Part shown: piece after piece, positions 1 through 64,000 of the stretch | Numbering within the stretch: the first letter of the stretch is position 1 | Layout of the letters: every line of letters starts with the position of its first letter | Assembly: GCA_017303905.1 (NCBI GenBank) | Contig: JAFLBH010000004.1 | Span: 124,001 to 188,000 of the forward strand | DNA: 64,000 nt | DNA from: Bacteroidota bacterium | Lineage (GTDB): Bacteria > Bacteroidota > Bacteroidia > B-17B0 > Aurantibacillaceae | Reading direction: 5' to 3' | Notes under the pieces: generated by a model | Databases searched by the model: none | The model's input: the letters and a program-made list of their open reading frames with translations, nothing else | Told to the model about the DNA's origin: nothing | Translations under genes and position numbers: made by a program

Positions 1-503
1 AATTTCCGGTCCCAATCAATATCCTGCAATTTTAAACCGGCAGCTTCCTGTGCCCGCAATCCGGCTGAATAAATTAACATCAACATTAATTTTTGTCGGC
101 CTTCCTTACAGGATAAAAATAACCGCTGTATCTCTGCCTTACTTAATATCAATGGTAAACTTTTATCTTGTTTAATACTGGGAAGTCGTAAATATTCATA
201 CTTACTGTTTAACATTTTTAAATAATACCTTAAACCATAAATCATGTGCTTATACCCACTGCGCGATTCGAGTTTGTTTTGTTTATTTAAAATTGTTAAT
301 ACGGCATTTATCTCTTCTTCCGTTGCACACTCCGGTAATTTTTTTAACTCTAAACTTAATCGGGCTATATTCCGAATGTAACTTTGAAATGTTTTCATAC
401 TCATACCATTTAAAATCATTTTCTGCTGCATTCTAATAAAACGGTCACTGAATTCGGGAAAATAAACTATGGCCGCCTTTACTTGTGTATGTTGATTTAT
501 CAT
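1..503 (-). CDS. Tyrosine recombinase/integrase, N-terminal part (cut by window edge)
   Basis: I translated the minus strand from ATG at 503 and it stays open for 167 codons to the window edge, so the 3' half is missing. Residues about 15-105 look like a SAM-like core-binding domain. The catalytic domain begins near residue 116, and the motif SAGLRAQEAAGLKLQDID carries the first catalytic arginine (R150), as in XerC/D-type recombinases. The remaining catalytic residues (H-x-x-R, H, Y) would lie to the left of base 1. The start is only 21 bases from the divergent DUF1801 gene. Such stand-alone integrases in Bacteroidota often travel with IS91-type transposases, but nothing here proves that. 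The recombinase family is clear; the target is unknown. Confidence 0.85.
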   Translation of the reverse strand, partial: MINQHTQVKAAIVYFPEFSDRFIRMQQKMILNGMSMKTFQSYIRNIARLSLELKKLPECATEEEINAVLTILNKQNKLESRSGYKHMIYGLRYYLKMLNSKYEYLRLPSIKQDKSLPLILSKAEIQRLFLSCKEGRQKLMLMLIYSAGLRAQEAAGLKLQDIDWDRK

Positions 504-524
504 TGTTATTTGTATCTTTATTTT

Positions 525-920
525 ATGAATAAAGATGTAAAAGCCTATCACAGCAAACAAACCAAATCCGATAAGGAGATTTGCAATGCCTTGTACGAAA
601 TCATTCAGGAGCATCTTCCGGAAGCAGAAAATAAAGTTTGGCACGCGCATCCGGTTTGGTTTTTGGATGGTAATCCCATTGTTGGTTACAGCAAATTAAA
701 AGCCGGCATACAATTGATGTTTTGGAGTGGTGTTAGTTTTGAAGAAGAAGAATTAATCCCGGGAAAAAGCGGCAAATTTAAAGATGCTTCTATTATCTAC
801 ACTTCAGCCGATGAGATTAACAGCAAAAATTTAAAACGCTGGCTTAAAAAATCGAAAGAGATTCAGTGGGATTACAAAAACATAGTCAAAAGAAAAGGCG
901 TCCTGGAACGCCTTAAATAA
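525..920 (+). CDS. DUF1801 domain protein
   Basis: This 131-residue cytoplasmic protein has the DUF1801 (YdhG/YobT-like) pattern: an N-terminal helix pair that includes LYEIIQEHLPEAENKVWHAHP, then WFLDGNPIVGYSKLKAGIQLMFW, and a C-terminal helix with LKRWLKKSKEIQW. An in-frame ATG exists further upstream at 483, but it would add 14 unrelated residues and overlap the divergent recombinase, so the ATG at 525 (MNKDVKAYHSKQ) is preferred. The biochemical role of the family is not established. The gene converges on ribBA, whose terminator lies inside the last codons here. Confidence 0.85.
   Translation: MNKDVKAYHSKQTKSDKEICNALYEIIQEHLPEAENKVWHAHPVWFLDGNPIVGYSKLKAGIQLMFWSGVSFEEEELIPGKSGKFKDASIIYTSADEINSKNLKRWLKKSKEIQWDYKNIVKRKGVLERLK
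886..914 (-). terminator. Rho-independent terminator of ribBA, inside DUF1801 3' end
   Basis: AAGGCGT (895-901) and ACGCCTT (908-914) form a perfect 7-bp stem with a 6-base loop. Read on the minus strand the stem is followed by TTTTCTTTTG, the U-rich tract expected of a terminator for ribBA, which stops at 935. The same bases encode the last residues of the DUF1801 protein. Confidence 0.7.
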
Positions 921-934
921 ATCTTAGTTCTAAA

Positions 935-2140
935 TTAAAAATGGTGCCCCATTTTTTCTTTCTTCGTTTGAAGGTATTTTGCATTATGCGGATTAGGTGG
1001 GATGACGATGGATACATTTTCCACAATTTCTAATCCATAACCAATCAAACCTGCTCTCTTCTTCGGATTGTTTGTCATTAATTTTATTTTATGCACACCT
1101 AAATCGCGTAATATCTGCGCGCCTATTCCATAATCACGTTCATCCATTTTAAATCCTAACTCCAAATTAGCTTCCACGGTGTCGCGTCCGTTTTCCTGAA
1201 GTTTGTACGCTTTTAATTTATTCAATAAACCAATACCCCTTCCTTCCTGATTCATATACACAATAACGCCTTTACCTTCTTTCTCAATCATGCGCATGGC
1301 TTCGTGTAATTGCGGACCGCAATCGCAACGGCAACTTCCAAAAATATCGCCGGTAACGCAAGAAGAGTGTACGCGCACCAATACCGGTTCATTTTCCTTC
1401 CACTCCCCTTTTACTAATGCCAGGTGTTCCTGACCGTTAGTATTTACTTTATAATCTACCAATTTAAAAGTTCCCCACTCGGTCGGCATCTCTACTTCTA
1501 CTTGTCGCTCTACAATACTTTCTTTTGCCAAACGGTATGAAATCAAATCTTTGATGGTAATGATTTTCAAATCGAACTTAGCTGCAATTTTTACCAAGTC
1601 AGGTAAACGCGCCATGGTTCCGTCTTCATTCATAATTTCAACCAAGGCACCACAAGGTTCAAAACCGGCAAGCATGGCCAAATCAACGGTAGCTTCGGTA
1701 TGACCGGTACGACGTAACACACCGCCATTTTTTGCAATCAAGGGAAATATATGTCCTGGTCGGCCAAAATCTGTTGGCTTAATAGTTGGATCAATTAAAG
1801 CTTGAACGGTTTTAGCGCGATCTTGCGCCGAAATACCAGTGGTGCAACCATGTCCGAGTAAATCAATGGAAACTGTAAATGCCGTTTCATGAGAAGCTGT
1901 GTTTTTACTTACCATCAACTGTAAATCCAGCTCGGCTGCACGTTGTTCGGTAACCGCGGTACAAATTAATCCACGTCCGTGCGTGGCCATGAAATTTATT
2001 ACTTCAGGCGTTACATTTTTGGCAGCGGTAATAAAATCGCCTTCGTTCTCACGGTCTTCATCATCCACCACAATAATTACCTTACCGTTTTTAAGATCAG
2101 ACAAGGCCTCTTCAATAGTATTCAGCTTAAACTCACTCAT
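935..2140 (-). CDS. ribBA: Bifunctional DHBP synthase / GTP cyclohydrolase II
   Basis: The 401-residue fusion performs both entry reactions of riboflavin synthesis: ribulose 5-phosphate to 3,4-dihydroxy-2-butanone 4-phosphate, and GTP to diaminopyrimidine. The N-terminal RibB domain (about 1-205) has the acidic motif [10 protein letters not shown] (26-35) and [10 protein letters not shown] (146-155). The RibA domain (about 206-401) has the zinc cysteines C261, C272 and C274 within [20 protein letters not shown], and GRGIGL at 300-305. Length and motifs are those of an intact enzyme. A minus-strand -7 box TAACTTTG ends five bases before the ATG, suggesting a leaderless or nearly leaderless transcript. 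No FMN riboswitch is visible in the 66-base upstream gap. Confidence 0.97.
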
Positions 2141-2144
2141 GGCG

Positions 2145-2152
2145 CAAAGTTA
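2145..2152 (-). promoter_or_regulatory. -7 box of ribBA promoter
   Basis: TAACTTTG on the minus strand matches the Bacteroidota -7 consensus TAnnTTTG. It ends five bases upstream of the ribBA ATG, so transcription would start at or next to the start codon. No clear -33 TTTG at standard spacing is seen. Confidence 0.45.
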
Positions 2153-2193
2153 CGCATTTTACGGCTTTACAAGTGTTATTTCGGCGTTTTATC

Positions 2194-2201
2194 TACTTTT
2201 G
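2194..2201 (+). promoter_or_regulatory. -7 box of Nudix gene promoter
   Basis: TACTTTTG matches TAnnTTTG and lies five bases before the GTG at 2207. It supports that GTG as the start of the Nudix gene and again implies a leaderless message. No good -33 element is visible. Confidence 0.45.
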
Positions 2202-2206
2202 TAGAC

Positions 2207-2830
2207 GTGTTAAACCATCCATTTATAATTAGCTTAAAAGAACAATTACAAGGCACTTTGCCCGGCGAAGCAGCGCAGTTTGAAATGGCGCATATCAGCC
2301 GCGAAAAAATTAAGTACGAGGATTTAAAAAAAGGTAATTATAGAAGCAGCGCAGTTTTAGTGTTATTGGCTCAAAGAGAAGGAGAATTTTTTATTCCGCT
2401 CACGGAACGACATACATATAATGGCGCACATAGCGGACAAGTCAGTTTTCCGGGAGGAAAAAAAGAAGACCAGGATGAAAGTTTAATGCATACGGCCTTG
2501 CGGGAATGTGGTGAAGAGATTGGAATTCATTCGCACATTGAGGTGATTGGCGAACTTACACCGCTTTATATTCCGGTGAGTGGCTTTTTGGTAAATCCGT
2601 ATGTGGGCGTATACACAGGAAACGATTTGCGGTATGCGCTGAATGAAAACGAAGTAAAATCTTTGCTGGAGCTTAATTTAAGTGATTTAAAAAATCCGGA
2701 ACTAATTAAACAAACTGTTGTTGAACCGGCGCCGGGTTATAAATTAAAAACCCCGTACTTTGATGTACGGGGCAAAATTGTTTGGGGAGCAACAGCAATG
2801 ATTTTAAACGAATTTAAAAAACTGCTGTAA
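2207..2830 (+). CDS. Nudix hydrolase, CoA pyrophosphatase (NudL) type
   Basis: The protein carries the two linked signatures of the CoA-diphosphatase branch of Nudix enzymes: GAHSGQVSFPGGKKEDQDES followed by ALRECGEEIGI, which supplies the metal-binding REx2EExG core. It probably cleaves CoA or related dinucleotides to 4'-phosphopantetheine and 3',5'-ADP in the cytoplasm; substrate is inferred from family. The open frame extends far upstream through the antisense of ribBA, so the start must be chosen: GTG 2207 (VLNHPFIISLKEQL) follows a -7 box directly and gives 207 residues, the usual length. The stop abuts the stop of the convergent neighbour, and its 3' end contains that neighbour's terminator. 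Confidence 0.9.
   Translation: MLNHPFIISLKEQLQGTLPGEAAQFEMAHISREKIKYEDLKKGNYRSSAVLVLLAQREGEFFIPLTERHTYNGAHSGQVSFPGGKKEDQDESLMHTALRECGEEIGIHSHIEVIGELTPLYIPVSGFLVNPYVGVYTGNDLRYALNENEVKSLLELNLSDLKNPELIKQTVVEPAPGYKLKTPYFDVRGKIVWGATAMILNEFKKLL
2741..2772 (-). terminator. Rho-independent terminator of the 2831-3625 gene, inside Nudix CDS
   Basis: CCCCGTAC (2751-2758) and GTACGGGG (2765-2772) form a perfect 8-bp stem with a 6-base loop. On the minus strand the stem is followed by TTTTTAATTT. It lies about 60 bases past the stop of the minus-strand gene and encodes TPYFDVRG of the Nudix protein on the plus strand. Confidence 0.75.
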
Positions 2831-3625
2831 TTATTTTGATTTCTTTTTCTCGATTTCAGCTACCTGATTATCGTAACACAAGTAATATTTTCCTTTAGAA
2901 AGATTTTCGATTCCTAAATCTTTTCCAAAACCTCTTTTTACGATTATACCGAAATTATCATACACTTCATAAGCAGTTTCGGCTGTAAATTGAATGGAAG
3001 TATTTTCTTTATTGATAGCGAAGCTTGGTTTTTCAGAAGCTGAGTTGTAAACAACATGATTAGAATATTTTGGTTCTGAGTTAAAACCAACTTGTTTCAC
3101 ACGGTATTTGTTAGCGCCGCTATGAGCAGTTACTTTAAAAGAATATTCGTGAGATTCAGGAGTACCTACACCATTTACTTCTCCGATTGGAACCCATTTG
3201 TTCCATTTGAATTGCTCAATAATGTATGGTAATGCACCGCTTTCGTTTTTGGTAGACCATTTTAAAATTCCTGCTGAAGAAATTCCCATAGTTAATACTT
3301 CAAAACTTGGACGTGGACGTAAATCATCCATGTTTAAAACACGTGGCGTGCAATCATTCTTATGCGTAATCTCGATGGTTACATCTTGACCGTATTTTAA
3401 TTTCATAGAAGCTAAATCAATCTCAAATGCACTTGAGTTAACTTCGTCAGTAGTAATATTACCGTTTACTTTTACTTCAAGAGCACAGAAACCTACGCCT
3501 GCTCCACCATAAAAATTTTGTACAAACACATTTTTGTTTTGATACTTGCCTTCTACAACAAGCTTAGCCGCAAAACCTATTTGCGCTGCCATTAAAAATG
3601 TAATTGATGCAATTAATTTCTTCAT
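2831..3625 (-). CDS. Secreted protein of unknown function
   Basis: This gene encodes 264 residues beginning MKKLIASITFLMAAQIGFA, a clear signal peptide. The mature part is beta-rich: an N-terminal domain (about 25-110), an Fn3-like segment (LKWSTKNESGALPYIIEQF... NKYRVKQVG), and a C-terminal region YEVYDNFGIIVKRGFGK... LSKGKYYLCYDNQ. The last region resembles the fold of T9SS type A sorting domains, but the canonical final strand is weak. I do not recognise the family as a whole. The ATG at 3625 is chosen over an upstream one at 3715 because the signal peptide starts there and a strong promoter is centred near 3715. Confidence 0.75.
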   Translation of the reverse strand: MKKLIASITFLMAAQIGFAAKLVVEGKYQNKNVFVQNFYGGAGVGFCALEVKVNGNITTDEVNSSAFEIDLASMKLKYGQDVTIEITHKNDCTPRVLNMDDLRPRPSFEVLTMGISSAGILKWSTKNESGALPYIIEQFKWNKWVPIGEVNGVGTPESHEYSFKVTAHSGANKYRVKQVGFNSEPKYSNHVVYNSASEKPSFAINKENTSIQFTAETAYEVYDNFGIIVKRGFGKDLGIENLSKGKYYLCYDNQVAEIEKKKSK

Positions 3626-3701
3626 TTCTTTTGTTTCAATTTGAATTAAAATTGAGCTACAGTTTTTTTGAATTAATCTGTTAAAATCCTTAATTCGACT
3701 A

Positions 3702-3733
3702 CAAATATATAGCAAAAAAAAGCCGATTACAAA
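3702..3733 (-). promoter_or_regulatory. Promoter of the secreted-protein gene
   Basis: On the minus strand TTTG (3730-3733), a 20-base spacer and TATATTTG (3702-3709) fit the Bacteroidota consensus exactly. Transcription would start near 3696, giving a leader of about 70 bases before the ATG at 3625. The -33 element overlaps the stop codon of the upstream 63-residue gene. Confidence 0.6.
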
Positions 3734-3918
3734 AATTTACGGGCCTTAACGATCAAATAAAGTAACAATAATATTAACAATACACCTAAAAGGATTTTAG
3801 ATGAGTTAGGGTAATGGGTGGTATTGACCTTTTTATCCTTGCGGAATGACATAAACATGACAATCACAAAAACAACCAAAAAGCTCAAAGCAAAGATAAT
3901 TCGTCCTGTTGTAAACAT
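3727..3918 (-). CDS. Small two-helix membrane protein
   Basis: The 63-residue product has two hydrophobic helices (about residues 6-24 and 42-58) separated by a basic loop with FRKDKKVN, so both ends probably face the same side of the inner membrane. I do not recognise a named family. A minus-strand -7 box TACTTTTG at 3937-3944 sits about 20 bases upstream of the ATG. It is divergent from the WG-repeat gene, with only 41 bases between start codons. Confidence 0.65.
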   Translation of the reverse strand: MFTTGRIIFALSFLVVFVIVMFMSFRKDKKVNTTHYPNSSKILLGVLLILLLLYLIVKARKFL

Positions 3919-3959
3919 TTTAATAAGTTAACCCTGCAAAAGTATAATTTTAGGTCCTG

Positions 3960-6056
3960 ATGAGGCTAATTAAACCGCTTTTTTTCTACTTAATATTAAC
4001 AGCTTTTTCCCTCCGTGGAGCTAAGATAAATCAGGCTTATGAGGCGCTCTCGATTTACGATTATTTTAAGGCTAAAAAGTTGTTTTATGAGGTACTGAAA
4101 AAGCAGCCCAATGCACCGGCAGCCTACGGACTTTCCACCCTGTTTTACCGGTCGGATAACCCTTTTAGCAATGCCGACAGCGCCGCTAAATACATCACCC
4201 GTGCCGGAAATTTCTTTAAAAAGTCACCGCTTAAGGAATCCTATAATGGTTTTATTATCGATAGCGTTCATATCTCCATTTTGGCCGACAGTATCGCTCA
4301 AAAACTGCTTAAAAAGGCTTTATTAGCTAATAACACCTCCGATCTGGAGGTTTTTTTGGTTAAAAATCCCTTTGCCCCGCAAAACTTAAAACAACAGGCA
4401 CTTCTAAAACGTGATCAACTCATTTTTTCACAAAATCAGTATTACAACAACAGCGATAGTACCTACTCCGTTCTTCTTCGTTTTCCGCAAAGTCACCTTT
4501 ACCGGGAACTTCAAACTTTATACGACAAACAATTGTTTGAAGAATACACGGTACTTAAATCGGCGCAGGTGTACATTGATTTTATTCGTCAGTACCCAAT
4601 CAATAAATTCATTGGCAAAGCTCAGGATGATTTGTTTCAGCTCTATCGTAAAAACAATGATGTGCAAGGTCTCGAGTTTTATGTACATAATTATCCCAAA
4701 AGTCGTTTTTACAATGAAGCCTGGAAAATGCTTTATGCCTTAACAGTTAAATCTTATAATAACGATGAACTCACCGGTTTCATGAATGCTTATCCGGAGT
4801 TTCCGTTTAAAGAATCTATTAATAAAGAAATTGAACTCAATAATAAAATCCTGATTCCGCTTAACGACAGCGATTATGTTGGTTTCATCGATACATCGGG
4901 TGCATTTGTGATTCCTGCAACCTACGATGCGGCAACGCCTTTTAAAGAAGGTGTGGCAGTGGTGACACGTAATGACAGTGCCTGGTTTGTAAACAAAGAA
5001 AACAAAAATGTTTTTAACTCTTTTTATACCGAAGCGTTTCCTTTTATCAGCGGTATTGCTCCCGTAAATAAAAACGGACAATGGTTTTTAATTAATCGTC
5101 AAGGCCAAGAAACAGCAGGACCGTTTGATGATTTATCGGAACAAAGTGAGATGGTTTACACCGTAAAAGTAAATAACAAATATGGCGCGCTGGATATTTA
5201 CGGGAATTACATTCTGCAACCGCGTTTTGATAAATTGGGCGATTTCAAAAACGGAAAAGCTTATTACATGGACAATGGACTATACGGTTTCATTACCAAA
5301 AGCGGAAAAACATTCAGTGCCCGTTACCAATGGATTTCTGATTTTGACGATAACAATATTGCCATTGTAAAAATGAACGGACTGTATGGTTTAATTAATG
5401 ATAGCGATAGTTTATTTTTAAATGCCCGGTACGAGCTCATCTTGAAAGCAGAACATTCCAATTTTATATTAGTACGAAATAATAAATACGGCTTCTACAG
5501 CAGTAAAAATTGTTTTATTACGGATGTAGATAATGAGTTTAAAAAAGAATTACCGGTTTCTTATTATACTAATGGACTTGCTTTTAAATTGATTAAAAAC
5601 AAAAAGCAAGCCATTATGGATGCTAACGGAAAAGTGAGCGTTGAGTTTGGTACGTTTGACGAAGTTTATTTCGCGCAGAACAATCTTATTCGCATAAAAA
5701 AGAAAAACAAATACGGATTTACCGATAGAAAATTAAATATTGTCATTCCGTGCAAATACCTGGAGGCAACTGATTTTAAAGACAGCATCAGCATCGTAAA
5801 AACCAAATCCGAAACTGTTTTGATTAGTACTGCCGGCACTGAAGTTTTTAAAACTAAAGGTTCCTTAACGCGGATTTTTGCGCATTATTTCTGGGTTGAA
5901 GAAGAGGAACAAAACTTATTGATTGATAATAAAGGAAAAGTACTTATTGAGAACGCATCCGGTTACTCCATGGTTAATCTACAACAAAACGATAACGCTG
6001 CCACTTACCTTATGATTGAGTTAGAAAATAAATCAAAGAAAATCATCAAACTCTGA
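3960..6056 (+). CDS. Exported TPR plus WG-repeat protein
   Basis: The 698-residue protein starts with a signal peptide (MRLIKPLFFYLILTAFSLRG). Residues about 22-290 are helical and TPR-like (YEALSIYDYFKAKKLFYEVL, VYIDFIRQYPINKFIGKAQD). From about residue 300 there are successive WG-type beta repeats: YVGFIDTSGAFVIPATYD, YGALDIYGNYILQPRFDK, YGFITKSGKTFSARYQW, YGLINDSDSLFLNARYE, KYGFYSSKNC and KYGFTDRKLNIVIPCKYL. WG repeats usually form a propeller or solenoid used for protein binding; a periplasmic or surface scaffold role is inference. No enzymatic motif is seen. The start was chosen because the signal peptide begins there. Confidence 0.85.
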   Translation: MRLIKPLFFYLILTAFSLRGAKINQAYEALSIYDYFKAKKLFYEVLKKQPNAPAAYGLSTLFYRSDNPFSNADSAAKYITRAGNFFKKSPLKESYNGFIIDSVHISILADSIAQKLLKKALLANNTSDLEVFLVKNPFAPQNLKQQALLKRDQLIFSQNQYYNNSDSTYSVLLRFPQSHLYRELQTLYDKQLFEEYTVLKSAQVYIDFIRQYPINKFIGKAQDDLFQLYRKNNDVQGLEFYVHNYPKSRFYNEAWKMLYALTVKSYNNDELTGFMNAYPEFPFKESINKEIELNNKILIPLNDSDYVGFIDTSGAFVIPATYDAATPFKEGVAVVTRNDSAWFVNKENKNVFNSFYTEAFPFISGIAPVNKNGQWFLINRQGQETAGPFDDLSEQSEMVYTVKVNNKYGALDIYGNYILQPRFDKLGDFKNGKAYYMDNGLYGFITKSGKTFSARYQWISDFDDNNIAIVKMNGLYGLINDSDSLFLNARYELILKAEHSNFILVRNNKYGFYSSKNCFITDVDNEFKKELPVSYYTNGLAFKLIKNKKQAIMDANGKVSVEFGTFDEVYFAQNNLIRIKKKNKYGFTDRKLNIVIPCKYLEATDFKDSISIVKTKSETVLISTAGTEVFKTKGSLTRIFAHYFWVEEEEQNLLIDNKGKVLIENASGYSMVNLQQNDNAATYLMIELENKSKKIIKL

Positions 6057-6110
6057 AGCGCCTTTCAATTTTCTTCCTAAATTCGAAGTCAAATTTAAAA
6101 CCCTTCGTAT

Positions 6111-7184
6111 ATGTCAAAAGTTCACAATTTCAGCGCAGGTCCGGGTATATTACCACAGGAAGTATTAAAACAAGCTTCTGAAGCCTGCATTAATTTTGAT
6201 AACCTTAACCTTTCTTTATTAGAAATTTCTCACCGCAGTAAGAACTACGAAAAGGTGATGGATGAAGCCTGTTCGATTGTGAAAGAATTATTTGAAGTGG
6301 GTGACGAATACGAAGTACTTTATTTAGGTGGCGGTGCAAGCTTACAGTTTGCAATGGTTCCTTATAATTTATTAAGAGAAAACGGTACTGCTGCTTATGT
6401 AAATACCGGCGTTTGGGCGAGTAAAGCCATTAAAGAAGCTAAACTAATTGGAAACACCAAAGTGATTGCTTCGTCTGAAGACAAAAACTTTAATTACATC
6501 CCAAAAGGCTATGAAATTCCTGGCGATGCCGATTATTTGCACATCACCAGCAACAACACCATTTACGGAACACAAATGAAGAGTTTTCCTAAATGTAATA
6601 TTCCATTGGTGTGCGACATGAGCTCTGATATTTTCAGTCGTAAAGTAAACGCAAAAGACTTCACTTTAATTTATGCCGGTGCACAAAAAAACATGGGTCC
6701 TGCAGGTAGCACGATGGTCATGGTTAAAAAAGATGCTTTAGGAAAAACCGGACGTAAAATGTTAAGCATGCTGGATTATCAGGTACACATTAAAGGCGGA
6801 AGCATGTACAACACACCTCCTGTATTCCCTATTTATGTGACGCTTTTAACCTTACAATGGTTAAAGAAAAACGGGGGTATCAGCTGGATCGAAAAAATCA
6901 ATCAGCAAAAAGCTGATTTATTATATAACGAAATTGATCGTAATCCATTATTCATTGGTACTACCGCGGTGGAAGACCGTAGTAATATGAATGCGTGTTT
7001 CTTATTAAAAGACGCTTCTTTAGAACCGGAGTTTGATAAATTATGGAAAGAAGCAAACATCAGTGGTATTCGTGGTCACCGTGATGTGGGTGGATACAGA
7101 GCTTCTTTATACAATGCACTTCCATTAGAAAGTGTGCAAATATTAGTAGATGTTATGAAACAATTTGAAAGCAAAAAAGGCTAA
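6111..7184 (+). CDS. serC: Phosphoserine aminotransferase
   Basis: This 357-residue PLP enzyme converts 3-phosphohydroxypyruvate to O-phosphoserine with glutamate as donor. The N-terminal HNFSAGPGILPQEVL, the phosphate and PLP region YLGGGASLQFAMVP and the Schiff-base lysine K193 in IYAGAQKNMGPAGSTMV are all intact. The C-terminal GIRGHRDVGGYRASLYNALP matches the SerC family. It forms a serine cluster with serA and the DUF1015 gene downstream. A strong terminator at 7251-7279 suggests serC can be transcribed separately from serA. Confidence 0.97.
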   Translation: MSKVHNFSAGPGILPQEVLKQASEACINFDNLNLSLLEISHRSKNYEKVMDEACSIVKELFEVGDEYEVLYLGGGASLQFAMVPYNLLRENGTAAYVNTGVWASKAIKEAKLIGNTKVIASSEDKNFNYIPKGYEIPGDADYLHITSNNTIYGTQMKSFPKCNIPLVCDMSSDIFSRKVNAKDFTLIYAGAQKNMGPAGSTMVMVKKDALGKTGRKMLSMLDYQVHIKGGSMYNTPPVFPIYVTLLTLQWLKKNGGISWIEKINQQKADLLYNEIDRNPLFIGTTAVEDRSNMNACFLLKDASLEPEFDKLWKEANISGIRGHRDVGGYRASLYNALPLESVQILVDVMKQFESKKG

Positions 7185-7250
7185 TCCTTCATTCACTCAG
7201 GCAAACAATTAACTCACTCATTCTTGTTTTTAAGAATGTAAATTTTAGAA

Positions 7251-7279
7251 AAACCGTCGCTAAACCCGGCGGTTTTTTT
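7251..7279 (+). terminator. Rho-independent terminator after serC
   Basis: AAACCGTCG (7251-7259) pairs with CGGCGGTTT (7267-7275) through nine positions with one G-U pair and a 7-base loop, followed by more T residues (T-run 7273-7279). A smaller hairpin CATTCTT/AAGAATG lies just before it. Confidence 0.8.
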
Positions 7280-7421
7280 ATTGGATAAAACCGTCCACTT
7301 ATTCGCTAAAACATACCACTTACTAAAAGGTCTGCTTTTATCCCAACCTCAATTCAAAGGCCTTCGTAATAATCAGTAAATACAATTCACACATTGTTTA
7401 ACCTTTTAAAACACCAATTTT

Positions 7422-7667
7422 ATGAAAACCTTAATTCAAATAATCATCGTAGGAATGTTTGGTGTAGAACTTTGCTCGCCATTTTTTATTAGTTACATGG
7501 ACAATAAAGCCAAACGCATAAAAGCGAGCACGGAATACTTTAATGCTCGAAATAAGAAAGAGCAAATGGCACAAAACAAATTAGCCAACGTATCAAAAAA
7601 CTGGAAAAACATCGATTATTCAGGCGAAGCTTACGCCGATTCCAAATCGTTACAAATAAAAGAATAA
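7422..7667 (+). CDS. Small membrane-anchored protein of unknown function
   Basis: This predicted 81-residue protein has one hydrophobic N-terminal segment (MKTLIQIIIVGMFGVELCSPFFISY) followed by a polar, lysine-rich tail with KKEQMAQNKLANVSKNWKN. It is probably anchored in the inner membrane, or exported if the segment is cleaved. It is isolated between two terminators, and two hairpins follow it. I recognise no family. Coding likelihood rests on the complete frame, the typical N-terminus and the terminator placement. Confidence 0.55.
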   Translation: MKTLIQIIIVGMFGVELCSPFFISYMDNKAKRIKASTEYFNARNKKEQMAQNKLANVSKNWKNIDYSGEAYADSKSLQIKE

Positions 7668-7707
7668 AAAGCAGCTAAACAGCAAGGGGTTTTAATGGCT
7701 GTTTTTT

Positions 7708-7740
7708 GAAAAACCATCAAGCGATTGATGGTTTTTCTTT
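7708..7740 (+). terminator. Strong hairpin terminator upstream of serA
   Basis: GAAAAACCATCAA (7708-7720) and TTGATGGTTTTTC (7725-7737) form a perfect 13-bp stem with the tetraloop GCGA, followed by TTT. A weaker hairpin (AAACAGC/GCTGTTT) lies just upstream. Its A/T-flanked stem makes it active in both directions in principle. Confidence 0.75.
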
Positions 7741-7748
7741 TATATTTG
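7741..7748 (+). promoter_or_regulatory. -7 box of serA promoter
   Basis: TATATTTG, an exact TAnnTTTG match, lies directly after the terminator hairpin and 23 bases before the serA ATG. The -33 position would fall within the hairpin and shows no good match, so the promoter call rests on the -7 box alone. Confidence 0.4.
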
Positions 7749-7771
7749 TTCCTACTAAAATAACCCCTTAT

Positions 7772-8722
7772 ATGAGTAAAAAAATTCTGGCCAACGATGG
7801 CATCGATGCAATAGGAAAAGAATTATTGGAAAAAGCAGGTTTTACGGTTGTAACAGATAAAGTTGCACAAGAAAATCTGATTCAGGAATTAAACGATAAA
7901 GGCTATGTGGCTCTAACGGTCCGCAGCGCTACCAAAGTTCGTAAAGATGTAATCGACGCTTGTCCGAATTTAAAAGTTATTGCACGCGGCGGTGTTGGAA
8001 TGGATAACATTGATGTAGATTACGCGAAAAGCAAAAACATAAACGTCATTAACACGCCCGCTGCTTCTTCTAACTCGGTGGCCGAATTGGTTTTTGCACA
8101 CTTATTTAATGCGGTACGTTTTTTATACGACAGTAACCGTCAAATGCCAAGTAATGGAGATACAAAATTTGATGATCTTAAAAAGAAATATGCCAAGGGT
8201 GTAGAATTAAGAGGAAAAACCATTGGTATTGTCGGATTCGGTAGAATTGGGCAATACGTTGCAAAAATGGCGCTTGGACTAGGCATGAAAGTTTTAGCCT
8301 TCGATCCGTATGTAACAGAAGCAACCATTGAAATTGAAATCGACGGAGCTTCACATGTTAAGGTAAAAATAACACCGGTTGGATTGGATAAAGTCATTCA
8401 AAACAGTGATTTCATCACATTCCATGTACCAGGAGGAAAACTAATTACCAAACACGAATTAGCTTCCATGAAAAACGGAGTGGTGCTTGTTAATGCGGCA
8501 CGTGGCGGAGTAATTAATGAAGACGATTTATTAGAAGCCTTAAACAGCGGAAAAGTTTCACATGCTTGTTTAGATGTTTTCGAAAACGAACCAAAACCTT
8601 CTGTTGCCATTTTAAATCATCCGAAAATTTCTTTAACTCCTCATATTGGTGCAGCTACTAACGAAGCGCAAGAGAGAATTGGGGTGGAGTTGGCAGAGAA
8701 AATTATAGCCGCATTGAGTTAA
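7772..8722 (+). CDS. serA: D-3-phosphoglycerate dehydrogenase (short form)
   Basis: The 316-residue NAD-dependent dehydrogenase catalyses the first step of serine synthesis from 3-phosphoglycerate. The Rossmann motif GIVGFGRIG is at 152-160. The catalytic set is R244 ([10 protein letters not shown]), E273 (FENEP) and H291 (LTPHIGAAT). The protein stops after the catalytic core, so it lacks ACT and ASB regulatory domains and is probably not inhibited by serine through the usual route. A frame opening at TTG 7706 would translate the terminator hairpin, so ATG 7772 ([10 protein letters not shown]) is chosen. It is followed by a four-helix-bundle gene inserted before the DUF1015 gene. Confidence 0.95.
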
Positions 8723-8750
8723 TAGTTGAGAGTTCGGAGTTCGTAGACTG
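8718..8750 (+). repeat. Left arm of inverted repeat around the four-helix gene
   Basis: Directly at the serA stop lies a repeat containing AGTTCGGAGTTCGTAG. The same pattern recurs inverted at the 3' end of the four-helix gene (about 9200-9235). Its first 17 bases, GTTAATAGTTGAGAGTT, recur exactly as a reverse complement at 11262-11278. Confidence 0.65.
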
Positions 8751-8787
8751 GAGAGAAAATTATTTGAAAATAATCTATAGAATTAAC

Positions 8788-9234
8788 ATGTCAGAAGAAA
8801 AAAAAGAATTATTTGATTTTGAAAAACTAAAAGTTTACGAGAAATCATTAGATTTTGTTGATAATGTTTATGAATTAACAAAATCATTCCCTTCATCTGA
8901 ACAATATGGAATTACCTCCCAATTCAGAAGAGCCGCGTGTTCAATTTCATTGAACATTGGCGAAGGATCTGCCGGCTCAAGAAAAGAATTTATTCAATTT
9001 TTAACTATTTCGCTACGCTCCGTACGCGAATGCGTTGTTTGTACTACTATTATATCAAGACAAAAATATATTGATCAAAAAACTGAATTACAATTAAGAA
9101 ATAAACTAATAGAGATTTCCAAGATGATTAGTGGGCTAATTAGTTACCTTGAAAGTAGTCAGGCCAAAAATAATCTTTCGGAACCATTCGAAGACTATCT
9201 CCGAACTACCAACTCCGAACTACTAACTAATTAA
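8788..9234 (+). CDS. Four-helix-bundle protein (S23/IVP family)
   Basis: This 148-residue protein matches the S23 / 23S intervening-sequence four-helix-bundle family: DFEKLKVYEKSLDFVDNVYELT, the core ITSQFRRAACSISLNIGEGSA, EFIQFLTISLRSVRECV and a last helix IEISKMISGLISYLE. The family includes proteins encoded in 23S rRNA intervening sequences and the Avd accessory protein of diversity-generating retroelements; no reverse transcriptase is present here. ATG 8788 (MSEEKKELFDF) is preferred over a TTG at 8764. The tail FEDYLRTTNSELLTN is encoded by the right arm of the flanking inverted repeat, so the repeat supplies the C-terminus and the stop codon. The gene sits as an insert between serA and DUF1015. 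Confidence 0.9.
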   Translation: MSEEKKELFDFEKLKVYEKSLDFVDNVYELTKSFPSSEQYGITSQFRRAACSISLNIGEGSAGSRKEFIQFLTISLRSVRECVVCTTIISRQKYIDQKTELQLRNKLIEISKMISGLISYLESSQAKNNLSEPFEDYLRTTNSELLTN

Positions 9235-9235
9235 C
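9200..9235 (-). repeat. Right arm of inverted repeat, within the four-helix gene 3' end
   Basis: This segment contains two overlapping copies of a CCGAACTAC-like word and its reverse complement includes AGTTCGGAGTTGGTAG, one mismatch from the left arm at about 8731-8746. It encodes the last residues of the four-helix protein and ends just before the DUF1015 ATG. Confidence 0.65.
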
Positions 9236-10483
9236 ATGGCTAAAGTCATCCCCTTTAAAGCAATCCGTCCGGTTAACGACAAAGTACATCTCGTCGCTTC
9301 TCGAACGGTTGACGCTTACAATCTTTCTGAACTACGCGAAAAACTCATTGGTAATCCGTATACGTTTCTTCATGTTATTAATCCTGATTTTGATGATAAC
9401 ATTAAAACAAAACCCGGATCACCGGAACGTTTAATAAAAGTCAAGAACAGATTTAAAAAATTTGTGGATGAAAATGTTTTCAAGCGTGATGAAATTCCTT
9501 GCTATTATATTTATCGTCAGATAAAAGAAAATAATACGTACACCGGAATAATTGCCTGCACTGGTATTGATGATTATTTAAACGGCGTGATTAAAATCCA
9601 CGAACAAACCATTACTTCCCGTGAGGAAAAACTAAAGGATTACCTTGAAGTGTGTGAGTTTAATGCCGAGCCTGTTCTTTTTTGTTACCCTAACGATGCC
9701 ATTATTGATAAAACCGTAGAGGAAACAACACAGAAAAATCCGGATTATGATTTTACAACTACAGATAAAGTCAGACACACGCTATGGGTGTTGAGTGAGG
9801 AAAACAATGTAAAAACACTTGTCAAGCAATTTGATTCAATTCAATCTATTTACATTGCCGACGGGCATCATCGTTCTGCTTCTTCTGCTTTATTAGGTAA
9901 AATAAAACGAAACGCGAAAAAATCATATACCGGTGAAGAAGCTTTTAATTTTTACCTAGGTGTATTCTTCCCGGAGTCGCAATTAAGAATTTATGATTAT
10001 AACCGTGTGGTGAAGGACCTGAATAATCTTTCACCGAACGACTTAATAAAAAAGATTAAAGAAAAATTTGAAGTCAATGAAGTAAAAGCTTCCGATTTCG
10101 CGCCGCAGAAAAAACATGAGTTATCCATGTATCTCGATAACAAATGGTATTCATTACAAGCCAAGGAAAACACTTACAATCCTAAAGATCCTGTTGGAAG
10201 TCTGGATGCTGCTATATTAACTGAACATATCCTCTCTCCTATTTTTGATATACACGATTTGAAAACCGATAAACGCATTGGATTTGTACCGGGTATTAAA
10301 GGAAGTAAAGAGTTGAAAAAAATGGTGGACGAAGGAAAAGCGGCTGTTTCATTTGGATTGTACCCTGTAACCATGGAACATTTAAAATGGATTGCAGACA
10401 CTAACAACATCATGCCCCCAAAATCAACCTGGGTAGAACCTAAAATGAGAAGCGGATTAGTGATTTATAGCTTTGAAGATTAA
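9236..10483 (+). CDS. DUF1015 protein of the serine cluster
   Basis: This 415-residue cytoplasmic protein belongs to DUF1015 (COG4198). Characteristic blocks are the N-terminal IPFKAIRPVNDKVHLVASR, FLHVINPDFD, GVIKIHEQT (117-125) and the hallmark ADGHHRSASSAL (208-219). Family knowledge: DUF1015 genes commonly neighbour serA/serC in Bacteroidota, and I recall reports of free-serine kinase activity in some members, which I cannot verify here. No serB-type phosphatase is seen in the window. A role in phosphoserine/serine metabolism is therefore inferred. The start codon lies two bases after the stop of the four-helix gene, and yggS follows after three bases. Confidence 0.85.
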   Translation: MAKVIPFKAIRPVNDKVHLVASRTVDAYNLSELREKLIGNPYTFLHVINPDFDDNIKTKPGSPERLIKVKNRFKKFVDENVFKRDEIPCYYIYRQIKENNTYTGIIACTGIDDYLNGVIKIHEQTITSREEKLKDYLEVCEFNAEPVLFCYPNDAIIDKTVEETTQKNPDYDFTTTDKVRHTLWVLSEENNVKTLVKQFDSIQSIYIADGHHRSASSALLGKIKRNAKKSYTGEEAFNFYLGVFFPESQLRIYDYNRVVKDLNNLSPNDLIKKIKEKFEVNEVKASDFAPQKKHELSMYLDNKWYSLQAKENTYNPKDPVGSLDAAILTEHILSPIFDIHDLKTDKRIGFVPGIKGSKELKKMVDEGKAAVSFGLYPVTMEHLKWIADTNNIMPPKSTWVEPKMRSGLVIYSFED

Positions 10484-10486
10484 TAA

Positions 10487-11155
10487 ATGTCGGTACAAGA
10501 GAATTTACATAAGATTAAATCTGAACTGCCAGCGCATGTAACACTCATTGCCGTATCTAAAACCAAACCCAACGAACTCATTAAAGAAGCCTACTCGACC
10601 GGACATCGTGATTTCGGTGAGAATTATGTTCAGGAATTAGCAGATAAGCACGCACAACTTCCTGATGATATTCGCTGGCATTTTATCGGACATCTACAAA
10701 GCAACAAAGTCAAGTACATTGCACCCTTTGTGTATTTGATTCATGGCGTAGACAGTTTAAAGTTATTGGAAGAAATAAATAAACAAGGAAAAAAACACAA
10801 CCGTGTCATTCATTGTTTACTTCAGGTTTACATTGCCAATGAAGAAACTAAATTCGGTTTATCCTTTGATGAATGTGAATCCATTCTTACTTCAGAGCTG
10901 CTCACAAAATTAGAAAACGTGAAAATTTGCGGATTCATGGCGATGGCTACGAATACAAACGATGAAACTCAAATCAGAAAGGAATTCAAATCACTCAAAG
11001 AATTTCAAACTCAAATTCAAAAAAACATTAACCTAGAATTACCTATTCTTTCCTTTGGCATGAGCAGCGATTATAAAATTGCCATTGAGGAAGGAAGCAC
11101 CATGGTGAGAATAGGCAGCAGTATTTTCGGAGAAAGAAATTATGAAAGTTCGTAG
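10487..11155 (+). CDS. YggS-type pyridoxal phosphate homeostasis protein
   Basis: The 222-residue protein matches the YggS/PROSC/YBL036C family, a TIM-barrel PLP-binding protein without catalytic activity that buffers free PLP. Visible blocks: LIAVSKTKPNELI with the PLP lysine K26, DFGENYVQEL, IRWHFIGHLQSNKVKYI, and SFGMSSDYKIAIEEGSTMVRIGSSIFG for phosphate binding. It is three bases downstream of DUF1015 and probably co-transcribed; SerC in the same cluster is PLP-dependent. The final codons and stop lie in a dispersed repeat (11146 onward), so the extreme C-terminus (NYESS) may be repeat-derived. Confidence 0.93.
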   Translation: MSVQENLHKIKSELPAHVTLIAVSKTKPNELIKEAYSTGHRDFGENYVQELADKHAQLPDDIRWHFIGHLQSNKVKYIAPFVYLIHGVDSLKLLEEINKQGKKHNRVIHCLLQVYIANEETKFGLSFDECESILTSELLTKLENVKICGFMAMATNTNDETQIRKEFKSLKEFQTQIQKNINLELPILSFGMSSDYKIAIEEGSTMVRIGSSIFGERNYESS

Positions 11156-11280
11156 TTGGGTGTTCGTTGTGAGGAGATGATAACGTGATAAAAAACAAAG
11201 TACTTAAAATGTAAAATAATATTTATGCTTTCCTTCTCCGAACACCTGTCTCCAAACTACCAACTCTCAACTATTAACTA
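11146..11280. repeat. Degenerate inverted-repeat element without a four-helix gene
   Basis: Left arm AAGTTCGTAGTTGGGTGTTC begins inside the yggS 3' end. The right arm (11238-11280) contains CCGAACACCTGTCTCC and CAACTCTCAACTATTAAC, whose reverse complement resembles the left arm and also the repeat after serA. About 60 A/T-rich bases without an open frame separate the arms. The element fills the whole gap between yggS and the EamA gene. Confidence 0.6.
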
Positions 11281-11282
11281 AC

Positions 11283-12212
11283 ATGAGCGGAGAACTAATC
11301 GCATTAATCACAACGCTCTGCTGGAGTTTGGGAATATTTCCGTTTACAGAAGCCACGAAACGCGTTGGCGCTGCTCCCATCAATCAATACCGCCTCCTCT
11401 TAGCATGGATAATTATGTCGTTGATATTAATGCTATCATCAGGCATTTCATTTATCCATTTATTTTCCAATCCCCAACCCATGCATTATTTATTCCTGGG
11501 ACTCTCCGGTGTGATTGGATTTACCATTGGTGATTATTTCAGTTTTACTTCTTTTAAATTACTTGGTCCAAAACTCGGTAGTTTATATACCACCTTTGCG
11601 CCCGGGGCCGCTTTAAGTATTGGTTTTTTGGTATTAGGAGAAAAAGTAAACTGGATCGGTATCATTGGTATTCTCATTACAGTGGGTGGTGTTATTTGGT
11701 TAACGCTATCTAAAAAAGATAAAGCCGCTGCTGAATCGGCGGGATTTCAACGCGACAAAAAGGGAATTGCATTCGGAATATTAGGCGCTTTATGCCAAGG
11801 TACAGGATTAGTTTTGTCGAAGTACGGAATGGATTATTACAGCGATAAAATTCCTACCATGCATGCCGTGTGGATTCGTTTGCTTTTCGCTTTTAGCATC
11901 GCATTTATTGTTTCCTTCTTTCTAAAACGCTTCATCTCTAATTCAAAACCCATTTTATCCAATCAAAATAATGTATTACCATTTATGCTTGTAGGAACAT
12001 TACTTGGTCCTATTGCCGGTGTTACGTGTTCACTTTATGCGATACAAAAACTGGAAGTAGCCGTGGCGCAAACTATTTTTGCTTTACTTCCCATTTTTGT
12101 TTTACCGGTTAATTTGTTTGTTTATAAAGAAAAAATCACCATTCAATCGGTTTTTGCCTGTATCACTGCTATATTTGGAGTATTGATATTAATCTGGCGC
12201 AATAAATTTTAA
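11283..12212 (+). CDS. EamA-family (DMT) transporter
   Basis: The 309-residue protein is almost entirely hydrophobic with ten predicted helices arranged as two EamA halves: residues about 1-137 (ending GILITVGGVIWLTLSKKDKAAAE) and about 150-309 (FGILGALCQGTGLVLSKYGM... GTLLGPIAGVTCSLYAIQKLEVAVAQTIFALLPIFVLPVNLFVYKEKI). These inner-membrane carriers export metabolites or amino acids; the substrate cannot be read from sequence. The stop overlaps the next start (TAATG), indicating translational coupling with the HEAT-like gene. Confidence 0.9.
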   Translation: MSGELIALITTLCWSLGIFPFTEATKRVGAAPINQYRLLLAWIIMSLILMLSSGISFIHLFSNPQPMHYLFLGLSGVIGFTIGDYFSFTSFKLLGPKLGSLYTTFAPGAALSIGFLVLGEKVNWIGIIGILITVGGVIWLTLSKKDKAAAESAGFQRDKKGIAFGILGALCQGTGLVLSKYGMDYYSDKIPTMHAVWIRLLFAFSIAFIVSFFLKRFISNSKPILSNQNNVLPFMLVGTLLGPIAGVTCSLYAIQKLEVAVAQTIFALLPIFVLPVNLFVYKEKITIQSVFACITAIFGVLILIWRNKF

Positions 12213-12730
12213 TGGAAGACATTAACGACATAAAATATTTCAGTCTGAAAAAACTCAATAAGTTTTTAAAGGAAAACGAAAACAATTCGAAAGTTGCGAA
12301 AGAACTCACCAAGCTAACCTTAAGCAGTGATCCTTTAATCAGCATGCGCGCTTCGTGGACACTTCAGCATTTAAGTTTTGAGAAACCGGAAATGATTAAA
12401 CCTGTTATTCCACAACTCATCAAATTTTTAAGTGGAACGAATCAGCATACCGGTGCCATTCGAAATGTAATTCGCATTTTTCAGGAAATTGATATCCCTG
12501 AAAAATATTGCGGACCAATATTTGATTTGTGTTTAGGGTTCTTGAAAAACACGACACTTCCACATGCAGTTCGTGTTTTTTCTCTCTACGTTTTAACGAA
12601 TATTTGTAAAAAATATCCCGAATTAAAATCAGAAGTTGAACTTATCATTTCAGAGTTCAGAACATTTCCGCAATCACCCTCTATGAATGCCGCCATGAAG
12701 AAGTGTTCCAAAATTTTGTTAAAGCTGTAA
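12212..12730 (+). CDS. HEAT-like helical repeat protein
   Basis: The 172-residue protein consists of paired helices resembling HEAT/armadillo repeats, for example LISMRASWTLQHLSFEKPEMIKP, VIPQLIKFLSGTNQHTGAIRNVIRIFQEI and TLPHAVRVFSLYVLTNICKKYPEL. It has no signal peptide, so it is probably cytoplasmic. It overlaps the transporter gene by one base. Function unknown; such repeats usually bind protein or DNA, and an alkylation-repair role cannot be supported. Confidence 0.8.
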   Translation: MEDINDIKYFSLKKLNKFLKENENNSKVAKELTKLTLSSDPLISMRASWTLQHLSFEKPEMIKPVIPQLIKFLSGTNQHTGAIRNVIRIFQEIDIPEKYCGPIFDLCLGFLKNTTLPHAVRVFSLYVLTNICKKYPELKSEVELIISEFRTFPQSPSMNAAMKKCSKILLKL

Positions 12731-12770
12731 CATCTCCGCGCTACTTACGTTTTAATTAGAAAAACGTGTT

Positions 12771-13376
12771 ATGCGCAAACTCATTGTTATTTATAGCGGA
12801 CTTTTGTTCTTTGTATTATTAAGCGGCTTTATTTTACACCGCTCCAATACAGGATTAAAGAATGGAGATATAGTTTTTATAGTAAATGCGGGCGGACAAG
12901 GCAAAGCGGTGCAACTTGCGACTAAATCCAAATTCACACATGTAGGTATTGTTTTTATTGAAAACGGAAAACCGATGGTATATCATGCCATTGAACCGGT
13001 TTCGAAAGACTCGTTTGATGATTTTATTGCTATGAGTACAAACAAACAATACGTTGTGAAGCGATTAAAAGATCAAACGTTACTTACTCCAATTGTAATT
13101 GATAAGATGTTGCAACAAGCCAAAAAACAATTGGGCATTCATTACGATATTGGATTTAATTGGAGTGATGAGGAATTGTATTGTTCAGAATACGTTTGGA
13201 AATTGTACAACAAAGCTCTAAATATTGAAGTCGGAAAACTTCGTCCCTTAAAAGATTTTGATTTATCACACCCTGCCGTAAAAGAAATTATGGAAGAGCG
13301 TTACGGTAAAAAGATTCCCTACGAAGAAAAAATGATTTCACCCGGTGATATGTACGCCTCTGAATTACTAGAGTAA
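12771..13376 (+). CDS. YiiX-like permuted papain-fold enzyme
   Basis: This 201-residue protein has an N-terminal signal or anchor (MRKLIVIYSGLLFFVLLSGFIL), then a permuted NlpC/P60-type domain: NGDIVFIVNAGGQGKAVQLAT, FTHVGIVF with the likely catalytic histidine H57, and LYCSEYVWKLYNKAL with the likely nucleophile C138. This is the YiiX/YebB-like group of peptidase or amidase folds, usually acting in the envelope on peptidoglycan or lipid substrates; substrate not known. Its 3' end overlaps the convergent 197-residue gene by nine bases. Confidence 0.85.
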   Translation: MRKLIVIYSGLLFFVLLSGFILHRSNTGLKNGDIVFIVNAGGQGKAVQLATKSKFTHVGIVFIENGKPMVYHAIEPVSKDSFDDFIAMSTNKQYVVKRLKDQTLLTPIVIDKMLQQAKKQLGIHYDIGFNWSDEELYCSEYVWKLYNKALNIEVGKLRPLKDFDLSHPAVKEIMEERYGKKIPYEEKMISPGDMYASELLE

Positions 13377-13961
13377 AAAGAAAGACAAAATACTCAGCGT
13401 ATTGATAAATGAAATTACATTCAACGAATAAGAATTCTGATTAAGATTATAACCAAACAAAACAAAGCTCACTATTCCCAATAGAATAGAAATAAATAAT
13501 AGCGGAAACGAGCGCTTGATGTAATACGCCTTACCACTGCCCTGCCATTTCACCTTAATTTCCTTTTGCAAAATCCAATCACGACCCACACTCAATTTTT
13601 CATTTACCTTTGGTAAAACAACTGTATCGCGAACACCTACATCATATTCTTTACCTGTTGTTGTTTTAAACACAATACTGCTTAATTCACGCTTATTACC
13701 AATAATTGATTCGCCGTAATAAGTAGCAATACTATCAATTGTATATGTTTGAAATGCGCAAGAATATAAAAACGCGAAGATTATCTCTGTATAAATAGTG
13801 ATACAAATAACATTAAACACATTTAAATATTTATAGGAACGGGTTTGCTTAAACTTTTCGATTTTAATCTGTTGTTTAAGCTTTTTGATTTTAATGATTT
13901 CCTGCACCTCTTCAGGTGACAAAGGTTGGCGCGGCGGCCGCTTATTGCTCTCTGCCGGCAT
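13368..13961 (-). CDS. Membrane protein of unknown function
   Basis: The 197-residue protein begins with a proline-rich and lysine-rich cytoplasmic stretch (RPPRQPLSPEEVQEIIKIKKLKQQ), followed by one helix at about 47-70, a soluble loop of about 80 residues (STYYG-like to WQGSGKAYY) and two more helices at about 150-172 and 178-197. Its start overlaps the glycosyltransferase stop in TAATG, so the two are translationally coupled, suggesting a shared envelope role. The last nine bases overlap the convergent YiiX-like gene. I recognise no family. Confidence 0.75.
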   Translation of the reverse strand: MPAESNKRPPRQPLSPEEVQEIIKIKKLKQQIKIEKFKQTRSYKYLNVFNVICITIYTEIIFAFLYSCAFQTYTIDSIATYYGESIIGNKRELSSIVFKTTTGKEYDVGVRDTVVLPKVNEKLSVGRDWILQKEIKVKWQGSGKAYYIKRSFPLLFISILLGIVSFVLFGYNLNQNSYSLNVISFINTLSILSFFLL

Positions 13962-14914
13962 TAATCAATTTCTTTTTCGATAAGGTAATTGTTACGTACA
14001 GGTGAGTTACGTAAGATCAATTCGCCAAGGAACCCTGCCAAAAACATCATACTTCCCAAAATCATTGTAGTGAGGGCAATATAGAATGAAGGGCGATCTG
14101 TTACTTTACGGGCTGCTACATGTGTAAAAACATGGTATAATTTATCTGCACCAATGTATAAGGCTGCCATAAATCCTAAGAAAAACATGATTGTACCAAC
14201 CAATCCAAAGAAATGCATCGGACGTTTTCCAAACTTGCTTAAAAACGTAATGGTCATTAAATCGAGGAAACCATTAATGAAACGATCCCAACCGAATTTA
14301 CTCACGCCGTATTTTCTGGCTTGATGCTGAACAACCTTCTCGCCTATTTTACTGAAGCCCGCGTTTTTTGCCAACACCGGAATAAATCGATGCATCTCAC
14401 CGTAAATTTCAATGCTTTTCACTACTTCTTTGCGGTAAGCTTTCAACCCGCAATTCATATCATGCAACTTAATACCTGATATTTTTCTATTGGTCCAGTT
14501 ATATAATTTGGAAGGTAAATTTTTTGTTAGTGCGTTATCATAACGCTTTTGTTTCCATCCGCTCACTAAATCGAAACCGCCTTCGGTAATCATTTTATAG
14601 AGTTCAGGAATTTCATCCGGACTATCCTGTAAATCGGCATCCATGGTAATGACCACATCTCCCTTTACAGCCTCAAAACCTACATGAAGAGCAGGCGATT
14701 TACCATAATTACGACGGAATTTTATAGCGCGGACATTACTATCGCCTTGTTTTAAACCCTCAATAATTTTCCATGAATTGTCTTTACTGCCATCGTCGAT
14801 GAAAAGGATTTCATAGCTGAAGTTATTCGCTTTCATCACTTTCACTATCCACTCGTGCAATTCGGGCAGCGACTCGGCCTCGTCTTTTAAAGGTATAACT
14901 ATGGAAATCTGCAT
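13961..14914 (-). CDS. Family 2 glycosyltransferase, polyprenyl-phosphate type
   Basis: The 317-residue protein has a GT-A domain (ISIVIPLKDEAESLPEL, FIDDGS at 38-43, the DxD motif in MDADLQD at 91-97) and two C-terminal membrane helices (FFGLVGTIMFFLGFMAALYIG and FYIALTTMILGSMMFLAGFLGELIL). This matches the DPM1/GtrB/ArnC-like group, which transfers a sugar from a nucleotide donor to a polyprenyl phosphate in the inner membrane. ATG 14914 (MQISIVIPL) is chosen over 14953 because the beta strand of the GT fold starts immediately. Donor sugar unknown. Confidence 0.93.
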   Translation of the reverse strand: MQISIVIPLKDEAESLPELHEWIVKVMKANNFSYEILFIDDGSKDNSWKIIEGLKQGDSNVRAIKFRRNYGKSPALHVGFEAVKGDVVITMDADLQDSPDEIPELYKMITEGGFDLVSGWKQKRYDNALTKNLPSKLYNWTNRKISGIKLHDMNCGLKAYRKEVVKSIEIYGEMHRFIPVLAKNAGFSKIGEKVVQHQARKYGVSKFGWDRFINGFLDLMTITFLSKFGKRPMHFFGLVGTIMFFLGFMAALYIGADKLYHVFTHVAARKVTDRPSFYIALTTMILGSMMFLAGFLGELILRNSPVRNNYLIEKEID

Positions 14915-14989
14915 ATTCGGGCTTAGTGCAAGTAACGCATTTATAGAATACAAATTTTACGATTTTATTCGGGAAATTAAAATAAATGT

Positions 14990-14997
14990 TAATTTTG
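14990..14997 (+). promoter_or_regulatory. -7 box of the SRP RNA promoter
   Basis: TAATTTTG is an exact TAnnTTTG match ending seven bases before the first base of the SRP RNA helix at 15004, the right distance for its transcription start. A -33 candidate TTCG lies 18 bases upstream and is one base off consensus. Confidence 0.6.
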
Positions 14998-15003
14998 CAG
15001 CGG

Positions 15004-15110
15004 TGGGTAAGTCTTTCACGACCAGCTCCTGTCAAATCCCCCAGGCCGGGAACGGAGCAAGGGTAGACGGTTGTAGCGGTGCGATGGAAGTAGCTTACCC
15101 ATCTTTTTTT
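15004..15110 (+). ncRNA. ffs: Signal recognition particle RNA (4.5S type)
   Basis: About 98 bases form the long SRP RNA hairpin. The closing stem is TGGGTAAG (15004-15011) with CTTACCCA (15094-15101), followed by a T-run to 15110 that acts as terminator. The apical part contains the conserved Ffh-binding and tetraloop region around CCAGGCCGGGAACGGAGCA (15041-15059), equivalent to the E. coli GGTCAGGTCCGGAAGGAAGCAGCC segment. The RNA guides membrane-protein insertion with Ffh and FtsY. Open frames crossing it on both strands are not genes. Confidence 0.95.
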
Positions 15111-15116
15111 ACAAAA

Positions 15117-15722
15117 ATGCATTTAAAACATTTCATAGTAGCGGTATTAGTCGGATTAAGCGGAATAAGCATTGCGCAAACCATTTACGGCGCTATGGCT
15201 CCCGATAGCATTCGCAAAAAATGCGAGGCAGTTATCATCAACGAAATCGGACAAAACGCTTATAACAATAACGTGAAGTTCATTAAAAGTGACGGCCATA
15301 CGAAGGAAAAAGTTTTGAATGGTTTCACCCTCTTCTATTCTTTCAATTTCCCGAACGTAAAGGAGAGCCATGTTATTTTCACCTTAGAATATAAATTTGG
15401 CAAAGGTGTTGTAAAAGACATCGCGTTTAAAAATTACACCCGTTTACCTGCAAGCATCAAAAAAAACGGTGCCAAAGTGGTGAGTTATGATGAAGCAAAA
15501 AAAGTTGCCCTGAATGCCGATACAACTTTAAAAAAATTCAGTGATAAATTGTACGGTGAAATCTCTACCGAATACGATAATACCAAGAATGAATATTACT
15601 TTGTATGGTATTTCTACTATCTCGAAGCCTGCAAAAACTGCGAAGCTGAAATGTACACAACGCACAGTGTGTATGTGAATGCCACTAACGGCAAGGTTAT
15701 TAATACTTCTGCAAAGAAGTGA
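15117..15722 (+). CDS. Exported PepSY-like protein of unknown function
   Basis: The 201-residue protein begins MHLKHFIVAVLVGLSGISIAQ, a signal peptide with cleavage near AQ. The mature part includes YDEAKKVALNADTTLKKFSDKLYGEI and ends WYFYYLEACKNCEAEMYTTHSVYVNATNGKVINTSAK, which resembles the final strands of PepSY-type domains (a value processed into 'VNATNGKVI'). No catalytic motif is seen. An upstream frame through the SRP RNA is open but is not credible, so ATG 15117 is used. Two cysteines in EACKNCEA could form a disulfide. Confidence 0.75.
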   Translation: MHLKHFIVAVLVGLSGISIAQTIYGAMAPDSIRKKCEAVIINEIGQNAYNNNVKFIKSDGHTKEKVLNGFTLFYSFNFPNVKESHVIFTLEYKFGKGVVKDIAFKNYTRLPASIKKNGAKVVSYDEAKKVALNADTTLKKFSDKLYGEISTEYDNTKNEYYFVWYFYYLEACKNCEAEMYTTHSVYVNATNGKVINTSAKK

Positions 15723-15737
15723 TTCTTTTTAGAAATT

Positions 15738-15865
15738 AAACCCCTCTGTCCTGCGGACACCTCCCCTTAGCAGAGGAGAAATCAGTCGTGGTGATAATAT
15801 GCAATTTTAGCAACGGACAGCTTCTCCCCCTGCTAAGGGGGAGTCCGCGTAGCGGGAGGGGGTTT
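15738..15865 (-). mobile_element. MITE-like repeat, short form
   Basis: A 128-bp element with imperfect terminal inverted repeats, AAACCCCTCTGTCC... at one end and ...GGGAGGGGGTTT at the other. Internal hairpins are formed by CTCCCCTTAGCAG-type and CTCCCCCTGCTAAGGGGGAG (15824-15843) words. It is the reverse orientation of the unit at 58387-58512, with which it shares the internal words ATCAGTCGTGGT and AGCAACGGACAGCTTCTCCC in the same order. No coding capacity. Confidence 0.75.
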
Positions 15866-15918
15866 GGCGAAGAGGCTATTTCTCGAAAAATATTTTCATT
15901 CTTAAACTTTTACAACAT

Positions 15919-15972
15919 TAAACCCCTCTGTCCTTCGGACATCTCCCCTTAGCAGGGGAGAAATCAGTCGTG
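15919..15972 (-). repeat. Solo arm of the MITE-like repeat
   Basis: This segment repeats one arm only: AAACCCCTCTGTCCTTCGG, the hairpin GTCCTTCGGAC, then CTCCCCTTAGCAGGGGAG and AAATCAGTCGTG. It nearly duplicates 15738-15793 and the A arms at 58.4-59.0 kb. The rest of the 15723-16205 gap holds an isolated 12-bp palindrome GTCTTCGAAGAC (16022-16033) and the transaldolase promoter. Confidence 0.7.
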
Positions 15973-16106
15973 ATTCTATTAAACTATGCATTAAAAAATT
16001 CAGACAATTCTCAAACGAAGAGTCTTCGAAGACGAGATAAACCTTAAACACCAAATCAGTTTGAACAAAATAAACGAAATTGAATTTCATCAACATTCTT
16101 TAAACA

Positions 16107-16140
16107 TTTGTAACAGCAATGCTTGGTTATTTTACATTTG
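16107..16140 (+). promoter_or_regulatory. Promoter of the transaldolase gene
   Basis: TTTG (16107-16110), a 22-base spacer and TACATTTG (16133-16140) resemble the Bacteroidota promoter, with spacing one base longer than usual. The transcript would begin inside the REP-like sequence at 16141-16159 and have a leader of about 60 bases. Confidence 0.45.
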
Positions 16141-16159
16141 TGGTTCGACAAGCTCACCA
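16141..16159 (+). repeat. REP-like 19-bp word, copy 1
   Basis: TGGTTCGACAAGCTCACCA recurs in inverted orientation at 16876-16894 (17 of 19 identical). The two copies bracket the transaldolase gene. Confidence 0.6.
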
Positions 16160-16205
16160 ACAATTTTGTCGTTAAACATTAAACAAATAAGATTAAAAAA
16201 ATAAA

Positions 16206-16853
16206 ATGAAATTTTTTATTGATACAGCCAATCTGGCTCAGATTAAAGAAGCACAAGACCTTGGTGTTTTGGACGGGGTAACTACAAATCCGTCATTGAT
16301 GGCAAAAGAAGGCATCAAAGGACAAGAAAATATCTTAAAGCATTATGTTGACATCTGTAACATCGTTACCGGTGATGTCAGCGCTGAAGTGATCTCTACA
16401 GATTTTGAAGGTATGGTAAAAGAAGGCGAAGCATTGGCCAAATTACATCCTCAAATTGTGGTAAAAGTTCCAATGATTAAAGACGGTGTTAAAGCCATTA
16501 AATATTTTACAGAAAAAGGAATCCGCACTAATTGCACATTGGTATTCAGTGCGGGACAAGCTTTATTGGCAGCGAAAGCCGGAGCAAGTTATGTATCACC
16601 GTTTATCGGACGTTTAGATGACGTGAGCACTGATGGTATGCAATTAATTGAAGACATCCGCATTATTTATGATAATTACGGATTTGACACAGAAATTTTA
16701 GCGGCTTCTGTACGTCACCCTATTCACATTATACAATGTGCTAAAGTGGGTGCTGATGTTGCTACTTGTCCGTTAAGCGCAATTACAGCCTTATTAAACC
16801 ACCCTTTAACTGATAAAGGTTTAGCACAATTTTTAGCGGATGCTAAAAAATAA
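16206..16853 (+). CDS. tal: Transaldolase, short (MipB/TalC-like) form
   Basis: The 215-residue class I aldolase barrel begins [20 protein letters not shown] and has [13 protein letters not shown] and the Schiff-base lysine K87 in [10 protein letters not shown]. Two residues separate true transaldolases from fructose-6-phosphate aldolases: here E61 (SAEVIS) and F133 (SPFIGRLDD) replace the Gln and Tyr of E. coli FsaA, so transaldolase activity is expected (sedoheptulose 7-phosphate plus glyceraldehyde 3-phosphate to erythrose 4-phosphate plus fructose 6-phosphate, pentose phosphate pathway). It is a single-gene unit with its own promoter and terminator. Confidence 0.93.
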
Positions 16854-16875
16854 TCTCTTGGTCCCCGAGCACTTG

Positions 16876-16894
16876 TGGTGAGTTTATCGAACCA
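16876..16894 (-). repeat. REP-like 19-bp word, copy 2 (inverted)
   Basis: TGGTGAGTTTATCGAACCA is the reverse complement of TGGTTCGATAAACTCACCA, 17/19 identical to copy 1. It sits in a larger palindrome-like block bounded by CCCC (from 16863) and GGGG (to about 16904). Confidence 0.6.
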
Positions 16895-16926
16895 TGTCGA
16901 GGGGCAATCTCAAAAAACAAAAAACC

Positions 16927-16957
16927 AAAAAGCCATTTCGAAAGAGATGGCTTTTTT
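16927..16957 (+). terminator. Rho-independent terminator after transaldolase
   Basis: AAAAAGCCATTTC (16927-16939) pairs with GAGATGGCTTTTT (16944-16956) over 13 positions with one G-U pair and the loop GAAA, ending in a T-run. Confidence 0.85.
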
Positions 16958-17073
16958 AATTACTAAAATTTGTATATTTAGTTAAGCTAACACAAATGTT
17001 ATTTGTGAGGGCTAGATTTTGCTTATCGAGCAAATAATCAAATAATAAGTAAGTTGGTGGAATAAATAAAATA

Positions 17074-18033
17074 ATGAAAAAAGTATTTTTGATATTATAT
17101 CTCCTTTCTAAAATAGCTTTCGGACAAATTAATCTTGTTCCTAATCCAAGTTTTGAAACTTACACTAACTGCCCTACTTCTCAAGGTCAGATAAATCGAA
17201 CTGGCAATTGGTACATGCCTGGAGGTGGAACTTCTGACTATTTTAATTCTTGCTTTACATTAACTACGACATCAATAGTAAACATGGATGTCCCGGCTAA
17301 TACAGCTGGCTACCAAATGGGAATTCAAAACTCTGCTGGTTATTCCGGCCTTCAAGCTTGGGCAAATGTAATGACAACTTACAGAGAATACATACAAACA
17401 AAATTAACAACAACCTTAACTGCAGGACAAAAATACTTTGTAACGATGTATGTTTCGTTAGCTGATAGTTCGCTATGCGCGACAGATGATTTAGGTATAT
17501 ACTTTTCCCAGAATCCAATACCGCAGAGTGGATACAACCCTATTAATGTCGTTCCACAAATTTCAAATCCCTCTGGTATATTTTTAACCGACAATATTAA
17601 TTGGACAAAAATATCAGGATCATTTATTGCAACAGGAATTGAAGAGTATATTACAATAGGTAATTTCAAAAATGATGCTAATACCGACACGTTATCGGCA
17701 GGGCTTTCATGTATTTCTAGTTTCTCCTATTATTATATTGATGGTATTTGCGTTTCAACTGATTCCACGCTTGGCAACTTAACTTATATTCATGATCTTT
17801 CGAAAAAATCAGCTGAATTATTTTATCCAAATCCAACCACAGGAAATATCAGAATTAATTTGACTCAAACTGCTAATATCAAATTAATTGACAGGTTCGG
17901 ACAAACTCTAATTATAAAGGAAAATTTTAACGAAAATCAACTGGACTTATCTTATCTTTCTGATGGAATATACTTTATTCAAATACAAACGGGCAATAAT
18001 ATTGCGCTTAAAAAAATCATTATTCAACATTAA
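17074..18033 (+). CDS. Secreted protein with T9SS sorting domain
   Basis: The 319-residue protein has a signal peptide (MKKVFLILYLLSKIAFGQ) and then the Bacteroidota pattern NLVPNPSFETYTNCP. A beta-sandwich region follows (YREYIQTKLTTTLTAGQKYFVTMYVSLAD ... YITIGNFKND), like a carbohydrate-binding jelly roll. Residues 247-319 are a type A T9SS C-terminal sorting domain (FYPNPTTGNIRINL... LSDGIYFIQI... ALKKIIIQH), so the protein is exported by the Sec route and then through the type IX system to the surface. The ligand is not known. Confidence 0.88.
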   Translation: MKKVFLILYLLSKIAFGQINLVPNPSFETYTNCPTSQGQINRTGNWYMPGGGTSDYFNSCFTLTTTSIVNMDVPANTAGYQMGIQNSAGYSGLQAWANVMTTYREYIQTKLTTTLTAGQKYFVTMYVSLADSSLCATDDLGIYFSQNPIPQSGYNPINVVPQISNPSGIFLTDNINWTKISGSFIATGIEEYITIGNFKNDANTDTLSAGLSCISSFSYYYIDGICVSTDSTLGNLTYIHDLSKKSAELFYPNPTTGNIRINLTQTANIKLIDRFGQTLIIKENFNENQLDLSYLSDGIYFIQIQTGNNIALKKIIIQH

Positions 18034-18126
18034 ATATATCTGTCTATCCACTTATACTACAGGCGCATGTAAATTTTTACAGGAAACCTTCAGTCATAAT
18101 AAAAAAACCATCTTTTATAAACAGTA

Positions 18127-18281
18127 ATGAAGCGAATAAAACTATTAATAATTCTAGTTGTTTTAATTTCTCATTTTAAATCCATCAGTCAATCTGTGTG
18201 GACTGTAGAACCCATGTTGCATTATAATTTTGGTGGTAAAAAAAGGCATTTCTCTTTTGCTTTTGAAATTGCTTACTGGAA
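18127..18281 (+). pseudogene. N-terminal fragment of an exported protein gene
   Basis: The frame starts with a signal peptide (MKRIKLLIILVVLISHFKSISQ) followed by VWTVEPMLHYNFGGKKRHFSFAFEIAYWN. That stretch looks like the beginning of a longer outer-membrane or secreted protein. It breaks off near 18281, where sequence in another frame continues as the end of a HigB toxin. The residual frame runs on to 18360 as 25 unrelated residues. I interpret it as a truncated gene joined by a deletion or insertion junction. Confidence 0.6.
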
Positions 18282-18374
18282 TTTTACTCTATTCGTGTTA
18301 ATGACCAGGGGCGAATCATTTTTCGTTGGGAAAATGGAAACGCTTATACCGTTGAATTAATAGATTATCATTAA
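18282..18374 (+). pseudogene. Remnant of higB toxin (C-terminal 30 codons)
   Basis: In the frame of 18282 the sequence reads FYSIRVNDQGRIIFRWENG then NAYTVELIDYH and stops at 18374, one base before the higA start. This is the diagnostic C-terminus of HigB/RelE-type toxins (usual pattern YSIRINDQWRICFRW...DAYDVEIVDYH). The upstream two-thirds, including the catalytic core region, is missing and there is no start codon in frame (stop TGA at 18264). The toxin is therefore inactive. Confidence 0.8.
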
Positions 18375-18375
18375 A

Positions 18376-18675
18376 ATGAAAAAACTCAAAAATATTCATC
18401 CGGGTGAAATTCTGTTAGAAGAATTTTTAATTCCACTTGAAGTAAGCGCTTACCGACTTTCTAAAGAAATTTCCATTCCACAAACTCGCATTTCCGAAAT
18501 CATTAAAGGTAAAAGACGCATTACCGCAGATACCGCCTTAAGACTTTCCAAATTTTTTAGTAACTCCGCTAAGTTTTGGCTCGGACTTCAAGACGACTTT
18601 GATATTGAAGAAGAAAAAAGACACAAGCAAAAAGACCTTAACTCCATCAAACAACACGTTAGAACCGCCGCTTAA
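18376..18675 (+). CDS. higA: HigA-type antitoxin, XRE family
   Basis: The 99-residue DNA-binding protein starts with the HigA signature KNIHPGEILLEEFLIPLEVSAYRLS, followed by the helix-turn-helix ISIPQTRISEIIKGKRRITADTALRLSKFF and the conserved SAKFWLGLQDDFDIE. HigA normally binds HigB and represses its own operon. Here the partner toxin is only a remnant directly upstream, so this is an orphan antitoxin. It might still neutralise a toxin elsewhere or act as a regulator. The gene is convergent with the fibronectin-III gene, 17 bases away. Confidence 0.92.
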   Translation: MKKLKNIHPGEILLEEFLIPLEVSAYRLSKEISIPQTRISEIIKGKRRITADTALRLSKFFSNSAKFWLGLQDDFDIEEEKRHKQKDLNSIKQHVRTAA

Positions 18676-18692
18676 GAGCAAATAACAGATAT

Positions 18693-20720
18693 CTAATACT
18701 CCACTTCCACCCTATCACTAATAATACCCTCGGCGCCGTTGGTGAAGATGGGTTTAATGCGGTATTCGTAAATATTTCCCATAAATAGGGTTTTGTCTAC
18801 AAATGAATTGGCACTGCCAGGTAAAGTTTTAATGATAGTTAAAGCGCCGCCTTTCTTGCAACGGTAAATAATATACTTATCGATTTCTGATTTGGGATAA
18901 TTATACTCCCAATTTAAAGTTACCGTCTTTGCTGTACGATCGACACTATATTTTACAGTAGTTAATTTTTTTCTATATCCGGTTTCATAACGCATATAGG
19001 GATTATTGGAAATACTGATATTGTCATCTTCATCTCCTACAACCAATTTATAACGGTAACCGGTTCCCATCATTAAATTGGTATCGAGATAAGATTTAAG
19101 TGTGTCCTTTGCTTGCCATTCTTTAAGCTTTACCTCTGTTTGCGAATTCTCAGGCTGACGGTACAACACGTAATATTTTACATCTTCACTGTTGCTGTTA
19201 ATCCATTCAATTAAAATGCCATTTGGTTTGAGTTGCAAATTATTAATAATGGGTTTCTCCGGCGCAATAGTATCCTGACGTTTCACTTCAATCGGTTTTG
19301 AAAGTTCGGAGTTATTAAATCGTTTGTCGGTAGCGTTGACACAGTAATACACTTTTTTACTCAGTGTTTTTAAATTCAATTTATCCTGATATTTAGGCTC
19401 GCGTGCAAATTCATTATTGATTTGCACAAACTCCTCGTGCAAGGCATTTGACCTGAAAATTTTGTAGCCCTGTACATCCGGCTCCGCATTTTTATCCCAA
19501 GTTAACGTGACATTACCTTTGGCATCCACTTTAGCTTTTAATCCGGTAGGCGGTAAAGGAGGAATGGTGTCATTTATTAATGCCATATAAGAATAGGATT
19601 GCAATGTATCACCACCATACGATATCACTCCTACTTTATAAAAATTAACGGGTTTAGGATTCACATCGGTAAATTCAAATGAAGAATTGGATTGGTAAAT
19701 GATTTCATAGGGACCTGCATCTTTAATTGCCCGACTGATAAAATAACTCTTTGGATAAGCATTCTCTGTTTTATCTGCCATGCGCCAACGCATGTACACC
19801 GTTAGGTTTTTTACTGTGTGAATGGTATCGAATACAGGAAAGGATTTGAGTGGCTCATAGCCAATGCCTGCTACAACATTCGACGGTTCGGATAATTCCC
19901 CAAAATGATTTAAACCTTTTATTCGATAGTAATATTTTTGTTTGGTTTTAGGAAAAGTATCGAGGTAATAAATGTCCTCCTTCTTCTTTTCAAACTCCGA
20001 AGCCATTAAAATAATTGGTGATTTATTAATAACAGTATAATTAATACTGTCTTCACTCCTTTCAATATTATACGCTGTGAAATCTTGCTTATAGATTGAT
20101 GCTTTCCACCGAAGTTTAACATTCTTATTTCTAAACCATGCTTGCAAATTATTTATGTTCGGATGTTTGGATAAAACATTTGCATTTACCTGCATAGAAG
20201 AAGTACTTTGAGGCATTGAATTAATCGAAATTTTATAGGTGTAGGTTTTAGAATTATCAATATTCTTATCTGAAAAGAATAAACCACAAGCTTTAGCAAT
20301 CTCCGCATCAAAATTGCAGCTCAACAACATCATATTATAAACCATCATTTGTTGTTCTTGTTTCTTCTTTGGATCAGATGCAAGACTAACCATATCATAA
20401 AGCACGCTCACGGCCAATACAGCTCCATCTTTATTTTTTAATAATGAATTCCAGGCTTCATTATTTTTCTCATAGGGTTTAATCGCTTCTGCTACAATAA
20501 CCGTGTTTCCTGTGTTATCTGTTCGTGTGATTTTATAACCGTTTTTAACGCCGGCATCAAATAAAGCTTTTGAAGATGGAGCCCAACGCAATAAAATTTC
20601 TTTTTCTTTTATCCAAACTTTCGCGTATACGGATTGTGTTTGCGATTTCACCAGAAATCCAATGAAAACAAAAAACAACAAATATGTGCCGCGTAATTTC
20701 ACTAGTTTATAATGTTGCAA
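18693..20720 (-). CDS. Large exported fibronectin type III protein
   Basis: The 675-residue protein begins MQHYKLVKLRGTYLLFFVFIGFLVKSQT, a signal peptide. It contains several fibronectin III-like modules, recognisable by pairs such as VKLRWKASIYKQDFTAYNIERS, PPTGLKAKVDAKGNVTLTW / VQGYKIFRS, IEWINSNSEDVKYYVLYRQ and VTLNWEYNYPKSEIDKYIIYR. No T9SS sorting domain or catalytic motif is visible. The start codon lies 19 bases inside the 3' end of the preceding gene, so the three minus-strand genes 25376-18693 are probably one operon. Likely an envelope or surface adhesive/structural protein; function unknown. Confidence 0.8.
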   Translation of the reverse strand: MQHYKLVKLRGTYLLFFVFIGFLVKSQTQSVYAKVWIKEKEILLRWAPSSKALFDAGVKNGYKITRTDNTGNTVIVAEAIKPYEKNNEAWNSLLKNKDGAVLAVSVLYDMVSLASDPKKKQEQQMMVYNMMLLSCNFDAEIAKACGLFFSDKNIDNSKTYTYKISINSMPQSTSSMQVNANVLSKHPNINNLQAWFRNKNVKLRWKASIYKQDFTAYNIERSEDSINYTVINKSPIILMASEFEKKKEDIYYLDTFPKTKQKYYYRIKGLNHFGELSEPSNVVAGIGYEPLKSFPVFDTIHTVKNLTVYMRWRMADKTENAYPKSYFISRAIKDAGPYEIIYQSNSSFEFTDVNPKPVNFYKVGVISYGGDTLQSYSYMALINDTIPPLPPTGLKAKVDAKGNVTLTWDKNAEPDVQGYKIFRSNALHEEFVQINNEFAREPKYQDKLNLKTLSKKVYYCVNATDKRFNNSELSKPIEVKRQDTIAPEKPIINNLQLKPNGILIEWINSNSEDVKYYVLYRQPENSQTEVKLKEWQAKDTLKSYLDTNLMMGTGYRYKLVVGDEDDNISISNNPYMRYETGYRKKLTTVKYSVDRTAKTVTLNWEYNYPKSEIDKYIIYRCKKGGALTIIKTLPGSANSFVDKTLFMGNIYEYRIKPIFTNGAEGIISDRVEVEY

Positions 20721-23617
20721 TCCTCTCCGTAAGTATAATCATAATTAAAGCTGCCCGATACTTTTCCTAATATTTCATAGTAACATCCAAAAGTTCCCGA
20801 CAGATACAAAGGTTTTGGCATCTTACCACTTACAATAGCCGCTACGCCCCCATTAAAAACATTAAAGTCAAAATCTTTACAGAAACATGCTGCTTTTGAA
20901 CAATCGCATCCGGGTTGCCATTTTAAATCACCTTTTATTCCCACATTTCCTTGCATATAGAAATACATATTTCCACTTGCTAACCAACCATTCAATCCCA
21001 CTTTTTGTCCGGAACCTGAGCAATGTGCAGTCTGTCCATAATTCATCATCATCATATCAAAGCCCAATCCGAAATTAAATGCACTGTATACCTGAAAGAA
21101 ACTCATACCAAATGTTTTATTGATATGTGAGTAAATCTTCGCACCCGTACAGAATCCTTGTCCGCTTTGCAACTGACTTTGATTACGATTAGCTTGTAAA
21201 CCACTTTGACTAATAATATTTGAAACTTCAGGTGGCGGAGCTTGTGCAGGCTCAATGCTATTTCCTACCATGAAGTAAGAAGTTGCGTTAACTAAGTTTA
21301 CAATATTTATATTGTTCGGGCTACTTGGTTTTCCTACCGAAACATACCATATGCCGGGTTCAATATGGAATTTTGTTGAGCCTGTTCCGGTAACTGCGTT
21401 GTAGGCATTAATCCAAATAGTTGCATTTGCGTCAAACACTTTATTTTCTGCATCAAACTGAATGGTCACATTTCCTTTAACGGGTGCAGTTGGTCGTTCA
21501 GCAACTGTTGCCATACAATAAACATCGCCAGTTAATTTTACAAAACTTAATCCACCGGAACTTGTAAACGCAATTTCTAACATTACGTCACCATTCACGG
21601 TTTTTTCACTTGGTGAATAATGAAATCCAACTCCACCTTTAAAGCCAAGTCCCATATTAGGATCGGGTGTATATGCAAGAGCGTTATTACTTCCTGTTAC
21701 CGGAAGAGTTTTAGATGCATTAATAAATTGACTTTGCGAATTAAGCATAGGTGTCATGTGATAATAAACACCACCAACTAGTTTATTAAGTGTGATTGGA
21801 ATATTCCCTAAAGGTATACTCGTAGGTATGGTTGCACTGTAGTAAAAATAACGATAATTATCTTTAGAACCAAAACAAACAGACACTCCGGCAGGTGAAG
21901 GCAATACACTCGGAATGGAGAAAGAAATTTCACCAAAGAATCCATCTCCATAAACAGGATCATCATTCCTGAAAATAATTAAACCGTTCAATTCAAATGC
22001 ACTTGTTTTAATTCCTAAAGAAACGCCATCAATAACGACTTTATCGAATTTGTATTTTGTTTTTGTTAAAGTAACAGGAGCCTCTCCCGAATAACTTTGC
22101 TGATATTCTTCTAATTTACCTTTTACTCTAAGTTTCGTTCCAATACTAAATCCTGAGTTGGGATTATCCGCTACATTTAATGTAATACTGAATCCCATTA
22201 TAGGCGAACCCATATCCAGTCCAAAAGTAATATCACCAATACTCACCGGATACTTAGCTGCTTTGGTTTGACTTCCTATATTGTGCAGTGTGAACACACC
22301 GTTAGTTAAGTATGGCGAAACTGTTGTAATCGTTAAATTCTGAAACAGCAATTGTCCGCCATTAGTATTAAACTTTGAATTATTGAAACTGATATAACCA
22401 TTTAACACAGCACTCGGTTTGAACAAACCATTTTGTTTTGCAATACTGATAGCGGATGTATTGAGCAAATTAACTTCCGCGGAAACCACATTGAATTTTA
22501 AATTATTGGCCGGACTGATTACAAAATTATAATCGACTTCCTTATAGGTTGGGTTGTAATTAACATTGGCAGTGAATAGAAGTGACTGCGCACTATCCAT
22601 AATTGGAATGTTGACTTTTCCCTTTACATGTCCGCTGCTTAATTGATTACAAATAAATCCTGCTCCCAATTCATCAATTGAAAATCCCCAACCGCTCATA
22701 CTTCCTTCGCCAGTACTTAATACATTATTCACTTGGAATAATCCGGTTACGCCCATGTTATCGATGAGCAGATTGTTTACTTGAATCTCCGTGCGTTCTC
22801 CTGTTTTAGAAATTTCGGTTGGTAATTTTACTTTTAATGCTTGTAAGTAAAACCCTGTCCACATTTGTGAAGTCACCATATTCGGATTGGTGTATCCTGC
22901 CGGAAAAATCATTCCTGGGGCATTTACCAATTCACTCATATCAACGGTAGCATTATCTACACGAAACGACCATCCTTTAAGGCCTTCCATGGTGAATGGA
23001 GTAATATTAACCTGCGCAATAAAATTGTGAATATCGGTAGTATATATTTGAAAGGATGCTGTAACGACACTATCCGGCGTTTGTGTTGAATCCGGTCTTA
23101 GTTTTCCTTTTGAGAAAATAAAATATCCTTTTAAACTGATTCCTTTAAAGCCGGTGCAATCCCATTCAACAAAGTTATTTCCATCCGGTTTTAATTTGAG
23201 TTTGACATTGTTATTTATTCTAATTGTATGTTCACTTACAAGCATTAAGCGTGCTTGATTTCCACCAACTACGCCTTTCGGATTAAACTTAATGTTTACA
23301 GCTTCAAAAGCAAGTTTTTTTTCTGAACCAGGAAAATCAATGGCAGCATAGGCACTAAAAAACGCGCCGGTTGGTCGGAACTTAATTGAATCCACAGCAA
23401 TAATGTAACGCGCCTGTCCAATTTGCTTAATCATTCCAAACGGAAGCGAAGCAATACTGTCGGGAGAGAGTTCTTCAATGAAATTGCTTCCTTCCTCAAC
23501 GGTATTTACTAAAGATATAACGCGATTGATGGCGGGATCGGTAATAGAATCTTCTTGCGCATTCGACACAGAGAAACCGAATAGCAATATAGTTAGTACA
23601 AAAACTATTTTTTTCAT
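20702..23617 (-). CDS. Giant exported beta-rich protein of unknown function
   Basis: A 971-residue product with signal peptide MKKIVFVLTILLFGFSVSNAQ (an ATG seven codons upstream at 23638 is possible). The mature protein is dominated by alternating beta-strand sequence and Asn/Gly-rich turns. It has repeated phrases of the form GVTGLFQVNN, ELNGLIIF, and a cysteine-rich end (PGCDCSKAACFCKDFDF) near residues 905-925. I do not recognise a family. It lies between a beta-barrel gene and a fibronectin-III gene with near-zero spacing on both sides, suggesting the three products work together in the envelope. Confidence 0.8.
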   Translation of the reverse strand: MKKIVFVLTILLFGFSVSNAQEDSITDPAINRVISLVNTVEEGSNFIEELSPDSIASLPFGMIKQIGQARYIIAVDSIKFRPTGAFFSAYAAIDFPGSEKKLAFEAVNIKFNPKGVVGGNQARLMLVSEHTIRINNNVKLKLKPDGNNFVEWDCTGFKGISLKGYFIFSKGKLRPDSTQTPDSVVTASFQIYTTDIHNFIAQVNITPFTMEGLKGWSFRVDNATVDMSELVNAPGMIFPAGYTNPNMVTSQMWTGFYLQALKVKLPTEISKTGERTEIQVNNLLIDNMGVTGLFQVNNVLSTGEGSMSGWGFSIDELGAGFICNQLSSGHVKGKVNIPIMDSAQSLLFTANVNYNPTYKEVDYNFVISPANNLKFNVVSAEVNLLNTSAISIAKQNGLFKPSAVLNGYISFNNSKFNTNGGQLLFQNLTITTVSPYLTNGVFTLHNIGSQTKAAKYPVSIGDITFGLDMGSPIMGFSITLNVADNPNSGFSIGTKLRVKGKLEEYQQSYSGEAPVTLTKTKYKFDKVVIDGVSLGIKTSAFELNGLIIFRNDDPVYGDGFFGEISFSIPSVLPSPAGVSVCFGSKDNYRYFYYSATIPTSIPLGNIPITLNKLVGGVYYHMTPMLNSQSQFINASKTLPVTGSNNALAYTPDPNMGLGFKGGVGFHYSPSEKTVNGDVMLEIAFTSSGGLSFVKLTGDVYCMATVAERPTAPVKGNVTIQFDAENKVFDANATIWINAYNAVTGTGSTKFHIEPGIWYVSVGKPSSPNNINIVNLVNATSYFMVGNSIEPAQAPPPEVSNIISQSGLQANRNQSQLQSGQGFCTGAKIYSHINKTFGMSFFQVYSAFNFGLGFDMMMMNYGQTAHCSGSGQKVGLNGWLASGNMYFYMQGNVGIKGDLKWQPGCDCSKAACFCKDFDFNVFNGGVAAIVSGKMPKPLYLSGTFGCYYEILGKVSGSFNYDYTYGEDCNIIN

Positions 23618-23642
23618 TATTCCCTTTTCAATTTTCATCTCA

Positions 23643-25376
23643 CTAAAAACTATAATTTAACCCAACGTTACCTGTGAACTCTGTAAACTCTCCTGCGCCA
23701 ACAGCCGTTTTTAATTTTTGTAAGTAAATGGCACTGGCATTAACTCCAACTTTTCCAAACTTCTGATTTTTAAATTTAGGCGAGTAACTTAGTGTTAAAC
23801 GATGGTTAAATAATTCGTTTGTTTTAATATCATTACTCAAAACCTGATTATAAGATGTGCCGATTGTTGCACGCAATGTATTATTATAGAAAGCCTGACT
23901 AATGTTTAAGTTTGGCCCGTAATACATCGTGAATGTATTTATCATCTCACTGTAATTACAGTTTAAAGCAATGCTGAACGCTGTTTTTGTTTTTACTACA
24001 GATATATTGTGAGAGATGTTTCCGTTAACAACACGTGAAGGCAATTTAATTTGCGAAGTTGTTCCAAAAAGTCCGGGGTCCTGAATCGCACCTTGGTTTT
24101 GTCCGGTTACCAGATAATTGGCAGTAACTAAAATATTTTGACGTGTCTTCGTTTTACCAAAATTATAACCGGCACTGAACATGGCATTTTGGGATAATTG
24201 ATAAAAGTTTAAGGTATCTAAGGTGTTTTTATAAAAAGGATCTTCTTGAGGACGTTGTTTTGTAAAGGTGCTGAAGTTACTGTAGGAACCCATAACGTTC
24301 CAATGCTGATTAGGTGCATAATTGGCATTAAATGAGCCCACCCATCGCTTTGTGGTGTTGAGTTTGCTATTGTCAAGATTGTCGCGCTGAAGACCTGTAT
24401 TGAAGGATAAATTCAACTTACCTTTTAAAACACTTATAGATGGTGCAAGGGTTATGTTTTCTAAATCATTATTAAAGAAGTAAGCACCCAACGTTTTATA
24501 ATCGGGTTCGATTCGTTCGTAATTCAAGTTAATAGCAAAGGTTTTAATTCCATAGCCAATACTTGATTTAAAAGCAGAAAAAAACTGAGAGGTTGCATTG
24601 GGTTGGAACAATAAAGGAATTTGATTTTTAGGCGGTGTGTTTAAATCCTGCGGCGATGTAACGTTTCGTGTTAAACCTGATAAAGCATATTCGGCTTCCA
24701 GTTTTATATTTTTATACAAAGACGTTTTACCTGCAATACTGATTACAGTATTTTCCATTGGTGTAACGTTGGTATTAATGGGCACGAACTGTAGAGAATT
24801 AGGGTCATCTTTCGCTGCGAAATAAATTAATTTGATTCCATGTCCGTTCTTCTCATAACCCGCACTTGCACCCCATCCCATCCGTTTATAACTCATATTA
24901 ATATCGGAGTTCGCTACTGCATCAAACTCAACTGCCTTTTTTAGTCGACCATACATAGCAGCGAATTTGAAATTCTTCGGACTTAACTCAACCCCTCCAC
25001 CGGCGAATATATGTCCGGCTAAAGTATATTGAGAGAAGTTCATGGCAGTGATTCCTGCATAGCCTTTAATCCATTTATAAGTAGGATTAAAGCTTTGTAT
25101 ATTGAAGGGCTGCGTGTAAGCGATTTGATTATTGCTGTAATTAAACGTAAAAGGCAAACTAAAATCGAGTATACTTACATTTAAATTGCCATTTAAGAAC
25201 CAGGTGAAGGGCTGTCGACGGTTAGGTATGCCATCAGCGTTATAAAATACAGAAGAGTAATTTAATCCACCTCCTACTTTTACCATATCCTTACTTCCGA
25301 GCTTATCCAGATTTTGGGAAAAGGAATTCCCAATTAAAACAGTGAAGAGAACACATATGTAAAGTGCAATCCGCAT
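23643..25376 (-). CDS. Putative outer membrane beta-barrel protein
   Basis: The 577-residue protein has a signal peptide (MRIALYICVLFTVLIGNSFSQ). Many amphipathic strands follow (LNGNLNVSILDFSLPFTFNY, IGYGIKTFAINLNYERIEP, KLNLSFNTGLQ) and the final residues NVGLNYSF end in phenylalanine, a BAM signal. This supports an outer membrane barrel with at least 16 strands by eye. No TonB plug domain is seen. It is the first gene of a three-gene cluster with a 971-residue exported protein and a fibronectin-III protein. It is preceded by the lipoprotein gene's terminator. Confidence 0.8.
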   Translation of the reverse strand: MRIALYICVLFTVLIGNSFSQNLDKLGSKDMVKVGGGLNYSSVFYNADGIPNRRQPFTWFLNGNLNVSILDFSLPFTFNYSNNQIAYTQPFNIQSFNPTYKWIKGYAGITAMNFSQYTLAGHIFAGGGVELSPKNFKFAAMYGRLKKAVEFDAVANSDINMSYKRMGWGASAGYEKNGHGIKLIYFAAKDDPNSLQFVPINTNVTPMENTVISIAGKTSLYKNIKLEAEYALSGLTRNVTSPQDLNTPPKNQIPLLFQPNATSQFFSAFKSSIGYGIKTFAINLNYERIEPDYKTLGAYFFNNDLENITLAPSISVLKGKLNLSFNTGLQRDNLDNSKLNTTKRWVGSFNANYAPNQHWNVMGSYSNFSTFTKQRPQEDPFYKNTLDTLNFYQLSQNAMFSAGYNFGKTKTRQNILVTANYLVTGQNQGAIQDPGLFGTTSQIKLPSRVVNGNISHNISVVKTKTAFSIALNCNYSEMINTFTMYYGPNLNISQAFYNNTLRATIGTSYNQVLSNDIKTNELFNHRLTLSYSPKFKNQKFGKVGVNASAIYLQKLKTAVGAGEFTEFTGNVGLNYSF

Positions 25377-25417
25377 AGCTCGAAAAAAGAGAGCTAAAAT
25401 AAAAAAAATTGTGTACT

Positions 25418-25445
25418 AAAAAAATTTAGTTTTCGCCAAAACTAA
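25418..25445 (-). terminator. Rho-independent terminator after the lipoprotein gene
   Basis: TTAGTTTT (25426-25433) and AAAACTAA (25438-25445) form a perfect 8-bp stem with a 4-base loop. On the minus strand the stem is followed by A and seven T residues. It lies 16 bases past the stop at 25461. A minus-strand TAGTTTTG (25437-25444) within the stem also fits a -7 box for the barrel gene. Confidence 0.75.
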
Positions 25446-25460
25446 GTACAATTTGGATAC

Positions 25461-26180
25461 TTATTTTAACCAAATTCCTTTTTGATGGCTTCGTGTAAAA
25501 GCGAAACTATGAACGAGTCCGCCTAAGGTTGTTGTATGATAATTAGTTATCATTATTTGCAATGTCATTGCTGTTCCTACAGTAAAACTGCTTAAATCGG
25601 AAGGGGTAAAAACAACTACGCCATTTCCATTGAGAGATTTAACGGCACTACCCGAGGTATTATTAAGAAAAAGAGTAATCGCACTACCTGAAAAATTAGT
25701 CACACCATTAATATTAATAGTTAATCCACTCGATTTATAACACGAATCCGGCAATGAGCTTTGTCCGGAATACTCCGGGAATGATGGCGTAACGGTGTAA
25801 GAAAATCCAGGGATAAAACTTGAACCGCTTACACTCCATCGCTGAGGAACCGTTAGGTTAACAGGAAAGTATGAGGAGTATGATCCAAAAGAAAAATAAA
25901 GTGTTGAATCATTAAAAACCACCGCTCCGGCTGAAACTTGTGTTTTAGTTGAAACACTCATGGGCTGATCGAAAAAAATAGCAAGTGCTGAACTATCACT
26001 ATATGTAGTTCCGAAATACTCACTGGTATAATATGTTGTTTGTAAAATAGATCTTGAGTCAAACAATGAAGGTGTACCGGGTGTACTTGAAGTTGCAACA
26101 GGATCTTTATCTTTCTTTTTGCAGAAAGTAAACACTAATGCAAATAGGAGTATATAGATTATGCAGTTGTTTTTTTTCAT
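25461..26180 (-). CDS. Putative lipoprotein of unknown function
   Basis: The 239-residue protein begins MKKNNCIIYILLFALVFTFCKKKDKDP. The hydrophobic stretch followed by C20 and a lysine-rich segment is a lipobox-like signal for lipidation; this C-K-K-K-D start is common in Bacteroidota lipoproteins. The rest is Ser/Thr-rich and beta-rich (YYTSEYFGTTYSDSSALAIFF ... VTPSFPEYSGQSSLPDSC). No family recognised. It follows the ribosomal operon terminator and has its own terminator. Confidence 0.75.
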   Translation of the reverse strand: MKKNNCIIYILLFALVFTFCKKKDKDPVATSSTPGTPSLFDSRSILQTTYYTSEYFGTTYSDSSALAIFFDQPMSVSTKTQVSAGAVVFNDSTLYFSFGSYSSYFPVNLTVPQRWSVSGSSFIPGFSYTVTPSFPEYSGQSSLPDSCYKSSGLTININGVTNFSGSAITLFLNNTSGSAVKSLNGNGVVVFTPSDLSSFTVGTAMTLQIMITNYHTTTLGGLVHSFAFTRSHQKGIWLK

Positions 26181-26220
26181 TCTGTTTGCTTTAGACTAAT
26201 ATATAACAATTACGCATAAA

Positions 26221-26257
26221 AACAAAAAAGCCGTGAGTAAATACCCACGGCTTTTTA
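26221..26257 (-). terminator. Terminator of the ribosomal protein operon
   Basis: AAAAAGCCGTG (26225-26235) pairs with CACGGCTTTTT (26246-26256), an 11-bp perfect stem with a 10-base loop. On the minus strand it is followed by TTTTTTGTTTTT-like sequence. It lies about 20 bases past the rplQ stop. Confidence 0.88.
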
Positions 26258-26275
26258 TATTGCTTAAAAGAATTA

Positions 26276-26755
26276 TTATTCTTCTGATTTTGTTTCTTCA
26301 GCTCCGCCTTCTGCTTTCTTTTTAGAAGTGCTGCGGCTACGACGTGTTGTTTTCTTCTCAGCTTTAACTGCTGATCCTTTACCACTAGTGTAAAGTTCGT
26401 TGAAGTCTACTAATTCAATCATTGCCATTTCAGCAGCATCACCCTGACGGTTTCCGGTTTTGATGATACGTGTGTAACCACCTTTACGGTCTGCTACTTT
26501 TCCTGCGATATCCTTAAACAATGCAGAAACAGCTTCCTTATTTTTTAAGCTTGCGAAAGCCATACGACGACTGTGAGTCGTGTCGCTCTTACTTTTTGTA
26601 ATGATAGGCTCAACAAATAAACGTAAAGCTTTTGCTTTCGCTAATGTTGTAAAAATACGCTTGTTCTCAATTAATGCGCAAGCTAAATTGCTTAATAACG
26701 CCTTACGGTGAGAGCTGGTGCGGCCTAAGTTATTTATTTTATCTCCGTGTCTCAT
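26276..26755 (-). CDS. rplQ: 50S ribosomal protein L17
   Basis: Residues 1-115 are L17 ([37 protein letters not shown] ... [24 protein letters not shown]), which sits at the bottom of the large subunit near the tunnel exit. The last ~40 residues are a low-complexity basic/acidic tail ([21 protein letters not shown]), a lineage extension. It is the last gene of the operon, 42 bases after rpoA and just before a strong terminator. Confidence 0.96.
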
Positions 26756-26797
26756 TTTAAATTCTATTTACGATTAAAGAATTCTTTAATCAAATTA

Positions 26798-27790
26798 TTA
26801 GTCTTTATCCAATTTATATTTTGCAACATTCATTCCGAATTGTAAGCCTTTAGCAGATACTAAGTCTTCTAATTCTGTTAATGATTTCTTACCGAAGTTG
26901 CGGAACTTTAAAAGGTCGTTTTTGTTGAATGCTACTAGTTCACCTAATGTTTCAACATCAGCAGCCTTTAAGCAGTTCAAAGCACGAACTGATAAATCCA
27001 TATCAACAAGCTTAGTTTTTAATAACTGACGCATGTGTAATGATGTTTCATCAAATTCTTCTTCGCTCTTCTTATCTTCAGTATCTAATGTAATTTTCTC
27101 GTCAGAGAATAACATGAAGTGGAAGATTAAGATTTTAGCTGCTTCTTTTAATGCTTCTTTCGGGTGAATTGAACCGTCAGATACGATGTCTAAAATTAAA
27201 CGCTCGTAGTCAGTTTTTTGCTCCACACGATAGTTCTCGATGGTATATTTTACATTCTTAATTGGAGTGTAAATAGAATCGATGAAGATAGTTCCGTTAG
27301 GTGCGCTGTTAGTTCTGTTTTCTTCAGCAGGAACATAACCACGGCCTTTTTCAACAGTTAATTCAATTTTTAAACGTACTGAAGGATCGCAATTGAAAAT
27401 TACTAAATCAGGATTTAAAATTTGGAAACCGTTTACATATTTTGCGATATCACCGGCAGTAAATTTATCGGCACCTGCAAAATGTACAACAATCTTTTCG
27501 TTATCGTGGTTGTCTAATTGTTTTTTGAAGCGAACTTGTTTTAAGTTCAGGATGATTTCAGTTACATCTTCAGCCACACCTTTAATGGTTGAAAATTCAT
27601 GATCAACACCTTCTACGCGAATGCTAGTAATAGCATAACCTTCGAGTGATGATAATAAGATACGGCGTAACGCGTTACCGATGGTAATACCGAAACCTGG
27701 CTCTAACGGACGGAATTCAAACTGACCTTCTGTCTCAGTAGAGTTAATCATTATTACTTTATCGGGCTTTACGAAATTTAAAATTGCCAT
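26798..27790 (-). CDS. rpoA: RNA polymerase subunit alpha
   Basis: The 330-residue protein has the assembly domain (about 1-235: [41 protein letters not shown]) and the C-terminal helix-hairpin-helix domain (about 255-320: [32 protein letters not shown]...[18 protein letters not shown]) that binds activators and upstream DNA. The linker is acidic ([13 protein letters not shown]). Location between rpsD and rplQ is the standard alpha-operon order. Confidence 0.98.
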
Positions 27791-27831
27791 TTATACAATA
27801 TATTTAAGGTTATTAAATAAGTTCAAAAAGA

Positions 27832-28437
27832 TTATTTAGAGTACAATTCGACGATCAACTGTTCCTTAATGTTTTCAGGAATCTGTGAACGCTCAGGACG
27901 GCTAATGAATTTGCCGCTCATTGTATTCTTATCAAAATCCAACCATGGGTATTTGTTAACCTGGCCGGCTAATGAATTTACGATAGCTTCTAATGATTGA
28001 GATTTCTCGCGAACACCTACTACATCACCTGGCTTTAAAGTGTAAGAAGGAACGTTTACAACGCTTCCGTTTACAGTGATATGAGCATGAGAAACTAATT
28101 GACGCGCTGCACGACGGCTAGGAGCAATTCCTAAACGGTAAACAACGTTATCAATACGAGATTCGATTAATTGCAATAATACCTCACCGGTAATACCATG
28201 TGAACGTGCAGCCTTATCGAAAATTTTCGCAAACTGACGCTCTAAAATACCGTAAGTGTATTTTGCTTTTTGCTTCTCCATTAACTGGATAGCATACTCT
28301 GATTGTTTAGCACGTTTTTTTGCTAAACCATGTTGCCCCGGAGGGTAATTCTTTTTTTCTAACGCCTTATCAGGACCGAAGATTGGCTCCTTGAATTTAC
28401 GGGCGATTTTGGATTTGGGACCTGTGTACCTTGCCAT
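27832..28437 (-). CDS. rpsD: 30S ribosomal protein S4
   Basis: The 201-residue protein contains the S4 RNA-binding domain (residues about 93-155: [41 protein letters not shown]). It starts small-subunit assembly on the 5' domain of 16S rRNA and in several bacteria represses its own operon. The N-terminal zinc cysteine cluster found in some species is absent. A 110-base structured gap precedes the gene and is annotated separately. Confidence 0.98.
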
Positions 28438-28547
28438 TTTAAATAATTGTTTTTTGTTGTTTATTATTTAAGCTGATAACCCTGTAGATTACCAGCTCCA
28501 AACCGTGAGGTTTACTTTGCTCACTCGCGGCTGGCTGTTATTTACTA
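28438..28547 (-). promoter_or_regulatory. Structured rpsK-rpsD intercistronic region, candidate S4 binding site
   Basis: This is the longest gap inside the alpha part of the operon. Plus-strand words CCAGC (28492-28496) / GCTGG (28530-28534) and GTGAG (28505-28509) / CTCAC (28520-28524) are nested, giving a two-level hairpin in the message upstream of rpsD. The position suits an S4 autoregulatory element, but no Rfam model could be run. Confidence 0.4.
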
Positions 28548-28958
28548 TTAAACGCGGCGACGCTTTGGAGGGCGACAACCATTGTGAGGAATTGGAGTGA
28601 TATCTACAATTTCAGATACTTCGATTCCTGCAGCTGCAATAGAACGGATTGCTGACTCACGTCCTGCACCCGGACCTTTTACATACACTTTTACTTTACG
28701 TAAACCTGCATCAAAAGCAACTTTAGAACAATCTTGTGCTGCCATTTGCGCAGCATAAGGTGTGTTTTTCTTAGAACCTCTGAAACCCATTTTACCTGCA
28801 GATGACCAAGAAATAACTTGACCTGCAATATTAGTTAAAGAGATGATAATGTTATTGAATGTAGCATTGATATGTGCTTCGCCTGCAGCGTCAACTTTTA
28901 CAACACGTTTACGTGCGGCTGCTTTTCCTGTGGCGGCGGTAGCTTGTTGTTTTGCCAT
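28548..28958 (-). CDS. rpsK: 30S ribosomal protein S11
   Basis: The 136-residue protein has the S11 core ([49 protein letters not shown] ... [15 protein letters not shown]) and the conserved end [15 protein letters not shown]. It forms part of the platform contacting mRNA and tRNA at the E site. The first ~18 residues ([16 protein letters not shown]) are an alanine-rich extension. Confidence 0.98.
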
Positions 28959-28986
28959 TTTATATCTTTTTCTTAAATTTTAATTA

Positions 28987-29364
28987 TTATTTAGTAGCCA
29001 TTTTCTTGTTGGCAATTGTCTTACGACGACCTTTACGGGTACGAGCGTTTGTTTTAGTACGCTGACCACGAACCGGTAAACCGTTACGGTGACGGATTCC
29101 ACGGAAAGTTCCGATATCCACTAAACGCTTAATGTTTAACTGAACTTCAGAGCGCAAAGCACCCTCTACTTTAAAGTTAGAGTTAATGAAGTTACGAATC
29201 GCATTTTGCTCATCGTCAGTCCATTCGCTCACTTTTTTGTCATGCGAGATACCTGCATTGTCCAATATTTTTTTTGCGGTGCTTGGGCCAATACCGAAAA
29301 TGTAGGTTAATCCTATCACTCCTCTTTTGTTTTTTGGTAAGTCAATACCTGAAATACGTGCCAT
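28987..29364 (-). CDS. rpsM: 30S ribosomal protein S13
   Basis: The 125-residue protein begins [34 protein letters not shown] and ends in the basic tail [22 protein letters not shown] that reaches tRNA in the P site. It contacts L5 and 5S-region bridges in the head. A -7 box at 29393-29400 just upstream could provide an internal promoter for rpsM to rplQ. Confidence 0.98.
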
Positions 29365-29392
29365 TTTTATCTTAATTTTTTAAAAAGGTTTG

Positions 29393-29400
29393 CAAAGGTA
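29393..29400 (-). promoter_or_regulatory. Possible internal promoter for the alpha section
   Basis: TACCTTTG on the minus strand matches TAnnTTTG and lies 28 bases upstream of the rpsM ATG in the rpmJ-rpsM gap. No TTTG at 19-21 bases upstream is seen, so this is a tentative call. Confidence 0.3.
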
Positions 29401-29406
29401 CAAAAA

Positions 29407-29523
29407 TTATCTTTGTCTTTGTTTGAATTTTGGGTTTTTCTTGTTGATTACGTACAATTTTCCTTTACGGCGAACAATTTTGCATTCGCTGCTTCTTTTC
29501 TTTATGGATGCTCTAACTTTCAT
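29407..29523 (-). CDS. rpmJ: 50S ribosomal protein L36 (zinc-free form)
   Basis: A 38-residue frame [20 protein letters not shown] followed by [18 protein letters not shown] is unmistakably L36. Of the zinc ligands (Cys11, Cys14, Cys27, His32 in the C+ form) only C14 remains; the others are Ser, Asn and Phe. It is thus the C-minus type that does not need zinc. It sits between infA and rpsM as usual. Confidence 0.97.
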
Positions 29524-29538
29524 CAGTTATTAGTTTAA

Positions 29539-29757
29539 TTATTTATATCTGAATGTAATTCTTGCTTTTGTAAGGTCGTATGGACTCATTTCCAATCTTA
29601 CCTTATCCCCGGTTAAAATTTTAATATAGTGCATACGCATTTTACCGGAAATATGCGCAATTACTACGTGCCCGTTCTCTAACTCTACCCTGAACATGGC
29701 GTTACTCAAAGATTCGATAATGGTTCCGTCAACCTCTATGTTTGCCTGTTTCGCCAT
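29539..29757 (-). CDS. infA: Translation initiation factor IF-1
   Basis: The 72-residue OB-fold protein ([66 protein letters not shown]) is complete. It blocks the A site during initiation. It follows secY after three bases; map, often between secY and infA, is absent here. Confidence 0.98.
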
Positions 29758-29760
29758 ATC

Positions 29761-31095
29761 TTAGCCTTGTTGTACCATCATGGCATTAGCGCCACGTCCT
29801 TTAATTCGACCAGACTTCATTAATCCATCATAATGACGGTTCAATAAATAGGTCTCAATTTGTTGTAATGTATCTAATACTACCCCTACTAAGATCAATA
29901 ATGAAGTTCCTCCGTAGAAATCAGCAAAAGCACTGTTAATACCTAATTGCATAGCAATAGCAGGTAAAATAGCCACCGCCGCAAGGAAAATTGACCCAGG
30001 AAGTGTAATACGGCTCATTACCTGATCAATGAACTCAGCTGTTTTCTTACCAGGTTTAACCCCAGGAATAAAACCGCCGTTTTTCTTCATATCATCAGCC
30101 AATTGATTAGGGTTAACCATAATTGCTGTGTAGAAATAGGTAAAGAGAATAATTAATACCGCGAATACAAGGTTATACCAGAAACCATAACGCTCAGTGA
30201 ATACGCCTCCTGCATTACCGGCAAAACCTGTAATAGCCGCAGGAATGAACATAATAGCTTGAGCAAAGATGATTGGCATTACACCTGCAGCATTCACCTT
30301 TAAAGGAATGTACTGACGAACACCGCCGTATTGCTTATTTCCAACAATCTTCTTAGCAAACTGAACCGGAATACGACGAGTACCCTGAACCAACATAATA
30401 CTTCCTATGATGATGAATAATAAGAAAACGATTTCTAATAAGAACATGATCAATCCACCACCTGAACTTTGTAAACGAGAACCAAATTCAGAAGTGATAG
30501 CGAATGGTAAGCGGGAGATAATACCAATCATAATGATTAAAGAAATACCGTTTCCGATACCTTTATCAGTAATACGCTCTCCTAACCACATTACAAACAT
30601 GGTACCGGTTACGAGAATCATAGTAGACTGAATCATGAACCAAGTTCCGTCTAATACAACCGCTCCAGGAATGTTGTAAACCTGAGTAGCTAAATAACCC
30701 GGACATTGAACCGCAGTTACAGCGATGGTTAAGAAACGTGTATACTGATTGATTTTTTTACGACCGCTTTCGCCATCACGTTGTAATTTTTGAAAATATG
30801 GCACAGCCATACCTAACAACTGGATAATAATGGATGCTGTGATATAAGGCATAATACCCAAACCGAATACAGAAGCACGTGAGAAAGCACCGCCCGCGAA
30901 AATATTGATTAAACCAATAATTCCGTCTTGCGACCCCGACTCTTGAGCCTCGTTAAGAACAGCTGAGTTTACACCAGGAAGCACAACATAAGAACCAAGG
31001 CGATAAATTAATACCAACCCCAGGGTGGTAAGAATTCTAGCTCTTAGCTCCTCTATTTTCCAGATGTTTTGAAGTGTATCTATAAAACGCTTCAT
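29761..31095 (-). CDS. secY: Protein translocase subunit SecY
   Basis: The 444-residue protein has ten membrane helices. Typical blocks: LRARILTTLGLVLIYRLGSYVVLPGV, the plug region after it (NIFAGGAFSRASVFGLGIMPYITASIIIQLL), the cytoplasmic loop around KINQYTRFLTIAV and the C5/C6 loops with QGTRRIPVQFAKK and NPNQLADDMKKNGGFIPGVKPGKKT. It is the channel of the Sec pathway used by the many exported proteins here. The start is three bases after the rplO stop. Confidence 0.98.
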   Translation of the reverse strand: MKRFIDTLQNIWKIEELRARILTTLGLVLIYRLGSYVVLPGVNSAVLNEAQESGSQDGIIGLINIFAGGAFSRASVFGLGIMPYITASIIIQLLGMAVPYFQKLQRDGESGRKKINQYTRFLTIAVTAVQCPGYLATQVYNIPGAVVLDGTWFMIQSTMILVTGTMFVMWLGERITDKGIGNGISLIIMIGIISRLPFAITSEFGSRLQSSGGGLIMFLLEIVFLLFIIIGSIMLVQGTRRIPVQFAKKIVGNKQYGGVRQYIPLKVNAAGVMPIIFAQAIMFIPAAITGFAGNAGGVFTERYGFWYNLVFAVLIILFTYFYTAIMVNPNQLADDMKKNGGFIPGVKPGKKTAEFIDQVMSRITLPGSIFLAAVAILPAIAMQLGINSAFADFYGGTSLLILVGVVLDTLQQIETYLLNRHYDGLMKSGRIKGRGANAMMVQQG

Positions 31096-31098
31096 AAA

Positions 31099-31548
31099 TT
31101 ATTTTAAAGTTGTTACTGAACCACCTTTTTCTTCAATTGCTTTTTTTGCAGTTGCAGTAAAAGCATGAGCTGAAATAGTTACTTTAGATTTTAATTCGCC
31201 ACGGCCTAAGATTTTAACTAAATCATTCTTAGAAGCCATTCCGTTTTTAATTAAAACATCCAAATTAATTTCACTTACTTTAGTTTTGTCAACTAATTTT
31301 TGGATGCTATCTAAATTAATTCCGTTGTAATCAATACGGTTAATGTTTTTGAAACCGAATTTTGGAATACGACGTTGTAAAGGCATCTGACCACCTTCAA
31401 AACCACGCTTTGAAGAGTAACCTGAACGTGACTGAGCACCTTTATGACCGCGAGTTGCAGTTCCACCACCACCAGAACCTTGTCCGCGACCGCGACGGTA
31501 GTTATTTTTTACAGAACCATTTGCTGGTTTTAATCCGCTTAATTTCAT
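31099..31548 (-). CDS. rplO: 50S ribosomal protein L15
   Basis: The 149-residue protein shows the Gly/Arg-rich N-terminus (MKLSGLKPANGSVKNNYRRGRGQGSGGGGTATRGHKGAQSRSG) and the globular C-terminus (VDKTKVSEINLDVLIKNGMASKNDLVKILGRGELKSKVTISAHAFTATAKKAIEEKGG). It binds 23S rRNA late in assembly. It lies between rpmD and secY. Confidence 0.97.
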   Translation of the reverse strand: MKLSGLKPANGSVKNNYRRGRGQGSGGGGTATRGHKGAQSRSGYSSKRGFEGGQMPLQRRIPKFGFKNINRIDYNGINLDSIQKLVDKTKVSEINLDVLIKNGMASKNDLVKILGRGELKSKVTISAHAFTATAKKAIEEKGGSVTTLK

Positions 31549-31559
31549 TTTAAAATATA

Positions 31560-31739
31560 TTAAATAGTTTCAATTTTTAACATGTGCTTCACAGCATTAA
31601 TCTGACCTTGAACCGCAGGATTTAATTCCTTTTCAAGGGTCTGGTACGATTTTTTAAAACCTAAAGCCACCAACGTTGCTCTTTGAGCAGGTGAACGCTT
31701 AGATGTACCTTTTACCAATGTAATTTTTACTTTAGCCAT
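31560..31739 (-). CDS. rpmD: 50S ribosomal protein L30
   Basis: A 59-residue frame translated from ATG at 31739 reads MAKVKITLVKGTSKRSPAQR, then ATLVALGFKKSYQTLEKELN, then PAVQGQINAVKHMLKIETI. This is a normal L30 (ferredoxin-like fold binding 23S rRNA) in its usual position between rpsE and rplO. It is below common length cut-offs and easily missed. Confidence 0.97.
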   Translation of the reverse strand: MAKVKITLVKGTSKRSPAQRATLVALGFKKSYQTLEKELNPAVQGQINAVKHMLKIETI

Positions 31740-31749
31740 AACAATACTA

Positions 31750-32268
31750 TTATCCGTTAAACACTTTATCTAAAGAAATACCTCTTTGGTGAGCCACTGT
31801 AATTGGATCACGCATTTTCACTAACGCATCTAAAGTTGCTTTAACCACGTTGTGAGGGTTAGATGAACCTTTAGATTTTGCTAATACATCGGTAATACCA
31901 ACGCTTTCTAATACAGCACGCATCGCACCACCGGCAATTACTCCGGTACCGTGAGCAGCAGGCTTTAAGAACACGCGAGCACCGCCAAATTTACCTTCCT
32001 GTGCATGAGGCACAGTTCCGTTTAATACCGGTACTTTTACCAAGCTCTTTTTAGCATCTTCGATACCTTTAGTGATAGCATCAGTTACCTCGTTAGCTTT
32101 ACCTAAGCCCTGGCCTACTACACCTTTTTCGTTTCCTACTACAACGATAGCAGCAAAACTAAAGTGGCGACCACCTTTGGTAACCTTGGTTACACGCTGT
32201 ACAGCAACTAATTTATCTTTTAGTTCGATGTCGCTTGATTTTACTCTTTTAACAACTTCTGTTGACAT
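31750..32268 (-). CDS. rpsE: 30S ribosomal protein S5
   Basis: The 172-residue protein has the double-stranded RNA-binding domain ([47 protein letters not shown]) and the C-terminal domain ([10 protein letters not shown]-type: [22 protein letters not shown]). The loop TKGGRHFSF is the spectinomycin and fidelity region. It is needed for decoding accuracy and mRNA unwinding at the entry channel. Confidence 0.98.
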
Positions 32269-32296
32269 TTTATTCGTTTAAAGTTTTTATTACTAA

Positions 32297-32653
32297 TTAA
32301 AATTTAAGTCCGCCTTCGCGTGCGCCTTCTGCTAATGATTTAACACGGCCATGGTATAAGAAACCATTACGGTCAAATTTCACTTCGCTGATTCCGCCAG
32401 AAATTGCTTTCTCGGCGATTAACTTACCAACTAATTTAGCTTGTTCAGACTTGCTTACTTTAGCCGACTTAATTGATTTATCATTGGTACCTGCAGAAAT
32501 TAAAGTTTTGCCGGCTTTATCGTCGATTAACTGAGCATAAATTTCAGCGTTACTACGAAATACACACAAGCGTGGAGACTCGTTTGAACCTTTTACGGTT
32601 TTACGAATTCTGTATTTAATTCTTTGTCTTCTTTGTTCTTTATTCAGTGCCAT
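32297..32653 (-). CDS. rplR: 50S ribosomal protein L18
   Basis: The 118-residue protein ([48 protein letters not shown] ... [26 protein letters not shown]) is a complete L18, which with L5 binds 5S rRNA in the central protuberance. It lies between rplF and rpsE in spc-operon order. Confidence 0.98.
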
Positions 32654-32690
32654 CTTTTCAATTTTTTTAAGATGATTAACATTAATTTAA

Positions 32691-33245
32691 TTATTTTTTA
32701 GCTGCTGATTTACCTGCCTTACGACGTAAAATCTCACCAGTAAACTTGATACCTTTTCCTTTGTATGGTTCAGGTTTACGTAACGAACGAATTTTTGCAG
32801 CTACTAATCCGATTAACTGTTTGTCTGCAGATTCCAAAATAATTTTTGGGTTTGCACCTTTTTCAGCTGTAGTGGTAACCTTTACCTCTACCGGTAAATC
32901 GAAAGTGATGTTATGTGAATAACCTAAAGACAATTCTAATAATTGACCCTTGTTTGATGCACGGTAACCTACACCTACTAATTCCTGCTCTGTTTTATAT
33001 CCTTCGTTTACACCTTTAATCATATTAGCGATTAATGCGCGGTATAAACCATGTAATGAACGGTGACGTTTGTGATCAGTTGGACGAGATACAGTGATTG
33101 TACCATTGTCAACTTTAACATCAATATCCGAATCAACCTTTTGAGTTAATGTTCCTTTTTTACCTTTAACGGTTACCAATCCATTGGCAACACTTACTTC
33201 CACTCCTTGTGGTATTGTTATCGGTGCTTTTCCTATACGTGACAT
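32691..33245 (-). CDS. rplF: 50S ribosomal protein L6
   Basis: The 184-residue protein contains two L6 domains: MSRIGKAPITIPQGVEVSVANGLVTVKGKKGTL and LELSLGYSHNITFDLPVEVKV. The signature PEPYKGKGIKFTGEILRRKAGKS is near the end. It sits near the factor-binding region of the large subunit. The start codon is 24 bases after the rpsH stop. Confidence 0.98.
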   Translation of the reverse strand: MSRIGKAPITIPQGVEVSVANGLVTVKGKKGTLTQKVDSDIDVKVDNGTITVSRPTDHKRHRSLHGLYRALIANMIKGVNEGYKTEQELVGVGYRASNKGQLLELSLGYSHNITFDLPVEVKVTTTAEKGANPKIILESADKQLIGLVAAKIRSLRKPEPYKGKGIKFTGEILRRKAGKSAAKK

Positions 33246-33269
33246 GACTAATTTCCTCCTTATTTTAGA

Positions 33270-33668
33270 TTAAGAAACATAACATAAAACTTCGCCGCCC
33301 ACATTTTGATTCTTAGCTTCTTTATCAGTCATTACACCTTTAGAAGTAGAAATGATAGCGATACCCATTCCGTTTAATACACGTGGCATTGATGCAGCAC
33401 CTGTATACTTACGTAAACCCGGAGAAGAGATACGATCTAATGATCGGATCGCTGAAATCTTAGTTACCGGATGGTATTTTAATGCGATTTTAATTGTACC
33501 CTGTTTTTTATCGTTTTCCTCAAACTTATAGTTTAGGATATAACCTTTTTCGAAAAGAATTTTTGTAATTTCTTTTTTCAAATTAGAAGCAGGAACTTCT
33601 ACAATTCTGTGGTTGGCCTTAATCGCGTTTCTTACGCGTGTTAGGTAATCTGATATTGAATCTGTCAT
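33270..33668 (-). CDS. rpsH: 30S ribosomal protein S8
   Basis: The 132-residue protein (MTDSISDYLTRVRNAIKANHRIVEVPASNLKKEITKILFEKGYI ... SSPGLRKYTGAASMPRVLNGMGIAIISTSKGVMTDKEA) is a complete S8. It binds helix 21 of 16S rRNA and, in E. coli, represses the spc operon at rplE; whether that holds here is not known. Confidence 0.98.
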   Translation of the reverse strand: MTDSISDYLTRVRNAIKANHRIVEVPASNLKKEITKILFEKGYILNYKFEENDKKQGTIKIALKYHPVTKISAIRSLDRISSPGLRKYTGAASMPRVLNGMGIAIISTSKGVMTDKEAKNQNVGGEVLCYVS

Positions 33669-33726
33669 TTTTATTTGTTTTATATGTTATCCCGCACGCA
33701 GGATAATTATATTAATACTCTTTTTA

Positions 33727-33996
33727 TTACCAGCTAGATTTGGTTAAACCAGGGATTAAACCAAATAAAACCATTTCGCGGAATGTAACACGGCTTACAC
33801 CGAATTGACGCATATAACCGCGCGGACGGCCCGTTAATTTACAACGGTTACGACCTCTAACCGGACATGAATTTTTAGGAAGCTTTTGTAAAGCATCGTA
33901 GTTTCCAGCCTTTTTTAGTTCTTCACGTTTAGCTGCGTATTTTTCCGCTAACTTTTTACGTTTGGCCTCACGGGCCTTCATTGATTCTTTTGCCAT
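33727..33996 (-). CDS. rpsN: 30S ribosomal protein S14
   Basis: The 89-residue protein ([31 protein letters not shown] ... [42 protein letters not shown]) is the longer, zinc-independent S14; the CxxC pairs of the 61-residue zinc form are missing. It is in the head of the small subunit, between rplE and rpsH. Confidence 0.98.
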
Positions 33997-34009
33997 CTTT
34001 TAGCTTATA

Positions 34010-34567
34010 TTATTTTTTAAATGGTAATCCAAATTCAGTTAACAATGCCATAGCTTCCTTATCAGTTGGAGCTGATGTAACGAAAGTAATATCCATACCA
34101 TTGATTTTTGTTACTTTATCGATATCAATTTCAGGGAAGATAATTTGCTCGGTGATACCTAATGTATAGTTACCACGACCATCAAAACCTTTATTGTTGA
34201 TACCTTTAAAATCACGGATACGAGGTAATGCTGAAGCTACTAATCTATCTAGGAACTCATACATTTTATCGCCACGTAATGTAACGCGTACACCAATGGC
34301 AACACCCTTACGTAATTTAAAGTTTGAGATATCTTTTGTAGAGTGAGTAGGCACTGCTTTTTGACCGGTAATTGTGGTCATTTCTTTCAATGCCGCTTCA
34401 ATCATTTTTTTATCCGATACTGCATCACCAATACCTTGGTTAATACAGATTTTTTCCAATTTCGGAACTTGCATTACAGTTTTATACTGAAATTGATTTT
34501 TTAAATTATTTACAATTTCAGAGCTGTATTTGCTCTTTAATCTTGGTTGATACGTTTTTGTTGCCAT
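34010..34567 (-). CDS. rplE: 50S ribosomal protein L5
   Basis: The 185-residue protein has the L5 pattern: [50 protein letters not shown] and [31 protein letters not shown]. It binds 5S rRNA and forms a bridge to S13. Its ATG overlaps the rplX stop in TAATG, so the two are translationally coupled. Confidence 0.98.
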
Positions 34568-34884
34568 TATTTAATTACCTCCTTAGTTTTTTTAGAGATA
34601 CGTACTATTTTCTTTGTTTTTTCGTCAACCTGACGACCAATACGGGTTGTTTTGCCACCTTCAACAAACATTACGTTTGAAATGTGGATTGAACCTTCCT
34701 GCTTAGTGATACCACCATTAGGATTTTTAGCGTTTGGTTTACTGTGCTTGCTAATCATATTAACACCTTCTACCAATACACGTGATTTTTTCGTGTCGAT
34801 AGAAATGATTTTACCTTCCTGGCCTCTCGCCTCTCCGGAAATCACTCTTACAGTATCACCTTTTTTTAATTTTAATTTTGACAT
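34567..34884 (-). CDS. rplX: 50S ribosomal protein L24
   Basis: The 105-residue protein opens with a KOW motif ([39 protein letters not shown]) and continues [28 protein letters not shown]24 initiates folding of the 23S 5' domain. Stop and rplE start overlap by one base. Confidence 0.98.
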
Positions 34885-34899
34885 GACCTCAACTATTGT

Positions 34900-35268
34900 T
34901 TAAAGCACTTCTGGTGCTAATGATATAATTTTCATAAATTGTTTATCGCGTAATTCACGAGCTACCGGACCGAAAATACGGGTACCGCGAATTTCATCGG
35001 TGTTGTTTAACAACACAACTGCGTTATCATCGAAACGGATATAAGAACCATCATTACGACGGATTTCTTTTCTTGTTCTAACGATTACAGCTTTACTAAC
35101 TGTACCTTTTTTTACGTTTCCTGAAGGTAAAGCATGCTTAACGGTAACTACCACTTTATCGCCAATTGAAGCGTAACGCTTACGAGTACCACCTAATACA
35201 CGAATAACCAGTACCTCTTTAGCACCGCTGTTATCGGCTACGGTTAATCTTGATTCGTTTTGTATCAT
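34900..35268 (-). CDS. rplN: 50S ribosomal protein L14
   Basis: The 122-residue protein ([48 protein letters not shown] ... [47 protein letters not shown]) is a complete L14. It forms bridge B8 to 16S rRNA and is where RsfS binds. Confidence 0.98.
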
Positions 35269-35300
35269 TTTAATTTAATTTTTAAGATATAACCAATAAA

Positions 35301-35555
35301 TTATTTTACTTTTTCAATTATTTCAACTAAGCGCCAGTTTTTGGTTTTGCTTAACGGACGTGTTTCCATAATACGAACGGTATCGCCAATACTGCATTCG
35401 TTTTTCTCGTCGTGTGCAACGAACTTAGAAGTTTTGTTTACGAATTTACCGTACTTCGGGTGTTTTACTTTACGCATTACTGCCACAACAATAGATTTAT
35501 TCATTTTATTGCTGGTAACAACACCGGTTTTTTCTTTTCTTAAATTTCTTTCCAT
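35301..35555 (-). CDS. rpsQ: 30S ribosomal protein S17
   Basis: The 84-residue OB-fold protein ([80 protein letters not shown]) is complete. It binds the 5' domain of 16S rRNA early in assembly. It lies between rpmC and rplN. Confidence 0.98.
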
Positions 35556-35571
35556 TTTAGGTAAAGCTTAA

Positions 35572-35769
35572 TTATTTTGATGCTTTTTTACGTTTTGTTG
35601 CTTCAGTTGCCAAACGGGCAATTGTTTTGCGCGCATTACGAATCGTAATTGGATTCTCGATTGGAGAAACATTGTGATTCACTTTTAATTTGCCTAATGC
35701 GGCTTTTTCTTCTTTAATTTTATCCAATAATTCTGCATCGGATAAAGCCATAATGTCTTTGTTTTTCAT
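35572..35769 (-). CDS. rpmC: 50S ribosomal protein L29
   Basis: The 65-residue two-helix protein (IMALSDAELLDKIKEEKAALGKLKVNHNVSPIENPITIRNARKTIARLATEATKRKK) is L29, at the tunnel exit next to L23. It lies 11 bases after the rplP stop. Confidence 0.96.
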   Translation of the reverse strand: MKNKDIMALSDAELLDKIKEEKAALGKLKVNHNVSPIENPITIRNARKTIARLATEATKRKKASK

Positions 35770-35780
35770 TTTGCTTCGTT

Positions 35781-36209
35781 TTATGCTTCGTTAGCAGTGT
35801 AATCTCTTCTTACTACAAATTTGGTAACTACCGGTAACTTTTGTGCTGCCAAACGTAATGCTTCCTTAGCAACATCCATTGGTACACCTTCTGCCTCAAA
35901 TAAAATACGGCCTGGTTTAACAGGAGCTACCCAATATTCTGGAGCACCTTTACCTTTACCCATACGTACCTCAGCCGGTTTGCGAGTGATTGGTTTATCA
36001 GGGAACACGCGAATCCATACCTGACCTTCACGTTTCATAAAACGTGTGATGGCGATACGAGCAGCTTCAATTTGACGAGCTGTTACCCAGCAGCCTTCTT
36101 GAGCTTTAATACCAAATGAACCAAAGGCTAATTGATCGCCACGCTTGGCGTTGCCTTTCATTTTCATTTTTTGCGATTTCCTGAACTTCGTTCTTTTTGG
36201 TTGTAACAT
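35781..36209 (-). CDS. rplP: 50S ribosomal protein L16
   Basis: The 142-residue protein ([109 protein letters not shown]) is complete. L16 organises the A-site tRNA elbow region of the large subunit. Order rpsC-rplP-rpmC is standard. Confidence 0.98.
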
Positions 36210-36266
36210 TTTATAAACTCTTTATTTATTAAACCTTTTTTAATTTTTTAATAAAGCTTTGCTCTA

Positions 36267-36995
36267 TTACTTGTCTTCTCTCTTACCCTTTTTCTTTCCA
36301 CCACCGAATTTTGGCGTAGCCGGACCTTTTTTCTCTTTTGCAAGACCAATGTTAGGCGATAAATCGCGCTTACCATAAACCTCACCATTGCAAATCCAAA
36401 CTTTTACACCAATACGGCCATAAGAAGTGTGTGCTTCAGCAACTGCATAGTCGATATCGGCACGAAGCGTATGTAACGGAGTACGCCCTTCTTTGTAACC
36501 TTCTGTACGAGCCATCTCGGCACCGCCCAAACGGCCGGAAACTTTTATCTTGATACCTTCGGCGCCCATACGCATTGTAGAAGCCATTGCCATTTTAGCG
36601 GCACGACGGAAAGAGATACGTCCTTCAATCTGGCGAGCAATGCTATCAGCAACTAAGCGTGCATCTAATTCAGGACGCTTAATTTCGAAGATGTTGATTT
36701 GAACTTCTTTCTTAGTTAATTTCTTTAACTCTTCTTTCAACTTATCAACTTCTTTACCTCCCTTACCGATGATGATACCCGGACGAGCTGTATTGATAGT
36801 TACAGTAACTAACTTTAATGTTCTCTCGATAACAATTTTAGAAATACTTCCTTTTGCTAAACGAGCTTTTAAATAGGTTCTGATTTTTTCGTCTTCAACT
36901 AATTTGTCAGAGTAATCTTTACCTCCAAACCAGTTAGAATCCCAGCCCTTAACGATGCCTAAACGAATACCTATCGGATTAACTTTTTGTCCCAT
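36267..36995 (-). CDS. rpsC: 30S ribosomal protein S3
   Basis: The 242-residue protein starts [23 protein letters not shown], has the KH domain loop [20 protein letters not shown] and the C-terminal domain [38 protein letters not shown] basic Gly/Lys tail ([14 protein letters not shown]) ends it. It lines the mRNA entry channel. Confidence 0.98.
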
Positions 36996-37005
36996 TTCTT
37001 ATTTT

Positions 37006-37398
37006 TTAATTTTTTGTGTCAATTACTAAAGTTACGTGATTAGAACGCTTTCTGATACGATATCCGCGGCCTTGAGGCGCTGTGCGTAAACGTTTCACAG
37101 CCATAGCGCTGTCAACCATAATTTCTTTTACAAACAATGTATCATCGTCAGGACGCTGACCTGTTTTTGCTTCATAATTAGCAATGGCAGACTTCAATAA
37201 TTTTTCTAAACGACCTGATGCTTCGCGGGTATTGAATTTTAATACGCTTAAAGCTTTGTATACATCCATACCTCTTACTAAATCGGCCACTTGGCGCATT
37301 TTACGAGGTGATGTTGGACAATTGTTTAATTTGGCGAAATAAGTTGTTTTGTTCGCCTCTTTACGCTTGTCCGCTACTAATCTTTTTCTTTTTCCCAT
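37006..37398 (-). CDS. rplV: 50S ribosomal protein L22
   Basis: The 130-residue protein ([57 protein letters not shown] ... [35 protein letters not shown]) is L22. Its hairpin ([14 protein letters not shown]) lines the exit tunnel near the macrolide site and shows no obvious deletion. Confidence 0.98.
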
Positions 37399-37423
37399 GG
37401 AAATTTATCTTAATACTTAATAA

Positions 37424-37711
37424 TTATTTTTTTGCAGCTGCAGCTCCTTTATTGTGACCGGCATGTCCTTTAAACACACGCGTTGGAGCAAATTCTCCTA
37501 ATTTATGTCCTACCATGTTTTCAGTTACATAAACCGGAATAAATTTTGCACCGTTATGTACTGCAAATGTATGTCCTACAAATTCTGGTGGAATAGTTGA
37601 GCGACGAGCCCAGGTTTTAATAACCGACTTCTTTCCGCCAGCGTTCATTTTGTCAACTTTACCAGCCAAATTGTGGTCGATAAAGGGTCCTTTTTTTAAT
37701 GATCTTGCCAT
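37424..37711 (-). CDS. rpsS: 30S ribosomal protein S19
   Basis: The 95-residue protein ([78 protein letters not shown]) is a complete S19. It lies in the head and pairs with S13. The 60-base gap to rplB contains only a short palindromic stretch. Confidence 0.98.
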
Positions 37712-37771
37712 TGTTATTTTTTTTTGGTTTTGAATGTCGAGGCTAGCTCGCCACCATTAAACGTTAATTAA

Positions 37772-38596
37772 TTATTTTTTTCTTCTTTCAATAATGTGTT
37801 TGTTAGAAGCTTTTGACTTGTAACGAGTCTTAAAGCCTTTTGCTGGTAAGCCCTTACGTGAACGTGGGTGACCACCTGAAGCACGACCTTCACCACCACC
37901 CATTGGATGATCAACCGGGTTCATTGCCACTGGCCTTGTACGCGGACGTACACCTAACCAACGTTTACGACCTGCTTTACCGTGAACTTCTAAGTTATGA
38001 TCAGGATTAGATACAGCACCGATGGTAGCTTTACATGTAATCAAAATCATACGTAATTCACCTGAAGGCATACGCAACACTGCGTATTTTCCTTCACGAG
38101 CAGTTAACTGAGCATAAGAACCGGCGCTGCGAGCTAATGCTGCACCTTGACCCGGACGTAACTCAATGTTATGAATGATTGTACCTAATGGAACATCTGA
38201 TAAAAACAAAGTGTTTCCAACTTCAGGAGTAGCTTTTGAACCGGACATAACTTTTTGTCCAACTTTTAAGCCTTGTGGAGCGATGATATAACGCTTCTCA
38301 CCATCTTTGTAAACAACTAATGCAATACGTGCAGTACGGTTTGGATCGTACTCAACAGTTTTAACTGTTCCTTCGATTCCGTCTTTTTCACGTTTGAAAT
38401 CTATAATACGGTATTGTTTTTTATGACCACCGCCAATATAGCGCATTGTCATTTTACCTGTATTGTTACGGCCTCCACTCGATTTTGTACTGGTAACTAA
38501 ACTCTTTTCAGGTTTATCAGTAGTAATATCAGAGTTGTCTGACGCTATTTTGAAGCGTAAGCTAGGAGTTAGCGGTCTGAATTTTTTTAATCCCAT
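37772..38596 (-). CDS. rplB: 50S ribosomal protein L2
   Basis: The 274-residue protein has the L2 RNA-binding core ([26 protein letters not shown]) and the C-terminal signature [22 protein letters not shown], whose histidine lies near the peptidyl transferase centre. It is needed for subunit association and peptidyl transfer. Start 20 bases after rplW stop. Confidence 0.98.
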
Positions 38597-38615
38597 TGTA
38601 ATTCGTTTTTCTTAA

Positions 38616-38906
38616 TTAAATACTAGCGTAAAAATCAATTACCTCGCCTTGTTTTAAAGTAACGATAGCTTTTTTGTGACGGCTTACGCGACCAACAGCC
38701 ATACCGCGTGTTGTGTTACGCACCTTCACTTTTCCAATGTATTGCTGAGTGTTTACTGAAGCAACTTTAACATTGTACATTTTTTCTACCGCATCTTTAA
38801 TCTCTAATTTATTAGCCGTTTTATCCACAACAAAGCCATAGCGATTTAATTTTTCGGCTTGTGCAGTCATTTTTTCAGTGATGATAGGCTTAACTAAAAT
38901 TCCCAT
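38616..38906 (-). CDS. rplW: 50S ribosomal protein L23
   Basis: The 96-residue protein (MGILVKPIITEKMTAQAEKLNRYGFVVDKTANKLEIKDAVEKMYNVKVASVNTQQY ... GRVSRHKKAIVTLKQGEVIDFY) is L23, the docking site for trigger factor and the SRP whose RNA is encoded at 15 kb. It is one base from rplD. Confidence 0.98.
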   Translation of the reverse strand: MGILVKPIITEKMTAQAEKLNRYGFVVDKTANKLEIKDAVEKMYNVKVASVNTQQYIGKVKVRNTTRGMAVGRVSRHKKAIVTLKQGEVIDFYASI

Positions 38907-38907
38907 T

Positions 38908-39537
38908 TTACTTATTTAAAATTGTTTCAATAACTTTTACTGAGCTCTCAGATAAGATTACGTTCTCGGCATTTAAAATATCGTAAGTGTTCAAATCAGC
39001 TGCGTTAACAACCTTCGCCTTTGGAAGATTACGAGATGATAAATACACGTTACTATTTGCAGTACCTAATACTAATAAAGTCTTCTTATCAGTCATGTTT
39101 AAGTTTTTCATCAAATCGATGTAGCTCTTAGTTTTTGGAGCCTCGAAAGAGAAATCTTCTAACACTGTGATAGCATTATCTTTTGCTTTATAAGTTAAAG
39201 CAGAGATACGTGCTAAAGCTTTTACCTTTTTATTTAATTTGAAAGAGTAATCGCGAGGACGTGGACCAAATGCGCGGCCACCACCAATAAATAATGGCGA
39301 TTTCATAGAACCTGCACGAGCACCACCGGTACCTTTTTGACGCTTCAACTTTTTAGTTGTACGAGCGATTTCAGCACGTTCTTTTGATTTATGTGTACCC
39401 TGACGTTGGTTAGCTAAATAATGCTTAACATCAAGATAAATACTATGATCATTTGGCTCAGCACCGAAGATTGAATCAGTTAATTCAACTTTCTTAGCTG
39501 TCTTTTTGCCGCTTATGTTTAATACTTCTACTTGCAT
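38908..39537 (-). CDS. rplD: 50S ribosomal protein L4
   Basis: The 209-residue protein has the extended tunnel loop ([58 protein letters not shown]) and the globular C-terminus. In E. coli L4 represses the S10 operon by its leader; no matching structure is evident upstream of rpsJ here. Confidence 0.98.
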
Positions 39538-39539
39538 GA

Positions 39540-40157
39540 TTACTTCTCAATTAAAACGTAAGACCCCTTAGCACCAGGAACAGAACCTTTTATCAGGATT
39601 ACATTCTTGTCTGCCATTATTTTTACTACTTCAAGGTTTTGAACTTTCTTACGGTTACCACCTGTTCTACCACCCATGCGTTTACCAGGTAATACGCGTG
39701 AAGGATCTGATGATGCACCTAATGAACCAGGAGCTCTTTGACGATCGTGCTGACCGTGTGAACTTCCACCAACACCGCTAAAGCCATGACGCTTTACTAC
39801 ACCTTGAAAACCTTTACCTTTTGATGTACCAACCACATCAACGAAATCGCCTTCTACGAATAAGTCAACAGTGATAACATCACCTAAATTTTTTGCTTCC
39901 TCAAAAGAACGGAACTCAACTACTTTACGCTTTGGAGTTGTTTTTGCTAATGCAAAGTGCCCCTTCATTGCTGACGATGTGTTTTTTTCTTTCTTCTCGT
40001 CGAATGATAGTTGTAAAGCTGAATATCCGTCTTTCTCATTGGTTTTTACTTGCGTCACAACGCAAGGACCCGCTTCAATTACTGTGCATGGTACATACTT
40101 ACCATTGGCATCGAAGAAACTGGTCATTCCGATTTTTTTACCAATTATTCCAGACAT
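39540..40157 (-). CDS. rplC: 50S ribosomal protein L3
   Basis: The 205-residue protein ([39 protein letters not shown] ... [58 protein letters not shown]) is complete. Its long loop reaches the peptidyl transferase centre. Several plus-strand frames in this stretch are antisense shadows. Confidence 0.98.
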
Positions 40158-40217
40158 TTTATTTTGTTTTTATTTATTATTCTTAATTATTATATAATCT
40201 TTATTCGCCTACCTCTG

Positions 40218-40523
40218 TTAAACCTTAATTTCAACCTCAACACCGCTAGGTAATTCAAGTTTCATTAACGCATCAACAGTTTTAGAAGAAGAGCTGTAGA
40301 TGTCTAATAAACGCTTGTAAGAGCATAATTCGAACTGATCACGTGCTTTCTTGTTAACGTGTGGCGATTTTAATACTGTGAAAATACGCTTGTGAGTAGG
40401 CAATGGAATTGGACCATTTACTACAGCACCTGTAGATTTTACAGTCTTAACGATTTTCTCTGCTGACTTATCAACTAAGTTGAAATCGTATGATTTTAGT
40501 TTTATTCTGATTCTTTGGCTCAT
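40218..40523 (-). CDS. rpsJ: 30S ribosomal protein S10
   Basis: The 101-residue protein ([101 protein letters not shown]) is complete. It is a head protein and also NusE in transcription antitermination. It directly follows fusA (21 bases), with no tuf between, as in other Bacteroidota. Confidence 0.98.
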
Positions 40524-40544
40524 TTTATATCAAAATCCTAATTA

Positions 40545-42659
40545 TTAAACTTTTTCTGCTTTTCCTTTAGCTTTTGCAATTACATCAGCTGCGATATTGT
40601 TTGGTGTTTCTGAGTAGTGAGAAAACTCCATTGTTGAAGATGCACGACCTGAAGTTAACGTACGTAATTGAGTAACGTAACCAAACATTTCAGATAATGG
40701 AACTTTTGCTTTTACTACCTGTGAAGTTCCTTTGCTATCCATACCTTCGATTTGGCCACGACGACGGTTTAAGTCACCTACCACATCACCCATGTTTTGC
40801 TCAGGAGTAATTACTTCAATCTTCATGATTGGCTCTAATAACACCGGCTTACATTTTCCTAACGCTTCACGGAAAGCGTTACGAGCACAAATCTCAAACG
40901 ATAATGCATCAGAGTCAACCGCGTGGTAAGAACCGTCAGTTAACACAACTTTCAATCCTACTAACGGATATCCTGCTAATACACCATTGTTTAATGAAGC
41001 TTTAAATCCTTTTTCAACTGCAGGAATAAATTCGCGAGGAATGTTACCACCTGTAATTTCATTTACGAATTGTAAATCAGATTTAGAGTTATCGAAGTCT
41101 GCATCAACAGGACCTAATTCAACTTTAATATCAGCGAATTTACCACGACCACCGGTTTGTTTCTTATAAACCTCACGGTGTTCAACTGTACCTGTTACTG
41201 CCTCTTTGTATGCTACCTGAGGAGCACCTTGGTTAACTTCCACTTTAAACTCACGACGTAAACGGTCAACGATAATTTCTAAGTGAAGCTCACCCATACC
41301 GCTGATGATAGTTTGTCCTGAATCTTCATCCGTTTTAACACGGAAAGTTGGATCCTCTTCAGCTAATTTATTTAATGCAACACCTAAACGGTCTAAGTCA
41401 CCTTGAGTTTTTGGCTCAATAGCAACACCGATTACCGGCTCTGGGAAGTTCATCGCTTCTAACACGATTGGATTCTTCTCATCGCATAAAGTATCACCTG
41501 TTTTAATATCCTTGAAACCAACTGCTGCACCAATATCACCAGCCTCGATAAACTCGATTGGGTTTTGTTTGTTAGCATGCATTTGGAAGATACGAGAAAT
41601 ACGCTCTTTATTACCTGAACGAGTATTTAACACATAAGAACCTGCATCTAAGCGTCCGGAATAAGCACGGAAGAAACAAAGACGACCTACGAATGGGTCA
41701 GTTGCAATTTTAAATGCTAAAGCAGTGAAAGGATCTTTTGCGTCTGGTTTACGTACTACCTCTTCACCTGTATCAGGATTTGTACCTTTAATATTTTCCT
41801 TATCTAATGGAGAAGGCATTAATTCCATTACTAAGTCTAACATGGTTTGAACACCTTTGTTTTTGAAAGATGAACCACAAACCATTGGAACGATTTTGTT
41901 AGCTACGCAAGCTTTACGTAATGCATCTAGTACTTCACGCTCAGTGATAGTATCCGGAGCATCGAAAAACTTCTCCATGATTTTATCATCGAATTCAGAA
42001 ACTGCTTCAAGCATTTTCTCTCTCCAATGATTTACTTCATCCACCATGTCAGCAGGAATTGGAACAACTTCATAAGTCATACCTTTATCATGCTCATTCC
42101 ACACCATTCCACGGTTGTTGATTAAGTCAACTACACCTTTGAAGTTATCTTCAGAACCGATTGGTAATTGTAAAGGAACTGCGTTACCACCTAAAATTTC
42201 TTTTGTTTGCTTAACAACGTTTAAGAAGTCAGCACCCTGGCGGTCCATTTTATTTACGAAACCGATACGAGTTACATTGTAACCGTCAGCTAAACGCCAG
42301 TTAGTTTCTGATTGAGGTTCTACACCATCAACAGCAGAGAATAAGAAAACTAATCCGTCTAGGATACGTAAAGAACGGTTCACCTCAACGGTAAAGTCAA
42401 CGTGACCCGGAGTATCGATAATGTTAATTTTGTATTTATTGTCTCTGTAATTCCAGAAACAAGTTGTAGCAGCAGAAGTAATAGTAATACCGCGCTCTTG
42501 CTCCTGAACCATCCAGTCCATAGTAGCAGCACCATCGTGTACCTCACCTATTTTATGGTTTACACCAGTATAGTAAAGGATACGCTCGGTAGTTGTAGTT
42601 TTACCCGCATCAATGTGGGCTGCAATACCAATATTTCTTGTATATTTTAAATCGCTCAT
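40545..42659 (-). CDS. fusA: Elongation factor G
   Basis: The 704-residue GTPase catalyses translocation. G motifs are intact: [12 protein letters not shown] (14-25), the switch region [17 protein letters not shown] and [11 protein letters not shown]. Domains II to V follow (for example [18 protein letters not shown] and the C-terminal [23 protein letters not shown]). It is between rpsG and rpsJ. Confidence 0.98.
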
Positions 42660-42665
42660 TTTATA

Positions 42666-43133
42666 TTAGAATCTGAAGTGTGAGAATGCTTTATTGGCTT
42701 CCGCCATTTTGTGAGTATCTTCTTTCTTTTTGAAAGCTGCACCTTCTTCTTTAGAAGCTGCAACGATTTCACCAGCTAATTTCTGAGCCATTGATTTTTC
42801 GTTACGCTTACGAGAGTAAGAGATTAACCATTTCATAGCCATAGAAATTTTGCGGTCAGGACGGATTTCAGAAGGAATCTGGAAAGTTGCACCACCCACA
42901 CGACGTGAACGAACTTCAACTTGAGGCGTTACGTTAGCGATTGCCTTTTTCCAAACCTCTAAACCATCTTCGCTTGTACGTTTAGCAACGATACCTATAG
43001 CTTCGTGGAAAATTTTAGAAGCGGTATTCTTTTTACCATCGTACATTAAGTTATTTAAAAAGCGGGTTACCATTACATCATTAAAAATTGGATCCGGTAA
43101 CAATACTCTTTTTTTAGCTTTTGACTTTCTCAT
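42666..43133 (-). CDS. rpsG: 30S ribosomal protein S7
   Basis: The 155-residue protein ([45 protein letters not shown] ... [45 protein letters not shown]) is complete. It nucleates folding of the 16S 3' major domain. Start 25 bases after the rpsL stop. Confidence 0.98.
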
Positions 43134-43158
43134 TTTATTATAGTCTTTTACTTAAATA

Positions 43159-43566
43159 TTATTTTTTTCCTTTTGCAGCCGGAGCAGCAGCACCCGCTTT
43201 AGGACGCTTAGTTCCGTATTTAGAACGTTGTTGTTTACGACCTTCTACACCTGCAGTATCTAAAGTACCACGTACAATATGGTAACGTACACCCGGTAAA
43301 TCCTTCACACGACCACCACGTACTAATACGATACTGTGCTCTTGTAAATTGTGACCTTCTCCCGGAATGTAAGCAATTACCTCTTGCTTATTGGTTAAAC
43401 GAACCTTAGCTACCTTACGCATAGCTGAGTTTGGCTTCTTAGGAGTAGTTGTGTACACACGAGTACAAACTCCACGACGCTGCGGACAAGAATCCAATGC
43501 AGCCGACTTGCTCTTGTTAGGTGCCTTATGGCGACCTTTTCTTACTAATTGTTGTATTGTTGGCAT
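43159..43566 (-). CDS. rpsL: 30S ribosomal protein S12
   Basis: The 135-residue protein is S12 of the decoding centre. TPKKPNS (41-47) keeps the wild-type lysine K43 and [13 protein letters not shown] is also wild-type, so no classical streptomycin-resistance change is seen. An alanine/lysine tail ([13 protein letters not shown]) extends the C-terminus. It is the first gene of the long ribosomal operon and is preceded by a good promoter and a hairpin-containing leader. Confidence 0.98.
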
Positions 43567-43598
43567 TTTAAAACCTTTAATTACTTCTTAATTTCATT

Positions 43599-43628
43599 GG
43601 GGAAAATACCCCTCCCTAAAATTAGGGA
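43599..43628 (-). promoter_or_regulatory. Tandem hairpins in the rpsL leader
   Basis: Two adjoining inverted repeats lie at the predicted 5' end of the operon message: TCCCTAA (43613-43619) / TTAGGGA (43622-43628), and GGGG (43599-43602) / CCCC (43609-43612) with a 6-base loop. They could stabilise the message or regulate rpsL translation. Confidence 0.4.
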
Positions 43629-43631
43629 CGG

Positions 43632-43661
43632 CAAAGATAGATAATTAATTGAATGTGACAA
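43632..43661 (-). promoter_or_regulatory. Promoter of the str-S10-spc-alpha operon
   Basis: On the minus strand TTG (43659-43661), a 19-base spacer and TATCTTTG (43632-43639) match the Bacteroidota consensus. The transcript should start near 43626 and carry a leader of about 60 bases. The rest of the 43567-43870 gap holds the divergent ATPase promoter. Confidence 0.65.
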
Positions 43662-43815
43662 TAGAATTTCAAGAATATTTTACCTAAAAATCTGAAATAA
43701 TTTTAGAAATCGGCTTTTATTTTATATGTACTTGATTTACAGTTATAAAAAATGCAAGCAGGATTTGTAATTGCTTGAAATAAGAACTTTTAATTAAAAC
43801 GTTTTAGCGATATAT

Positions 43816-43851
43816 TTATACATCATGTATAATATAATATGTTTATATTTG
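43816..43851 (+). promoter_or_regulatory. ATPase promoter with overlapping palindrome
   Basis: TATATTTG (43844-43851) is an exact -7 box 19 bases before the ATG at 43871. Immediately upstream, TTATACATCATGTATAA (43816-43832) is a perfect odd-centred palindrome overlapping the -33 region, positioned like a repressor operator. Confidence 0.5.
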
Positions 43852-43870
43852 CGGTTCTTAACACAACGTA

Positions 43871-44920
43871 ATGCCAAATCCTTTCCATACCGGCGATTTT
43901 AATCCCGCTGCCGAATTCTGTCCGAGGGATGAAGAGTTTAAACAACTCCTTAATAACACCCAAATGGACCTGAATACAATTTTACTGGGCATGCGGCAAA
44001 TTGGTAAAACCACTTTGGTTAAACAGTTTATACGCCACATCGAAAACGAAAACAACCGCCATTGTATATATGCTAATATAAACGCTTCTTCTACTATAGA
44101 CGAGTTTAGCGAATTGCTTTTACAGGAAATCGTTAAAGAATTCAGAGAAATTAAATCCAACAACATTGATTTACTCATTAATCGCTCAAGTCCTCAATTA
44201 CTCCTCACCGTTCTCGAATCACTCGATAAACTCAATAAAAAAATACTTATTGTGATTGATGATTTTCAACAAATCATTAATTACCCCGATAAAGATTTTT
44301 TACAACTATTTCAAAACAGCATTCAGAAACTCAAACGCATCAATTTCATTTTTTGCTGCAGCAATGAGTTTGCTCTCAACGAACTTGCCGGTAACGAAAC
44401 CCAAACTTTTTTCGCGAACTCCGACCTTATCCAGCTTAACCCAATCAAACCTACGAATTACAATATGTTTATTGGTTGGTTGTTTAACAACAACGGACAA
44501 TCCATCAGCGAAGAGGCTATTGATTTTATTTTGGATTGGACACGTTGCCACACGCATTATACACAATTTTTATGCAAACGCATTTTTTTTAATGCACATA
44601 AAGAAATTGAATTGGAAAACGTACACGATGAATGCGGACAAATTCTTTCAGAAAATGAAAGCTCCTTCTATATCTACCGTAATCTTCTGTCGCCGGTGCA
44701 ATGGATTTTATTGAAGGCTATCGCAAAAGAAGAAAAAGTCTATCACCCCACAGCCAAACAGTTTCTAAGCGAACATAAAATTGGAACACCTGCTAACGTT
44801 CAACGCGCGCTTGATGCACTTATACAAAAAGAAATGGTAATCGCTTCCCGTGATGAAAAAGGCCGTTATTATCAGGTGCAAGATTGCTTCTTGAGCCGAT
44901 GGCTGGAGGGTATTGATTAA
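43871..44920 (+). CDS. COG1672-like ATPase with winged-helix C-terminus
   Basis: The 349-residue protein has an N-terminal FCPRDEEFKQL motif, Walker A GMRQIGKTTLVKQF (residues 40-53) and Walker B ILIVIDDFQQII, followed by the sensor-like FIFCCSNEF. The C-terminal 80 residues (LLSPVQWILLKAIAKEEKVYHPTAKQFLSEHKIGTPANVQRALDALIQKEMVIASRD...YQVQDCFLSRWLEG) form a winged helix typical of Arch_ATPase / COG1672 STAND-like proteins. Role unknown; related proteins sense or regulate. It stands alone behind a palindromic promoter. Confidence 0.85.
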   Translation: MPNPFHTGDFNPAAEFCPRDEEFKQLLNNTQMDLNTILLGMRQIGKTTLVKQFIRHIENENNRHCIYANINASSTIDEFSELLLQEIVKEFREIKSNNIDLLINRSSPQLLLTVLESLDKLNKKILIVIDDFQQIINYPDKDFLQLFQNSIQKLKRINFIFCCSNEFALNELAGNETQTFFANSDLIQLNPIKPTNYNMFIGWLFNNNGQSISEEAIDFILDWTRCHTHYTQFLCKRIFFNAHKEIELENVHDECGQILSENESSFYIYRNLLSPVQWILLKAIAKEEKVYHPTAKQFLSEHKIGTPANVQRALDALIQKEMVIASRDEKGRYYQVQDCFLSRWLEGID

Positions 44921-44955
44921 AAAAAAAACGGATTTCCATTGCTGAAAATCCGTTT
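44921..44955 (-). terminator. Bidirectional terminator between ATPase and DUF3078 genes
   Basis: AAACGGATTT (44926-44935) and AAATCCGTTT (44946-44955) form a perfect 10-bp stem with a 10-base loop. A run of A residues precedes it (T-run on the minus strand, serving the DUF3078 gene) and TTT/ACTTAATTTTTT follows on the plus strand. Confidence 0.8.
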
Positions 44956-44975
44956 ACTTAATTTTTTATACTTAA

Positions 44976-45923
44976 TTAAAACTTGTATCCAAATCCGATT
45001 CCGTATACACTCATTACTTGCGCACGCGGACCAAAAATATCGTTTTTGTGATCGAATTTTCCGTCGTTATTCCAATCGTATTTAATGGTTACGTCGTGAT
45101 CATATAAAAACTTGGTTGATAATGTCGCTGTAAAAAACTTGGTAATTTTCAATGTTACTAAAGTATTCCATACCACATCTATGTTTTGTGGATCTTTCAT
45201 GTAATTAGAGAAAAAATCGGCGTAAGTATCTAAGCTCAATTGCTTAGTAAGATCCTTCTTAAACTTTAAAGTAAGTCTTCCCCCAAACTCATAGCGGAAT
45301 TTATGGCCCGGTGTTACTAATACGCCTGCAGTATCGTATTTAGCCTTCTCTACACCAAATTCACCTGCATTTGCTAAATTCTGGTCAGTTACCATTGTAA
45401 CCTTACCCGCTACCGGTGAAATCGTTGCTACAAAGTAATCAGCCGGTTTAAAGTCTAAACCTAATGCTAACTGAATATATGCAGGCGATGCAAAACGCGA
45501 TACAGCTACTTTTAACGTATCATCAAAATATTTATACCCATCCGAAAATTGTGAACGGAAATCGGCCATTAAAGTATAAAACCAATATTTTTTAAACGCA
45601 TACAAGCTATACTTGCTCATCGCGAACATTTGGTCAACGTTCTTCTGCCAAATTTTTGCATTACCCATTTTTACAATACCATACTGACCATCGAATCGGT
45701 TTACCCATTCGTGCTTATCCTTTTTATAATTAGCTTCTAAGTTCAACAAACCTGAAAATGCAATATTGTTTTCTCCGCCACCGGTCCAGTTACTCACTGA
45801 TGTTTGCGCCAAATTCAATCCAAAGAATCCGCTTTTCTTCCAATACGAAGTATCCTTTTTTGCTTCTGTTTGAGCTTGCATTCCAAAGCTCACAAATAAA
45901 AATAATACGGCTAATTTTTTCAT
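44976..45923 (-). CDS. DUF3078 outer membrane protein
   Basis: The 315-residue protein begins MKKLAVLFLFVSFGMQAQ (signal peptide). It then shows the DUF3078 pattern: YWKKSGFFGLNLAQTSVSNWTGGGENNIAFSGLLNLEANYKKDKHEW, WVNRFDGQYGIVKMG, and a final strand VMSVYGIGFGYKF ending in phenylalanine. Probably a beta-barrel in the outer membrane; function unknown. A -7 box TACTTTTG on the minus strand (45942-45949) lies about 20 bases upstream. It follows mqnE in the same direction. Confidence 0.9.
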   Translation of the reverse strand: MKKLAVLFLFVSFGMQAQTEAKKDTSYWKKSGFFGLNLAQTSVSNWTGGGENNIAFSGLLNLEANYKKDKHEWVNRFDGQYGIVKMGNAKIWQKNVDQMFAMSKYSLYAFKKYWFYTLMADFRSQFSDGYKYFDDTLKVAVSRFASPAYIQLALGLDFKPADYFVATISPVAGKVTMVTDQNLANAGEFGVEKAKYDTAGVLVTPGHKFRYEFGGRLTLKFKKDLTKQLSLDTYADFFSNYMKDPQNIDVVWNTLVTLKITKFFTATLSTKFLYDHDVTIKYDWNNDGKFDHKNDIFGPRAQVMSVYGIGFGYKF

Positions 45924-45953
45924 AGTAATTTATAAAGTCGACAAAAGTAATAT

Positions 45954-47111
45954 TTAATTGTTTGTGAAAGTTGTTTCAGAATAATCTTTAACAATTCCGT
46001 AAAGAGTATCACGTTCAACCGGACGCTTCCCCACTCCTTTGATTAATTCTACTAATTGTTGTGTCGTAAGTTTTGGAGATTGCTCCTCAGCACCGGCCAT
46101 GCTATAAATTTTAGTGGTGTCATCAATTGTACCATCCAAATCATCCGCACCAAAGTTTAATGCGAGTTGCGCTGTATTTCTTCCAATCATGGCCCAATAA
46201 GCTTTGATATGCGGAAAATTATCCAAATAAATTCTTGCTACCGCGTAATTACGCAAATCTTCTATAACAGAAACTTCAGGAACATCGCTCATTTGATTTT
46301 CCTTATTACGAAATTTAAGCGGAATAAATGCATTAAAGCCATTGGTTTTATCCTGTAATTGACGTAAACGTTCCATATGATCAATTCTGTGCTCAAAAGT
46401 TTCGATATGACCATACAACATCGTTGCATTAGAATGTCTTCCTAATTTATGCCACACTTCATGAATTTCTAACCATTCTTCGGCGCTACATTTTCCTCCG
46501 GCAATTTTATCGCGAATGTCTTTATCAAATATTTCGGCACCACCACCCGGCATACTATCTAACCCTGCTTCCATCATAGCTTTCATTCCCTCTTCATACG
46601 TCATTTTCGCCTTTTTGAAAATGTAATGATACTCTACCGGTGTTAAAGCTTTAATGTGTAAATCCGGACGATGTTGTTTTATTCTTCTGAATAACTCAGT
46701 GTAATAAGCGAAATCCTGCTTAGGAACAACACCTCCAGTAATATGCACTTCGGTTACCGGTTGTCCGTCGTATTTTTTTATGATATCCAAAATTTGATCA
46801 ACGCTTAGTTCCCAACCTTGCTCGCGCTGCTTAATTAAACGTGAGTAAGAACAAAACGCACAGGAATACACACAAATATTGGTTGGCTCTACGTGAAAGT
46901 TGCGATTAAAAAAAACCTTATCGCCGCTTTTTTTCTCCCTCACAAAATTGGCTAGAGTTCCTAAAAAACTTAAGCTGCCTTCTTTGTACAATGTAACGCC
47001 TTCATCAAAAGTAATGCGCTCGCCATTAAATACTTTATCGGCAATGCTTTTTAAAGCAGGCGATACCGACGAATGATGAATGATCTCCTTTGGTGGTTCT
47101 ATATTAATCAT
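45954..47111 (-). CDS. mqnE: Aminodeoxyfutalosine synthase, radical SAM
   Basis: The 385-residue enzyme catalyses an early step of the futalosine route to menaquinone. The radical SAM cysteines are C80, C84 and C87 in EPTNICVYSCAFCSYSRL. FNRNFHVEPTNIC, SMPGGGAEIF and NFGADDLDGTIDDTTKI are MqnE-type blocks (MqnC would have a different GANDFG-type motif). The organism therefore probably makes menaquinone through futalosine rather than the classical Men pathway. A minus-strand -7 box TAAATTTG (47116-47123) ends five bases before the ATG, again suggesting a leaderless message. Confidence 0.93.
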   Translation of the reverse strand: MINIEPPKEIIHHSSVSPALKSIADKVFNGERITFDEGVTLYKEGSLSFLGTLANFVREKKSGDKVFFNRNFHVEPTNICVYSCAFCSYSRLIKQREQGWELSVDQILDIIKKYDGQPVTEVHITGGVVPKQDFAYYTELFRRIKQHRPDLHIKALTPVEYHYIFKKAKMTYEEGMKAMMEAGLDSMPGGGAEIFDKDIRDKIAGGKCSAEEWLEIHEVWHKLGRHSNATMLYGHIETFEHRIDHMERLRQLQDKTNGFNAFIPLKFRNKENQMSDVPEVSVIEDLRNYAVARIYLDNFPHIKAYWAMIGRNTAQLALNFGADDLDGTIDDTTKIYSMAGAEEQSPKLTTQQLVELIKGVGKRPVERDTLYGIVKDYSETTFTNN

Positions 47112-47185
47112 AGGACAAATTTATGGATTATATCTTTCTTAACAGTGGATTAAATATGAATACTAATCATTTGATTTATATCACA

Positions 47186-47216
47186 TTTGGGATTAACACT
47201 TATTATCTTATATTTG
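47186..47216 (+). promoter_or_regulatory. Promoter of the second T9SS cargo gene
   Basis: TTTG (47186-47189), a 19-base spacer and TATATTTG (47209-47216) match the Bacteroidota consensus exactly. Transcription would begin near 47223, about 12 bases before the ATG at 47235. Confidence 0.65.
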
Positions 47217-47234
47217 TTTAACAAAATTCAAAAC

Positions 47235-48431
47235 ATGAAACAGCTTTACTTTTCTCTATCCTTCGTTCTGATTTTTTTATCAGCATCTTTTAAATCGCAA
47301 ACCGCTACAAGTATTACCAACGGTAACTGGACAAACCCATTAACATGGAATTGTACCTGTGTACCATTAATGGGACATGCGGTTACTATTAATCACACGG
47401 TAACTTTAAACACCAGTATGAGTTTTACGGCGGGAGGCGTTACCATCAATAACAGCGGCGCCTTAATGCAAGACGCCAGTGCTAATCGCGATTTATGGTT
47501 CAGTGGAGGTTCTTTTGTAAATAACGGCAAAGCAAATTTCAGATATTTATTATTAACCGGAGGAACAAACTCCAATAACGGAAGCTTTACGGTAAGTGCC
47601 ATGACTAATTCAGTAACCTATACCAATAATGGAACGATTACAATGGACAGCATGTATATGGCAGCTAATTTTTTAAATACAGCTAACGGAAAAATTATTG
47701 GCGATAGTTTAACTAACGGTCCGGGAGCAACCTTATCCAATAGCGGAAGAATTAATGTAACCTGGAGCACCAACCGCGGAACATTTAACAATAACAATTA
47801 CCATGGTGGATATGCATTTACTAATGACGGAACGTATTCAAATGTTGATTCTTTAGTGATGACAGGCAGCATGTGGAATAAAGTTTTATTTACCAATCAA
47901 ATTGGAGCACAAGTACGTTTAACGAAAAACTTTCACAATTATACGCCCGGTAACACAGCTAGATTTGATAACAGAGGAAATGTGGTGGTTTTAGACAGCT
48001 GGTACAATACTGATACTATTAAAGGCACTAACACCGGAACATTTACCGTAAGCGATACATCAGCTAACAGCGGCCACATGAAAGGCAACTTTAAATTCTG
48101 TGATTTAACGCCTCCTTCCTCTTCGCCTTATATTGATTTAAATGCAGGTGTGGTTTCTGTAAATATTACATGGTGCACAACGAGTGGTGTAGATGAATTA
48201 ACACCAACCAAAGGCACGGTAAAATATTTTCCAAATCCAAGTAACGGGCATTTCATTATTTTCGGAGAGAAAGAGGAAACATTGTTTTTATACAATGACA
48301 TCGGACAACAAGTACGCGTCATACAACTGGATAAGAGTAATGATTACCGAGTTGAAATTAGCGGATTGGAAAACGGAATTTATTTCTTAAGCGGAAGAAC
48401 TTTCAGAGAGAAAGTAATTGTGATAAAGTAG
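47235..48431 (+). CDS. Secreted repetitive protein with T9SS sorting domain
   Basis: The 398-residue protein has a signal peptide (MKQLYFSLSFVLIFLSASFKSQ), then TSITNGNWTNPLTWNCTCVP, a Bacteroidota surface-protein opening. A long stretch of short beta strands with recurrent Asn-Gly (NNGTI, NNGSF, SNSGRINV, TNDGTYSNV) resembles a beta-helix. Residues 328-398 are a type A sorting domain (VKYFPNPSNGHFIIF ... ISGLENGIYFLSG ... KVIVIK). ATG 47235 is preferred to an earlier frame start at 47187 because of the promoter and signal peptide. Surface role; ligand unknown. Confidence 0.88.
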   Translation: MKQLYFSLSFVLIFLSASFKSQTATSITNGNWTNPLTWNCTCVPLMGHAVTINHTVTLNTSMSFTAGGVTINNSGALMQDASANRDLWFSGGSFVNNGKANFRYLLLTGGTNSNNGSFTVSAMTNSVTYTNNGTITMDSMYMAANFLNTANGKIIGDSLTNGPGATLSNSGRINVTWSTNRGTFNNNNYHGGYAFTNDGTYSNVDSLVMTGSMWNKVLFTNQIGAQVRLTKNFHNYTPGNTARFDNRGNVVVLDSWYNTDTIKGTNTGTFTVSDTSANSGHMKGNFKFCDLTPPSSSPYIDLNAGVVSVNITWCTTSGVDELTPTKGTVKYFPNPSNGHFIIFGEKEETLFLYNDIGQQVRVIQLDKSNDYRVEISGLENGIYFLSGRTFREKVIVIK

Positions 48432-48438
48432 TTTTAAC

Positions 48439-48936
48439 ATGAAGATATCCTTATATTTTACTGTTTCAATTCTTTTATTTTCTTGTAACAAAGGTGGTAT
48501 CTTTAGAAATATAGACGAAAAATTATCAAACAATAATCGACATTGGCGATTAATTAAATATGAAGTTAATGATATAGATTCAACAGAACTAATAAACTTT
48601 GGTAATTATTCAGAATTTAAGGAAAATTTCTTTTTGGCTATGCATCCAAGTAAGTATTCCGGAATGCCACATTGTACAAATCGATTTTATTCCTTACAAG
48701 CTAATTTTACTGACAACGATGAAAATTTTGAGGTTGTAGAAACCACGTCTTTAAAGTATAACAAAAACTCAACGAAGGACTCTTGCGTGAGCCTTAATAC
48801 ACAAAACTGTCAAAGAAATGTTTTTTTACCAGAAGGTATCAAAGCTAAATGGAAGATACAAAGGTTTTCTAACAGAAAACTAATTTTAACGCTATATCAA
48901 ACAAACAGATATTATTTAGAACTAAGAAGCAACTAA
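48439..48936 (+). CDS. Putative lipoprotein of unknown function
   Basis: The 165-residue protein starts MKISLYFTVSILLFSCNKGG, with a lipobox-like L-F-S-C (C16). The rest (HWRLIKYEVNDIDSTELINFGNYSEF ... KAKWKIQRFSNRKLILTLYQTNRYYLELRSN) resembles small beta-barrel or lipocalin-like lipoproteins, with four cysteines (C79, C115, C122 region). It lies 7 bases after the T9SS cargo gene, probably in the same transcript, and ends before a strong terminator. Confidence 0.75.
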   Translation: MKISLYFTVSILLFSCNKGGIFRNIDEKLSNNNRHWRLIKYEVNDIDSTELINFGNYSEFKENFFLAMHPSKYSGMPHCTNRFYSLQANFTDNDENFEVVETTSLKYNKNSTKDSCVSLNTQNCQRNVFLPEGIKAKWKIQRFSNRKLILTLYQTNRYYLELRSN

Positions 48937-48946
48937 GTTAGTAAAC

Positions 48947-48974
48947 AAAAAGCCCCGGATTACCGGGGCTTTTT
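48947..48974 (+). terminator. Bidirectional terminator between the lipoprotein gene and mnmA
   Basis: AAAAAGCCCCGG (48947-48958) and CCGGGGCTTTTT-like sequence (48963-48974) form a perfect stem with the loop ATTA. It can stop both the plus-strand lipoprotein transcript and the minus-strand mnmA transcript. Confidence 0.9.
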
Positions 48975-48976
48975 AT

Positions 48977-50074
48977 TTAAATGTATTTCTTCCTATCTAT
49001 AAATCCACCACCCACTAAATCATTTCCTTCGTAAATCACCGCGCTTTGTCCGGGTGCTACACCTGTAACCGGCGCATGAAACACCACATCTAATTTATCG
49101 CCACTTGTATTAATGGTAGCTAATGTGCCCGCGTCTTTATAACGGATCTTTGTTAATCCCACAAAATCATCCGGCAAGGAAGCGTACTTAATAAGATTAA
49201 AGTCACGCACCATTAGCTGCATTTCTTCCAAATCATTTTTATCGCCTAACACAATCGTGTTTGTTTCCGGAATAATTTCCTTCACAAAAACAGGATCACC
49301 CAAAGCAATGTCTAAGCCTTTACGTTGACCAATGGTATAAAAAGGATAACCTCTGTGCTTTCCAACGGTCTTCCCCTTGTACACATAGTTACCACCTTCC
49401 ACTTTGGCCTCTAAATCCGGCAAACGATGTTTTAAGAAAGAACGGTAATCGTTATTCGGTACAAAACAAATATCGTAGCTCTCGCTTTTATTCGCTAAGT
49501 CGATAAAACCCGCGTCTTTTGCCATTTGTTTTATCTCCGGTTTTTTGTACCCTCCCAATGGGAAAAAAGTACGTTTTAAACTCTCTTGTGACAATCCCCA
49601 CAACACATAGGTTTGATCTTTGTTTTCATCCACGCCTTTATAAATAACGCGACGTTCATTTTCATCACGTAATTGCGCGTAATGTCCGGTAGCGATAAAT
49701 TCACAATCTAACATATCGGCACGCTTGAGTAATGCTTCCCACTTAATATGGGTGTTACATAATACACAAGGATTAGGTGTTCGTCCCGCTAAGTATTCCT
49801 CCACAAAATTATTGATGATGTGATCACCAAATTCTCCTCTGATATCTAAAATATAATGCGGAAAACCGAAATTCACGGCAATAGCACGCGCGTCGTTGAT
49901 GCTATCTAAACTACAACAACCGGTTTCACGCTTACTGCCTCCCGATGTTTCATAATCCCAGGTTTTCATGGTAATACCTACCACTTCATAACCTTGTTCA
50001 TGCAACATCATGGCCGCAACGGAACTATCAATTCCACCGCTCATCGCTACCAATACTTTTCCGTGTTTGCTCAT
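48977..50074 (-). CDS. mnmA: tRNA-specific 2-thiouridylase
   Basis: The 365-residue enzyme thiolates U34 of tRNAs for Lys, Glu and Gln. The PP-loop is AMSGGIDSSVAAMM (from residue 10). The catalytic cysteines are C103 in NPCVLCNTHIKW and C203 in SYDICFVPNNDYRSFL. Other blocks are ATGHYAQ and IGQRKGLDIALGDPVFV. Complete and typical. It lies downstream of the MORN-like gene with a 22-base gap. Confidence 0.96.
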   Translation of the reverse strand: MSKHGKVLVAMSGGIDSSVAAMMLHEQGYEVVGITMKTWDYETSGGSKRETGCCSLDSINDARAIAVNFGFPHYILDIRGEFGDHIINNFVEEYLAGRTPNPCVLCNTHIKWEALLKRADMLDCEFIATGHYAQLRDENERRVIYKGVDENKDQTYVLWGLSQESLKRTFFPLGGYKKPEIKQMAKDAGFIDLANKSESYDICFVPNNDYRSFLKHRLPDLEAKVEGGNYVYKGKTVGKHRGYPFYTIGQRKGLDIALGDPVFVKEIIPETNTIVLGDKNDLEEMQLMVRDFNLIKYASLPDDFVGLTKIRYKDAGTLATINTSGDKLDVVFHAPVTGVAPGQSAVIYEGNDLVGGGFIDRKKYI

Positions 50075-50096
50075 GATTAATTTTTAAGAAATAAAA

Positions 50097-50864
50097 TTAT
50101 TTCTTCTTGTTTGCCGGTTTTTGTTCGCCAGATTTAGGAGCTGGAGTATCCTTTACTTTGTTCTTATCAAAAAACGCGTCTGTAGTTTTCTTATCCGCTA
50201 TCTGACCATATTCATACAATTCTTTCTCTGTCACTTTTCCTTCTTTGTCCTTATAAATCCACGGACCATTACGCATACCGTTCTTATAAAACCCGGTAGC
50301 TGCCGCTATGCCGTTAGGATAGAAATACGTCATCTTTCCTTCTTGCTTTCCATTTATAAAATTACCGTCGGCTTTTAATTTTACACCATCGTAATATTGC
50401 TTAAAAGCGCCATGCTCCACTCCATCCTTAAAATTTCTTTCCTCTGCTGTTTTTCCGTTAGGTAAATAGACAAATTGCTTTCCCTCCTTCTTTCCATTCT
50501 TATAATTCTCTTTCGACATCATGACACCCAAATCATCATAATATGTCCAAACGGAATCTTTAATGCTTTCGCCTAAATATTTTCCCTTGGCCATTAATTT
50601 TCCGTTAGGGTGAAATAATTTAGCATACGCGTATTTACCATCTTTCTTATAATCCACCAAGGCGCGAACGCTGTCCATTAAAGGGTAATAGTATTTAAAA
50701 ACTCCTTGCGGCTTATCATCCTTAAACATCCCTTCATAAATCAACTTCTGCGTTTTCTCATCCATTTTTTTCCAATAGCCTTGTTTACGGCCTTGCGCAT
50801 CGGTGGTTTGTGCCACTAGCGAGCCGACAAAAATTAACAGTGATAAGGTGAGTAGTTTTTTCAT
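50097..50864 (-). CDS. Exported MORN-like (YwqK-type) repeat protein
   Basis: The 255-residue protein has a signal peptide (MKKLLTLSLLIFVGSLVAQ) and eight or so repeats of the form GYWKKMDE..YEGMFKDDKPQG, YHPNGKLMAKGKYLG, YYDDLGVMMSKENYKNGKKEG, FVYLPNGKTAEERNFKDGVEHG and FYPNGIAAATGFYKNGMRNGPW. This is the pattern of MORN-like repeats often annotated as YwqK family antitoxin, but no toxin is adjacent. A minus-strand -7 box TACCTTTG at 50878-50885 is about 14 bases from the ATG. Confidence 0.85.
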   Translation of the reverse strand: MKKLLTLSLLIFVGSLVAQTTDAQGRKQGYWKKMDEKTQKLIYEGMFKDDKPQGVFKYYYPLMDSVRALVDYKKDGKYAYAKLFHPNGKLMAKGKYLGESIKDSVWTYYDDLGVMMSKENYKNGKKEGKQFVYLPNGKTAEERNFKDGVEHGAFKQYYDGVKLKADGNFINGKQEGKMTYFYPNGIAAATGFYKNGMRNGPWIYKDKEGKVTEKELYEYGQIADKKTTDAFFDKNKVKDTPAPKSGEQKPANKKK

Positions 50865-51121
50865 ACTTACAATAATGCAAAGGTAATATAAAGTTACCGA
50901 AATAATACCCCAATAATTAACAATCTATGTGAAATGAAAACCTGGCTAAATTTTTCGGGATTGTAGGATTTCACTATATTGTTTATTTTTACTTTTAGCA
51001 ATGTCGTTAATAAGCAAACAATTCATTTGAAACCTTGTTAAACAATTAAAAATAAAGGTATAAACCGTTTCACATGAGCTTGGCATCCGCTTTTATCCAT
51101 TTCAAAAATCTTGTTAAAACT

Positions 51122-53617
51122 ATGAAGTTAAACTCCATTATACTTGTTCTGCACCTGCTTGTTTTTAGAATTCAACCCATTCTCTCGCAAAACAACACGT
51201 TAAACTCTTCTGAAATCATTCAAGGTTTAAAAAAATTAAATACCATTGGCAGTGTATTGTACATTGCCGCGCATCCCGATGATGAGAACACACGTTTATT
51301 AGGTTATCTGGCAAACGAAAAAAAAGTAAGAACAGGTTATTTATCGCTTACACGCGGTGATGGCGGTCAAAATTTAATCGGGAAAGAACAAGGCGAATTA
51401 TTAGGTTTAATACGAACACAGGAATTACTCGCGGCACGAAGAGTAGATGGCGCCGAACAATTTTTCACGCGCGCTAATGATTTCGGCTATTCAAAAACAC
51501 CGGAAGAAACATTTTCTTTCTGGAGTAAAGACAGCATCCTCGCAGATGTGGTGTTAACCATTCGCCGGTTTAAACCGGATGTTATCATTTGTCGTTTTCC
51601 TACCACAGGTGAAGGCGGTCACGGTCACCATACCGCTTCTGCTATACTCGCATTGGAAGCATTTGATGCGGCAGCCGACCCAAAACGTTTTCCCGAACAA
51701 TTAACGCAAGTACAAACCTGGCAAGCAAAACGTATTTTCTGGAATACATTTAATTTCGGAAGCACTAACACGACTTCCCCCGATCAATTAAAAGTGGATG
51801 TTGGATTGTTTAATCCTCTTCTGGGAAAAAGTTACGGTGAAATATCTGCCGAAAGTCGCTCTTGTCACAAAAGTCAGGGATTTGGCTCTGCTAAACAACG
51901 CGGCACTAATATAGAATATTTTAAATTATTAAAAGGTGACAGTGTGAAGTCGGATGTACTGGAAGGCTTATCCTTAAGCTGGGGCCGATTTAAAGGCCTC
52001 GAAAAAATTGAATCACTTATCAATGATTGCATCACGAAGTTTAATCCGCAAAATCCGGAGAACAGCCTTAATGCGCTTATTGCTATTTATAAACAAATTT
52101 CATCCTTACCGGAAAGCAATACCGAAATTTCGTATTGGAAAAAACAAAAACTAAAGGAAACTGAAACGCTCTTATTGGCGTGCTCAGGTTTATGGTTGGA
52201 AGCTTTTTCACCGGAGTATATCGGAATTCCGGGACAAGAGGTAAATCTCACAGTTCAAGTGCTCAACCGAAATAAAAGCAATGTGAAGCTCACTAAAATT
52301 TCTTATTTAAACCAAAGCGATACAACCTGTCAGTTAACTTTAAAAACAAACGACCTCTATACATTCAAACGAAAAGAAAAACTTCCTGAATCACTTCCCT
52401 ACTCTAATCCATATTGGCTGAATGAAGAACACAGCATTGGATTTTATACGGTAAAAAACGAAAATTTAATCGGTAAGCCGGAAAACGAATCCTCAACCAA
52501 AATAACTTTTGGCATTACGATTGAAGATTTATCGTTAACAATAGAAAGAAATTTAGTTCACAAATACACCGATCCTGTAAAAGGAGAAATTTACCGTCCC
52601 TTTGAAATATTACCACCCGTTACCGTAAACATTCAAGAGAAAGTTTTTGTGTTTACTGATACAAAGCCAAAAACCATTTCTCTGACCATCAAAGCCAATA
52701 CTGCAAATGTAAATGGTAAACTGGAATTAAAAGGTTCGGAAGGATGGAGTATTTCTATTGCTAATCCGGAATTCAAATTAGTCAATAAAGGCGATGAAGC
52801 CATTGTTGAAGCTACCGTTTCGGCAACAAAGAATGTAACTAACGGTTACTTAACAGCGGCTTTAATGGTGAATAACCAAAGCTATTCAAAAAGCATCAAA
52901 CGTATCGAATACGATCACATTCCTTATCAGTTCATTTTGAGCAATGCCAAAGCCGGATTAATTTATATTGATTTAAAAAAGACAGATGCTAACATTGCTT
53001 ACATTCCGGGTGCGGGAGATGATGTAACCGCTTGCTTAAAACAAATTGGGTATAATGTAACAGTGTTGTCCGACGAACTTTTAACGAATGAAAATCTTTC
53101 GAAGTACAGCGCGATTGTAACGGGCGTAAGAGCGTATAACACAAGTGAGCGATTACAGGTTCATTACAACAAACTTATGGATTACGTGAAGAATGGCGGA
53201 AATCTGATTGTACAATACAACACCAATAACCGAATCGGACCTGTTAAAGCGAAAATTGGTCCCTACCCCTTTACCATTTCCCGCGACCGTGTAACGGATG
53301 AAAAAGCTGAAGTAAAATTCATCAATGAAAAGCACAGTGTTTTAAACACACCCAATAAAATAACTGCGAAGGATTTTGAAAACTGGATTCAGGAACGCGG
53401 CATTTATTTCGCAACCGAACTTGATAAGCAGTATGAAACAATTTTTGCCATGAACGATGCTAATGAAAAACCAAGCGACGGCAGTTTAATCATTGCAAAA
53501 CACGGCAAAGGAAATTTTGTGTATACAGGCTTGGCTTTCTTCCGTGAATTACCTGCGGGCATACCGGGCGCTTACCGATTGTTTGTGAATTTATTGAGCT
53601 TACCTCAAAACAAATAA
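51122..53617 (+). CDS. Exported PIG-L (LmbE) deacetylase with C-terminal GATase-like domain
   Basis: The 831-residue protein starts with a signal-like segment (MKLNSIILVLHLLVFRIQPILSQ). The PIG-L domain follows: zinc motif AAHPDDENTRLLGYL, LSLTRGDGGQNLIGKEQGELLGLIRTQEL and the later histidine pair in GEGGHGHHTASA. The middle is a beta-sandwich. The C-terminal 180 residues (IAYIPGAGDDVTACLKQIGYNVTVLSDELLTNENLSKYSAIVTGVRAY ... MDYVKNGGNLIVQYNTN) resemble a ThuA/glutamine-amidotransferase-like fold. It probably deacetylates an N-acetylated sugar. ATG 51122 is preferred to 51074 because the hydrophobic segment begins there. It heads a tight operon with the next two genes. Confidence 0.88.
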   Translation: MKLNSIILVLHLLVFRIQPILSQNNTLNSSEIIQGLKKLNTIGSVLYIAAHPDDENTRLLGYLANEKKVRTGYLSLTRGDGGQNLIGKEQGELLGLIRTQELLAARRVDGAEQFFTRANDFGYSKTPEETFSFWSKDSILADVVLTIRRFKPDVIICRFPTTGEGGHGHHTASAILALEAFDAAADPKRFPEQLTQVQTWQAKRIFWNTFNFGSTNTTSPDQLKVDVGLFNPLLGKSYGEISAESRSCHKSQGFGSAKQRGTNIEYFKLLKGDSVKSDVLEGLSLSWGRFKGLEKIESLINDCITKFNPQNPENSLNALIAIYKQISSLPESNTEISYWKKQKLKETETLLLACSGLWLEAFSPEYIGIPGQEVNLTVQVLNRNKSNVKLTKISYLNQSDTTCQLTLKTNDLYTFKRKEKLPESLPYSNPYWLNEEHSIGFYTVKNENLIGKPENESSTKITFGITIEDLSLTIERNLVHKYTDPVKGEIYRPFEILPPVTVNIQEKVFVFTDTKPKTISLTIKANTANVNGKLELKGSEGWSISIANPEFKLVNKGDEAIVEATVSATKNVTNGYLTAALMVNNQSYSKSIKRIEYDHIPYQFILSNAKAGLIYIDLKKTDANIAYIPGAGDDVTACLKQIGYNVTVLSDELLTNENLSKYSAIVTGVRAYNTSERLQVHYNKLMDYVKNGGNLIVQYNTNNRIGPVKAKIGPYPFTISRDRVTDEKAEVKFINEKHSVLNTPNKITAKDFENWIQERGIYFATELDKQYETIFAMNDANEKPSDGSLIIAKHGKGNFVYTGLAFFRELPAGIPGAYRLFVNLLSLPQNK

Positions 53618-53618
53618 C

Positions 53619-53741
53619 ATGAGCGAGCAAGAAGAGAAACCACCTATTTTAAAAACCTGGACCAATGTTTATGCATTGGTGATTGGTTCGTTAGTACTAA
53701 TTATTTTTTTACTCTACCTCTTTACACAATCTTATAAATGA
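53619..53741 (+). CDS. 40-residue single-helix membrane protein
   Basis: The frame from ATG 53619 encodes MSEQEEKPPILKTWTNVYAL followed by VIGSLVLIIFLLYLFTQSYK. It has one membrane helix with a short acidic cytoplasmic start. It begins one base after the PIG-L stop, and its TGA overlaps the symporter ATG (ATGA), so it is translationally coupled on both sides. It is probably a small accessory subunit of the symporter; small partners are known for some SSS transporters. It is below usual gene-finder length limits. Confidence 0.7.
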   Translation: MSEQEEKPPILKTWTNVYALVIGSLVLIIFLLYLFTQSYK

Positions 53742-55444
53742 GTTTAATCGATTGGTTAGTTTTAAGCATCACACTTTTATCCATCATAATTTATGGTGTA
53801 TGGAAAAGTCGTGGGGCAAAAAACATCGATGGGTATTTACTGGCAGACAGACAACTTCCCTGGTACCATGTGGGTTTATCGGTAATGGCCACGCAAGCCA
53901 GCGCCATTACATTTTTATCGGCACCCGGTCAAGGATACAGTGATGGCTTACGATTTGTGCAATTTTATTTTGGTTTGCCTTTAGCCATGGTGGTGTTATG
54001 CATTACGTTTATTCCCATTTTTCATAAACTCAATGTTTTTACGGCTTACGAATATTTAGAAAAACGTTTCGATAATAAAACACGCACACTCACCGCCTTT
54101 TTATTTTTGTTGCAGCGCGGATTATCAACGGGAATTACCATTTACGCACCGGCCATTATTTTATCGACCATTTTAAACATCGATATTACTTACACCATTA
54201 TCGCCAATGGATTTTTAGTAATCACCTATACCGTTTATGGCGGAACAAAAGCGGTTTCCTACACACAGTTTTTGCAAATGAGCATCATTTTTGCGGGATT
54301 GTTTTTAGCCGCATTCATGGTGGTGCATTTATTACCGGATAACGTAAGTTTTGGCGATGCCTTAACGATTAGCGGAAAAATGGGAAAGTTAAACGCCATT
54401 GATACCACATTTGATTTAAACAACCGTTATAATATTTGGTCGGGAATTATTGGTGGATTCTTTTTGCAACTCTCTTATTTCGGCACCGATCAATCGCAAG
54501 TAGGTCGCTATTTAACCGGAAGTTCCATTACACAAAGTCGTTTGGGATTAGTGATGAACGGCCTGATTAAAATTCCGATGCAGTTTTTTATTTTGCTTAT
54601 TGGTGTATTAGTATTTGCTTTCTATCAATTTAATGACGCGCCGGTTTTCTTCAATAAAGTGGAAGCCAACCGCATTGAAAACAGCGAATACAAAAACGAA
54701 TACCATGAACTTACGCAACAATATGCCAACGCGCATCAGGAAAAACAAAAAGAGTTACATGTATTGGTTGAAGCCATTCACAGCAAAGATGAAAACGCCA
54801 TAAATGCAGCGGGACTAAAAGTAAAAGAAGCCGATCAAAAAACAATTGCCATTCGGAATGAAGTCACCAAGCTGATGGAAAAAAACAATCCGAAAGCCGA
54901 TACCAACGATACCAATTACATCTTTCTCACCTTTGTAACGCAGCAGTTACCAGTAGGTATTGTAGGTTTACTCATCGCCATTATTTTTTTAGCCTCCATG
55001 GGATCAACTGCCAGCGGCTTAAATTCACTCGCTTCCACCACCGTGGTTGATTTTTACAAACGTCTCTATAAAAAAGAAGGCAGTGAACAGTTGTATTTAT
55101 CCGCCTCACGCATCGCCACAATTTTATGGGGCGTATTTTGCGTGATTGTTGCGATTTACGCCAGTAAACTGGGAAATTTAATTGAAGCCGTGAATATTTT
55201 AGGATCCTTGTTTTACGGCACCATACTTGGTATTTTTCTTGTAGCATTTTACATGAAAAACATTCAGGGTATTGCGGTGTTTTATGCCGCGCTGCTGGCC
55301 GAAGCATTTATCATTTATGCCTGGCTTATGGATTTAACCGCTTTCTTATGGCTCAATGTAATAGGTTGTGCCTTGGTGATGGGCATTGCTTTTATTCTTC
55401 AGATCATTCTCAATAAACGTACGCAAATAAAAAATCCCGCTTAA
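53738..55444 (+). CDS. Sodium:solute symporter (SSS family)
   Basis: The 568-residue inner-membrane protein has about 13 helices, with the SSS blocks GYLLADRQLPWYHVGLSVMATQASAITFLSAPGQGY, YGGTKAVSYTQFLQM and GFFLQLSYFGTDQSQVGRYLTG. It has an extra hydrophilic, coiled-coil-like insertion of about 90 residues (residues 298-390, with HELTQQYANAHQEKQKELHVLVEAI). The substrate is unknown; location downstream of a deacetylase suggests a sugar product. The stop lies in the terminator hairpin. Confidence 0.92.
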   Translation: MSLIDWLVLSITLLSIIIYGVWKSRGAKNIDGYLLADRQLPWYHVGLSVMATQASAITFLSAPGQGYSDGLRFVQFYFGLPLAMVVLCITFIPIFHKLNVFTAYEYLEKRFDNKTRTLTAFLFLLQRGLSTGITIYAPAIILSTILNIDITYTIIANGFLVITYTVYGGTKAVSYTQFLQMSIIFAGLFLAAFMVVHLLPDNVSFGDALTISGKMGKLNAIDTTFDLNNRYNIWSGIIGGFFLQLSYFGTDQSQVGRYLTGSSITQSRLGLVMNGLIKIPMQFFILLIGVLVFAFYQFNDAPVFFNKVEANRIENSEYKNEYHELTQQYANAHQEKQKELHVLVEAIHSKDENAINAAGLKVKEADQKTIAIRNEVTKLMEKNNPKADTNDTNYIFLTFVTQQLPVGIVGLLIAIIFLASMGSTASGLNSLASTTVVDFYKRLYKKEGSEQLYLSASRIATILWGVFCVIVAIYASKLGNLIEAVNILGSLFYGTILGIFLVAFYMKNIQGIAVFYAALLAEAFIIYAWLMDLTAFLWLNVIGCALVMGIAFILQIILNKRTQIKNPA

Positions 55445-55461
55445 AGGCGGGATTCTTTTTT
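55433..55461 (+). terminator. Terminator hairpin spanning the SSS stop codon
   Basis: AATCCCGC (55433-55440) and GCGGGATT (55447-55454) form an 8-bp perfect stem. The symporter stop TAA lies in the loop. CTTTTTT follows on the plus strand, and the minus strand has a T-rich tail too, so it can serve the convergent DUF2911 gene. Confidence 0.85.
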
Positions 55462-55473
55462 AATTGTTTGAGA

Positions 55474-56328
55474 TTATTTTTTACAATCTGCAATGATTTT
55501 TTCGGCTTGCTTTACATAAGCGTCATCCTGATCAGCAGCTGCTAATGTTTTAGCTTGCTCTGCAGTTACCGCTGCACCTTTTAAATCTTTTGCTTTGTAC
55601 TGAATTTTTGCTTTTAATAAAACTACCCAATAGGCCTTAGGATTGTTAGCAATCGCTTTATCAACCCACTCCCCTGCTAATTTTAAATCCTTATCGTTTT
55701 CATAGTAATAAGATGCAGCGGCAAAGTACGGACGATTATCTTTAATGATCGTGTTCTCAATCGTCTTCATGATTTTGCTGTCGATTTCAGCGGTTACTTT
55801 AAATGCTACGCGTGTTTTTTCCCACACTAATTCGATAACAGCAGTATTTGCAGTCATTTCCGCTACATTGATAGCGAAAGTTTCTACTTTTTCAGTTAAA
55901 GCACTTGGCTTCACTGTGATTTTTAAAACTTCATTTTCTTTTTTGTAATTCGCTACATCACCACCTAAGGTTAAATCTTTATAGAACATTAAATCCCAGC
56001 TGTCTTTGTTAGGAACAGAATACAACGCGTAAGTTCCGGCTTTTAAATCCATACCTTCTACTTTTACATCTTCACCAAATGTAATTTTTGTAGATGAATT
56101 AGCACCGGTGCGCCATACTTTTCCGAAAGGCACTACATCACCGTAAACCACACGACCTTTCGCACTCGGACGAGAATACTCAATCGTAATATCCGATAAC
56201 GCAAAAGCTTGTTTTAATGTTTGTAAAGGACTTGGAGCCGGTGTTTTTAATTGCGCGTTTACTGATGTTGTAGTCATTACCGCGATGGCCAATGCTCCTG
56301 TTAATGTTTTGAATTTGTTGAATAGCAT
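55474..56328 (-). CDS. DUF2911 protein
   Basis: The 284-residue protein has a signal peptide (MLFNKFKTLTGALAIAVMTTTSVNAQ) and the DUF2911 signature PSPLQTLKQAFALSDITIEYSRPSAKGRVVYGDVVPFGKVWRTGANSSTKITF, then LKAGTYALYSVPNKDSWDLMFYKDL. A C-terminal TPR-like part (YYYENDKDLKLAGEWVDKAIANNPKAYWVVLLKAKIQYKAKDLKGA) follows. It is probably periplasmic. Function of the family is not established. A good promoter is at 56379-56411. Confidence 0.9.
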   Translation of the reverse strand: MLFNKFKTLTGALAIAVMTTTSVNAQLKTPAPSPLQTLKQAFALSDITIEYSRPSAKGRVVYGDVVPFGKVWRTGANSSTKITFGEDVKVEGMDLKAGTYALYSVPNKDSWDLMFYKDLTLGGDVANYKKENEVLKITVKPSALTEKVETFAINVAEMTANTAVIELVWEKTRVAFKVTAEIDSKIMKTIENTIIKDNRPYFAAASYYYENDKDLKLAGEWVDKAIANNPKAYWVVLLKAKIQYKAKDLKGAAVTAEQAKTLAAADQDDAYVKQAEKIIADCKK

Positions 56329-56378
56329 AATTTATTTTTTAGGTTTTGTTTATAACAATTAAATGAATTGATTGTTTT

Positions 56379-56411
56379 CAAAGATAGAAAATTAGTGCTA
56401 AATAAATCAAA
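56379..56411 (-). promoter_or_regulatory. Promoter of the DUF2911 gene
   Basis: On the minus strand TTTG (56408-56411), a 21-base spacer and TATCTTTG (56379-56386) fit the Bacteroidota consensus. The leader would be about 45 bases. Confidence 0.6.
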
Positions 56412-56419
56412 TGTTAAAA

Positions 56420-58324
56420 TTAAGCTAAACGCAGGTGGCGTTGCTCATTCATTTTTACTTTCCCGTCTTCCAACAACTTATTGAGTGCCATTACCCACAC
56501 TTCATCATTGTATTTCATTAATTTTTCTTTGAGCTGATCGATATGTAAAGTTTGGTCCGATAAATGATGCAGGATTTCTGTTTCAATGGCTTTAGATGGC
56601 GGATTTTTCTTTTGCGCTATACACACATCACAATAACCGCAAGCATCTCCGCTTAACTCATTAAAATAATTAAGCAAAAAAGTTTGGCGACAAATTTCTT
56701 TTTGATTCGCGTACTCAATGACTTTATTCATTTTCTCACGGAATCGCTCTTTTAAAAACGTGTAATGACTTAAATTAAATTCAACATGCTTAGCATTAAT
56801 CCGGTTTTGAAGGAAAATTAATTTCGGTAATTCACTTTGCTTGATGTAGGAGAGTATTTCCTGACTATGCAAAAATTCGAGCTGCTCTGTAACAAATTGA
56901 ATGGTGTTTTTGATTCTGTACGCAATGTCCTTTTCGTTGATGTAGGTATACTGCTCTAAAATTCCGCCATACCCGCGCATCAAGGCTTTGAGCACCGGCT
57001 CATACTTCGGGAATTTTACCTGATAATTATACAAATCTTCTTTACCTGCAGTGATGTGTACTTTTCCCGGTTCGTAACCCGCGTCGATTAAAGAAACATA
57101 ATTTTCCTTCTCTAAAAATTTTAAACTGTTATATAAAGTAACCGCATTTAAATTATAGAGTTTACAAATTTCATCAATATTAAAATCCACACTCAAACCG
57201 GAGCCCGTTCCAACGGCAATCTGATAATAATTACAAACCGCATTGTAACAATTACGAATCATTTCCTGCTCTGGAAACGACAATTCCATGTGTTCTTTTA
57301 ATTGTTCTTCATCGCGCTTCGTGTACAACAATACAGCATAAGCCGTTTTTCCGTCACGTCCACCTCTTCCTGCTTCCTGAAAATACGATTCCAAACTATC
57401 CGTTAAATCTAAGTTCACCACAAAACGCACATCCGGTTTATCAATACCCATTCCGAATGCATTCGTAGCAACCATTACCTGAAATTTATTATTAATCCAT
57501 GCTTCCTGCTTTTCGGAGCGAACCGAATTTTTAATTCCCGCGTGATAGAAATCGGCTTTAACATTAAATTTATTTAATACGGCGGCTATTTGCTCGGTAC
57601 GTTTTCTGTTTTTTACATACACAATGCCACTGCCACCCACATTATGTATAATTTTTAAGAGACGCTCTGTTTTATTTTCTTCCAACTGCACAATGTAACG
57701 CAAATTAGGTCGCGCAAACGATTGACGAAACACTTTTGCATTAGGAATTTCCAACTTCTGCAAAATATCTTCCTGCACTTCTTTCGTAGCACTCGCTGTT
57801 ACCGCTATGATATTTATATCCCTGAAATAATCTTTTACTTTGGCAATCTGCATGTAACTCGGACGGAAATCATAACCCCATTGAGAAATACAATGCGCTT
57901 CATCTACCGCGATTAAAGTGATGGGTAAATACGAAAGCTTCATGCGGAAATCTTCATTCTCCAGGCGCTCCGGTGATACATACAAAAACTGTACATGTCC
58001 TAATGCAGCGTTGGTTAAAGCAATTTCAATTTCCTTGTAATTCATGGCTGAACTAATCGCCACAGCGGAGATGCCTTTCTTCTTCAAGCCTCTCACCTGA
58101 TCATTCATTAAAGCAATGAGCGGCGAAATCACTAATGTTGTGCCGCCCATAACTAAACCGGGTAACTGATAGCACAACGATTTTCCTCCACCGGTTGGCA
58201 ATAAAGCCAATGTGTTTTGCTTTTTAACTACCGAGCTTACAATTTCTTCCTGTAAGGGACGAAAAGCGTCGAAGCCCCAGTATTTTTTTAATAAGGTGTG
58301 AATATTTGCTCTTAAATCTTCGAT
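56420..58324 (-). CDS. recQ: ATP-dependent DNA helicase RecQ, unusual start
   Basis: The product has RecQ motifs: the N-terminal LLKKYWGFDAFRPLQEEIV (motif 0), LLPTGGGKSLCYQLP, VDEAHCISQWGYDFRPSY, VTASATKEVQEDI, GGSGIVYVKNRKRTE, VATNAFGMGIDKPDVRFV and QEAGRGGRDG. The zinc cluster is C-RQTFLLNYFNE-L-SGDACGYCDVC, and a winged-helix-like tail ends it; no HRDC domain is seen. The 38 codons before TTG 58210 encode motif 0 in frame but contain no ATG, GTG or TTG. The frame is open back to a TAG near 58336. The nearest plausible start is ATC at 58324 (or ATT at 58303), immediately after a -7 box TAGCTTTG (58329-58336). 634 residues if so. Confidence 0.9.
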   Translation of the reverse strand: MEDLRANIHTLLKKYWGFDAFRPLQEEIVSSVVKKQNTLALLPTGGGKSLCYQLPGLVMGGTTLVISPLIALMNDQVRGLKKKGISAVAISSAMNYKEIEIALTNAALGHVQFLYVSPERLENEDFRMKLSYLPITLIAVDEAHCISQWGYDFRPSYMQIAKVKDYFRDINIIAVTASATKEVQEDILQKLEIPNAKVFRQSFARPNLRYIVQLEENKTERLLKIIHNVGGSGIVYVKNRKRTEQIAAVLNKFNVKADFYHAGIKNSVRSEKQEAWINNKFQVMVATNAFGMGIDKPDVRFVVNLDLTDSLESYFQEAGRGGRDGKTAYAVLLYTKRDEEQLKEHMELSFPEQEMIRNCYNAVCNYYQIAVGTGSGLSVDFNIDEICKLYNLNAVTLYNSLKFLEKENYVSLIDAGYEPGKVHITAGKEDLYNYQVKFPKYEPVLKALMRGYGGILEQYTYINEKDIAYRIKNTIQFVTEQLEFLHSQEILSYIKQSELPKLIFLQNRINAKHVEFNLSHYTFLKERFREKMNKVIEYANQKEICRQTFLLNYFNELSGDACGYCDVCIAQKKNPPSKAIETEILHHLSDQTLHIDQLKEKLMKYNDEVWVMALNKLLEDGKVKMNEQRHLRLA

Positions 58325-58386
58325 GTAACAAAGCTAAGAATTTAATTTTTGGCAGATGTAGTTTGATAAATAACCCTCCTCGCCCG

Positions 58387-58512
58387 AACCCCCTCGCCCT
58401 GCGGGCACTCCCCCTTCGCAGGGAGAGAAGCTATCCGTTGCTAAAAATGCAAACATACCACGACTGATTTCTCCCCTGCTAAGGGGAGATGTCACGCAGT
58501 GACAGAGGGGTT
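58387..58512 (+). mobile_element. MITE-like repeat, short form (copy 1)
   Basis: A 126-bp element from AACCCCCTCGCCC to AGAGGGGTT. The B arm contains the hairpin around CTCCCCCTTCGCAGGGAG. The A arm (TTCTCCCCTGCTAAGGGGAG and a GTCACGCAGTGAC hairpin) lies next to it, with the joint words GTTGCTAAAAATGC and CATACCACGACTGATTT. It is the reverse orientation of 15738-15865. Confidence 0.75.
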
Positions 58513-58543
58513 TAAATCCTAAATTAAATTCTGCTTGTTATAT

Positions 58544-58732
58544 AACCCCCTCCCGCTACGCGGACTCCCCCTTCGCAGGGGGAGAAGCTGTCCGTCGCTA
58601 AAGATGCTTAATCATACCACGAAAAAATTCTCCCCTTATAAGAATAGCTGCTTTTAATTACTAACAATGCACATTCATACCACGACTGATTTCTCCCCTG
58701 CTAAGGGGAGATGTCCGAAGGACAGAGGGGTT
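58544..58732 (+). mobile_element. MITE-like repeat, long form (copy 2)
   Basis: A 189-bp element with the same arms as copy 1 but with an extra internal block of about 60 bases (TTAATCATACCACG..., then CTTATAAGAATAGCTGCTTT and TAATTACTAACAATGC). The A-arm end carries the CGAAGGAC variant. Confidence 0.75.
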
Positions 58733-58773
58733 ATTTGAATGAGTAGTTTAATTAAAAAAAATATTCAAGTTAT

Positions 58774-58965
58774 AACCCTCTCGCCCTGCGGGCACTCCCC
58801 CTTCGCAGGGGGAGAAACTGTCCGTTGCTAAAGATGCTTAATCATACCACGAAAAAACTCTCCCCCTTATAAGAATAGCTGCTTTTAATTACTAACAATG
58901 CGCATTCATACCGCGACTGATTTCTCCCCTGCTAAGGGGAGATGTCACGCAGTGACAGAGGGGTT
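58774..58965 (+). mobile_element. MITE-like repeat, long form (copy 3)
   Basis: A 192-bp element almost identical to copy 2, including the internal block, but with the ACGCAGTGAC variant in the A arm. The rest of the 58325-59056 gap consists of short A/T-rich spacers between the three copies. Confidence 0.75.
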
Positions 58966-59056
58966 TATCTACCATAAGAGTTAATAGCAGGAATTTTGCA
59001 TAAAAAACAATGGTTTAAATAATAATATCTCCTTATTTTCGTTAATTCCAAAAACT

Positions 59057-61564
59057 GTGATATTGCTCCGCATAAATAAAGCCCTTTTCTGTCTGTTTCT
59101 GATTAGCCTCATAGGCTTTTTGAAAGCACAAACCGGAACGGTAAGCGGTATCGTTAAAACGAACGATGGCGAACCTATTGAAGGCATCACCATCGCCATT
59201 TTAGAAGACGGTAAAAACACCACCATCTCTGATGCCAAGGGTTTTTATAAACTGGAGGTAGCAAGCAATACCGATTTAACCATCGCTTTCTATAACATCA
59301 ATTTCAAACAAATCAACCATAAGATTAATGTAAAGCCCGGCGAAAATCTCACTTACTCCCCTACACTACAATTTAAAAACGAAATGACCACCGTAACTGT
59401 AGTTGGAGAAAACCGTGTGCAGGAAATTACGCGCATCGACCCGAAATTATTTTACCAATTACCTACTGCCGGCGGTAGCATCGAAGATTTAATTAAAACC
59501 CAAATGGGTGTAAGCAGCAATAACGAATTAAGCAGCAGCTATTCGGTGCGCGGCGGAAATTTCGACGAGAACCTGGTTTACGTTAATGATATTGAAGTAT
59601 ACCGTCCGTTTTTGGTGCGCAGCGGACAACAGGAAGGATTGAGTTTCGCGAATCCGGATATGGTGAGCAATATTAATTTCTCGGCAGGTGGATTTGAAGC
59701 GAAGTACGGTGATAAGATGTCATCGGTGCTGGATATAACGTACCGCAAACCTACGAAATTCGGTGGCTCAGCTTCCGGAAGTTTATTGGGTGGAGGTTTA
59801 CACCTCGAAGGAATTTCCAAAAACAGATTAGTGGCTTGGTCGATTGGCTCGCGTTACCGCAGCAATGCTTACATTCTAAAAAGCATCGACACCAAAGGTG
59901 AATACCGTCCGCGTTTTTACGATATACAATCCTTCTTCACTTTTAACATCAATCCCAAACTAACGGTCGAGTGGCTTACCAATGTCGCCAACAATCAATA
60001 CTTAGTGATACCTGCTAACCGCGAAACCACTTTTGGAACCGTGAACAACGCCGTAAGCTTTAAAGTGTATTTCGACGGACGTGAAGTGATGCAATACAAC
60101 ACCTATATGACCGGTGTTTCTACTACTTATCTTCCCAACAAAACCCTCAAATTAAAACTCATTGCTTCGGGTTACAGAACCAAAGAAGAAGAATTGTACA
60201 CGGTGCAAGGACAATATTACATTGATCAATTGGAAGCGGATTTCGGGCAGGATGATTTCGGGCAGGTAGCTTTTAACCGCGGGATTGGAACATTTATTAA
60301 TAACGGTCGTAATACACTGGAAGCGCAAGTGTACACCATCGAACACAAAGGCACCAAATATTTAAAAAAGAACAACGAATTTTTGTGGGGCGTACGTTAT
60401 CAGCAGGAATTCATTCAAGATAAACTCAGCGAATGGAAAATGATTGACTCGGCAGATTATGTGAATCCGTATAGTCCAACCGAAATTAATTTAACGGATG
60501 TATACAAAAGCAAAATCAACATCAACAGCAGCCGTGTGATGGAATACATCGAGTACATTCACAATAAAACATTCCGCGATTCCTCTACCCTCACCTTCAC
60601 CGGCGGTGTGCGCGGAAATTACTGGACACTTAATAATCAATTTGTGGTTTCGCCTCGCGTAACCTTAGCTTACAAACCAAATTGGAAACGTGATTTCATT
60701 TTCAAGTTATCGGGAGGTTATTATTATCAGCCGCCGTTTTACCGTGAGCTGCGCGGACTCGACGGAACACTCAATACCAATTTAAAAGCTCAGCAATCCA
60801 TTCACGTGGTGTTAAGCAGCGATTACAATTTCTCGGCGTGGCGTCGTCCGTTTAAATTCATGGTAGCGGCGTATTTTAAAGATTTGAGGAATTTAGTAAC
60901 GTATGAAATCGACAATGTGCGCGTGCGTTATTTCGCCAATAACAACACCAGAGGTTACGCAACAGGTATCGACTTCCGTGTGAACGGTGAATTTGTAAAA
61001 GGCGTAGAAAGCTGGGCTTCCTTAGGATTTTTAAGAACCTATGAATACTCCAAAGACAATATTCATTACAAGTATTACAACAAAGAGGGAGAAGAAATTG
61101 TAAAAGGCTACAGCTTCGATCAGGTGGCAGTTGACAGTACTAAAATTGATCCGGGATTTATTCCACGCCCGACAGACCAATTAGCCACCTTCAGTTTATT
61201 CTTCCAGGATTATTTACCAAAGTATCCCGCATTAAAAATGAATTTGAATTTAATTTTCGGCAGTGGTTTACCTTTTGGTCCGCCTAACCATTTACGTTAC
61301 CAGCAAATTTTCAGAATGCCGCCTTACCGACGTGTAGACGTAGGTTTTGCTTACAACATTTTAAAAGAAGACAGAGAGTTTAAAACCAAAAACTTTATGA
61401 ACCACGTAAAATCCATGTGGTTGAATGTAGAAGTATTGAACTTACTTGGTGTGAACAACACTGTTTCTTATACCTGGGTGAAAGACGTCACTGCGCGCCA
61501 GTATGCTGTGCCGAATTACCTCACCAACCGCATGCTCAATGTGAAATTACAGGTGAGATTTTAA
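59057..61564 (+). CDS. TonB-dependent outer membrane receptor
   Basis: The 835-residue protein has a signal peptide (NKALFCLFLISLIGFLKAQ), a carboxypeptidase-regulatory-like beta-sandwich (TGTVSGIVKTNDGEPIEGITIAI... AKGFYKLEVASNTDLTIAFYN) and a plug domain (YQLPTAGGSIEDLIKTQMGVSSNNELSSSYSVRGGNFDENLVYVNDIEVYRPFL). The barrel ends in LNVKLQVRF. No SusD partner is adjacent. It imports an unknown substrate using TonB energy. The start is GTG at 59057 (or TTG at 59063); no ATG fits. It follows the MITE cluster. Confidence 0.9.
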   Translation: MILLRINKALFCLFLISLIGFLKAQTGTVSGIVKTNDGEPIEGITIAILEDGKNTTISDAKGFYKLEVASNTDLTIAFYNINFKQINHKINVKPGENLTYSPTLQFKNEMTTVTVVGENRVQEITRIDPKLFYQLPTAGGSIEDLIKTQMGVSSNNELSSSYSVRGGNFDENLVYVNDIEVYRPFLVRSGQQEGLSFANPDMVSNINFSAGGFEAKYGDKMSSVLDITYRKPTKFGGSASGSLLGGGLHLEGISKNRLVAWSIGSRYRSNAYILKSIDTKGEYRPRFYDIQSFFTFNINPKLTVEWLTNVANNQYLVIPANRETTFGTVNNAVSFKVYFDGREVMQYNTYMTGVSTTYLPNKTLKLKLIASGYRTKEEELYTVQGQYYIDQLEADFGQDDFGQVAFNRGIGTFINNGRNTLEAQVYTIEHKGTKYLKKNNEFLWGVRYQQEFIQDKLSEWKMIDSADYVNPYSPTEINLTDVYKSKININSSRVMEYIEYIHNKTFRDSSTLTFTGGVRGNYWTLNNQFVVSPRVTLAYKPNWKRDFIFKLSGGYYYQPPFYRELRGLDGTLNTNLKAQQSIHVVLSSDYNFSAWRRPFKFMVAAYFKDLRNLVTYEIDNVRVRYFANNNTRGYATGIDFRVNGEFVKGVESWASLGFLRTYEYSKDNIHYKYYNKEGEEIVKGYSFDQVAVDSTKIDPGFIPRPTDQLATFSLFFQDYLPKYPALKMNLNLIFGSGLPFGPPNHLRYQQIFRMPPYRRVDVGFAYNILKEDREFKTKNFMNHVKSMWLNVEVLNLLGVNNTVSYTWVKDVTARQYAVPNYLTNRMLNVKLQVRF

Positions 61565-61602
61565 AGATTGACAATAGCCCTGCTTTTTCGTAACTTTAAA
61601 AC

Positions 61603-62067
61603 ATGAAAGAGTACAGCCCTTTTGTTATTAATCAGTTTACAAAGCATGTATTGAATGATACTGCTGCCAGCAATTGGCTCATTGAAAACAATTACAAAGA
61701 ACTCATTGCTACCTTAGACGCGGTGCGCGACGATAAGCATGCCTTTAAATATTTGATTGACGGCAAATTTTTTGAACTCGCCGCTTTTGTGAATACTATT
61801 TGGGAAGACAGCAAAGCCTTTAAATTTTTAATAGACAATAAATATTTTGATTGGGCCGCTTGTGCCAATATCATTAACGGTGATGAAAAAGCCGAACAAG
61901 CTTTATTGAAATACAACAAAAAACATTTTGTGCAATTAGCGCACGCCATACAAGGACGCATACGCGAAGACGGCGACAGAAACGTGAGCCCGTGGGGTGT
62001 GATGCAAAACATGTTGAACTTTAAAAAGGCCTTTGAGAAAGACCCTGAAGACAAAAAGAAAAAGTAA
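61603..62067 (+). CDS. Helical repeat protein with a 25-residue period
   Basis: The 154-residue cytoplasmic protein contains tandem helices with an exact 25-residue period: ASNWLIENNYKELIATLDAV, AFKYLIDGKFFELAAFVNTI, AFKFLIDNKYFDWAACANII and a degenerate fourth AEQALLKYNKKHFVQLAHAI. Each begins with A..(W/Y/F)L(I/L) and ends with an acidic turn. I recognise no named family. It is translationally coupled (TAATG) to the 76-residue gene downstream. Confidence 0.75.
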   Translation: MKEYSPFVINQFTKHVLNDTAASNWLIENNYKELIATLDAVRDDKHAFKYLIDGKFFELAAFVNTIWEDSKAFKFLIDNKYFDWAACANIINGDEKAEQALLKYNKKHFVQLAHAIQGRIREDGDRNVSPWGVMQNMLNFKKAFEKDPEDKKKK

Positions 62068-62297
62068 TGAGAATCATCGATACCATCCCGCACCCCAGCA
62101 TTACCATTAGCATCTTTCAAATGAACGATAAGTTTATTGTGAAATTTGAAGCCGGCCCCATGGAGCAGGCTTTTAAATTTGATAGCGCGGATATAAAAAG
62201 CTTAGAAGGTGTAAAAGCCATCATTAACCCCGACTTCATTGAAACCGTTAGAAAACGTTTTAATGAAATGTATTTGCAGATGAGGGGGACGAAATAG
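62067..62297 (+). CDS. Small protein of unknown function
   Basis: The 76-residue protein (MRIIDTIPHPSITISIFQMN ... KFIVKFEAGPMEQAFKFDSADIKSLEGVKAIINPDFIETVRKRFNEMY) has an alpha/beta pattern without signal peptide. Its ATG overlaps the preceding stop by one base, so it is coupled to the repeat protein and probably works with it. The gene is convergent with the RelA/SpoT-domain gene, 4 bases away. Confidence 0.75.
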   Translation: MRIIDTIPHPSITISIFQMNDKFIVKFEAGPMEQAFKFDSADIKSLEGVKAIINPDFIETVRKRFNEMYLQMRGTK

Positions 62298-62301
62298 AAT
62301 A

Positions 62302-63036
62302 CTATTTTCTTTTCCTTTTCGAAATTGAATTCATTTTAGAAGAAACTTCGTGTTCATGCGTTGTAAAAATAGAATCTACAAGTCTACTACAGCTAGATGT
62401 TACCCTTGCTAGTGCCTTGATCTGTTCTCTACATGAAATACTTTCAGATTTATGAGGGTAATTAATTGAATGATCAACTTCTCCCCATACCTCCTCCATT
62501 AAAGTTCTAACCTGCAACTCACAAGTTATATTAGAATTATTATTCGGCTTAATAATATAATGCACGCTTGTATACATATTCGGATTATCTGAAGTTTCGA
62601 CATTAATACTCCGAAAATAGCTTCTCGACTCATCATCCCATGTTCTAGCATTTGGGCCTTCAATAATTTTCCATTGCTGCTCAATAAATATCCTTTTCAA
62701 TTCTTTATCAATTTTCTCAAACTGTTTTGTATGTAAATGAATAATTCTGAAACCTGCAAGATCGTTAATCTTCAAAAATAGATTTTCTTTATTAATATCA
62801 AATGGTTTCCTTTTTAATTTAGAATCAAATAATTTTCTTTCTAATTTATCTCTTAAATGAGATGGATCTTTTATTCTTGATTTTTTGGAGTGAATTAGCT
62901 TTTTTAAAACTGGAGAATGTTCTATATTACTATTCATACTATCTAAAACAACAGAAAACAAATGAGTTTGATTTTCAAAATGACTTACTAGTTCATTAAT
63001 CATTTTCAATTCTCTTTTACCAATTTTTGCTTTCAT
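62302..63036 (-). CDS. Stand-alone RelA/SpoT synthetase-domain protein
   Basis: The 244-residue protein has only the synthetase domain, without HD, TGS or ACT: RIKDPSHLRDKLERKL (54-69), NDLAGFRIIHLHT (91-103), NMYTSVHYIIKP (153-164), and ELQVRTLMEEVWGEVDHSINYP (173-194) with the catalytic glutamate E173 and the RT motif. This is the small alarmone synthetase / toxSAS layout. It may make (p)ppGpp or, like toxSAS enzymes, modify tRNA or make (p)ppApp; the sequence does not decide. It lies 10 bases after a ParA-type ATPase in the same direction. Base composition is A/T-rich, which hints at horizontal origin. Confidence 0.85.
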   Translation of the reverse strand: MKAKIGKRELKMINELVSHFENQTHLFSVVLDSMNSNIEHSPVLKKLIHSKKSRIKDPSHLRDKLERKLFDSKLKRKPFDINKENLFLKINDLAGFRIIHLHTKQFEKIDKELKRIFIEQQWKIIEGPNARTWDDESRSYFRSINVETSDNPNMYTSVHYIIKPNNNSNITCELQVRTLMEEVWGEVDHSINYPHKSESISCREQIKALARVTSSCSRLVDSIFTTHEHEVSSKMNSISKRKRK

Positions 63037-63046
63037 GCAACCCTTT

Positions 63047-64000
63047 TTAAACTGTTAAAGAAATTACTTTATTTGCAATAGATACAAATTCTCTTTTCGC
63101 TTCTTCTTTCAAATTAGGAGCGCCACCTTCGACATCGAAAAAAGCAAGTCCTTGCGATTGTGAATATGGGACGAGACTAGCAAAATCTTTTACTTGCCCT
63201 AACTTATTTTGACTTAACGAACCCTTTGCTAAATTTTTATCTATTCTACGAAGAACTTCTGTGACATCACTATAAGAACTTTTTTCTAGTTTACTTGCAT
63301 AAGCTGCAAACTGGCTAGCGATTGCATCACCATACATTCTAAACCTTTGTAGTATATATCCTAAATAAGTTGGCTTACCTGGTAATAGCAACATATTATC
63401 TGGCGCTAACTGCGAAATAACATTCCATTCTTTAATCCAATCATGCAAAGATTTGCCAAGTGTTTTTAATGCTCGAACGGAAAATAAATCACAAGCTGCT
63501 GGGACAATAAAATAATCACAATCTAAAAGTATAACTCTATTAAGCGGTCCTATATTTGGACCAACGTCATAAAACACATAATCGATTTTTTCTTTTTTGG
63601 CAATTTCATTAACAATTTCACTAATTGCAGAAGCACCTTTAAATCCTCTAACTTTCCTTTGCAAACAATCAACCCATATTTGATTTAGCTCCTGCTCAAA
63701 CTCAGATAATTTTATGTCACCAGGTAATAAAAATACTCCTTCTTGACGTTCTTGAGGCTTGATGTATTTTACCTCGCCATAACTTTCTACAAAAGGCTTC
63801 AATGCAGACCAAATTGTATTACCTTTATCAGAATCCGAATCGTCTAGCCATCCATCTACTACATCAGAATCAACTAAATATGATGTTAAGTTACATTGAG
63901 GATCAGCATCAACTAATAAAACACGTTTACCAAGGGAAGCTAAGGCTGCTGCAATATTTACAAGCAACGTGGTTTTTCCAACACCACCTTTATGATTATA
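63047..64000 (-). CDS. ParA/MinD-type ATPase (cut by window edge)
   Basis: The frame is open from the right edge: YNHKGGVGKTTLLVNIAAALASLGKRVLLVDADPQCNL shows the deviant Walker A KGGVGKTT and the A' motif DADPQCN, followed by YVFYDVGPNIGPLNRVILLDCDYFIVPAACDLFSVRALKTLG. At least 317 residues are visible; the N-terminus lies beyond 64000. It belongs to the ParA/Soj family of ATPases for plasmid, chromosome or protein partition. A TTG at 63967 is not the start, because the Walker A motif precedes it. It is followed by the RelA/SpoT-domain gene, with 10 bases between. Confidence 0.88.
   Translation of the reverse strand, partial: YNHKGGVGKTTLLVNIAAALASLGKRVLLVDADPQCNLTSYLVDSDVVDGWLDDSDSDKGNTIWSALKPFVESYGEVKYIKPQERQEGVFLLPGDIKLSEFEQELNQIWVDCLQRKVRGFKGASAISEIVNEIAKKEKIDYVFYDVGPNIGPLNRVILLDCDYFIVPAACDLFSVRALKTLGKSLHDWIKEWNVISQLAPDNMLLLPGKPTYLGYILQRFRMYGDAIASQFAAYASKLEKSSYSDVTEVLRRIDKNLAKGSLSQNKLGQVKDFASLVPYSQSQGLAFFDVEGGAPNLKEEAKREFVSIANKVISLTV

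Follow-up and report, generated by a model that had tools for sequence, protein, structure and literature searches.

A 64,000-nucleotide stretch of a Bacteroidota genome (hereafter the window) carries three palindromic elements side by side in an intergenic gap near 58 kb, with relatives near 15.7 kb. The locus raises two questions: what kind of element these are, and which protein could have spread them. An earlier note, made from the sequence alone, had proposed a family of non-autonomous or REP-type repeats mobilized by a transposase encoded elsewhere, such as a REP-associated tyrosine or IS200-like enzyme. We compared the elements with further copies in the same genome, with related genomes, and with candidate partner genes across bacterial phyla.

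Architecture of the window elements

Two elements of about 126–128 bp, two of 189–192 bp, and a solo arm at 15919–15972 had been described. All were recovered, the elements at 126, 126, 189, and 192 bp and the arm with slightly narrower bounds:

58372–58386, + strand: solo tag AACCCTCCTCGCCCG before the first element (from sequence; similar solo tags occur at other copies)
58387–58512, + strand: short element, 126 bp, an inverted pair of tag-hairpin arms (boundaries; folding z −5.3)
58544–58732, + strand: long element, 189 bp, whose extra block opens with a truncated second right-arm start (sequence, BLAST, boundaries)
58774–58965, + strand: long element, 192 bp, 92% identical to the element at 58544–58732 (BLAST, boundaries)
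15739–15864, − strand: short element, 126 bp, at the same site in the sister genome G052 (boundaries, G052 comparison)
15921–15972, − strand: solo right arm, also common to G052 (sequence, BLAST, G052 comparison)

The 58-kb trio and the copy at 15739–15864 end in AACCCC...GGGGTT, as the note had it, with AACCCT as a variant at the left end, and boundaries are consistent among copies. Within an arm, the tag AACCCCTC is followed by hairpin 1 (e.g., TGTCC-TTC-GGACA) and hairpin 2 (TCTCCCC...GGGGAGA); the tag reads AACCCCTC / AACCCCCTC, in place of GTAG or CGTC. The additional central block ascribed to the long form is present, and its description can be refined: the block opens with an incomplete repetition of the right-arm start (CATACCACGA...TTCTCCCC is readable near both 58612 and 58674), which suggests partial duplication from within the element more than insertion of unrelated sequence.

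For the stem pattern, 17 matches were counted in the 64-kb window, where dinucleotide shuffles predict 0.16, and the internal hairpins that had been proposed are borne out by single-strand folding (z = −2.7 to −5.3) and by covariation. Across 22 arms from the genome itself and from G052, 95.2% of stem cells are paired versus 84.8% in shuffles, a level above that of every shuffle; 38 compensatory, both-side changes were counted versus 12.7 in shuffles, and 8 of the 14 stem pairs changed on both sides. About 33 BLAST matches in some 16 clusters were found in the genome, and these further copies support a non-autonomous, REP-type, gene-free family. Terminal inverted repeats and the lack of a gene are also MITE-type features; the listed flanks of family copies, inspected by eye, displayed no consistent target-site duplication of the kind that the note had thought worth seeking. 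Rfam returned only subthreshold matches to unrelated families. PADLOC gave only weak partial matches.

Several neighboring repeats were observed along the way. A second small family, CTCCGAACTACCAACTCTCAACTATTAACTAA, occurs in direct and inverted copies between ORFs of the window (8717–8751, 9195–9230, and 11232–11281). Elsewhere in the genome, a TCCCGATAGCTATCGGGA-type palindrome lies in the hairpin-2 loop of an element at G000:C1:1570525-1570687 (L261, compared with L287 on G052:C34; also L254 and L256), inserted there in this genome but not in G052. The reverse case, an extra palindrome in the hairpin-1 loop of G052, was seen at C3:573677; hairpin loops seem to attract insertions of other palindromic repeats. 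Arrays of solo tags, with AACCCCTCTGTCA repeated three times ahead of a complete element, occur at L262 (G000:C1:1767066-1767110) and at L289 (G052:C17), and at C2:230541 the sister genome G052 has one additional 16-bp tag copy; successive insertions at tags may have left such arrays behind.

A DUF559 gene as candidate partner

The genome encodes two Y1_Tnp proteins (RAYT-like, IS200-like; L035 and L036), which would be the natural partners under the transposase proposal. Their genes are flanked by palindromes of their own, AGTCCCGTAGGGACGACC and CGCCCTTTAGGGCG, and no window-type stem was found within 1.5 kb of either; as both lie amid different palindrome families, the IS200-like/RAYT candidate was rejected. 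Polypyrimidine-stem palindromes do adjoin each of four stand-alone genes encoding a DUF559 domain. One of these (C1:525169) sits amid three complete window-family elements, another (C3:515091) is preceded by one such element, and the remaining two have their own families of related palindromes. The DUF559 genes inspected lie between host genes and are bounded by hairpins, with no intron or intein placement apparent among them. About 1.3 kb from the window-family DUF559 cluster lies a genuine vsr gene (G000:C1:523187-523405; L342, L206), which has an SOS-type box of its own.

The DUF559 product neighboring the window family is about 120 residues long and matches Pfam DUF559 (PF04480) with an E value of 1.5e-28 (99.3 bits, cut-off 20.6). 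A predicted model of the C1:525169 product (pLDDT 87.6) resembles 3hrl and the catalytic domain of I-Bth0305I and, to a lesser degree, Vsr; I-Bth0305I (PDB 3r3p) is also recovered by profile (E 1.6e-6). The protein is accordingly predicted to be a nuclease of the Vsr/I-Bth0305I fold. No established role for DUF559 was found in the open-access papers searched.

The association between gene and hairpin was quantified using a perfect 7-bp polypyrimidine/polypurine stem with at least four G/C and a loop of up to 20, located within 300 bp of the gene, a criterion framed after viewing loci of the host family and then applied unchanged across phyla. Within the host family, 40 of 45 stand-alone DUF559 genes possess such a hairpin versus 19 of 284 control ORFs at the same loci. 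For the wider sample, all species genomes were scanned, a procedure that favors relatives of the query; its 80 loci include Pseudomonas, Acinetobacter, Chloroflexota, Planctomycetota, Patescibacteria, and others. Here the counts were 49/62 for stand-alone DUF559 genes and 4/137 for control ORFs; in both samples, control ORFs were compared without matching for intergenic length. Only one of 18 DUF559 domains in long proteins had the hairpin, as did none of 11 true Vsr genes of related genomes, whose products are similar in fold and size. Several of the DUF559 misses display imperfect hairpins or repeats that run into ORF ends. On this evidence, the apparent partnership of hairpin and DUF559 gene recurs across many bacterial phyla; among the open-access papers that our searches listed, we found no report of it. 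An alternative measure, the inverted similarity of a gene's two flanks, proved weak (18/44 above the control 95th percentile) and was set aside for the hairpin test.

A second shared feature is a putative SOS box. The dyad CTAY-N5-RTAGCAA has 24 occurrences genome-wide versus 15 for a reversed-pattern control, and the genes downstream include recA, ruvB, and dinB (identities read from the translations and not from a search), a vsr, one Y1_Tnp, and all four DUF559 genes. Its core, CTAY-N5-RTAG, is found upstream of 4/4 DUF559 genes plus recA, ruvB, and dinB, and the dyad agrees with the CTAA-N5-TTAG type of LexA site described for Bacteroidetes (PMC8565304). In a broader set of 45 DUF559 genes, 15 have the core (12 of 17 in the genus), compared with 12 of 359 controls. 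The Y1_Tnp gene L036 (G000:C5:325232) has an SOS-type dyad in front and dinB just downstream.

Repeat types, gene clades, and insertion history

In a tree of DUF559 proteins, different repeat types fall in different clades. The CCCCTCTCTA..TAGAGAGGGG type belongs to the clade of L033, L070, L075, and L077, the TTCCCCCTTTGAAAAAGGGGGTTAGGGGGATT type to that of L071, L084, L098, and L101, and the window type is carried by a clade of its own. Protein and repeat similarity are correlated (rho 0.34, 0/5000 permutations, uncorrected for host relatedness). For one type, an exact 18-mer was detected in 9 of 87 genomes: in all five where an intact cognate gene had been sampled, and in four of the remaining 82. 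Typing covered part of the DUF559 genes in the 87 genomes. As judged from these sequence comparisons, repeat type follows DUF559 clade.

Within the genus, the query that gave 33 matches in its own genome gave 15 in G052, 7 in G053, 1 in G054, and none in four other genomes. Each of the four genomes with matches has a DUF559 gene of the matching clade. The correspondence between repeat and gene across the genus is good but not perfect, because G058 yields about five short window-type arms with a longer query and no matching-clade gene was sampled there, and because G056, with no matches, has a matching-clade gene and diverged repeats.

No precise empty site was found for the 58-kb cluster: G052, G053, and G058 hold other sequences at this position, and G055 has a short gap. 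In G052, the region orthologous to window positions 58340–59000 (L244, on C52) contains an unrelated repeat (GCCAAAAAGTAACCAAAAAACTCTTGATGCCGAAAGGCG...), and G053 and G058 contain other palindromes. Given these different repeats at the same site, the gap looks like an insertion hotspot. A scan of G052 for virtual empty sites indicated that several clusters are common to both genomes. The DUF559 cluster c4 (C1:524693-525765) is absent from G052, but its flanks are rearranged there, and the clean evidence for insertion comes from a sister repeat family.

In that family, a site between two amidohydrolase-like genes (named from sequence, not by search) is occupied by a repeat-DUF559-repeat unit in G034 (475 bp), G011, and G012, and is empty in G005 (89% identity over the joined flanks), G015, G016, G035, and G003. 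At the same site, G029 has a decayed DUF559 gene with stops, and G026 has a gene-free arrangement of about 130 bp in which both repeats and only a scrap of the DUF559 start persist. In the filled genomes, the right repeat apparently runs in frame into the beginning of the downstream coding sequence. Among the congeners compared, only G054 has a further unit of this kind (443 bp, L071). From the filled, empty, decayed, and G026 alleles at one site, together with the G054 unit, sequence comparison establishes for the sister family that repeat-gene-repeat units of 443–475 bp are insertions and that a gene-free, MITE-like pair arises from such a unit by deletion of the gene.

Interpretation and relation to known systems

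Taken together, these observations make it probable that the window elements are non-autonomous, REPIN-like units served by an SOS-controlled DUF559 nuclease, not by a RAYT. The basic unit would be a polypyrimidine tag, AACCCCTC, followed by hairpins and present singly or as inverted pairs, as in REPs and REPINs, with the cognate stand-alone DUF559 gene seated between units. DNA damage would lift SOS repression of this gene, and the nuclease would recognize its own family's tag-hairpin, which might be extruded or single-stranded, and nick or cut at the end of that hairpin. We infer that repair or strand transfer could then copy the unit to a new, usually intergenic site, sometimes with the gene between two units, and that gene loss would leave the MITE-like pairs and solo arms encountered in the window. 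Against this reading, no movement has been observed, and neither a target-site duplication nor an exact junction rule was found.

Three other explanations were weighed. Movement of REP/MITE elements by an IS200/IS605-like tyrosine (HUH) transposase, with DUF559 as a passenger, would agree with the REPIN-like architecture and with the two Y1_Tnp genes in the genome, one of which lies about 4 kb from two long elements. The different palindrome families around both genes, with the window-type stem missing within 1.5 kb, speak against it, and a passenger would not explain the specificity for DUF559 across phyla; we consider this explanation very improbable. A homing-type DUF559 gene might instead insert in or beside palindromes that another agent spreads, the repeats being its target and not its cargo. 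The fold shared with the homing endonuclease I-Bth0305I, the position of the gene between two repeats, and the excess of repeats over genes are all compatible with homing. However, at two closely examined sites most relatives have neither gene nor repeats, and repeat type changes with DUF559 clade. The sole repeat-only allele seen, that of G026, retains a scrap of the DUF559 start and hence derives from a gene-bearing allele. Homing therefore seems unlikely.

Lastly, the repeats could be maintained because they serve the cell (in transcription termination or mRNA stability, or as nucleoid or repair sites), with DUF559 acting there as a repair enzyme and mobility being slight or extinct. Such a role would suit the covarying stems, the intergenic positions, and the SOS-type box at DUF559 genes. 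It accords poorly with lineage-specific presence and absence at single sites, with the clustering of repeats, and with repeat arms that read into neighboring coding sequence, and we give it little credence.

Whether the window elements represent a bacteria-wide class, in which a single-domain Vsr-like DUF559 nuclease is the only protein and each clade spreads its own tag-hairpin family, appears to us evenly balanced. Such a class would explain many CCCCTC...GAGGGG-type palindromes that have lacked an explanation. Since REP families without a known transposase have been noted (PMC3733652), linking these orphans with DUF559 would make both testable: each nuclease would have a named set of DNA substrates within its host genome, and for many intergenic palindromes there would be a candidate agent, possibly one activated by DNA damage. 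E. coli K-12 would offer an immediate laboratory system in ycjD, a DUF559 gene adjoined by CCCTCACCCTAACCCTCTCCCC-type repeats (L346 6196-6425, strain MG1655). The ycjD-side repeat occurs at a median of 19 places per genome and is present in 5395 of 5426 E. coli genomes. A place that covers most of the query is found in only 3606 genomes; the repeats therefore occur even in genomes lacking the full ycjD-side match. In strains lacking eefRABCD, ycjD occupies the fabI-sapF gap (PMC12817139). BoxC, listed with 22 copies of about 50 bp in E. coli (PMC2267715), resembles the ycjD-side repeat in copy number and is a candidate for the same explanation.

Among characterized proteins, Caulobacter VsrA (CCNA_02930) is likewise a DUF559 protein, with induction in the DNA damage response reported (PMC12907096); the available part of that source describes a putative mismatch-repair endonuclease linked to cytosine methylation and contains no link to repeats. 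I-Bth0305I and other Vsr-like (EDxHD) homing endonucleases have a related catalytic fold by profile and structure, whereas the DUF559 genes inspected here appear to lie outside introns and inteins and are flanked by multicopy hairpins. Bacterial MITEs share the inverted ends and the lack of a gene, as in the ~130-bp pair left after gene deletion in the sister family, but here no target-site duplication was seen and no DDE-type or classical transposase was identified as partner. The closest parallel is found in the REP/REPIN-RAYT systems (REPtrons; PMC3733652), which also combine short tagged hairpins, single or in inverted pairs, mostly intergenic and multicopy, with a small gene that has units of its matching family on either side. 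They differ in that the HUH tyrosine transposase of those systems is replaced here by a PD-(D/E)XK-type DUF559 nuclease and the GTAG tag by AACCCCTC, and in that the RAYT-like genes present here have different repeats at their flanks.
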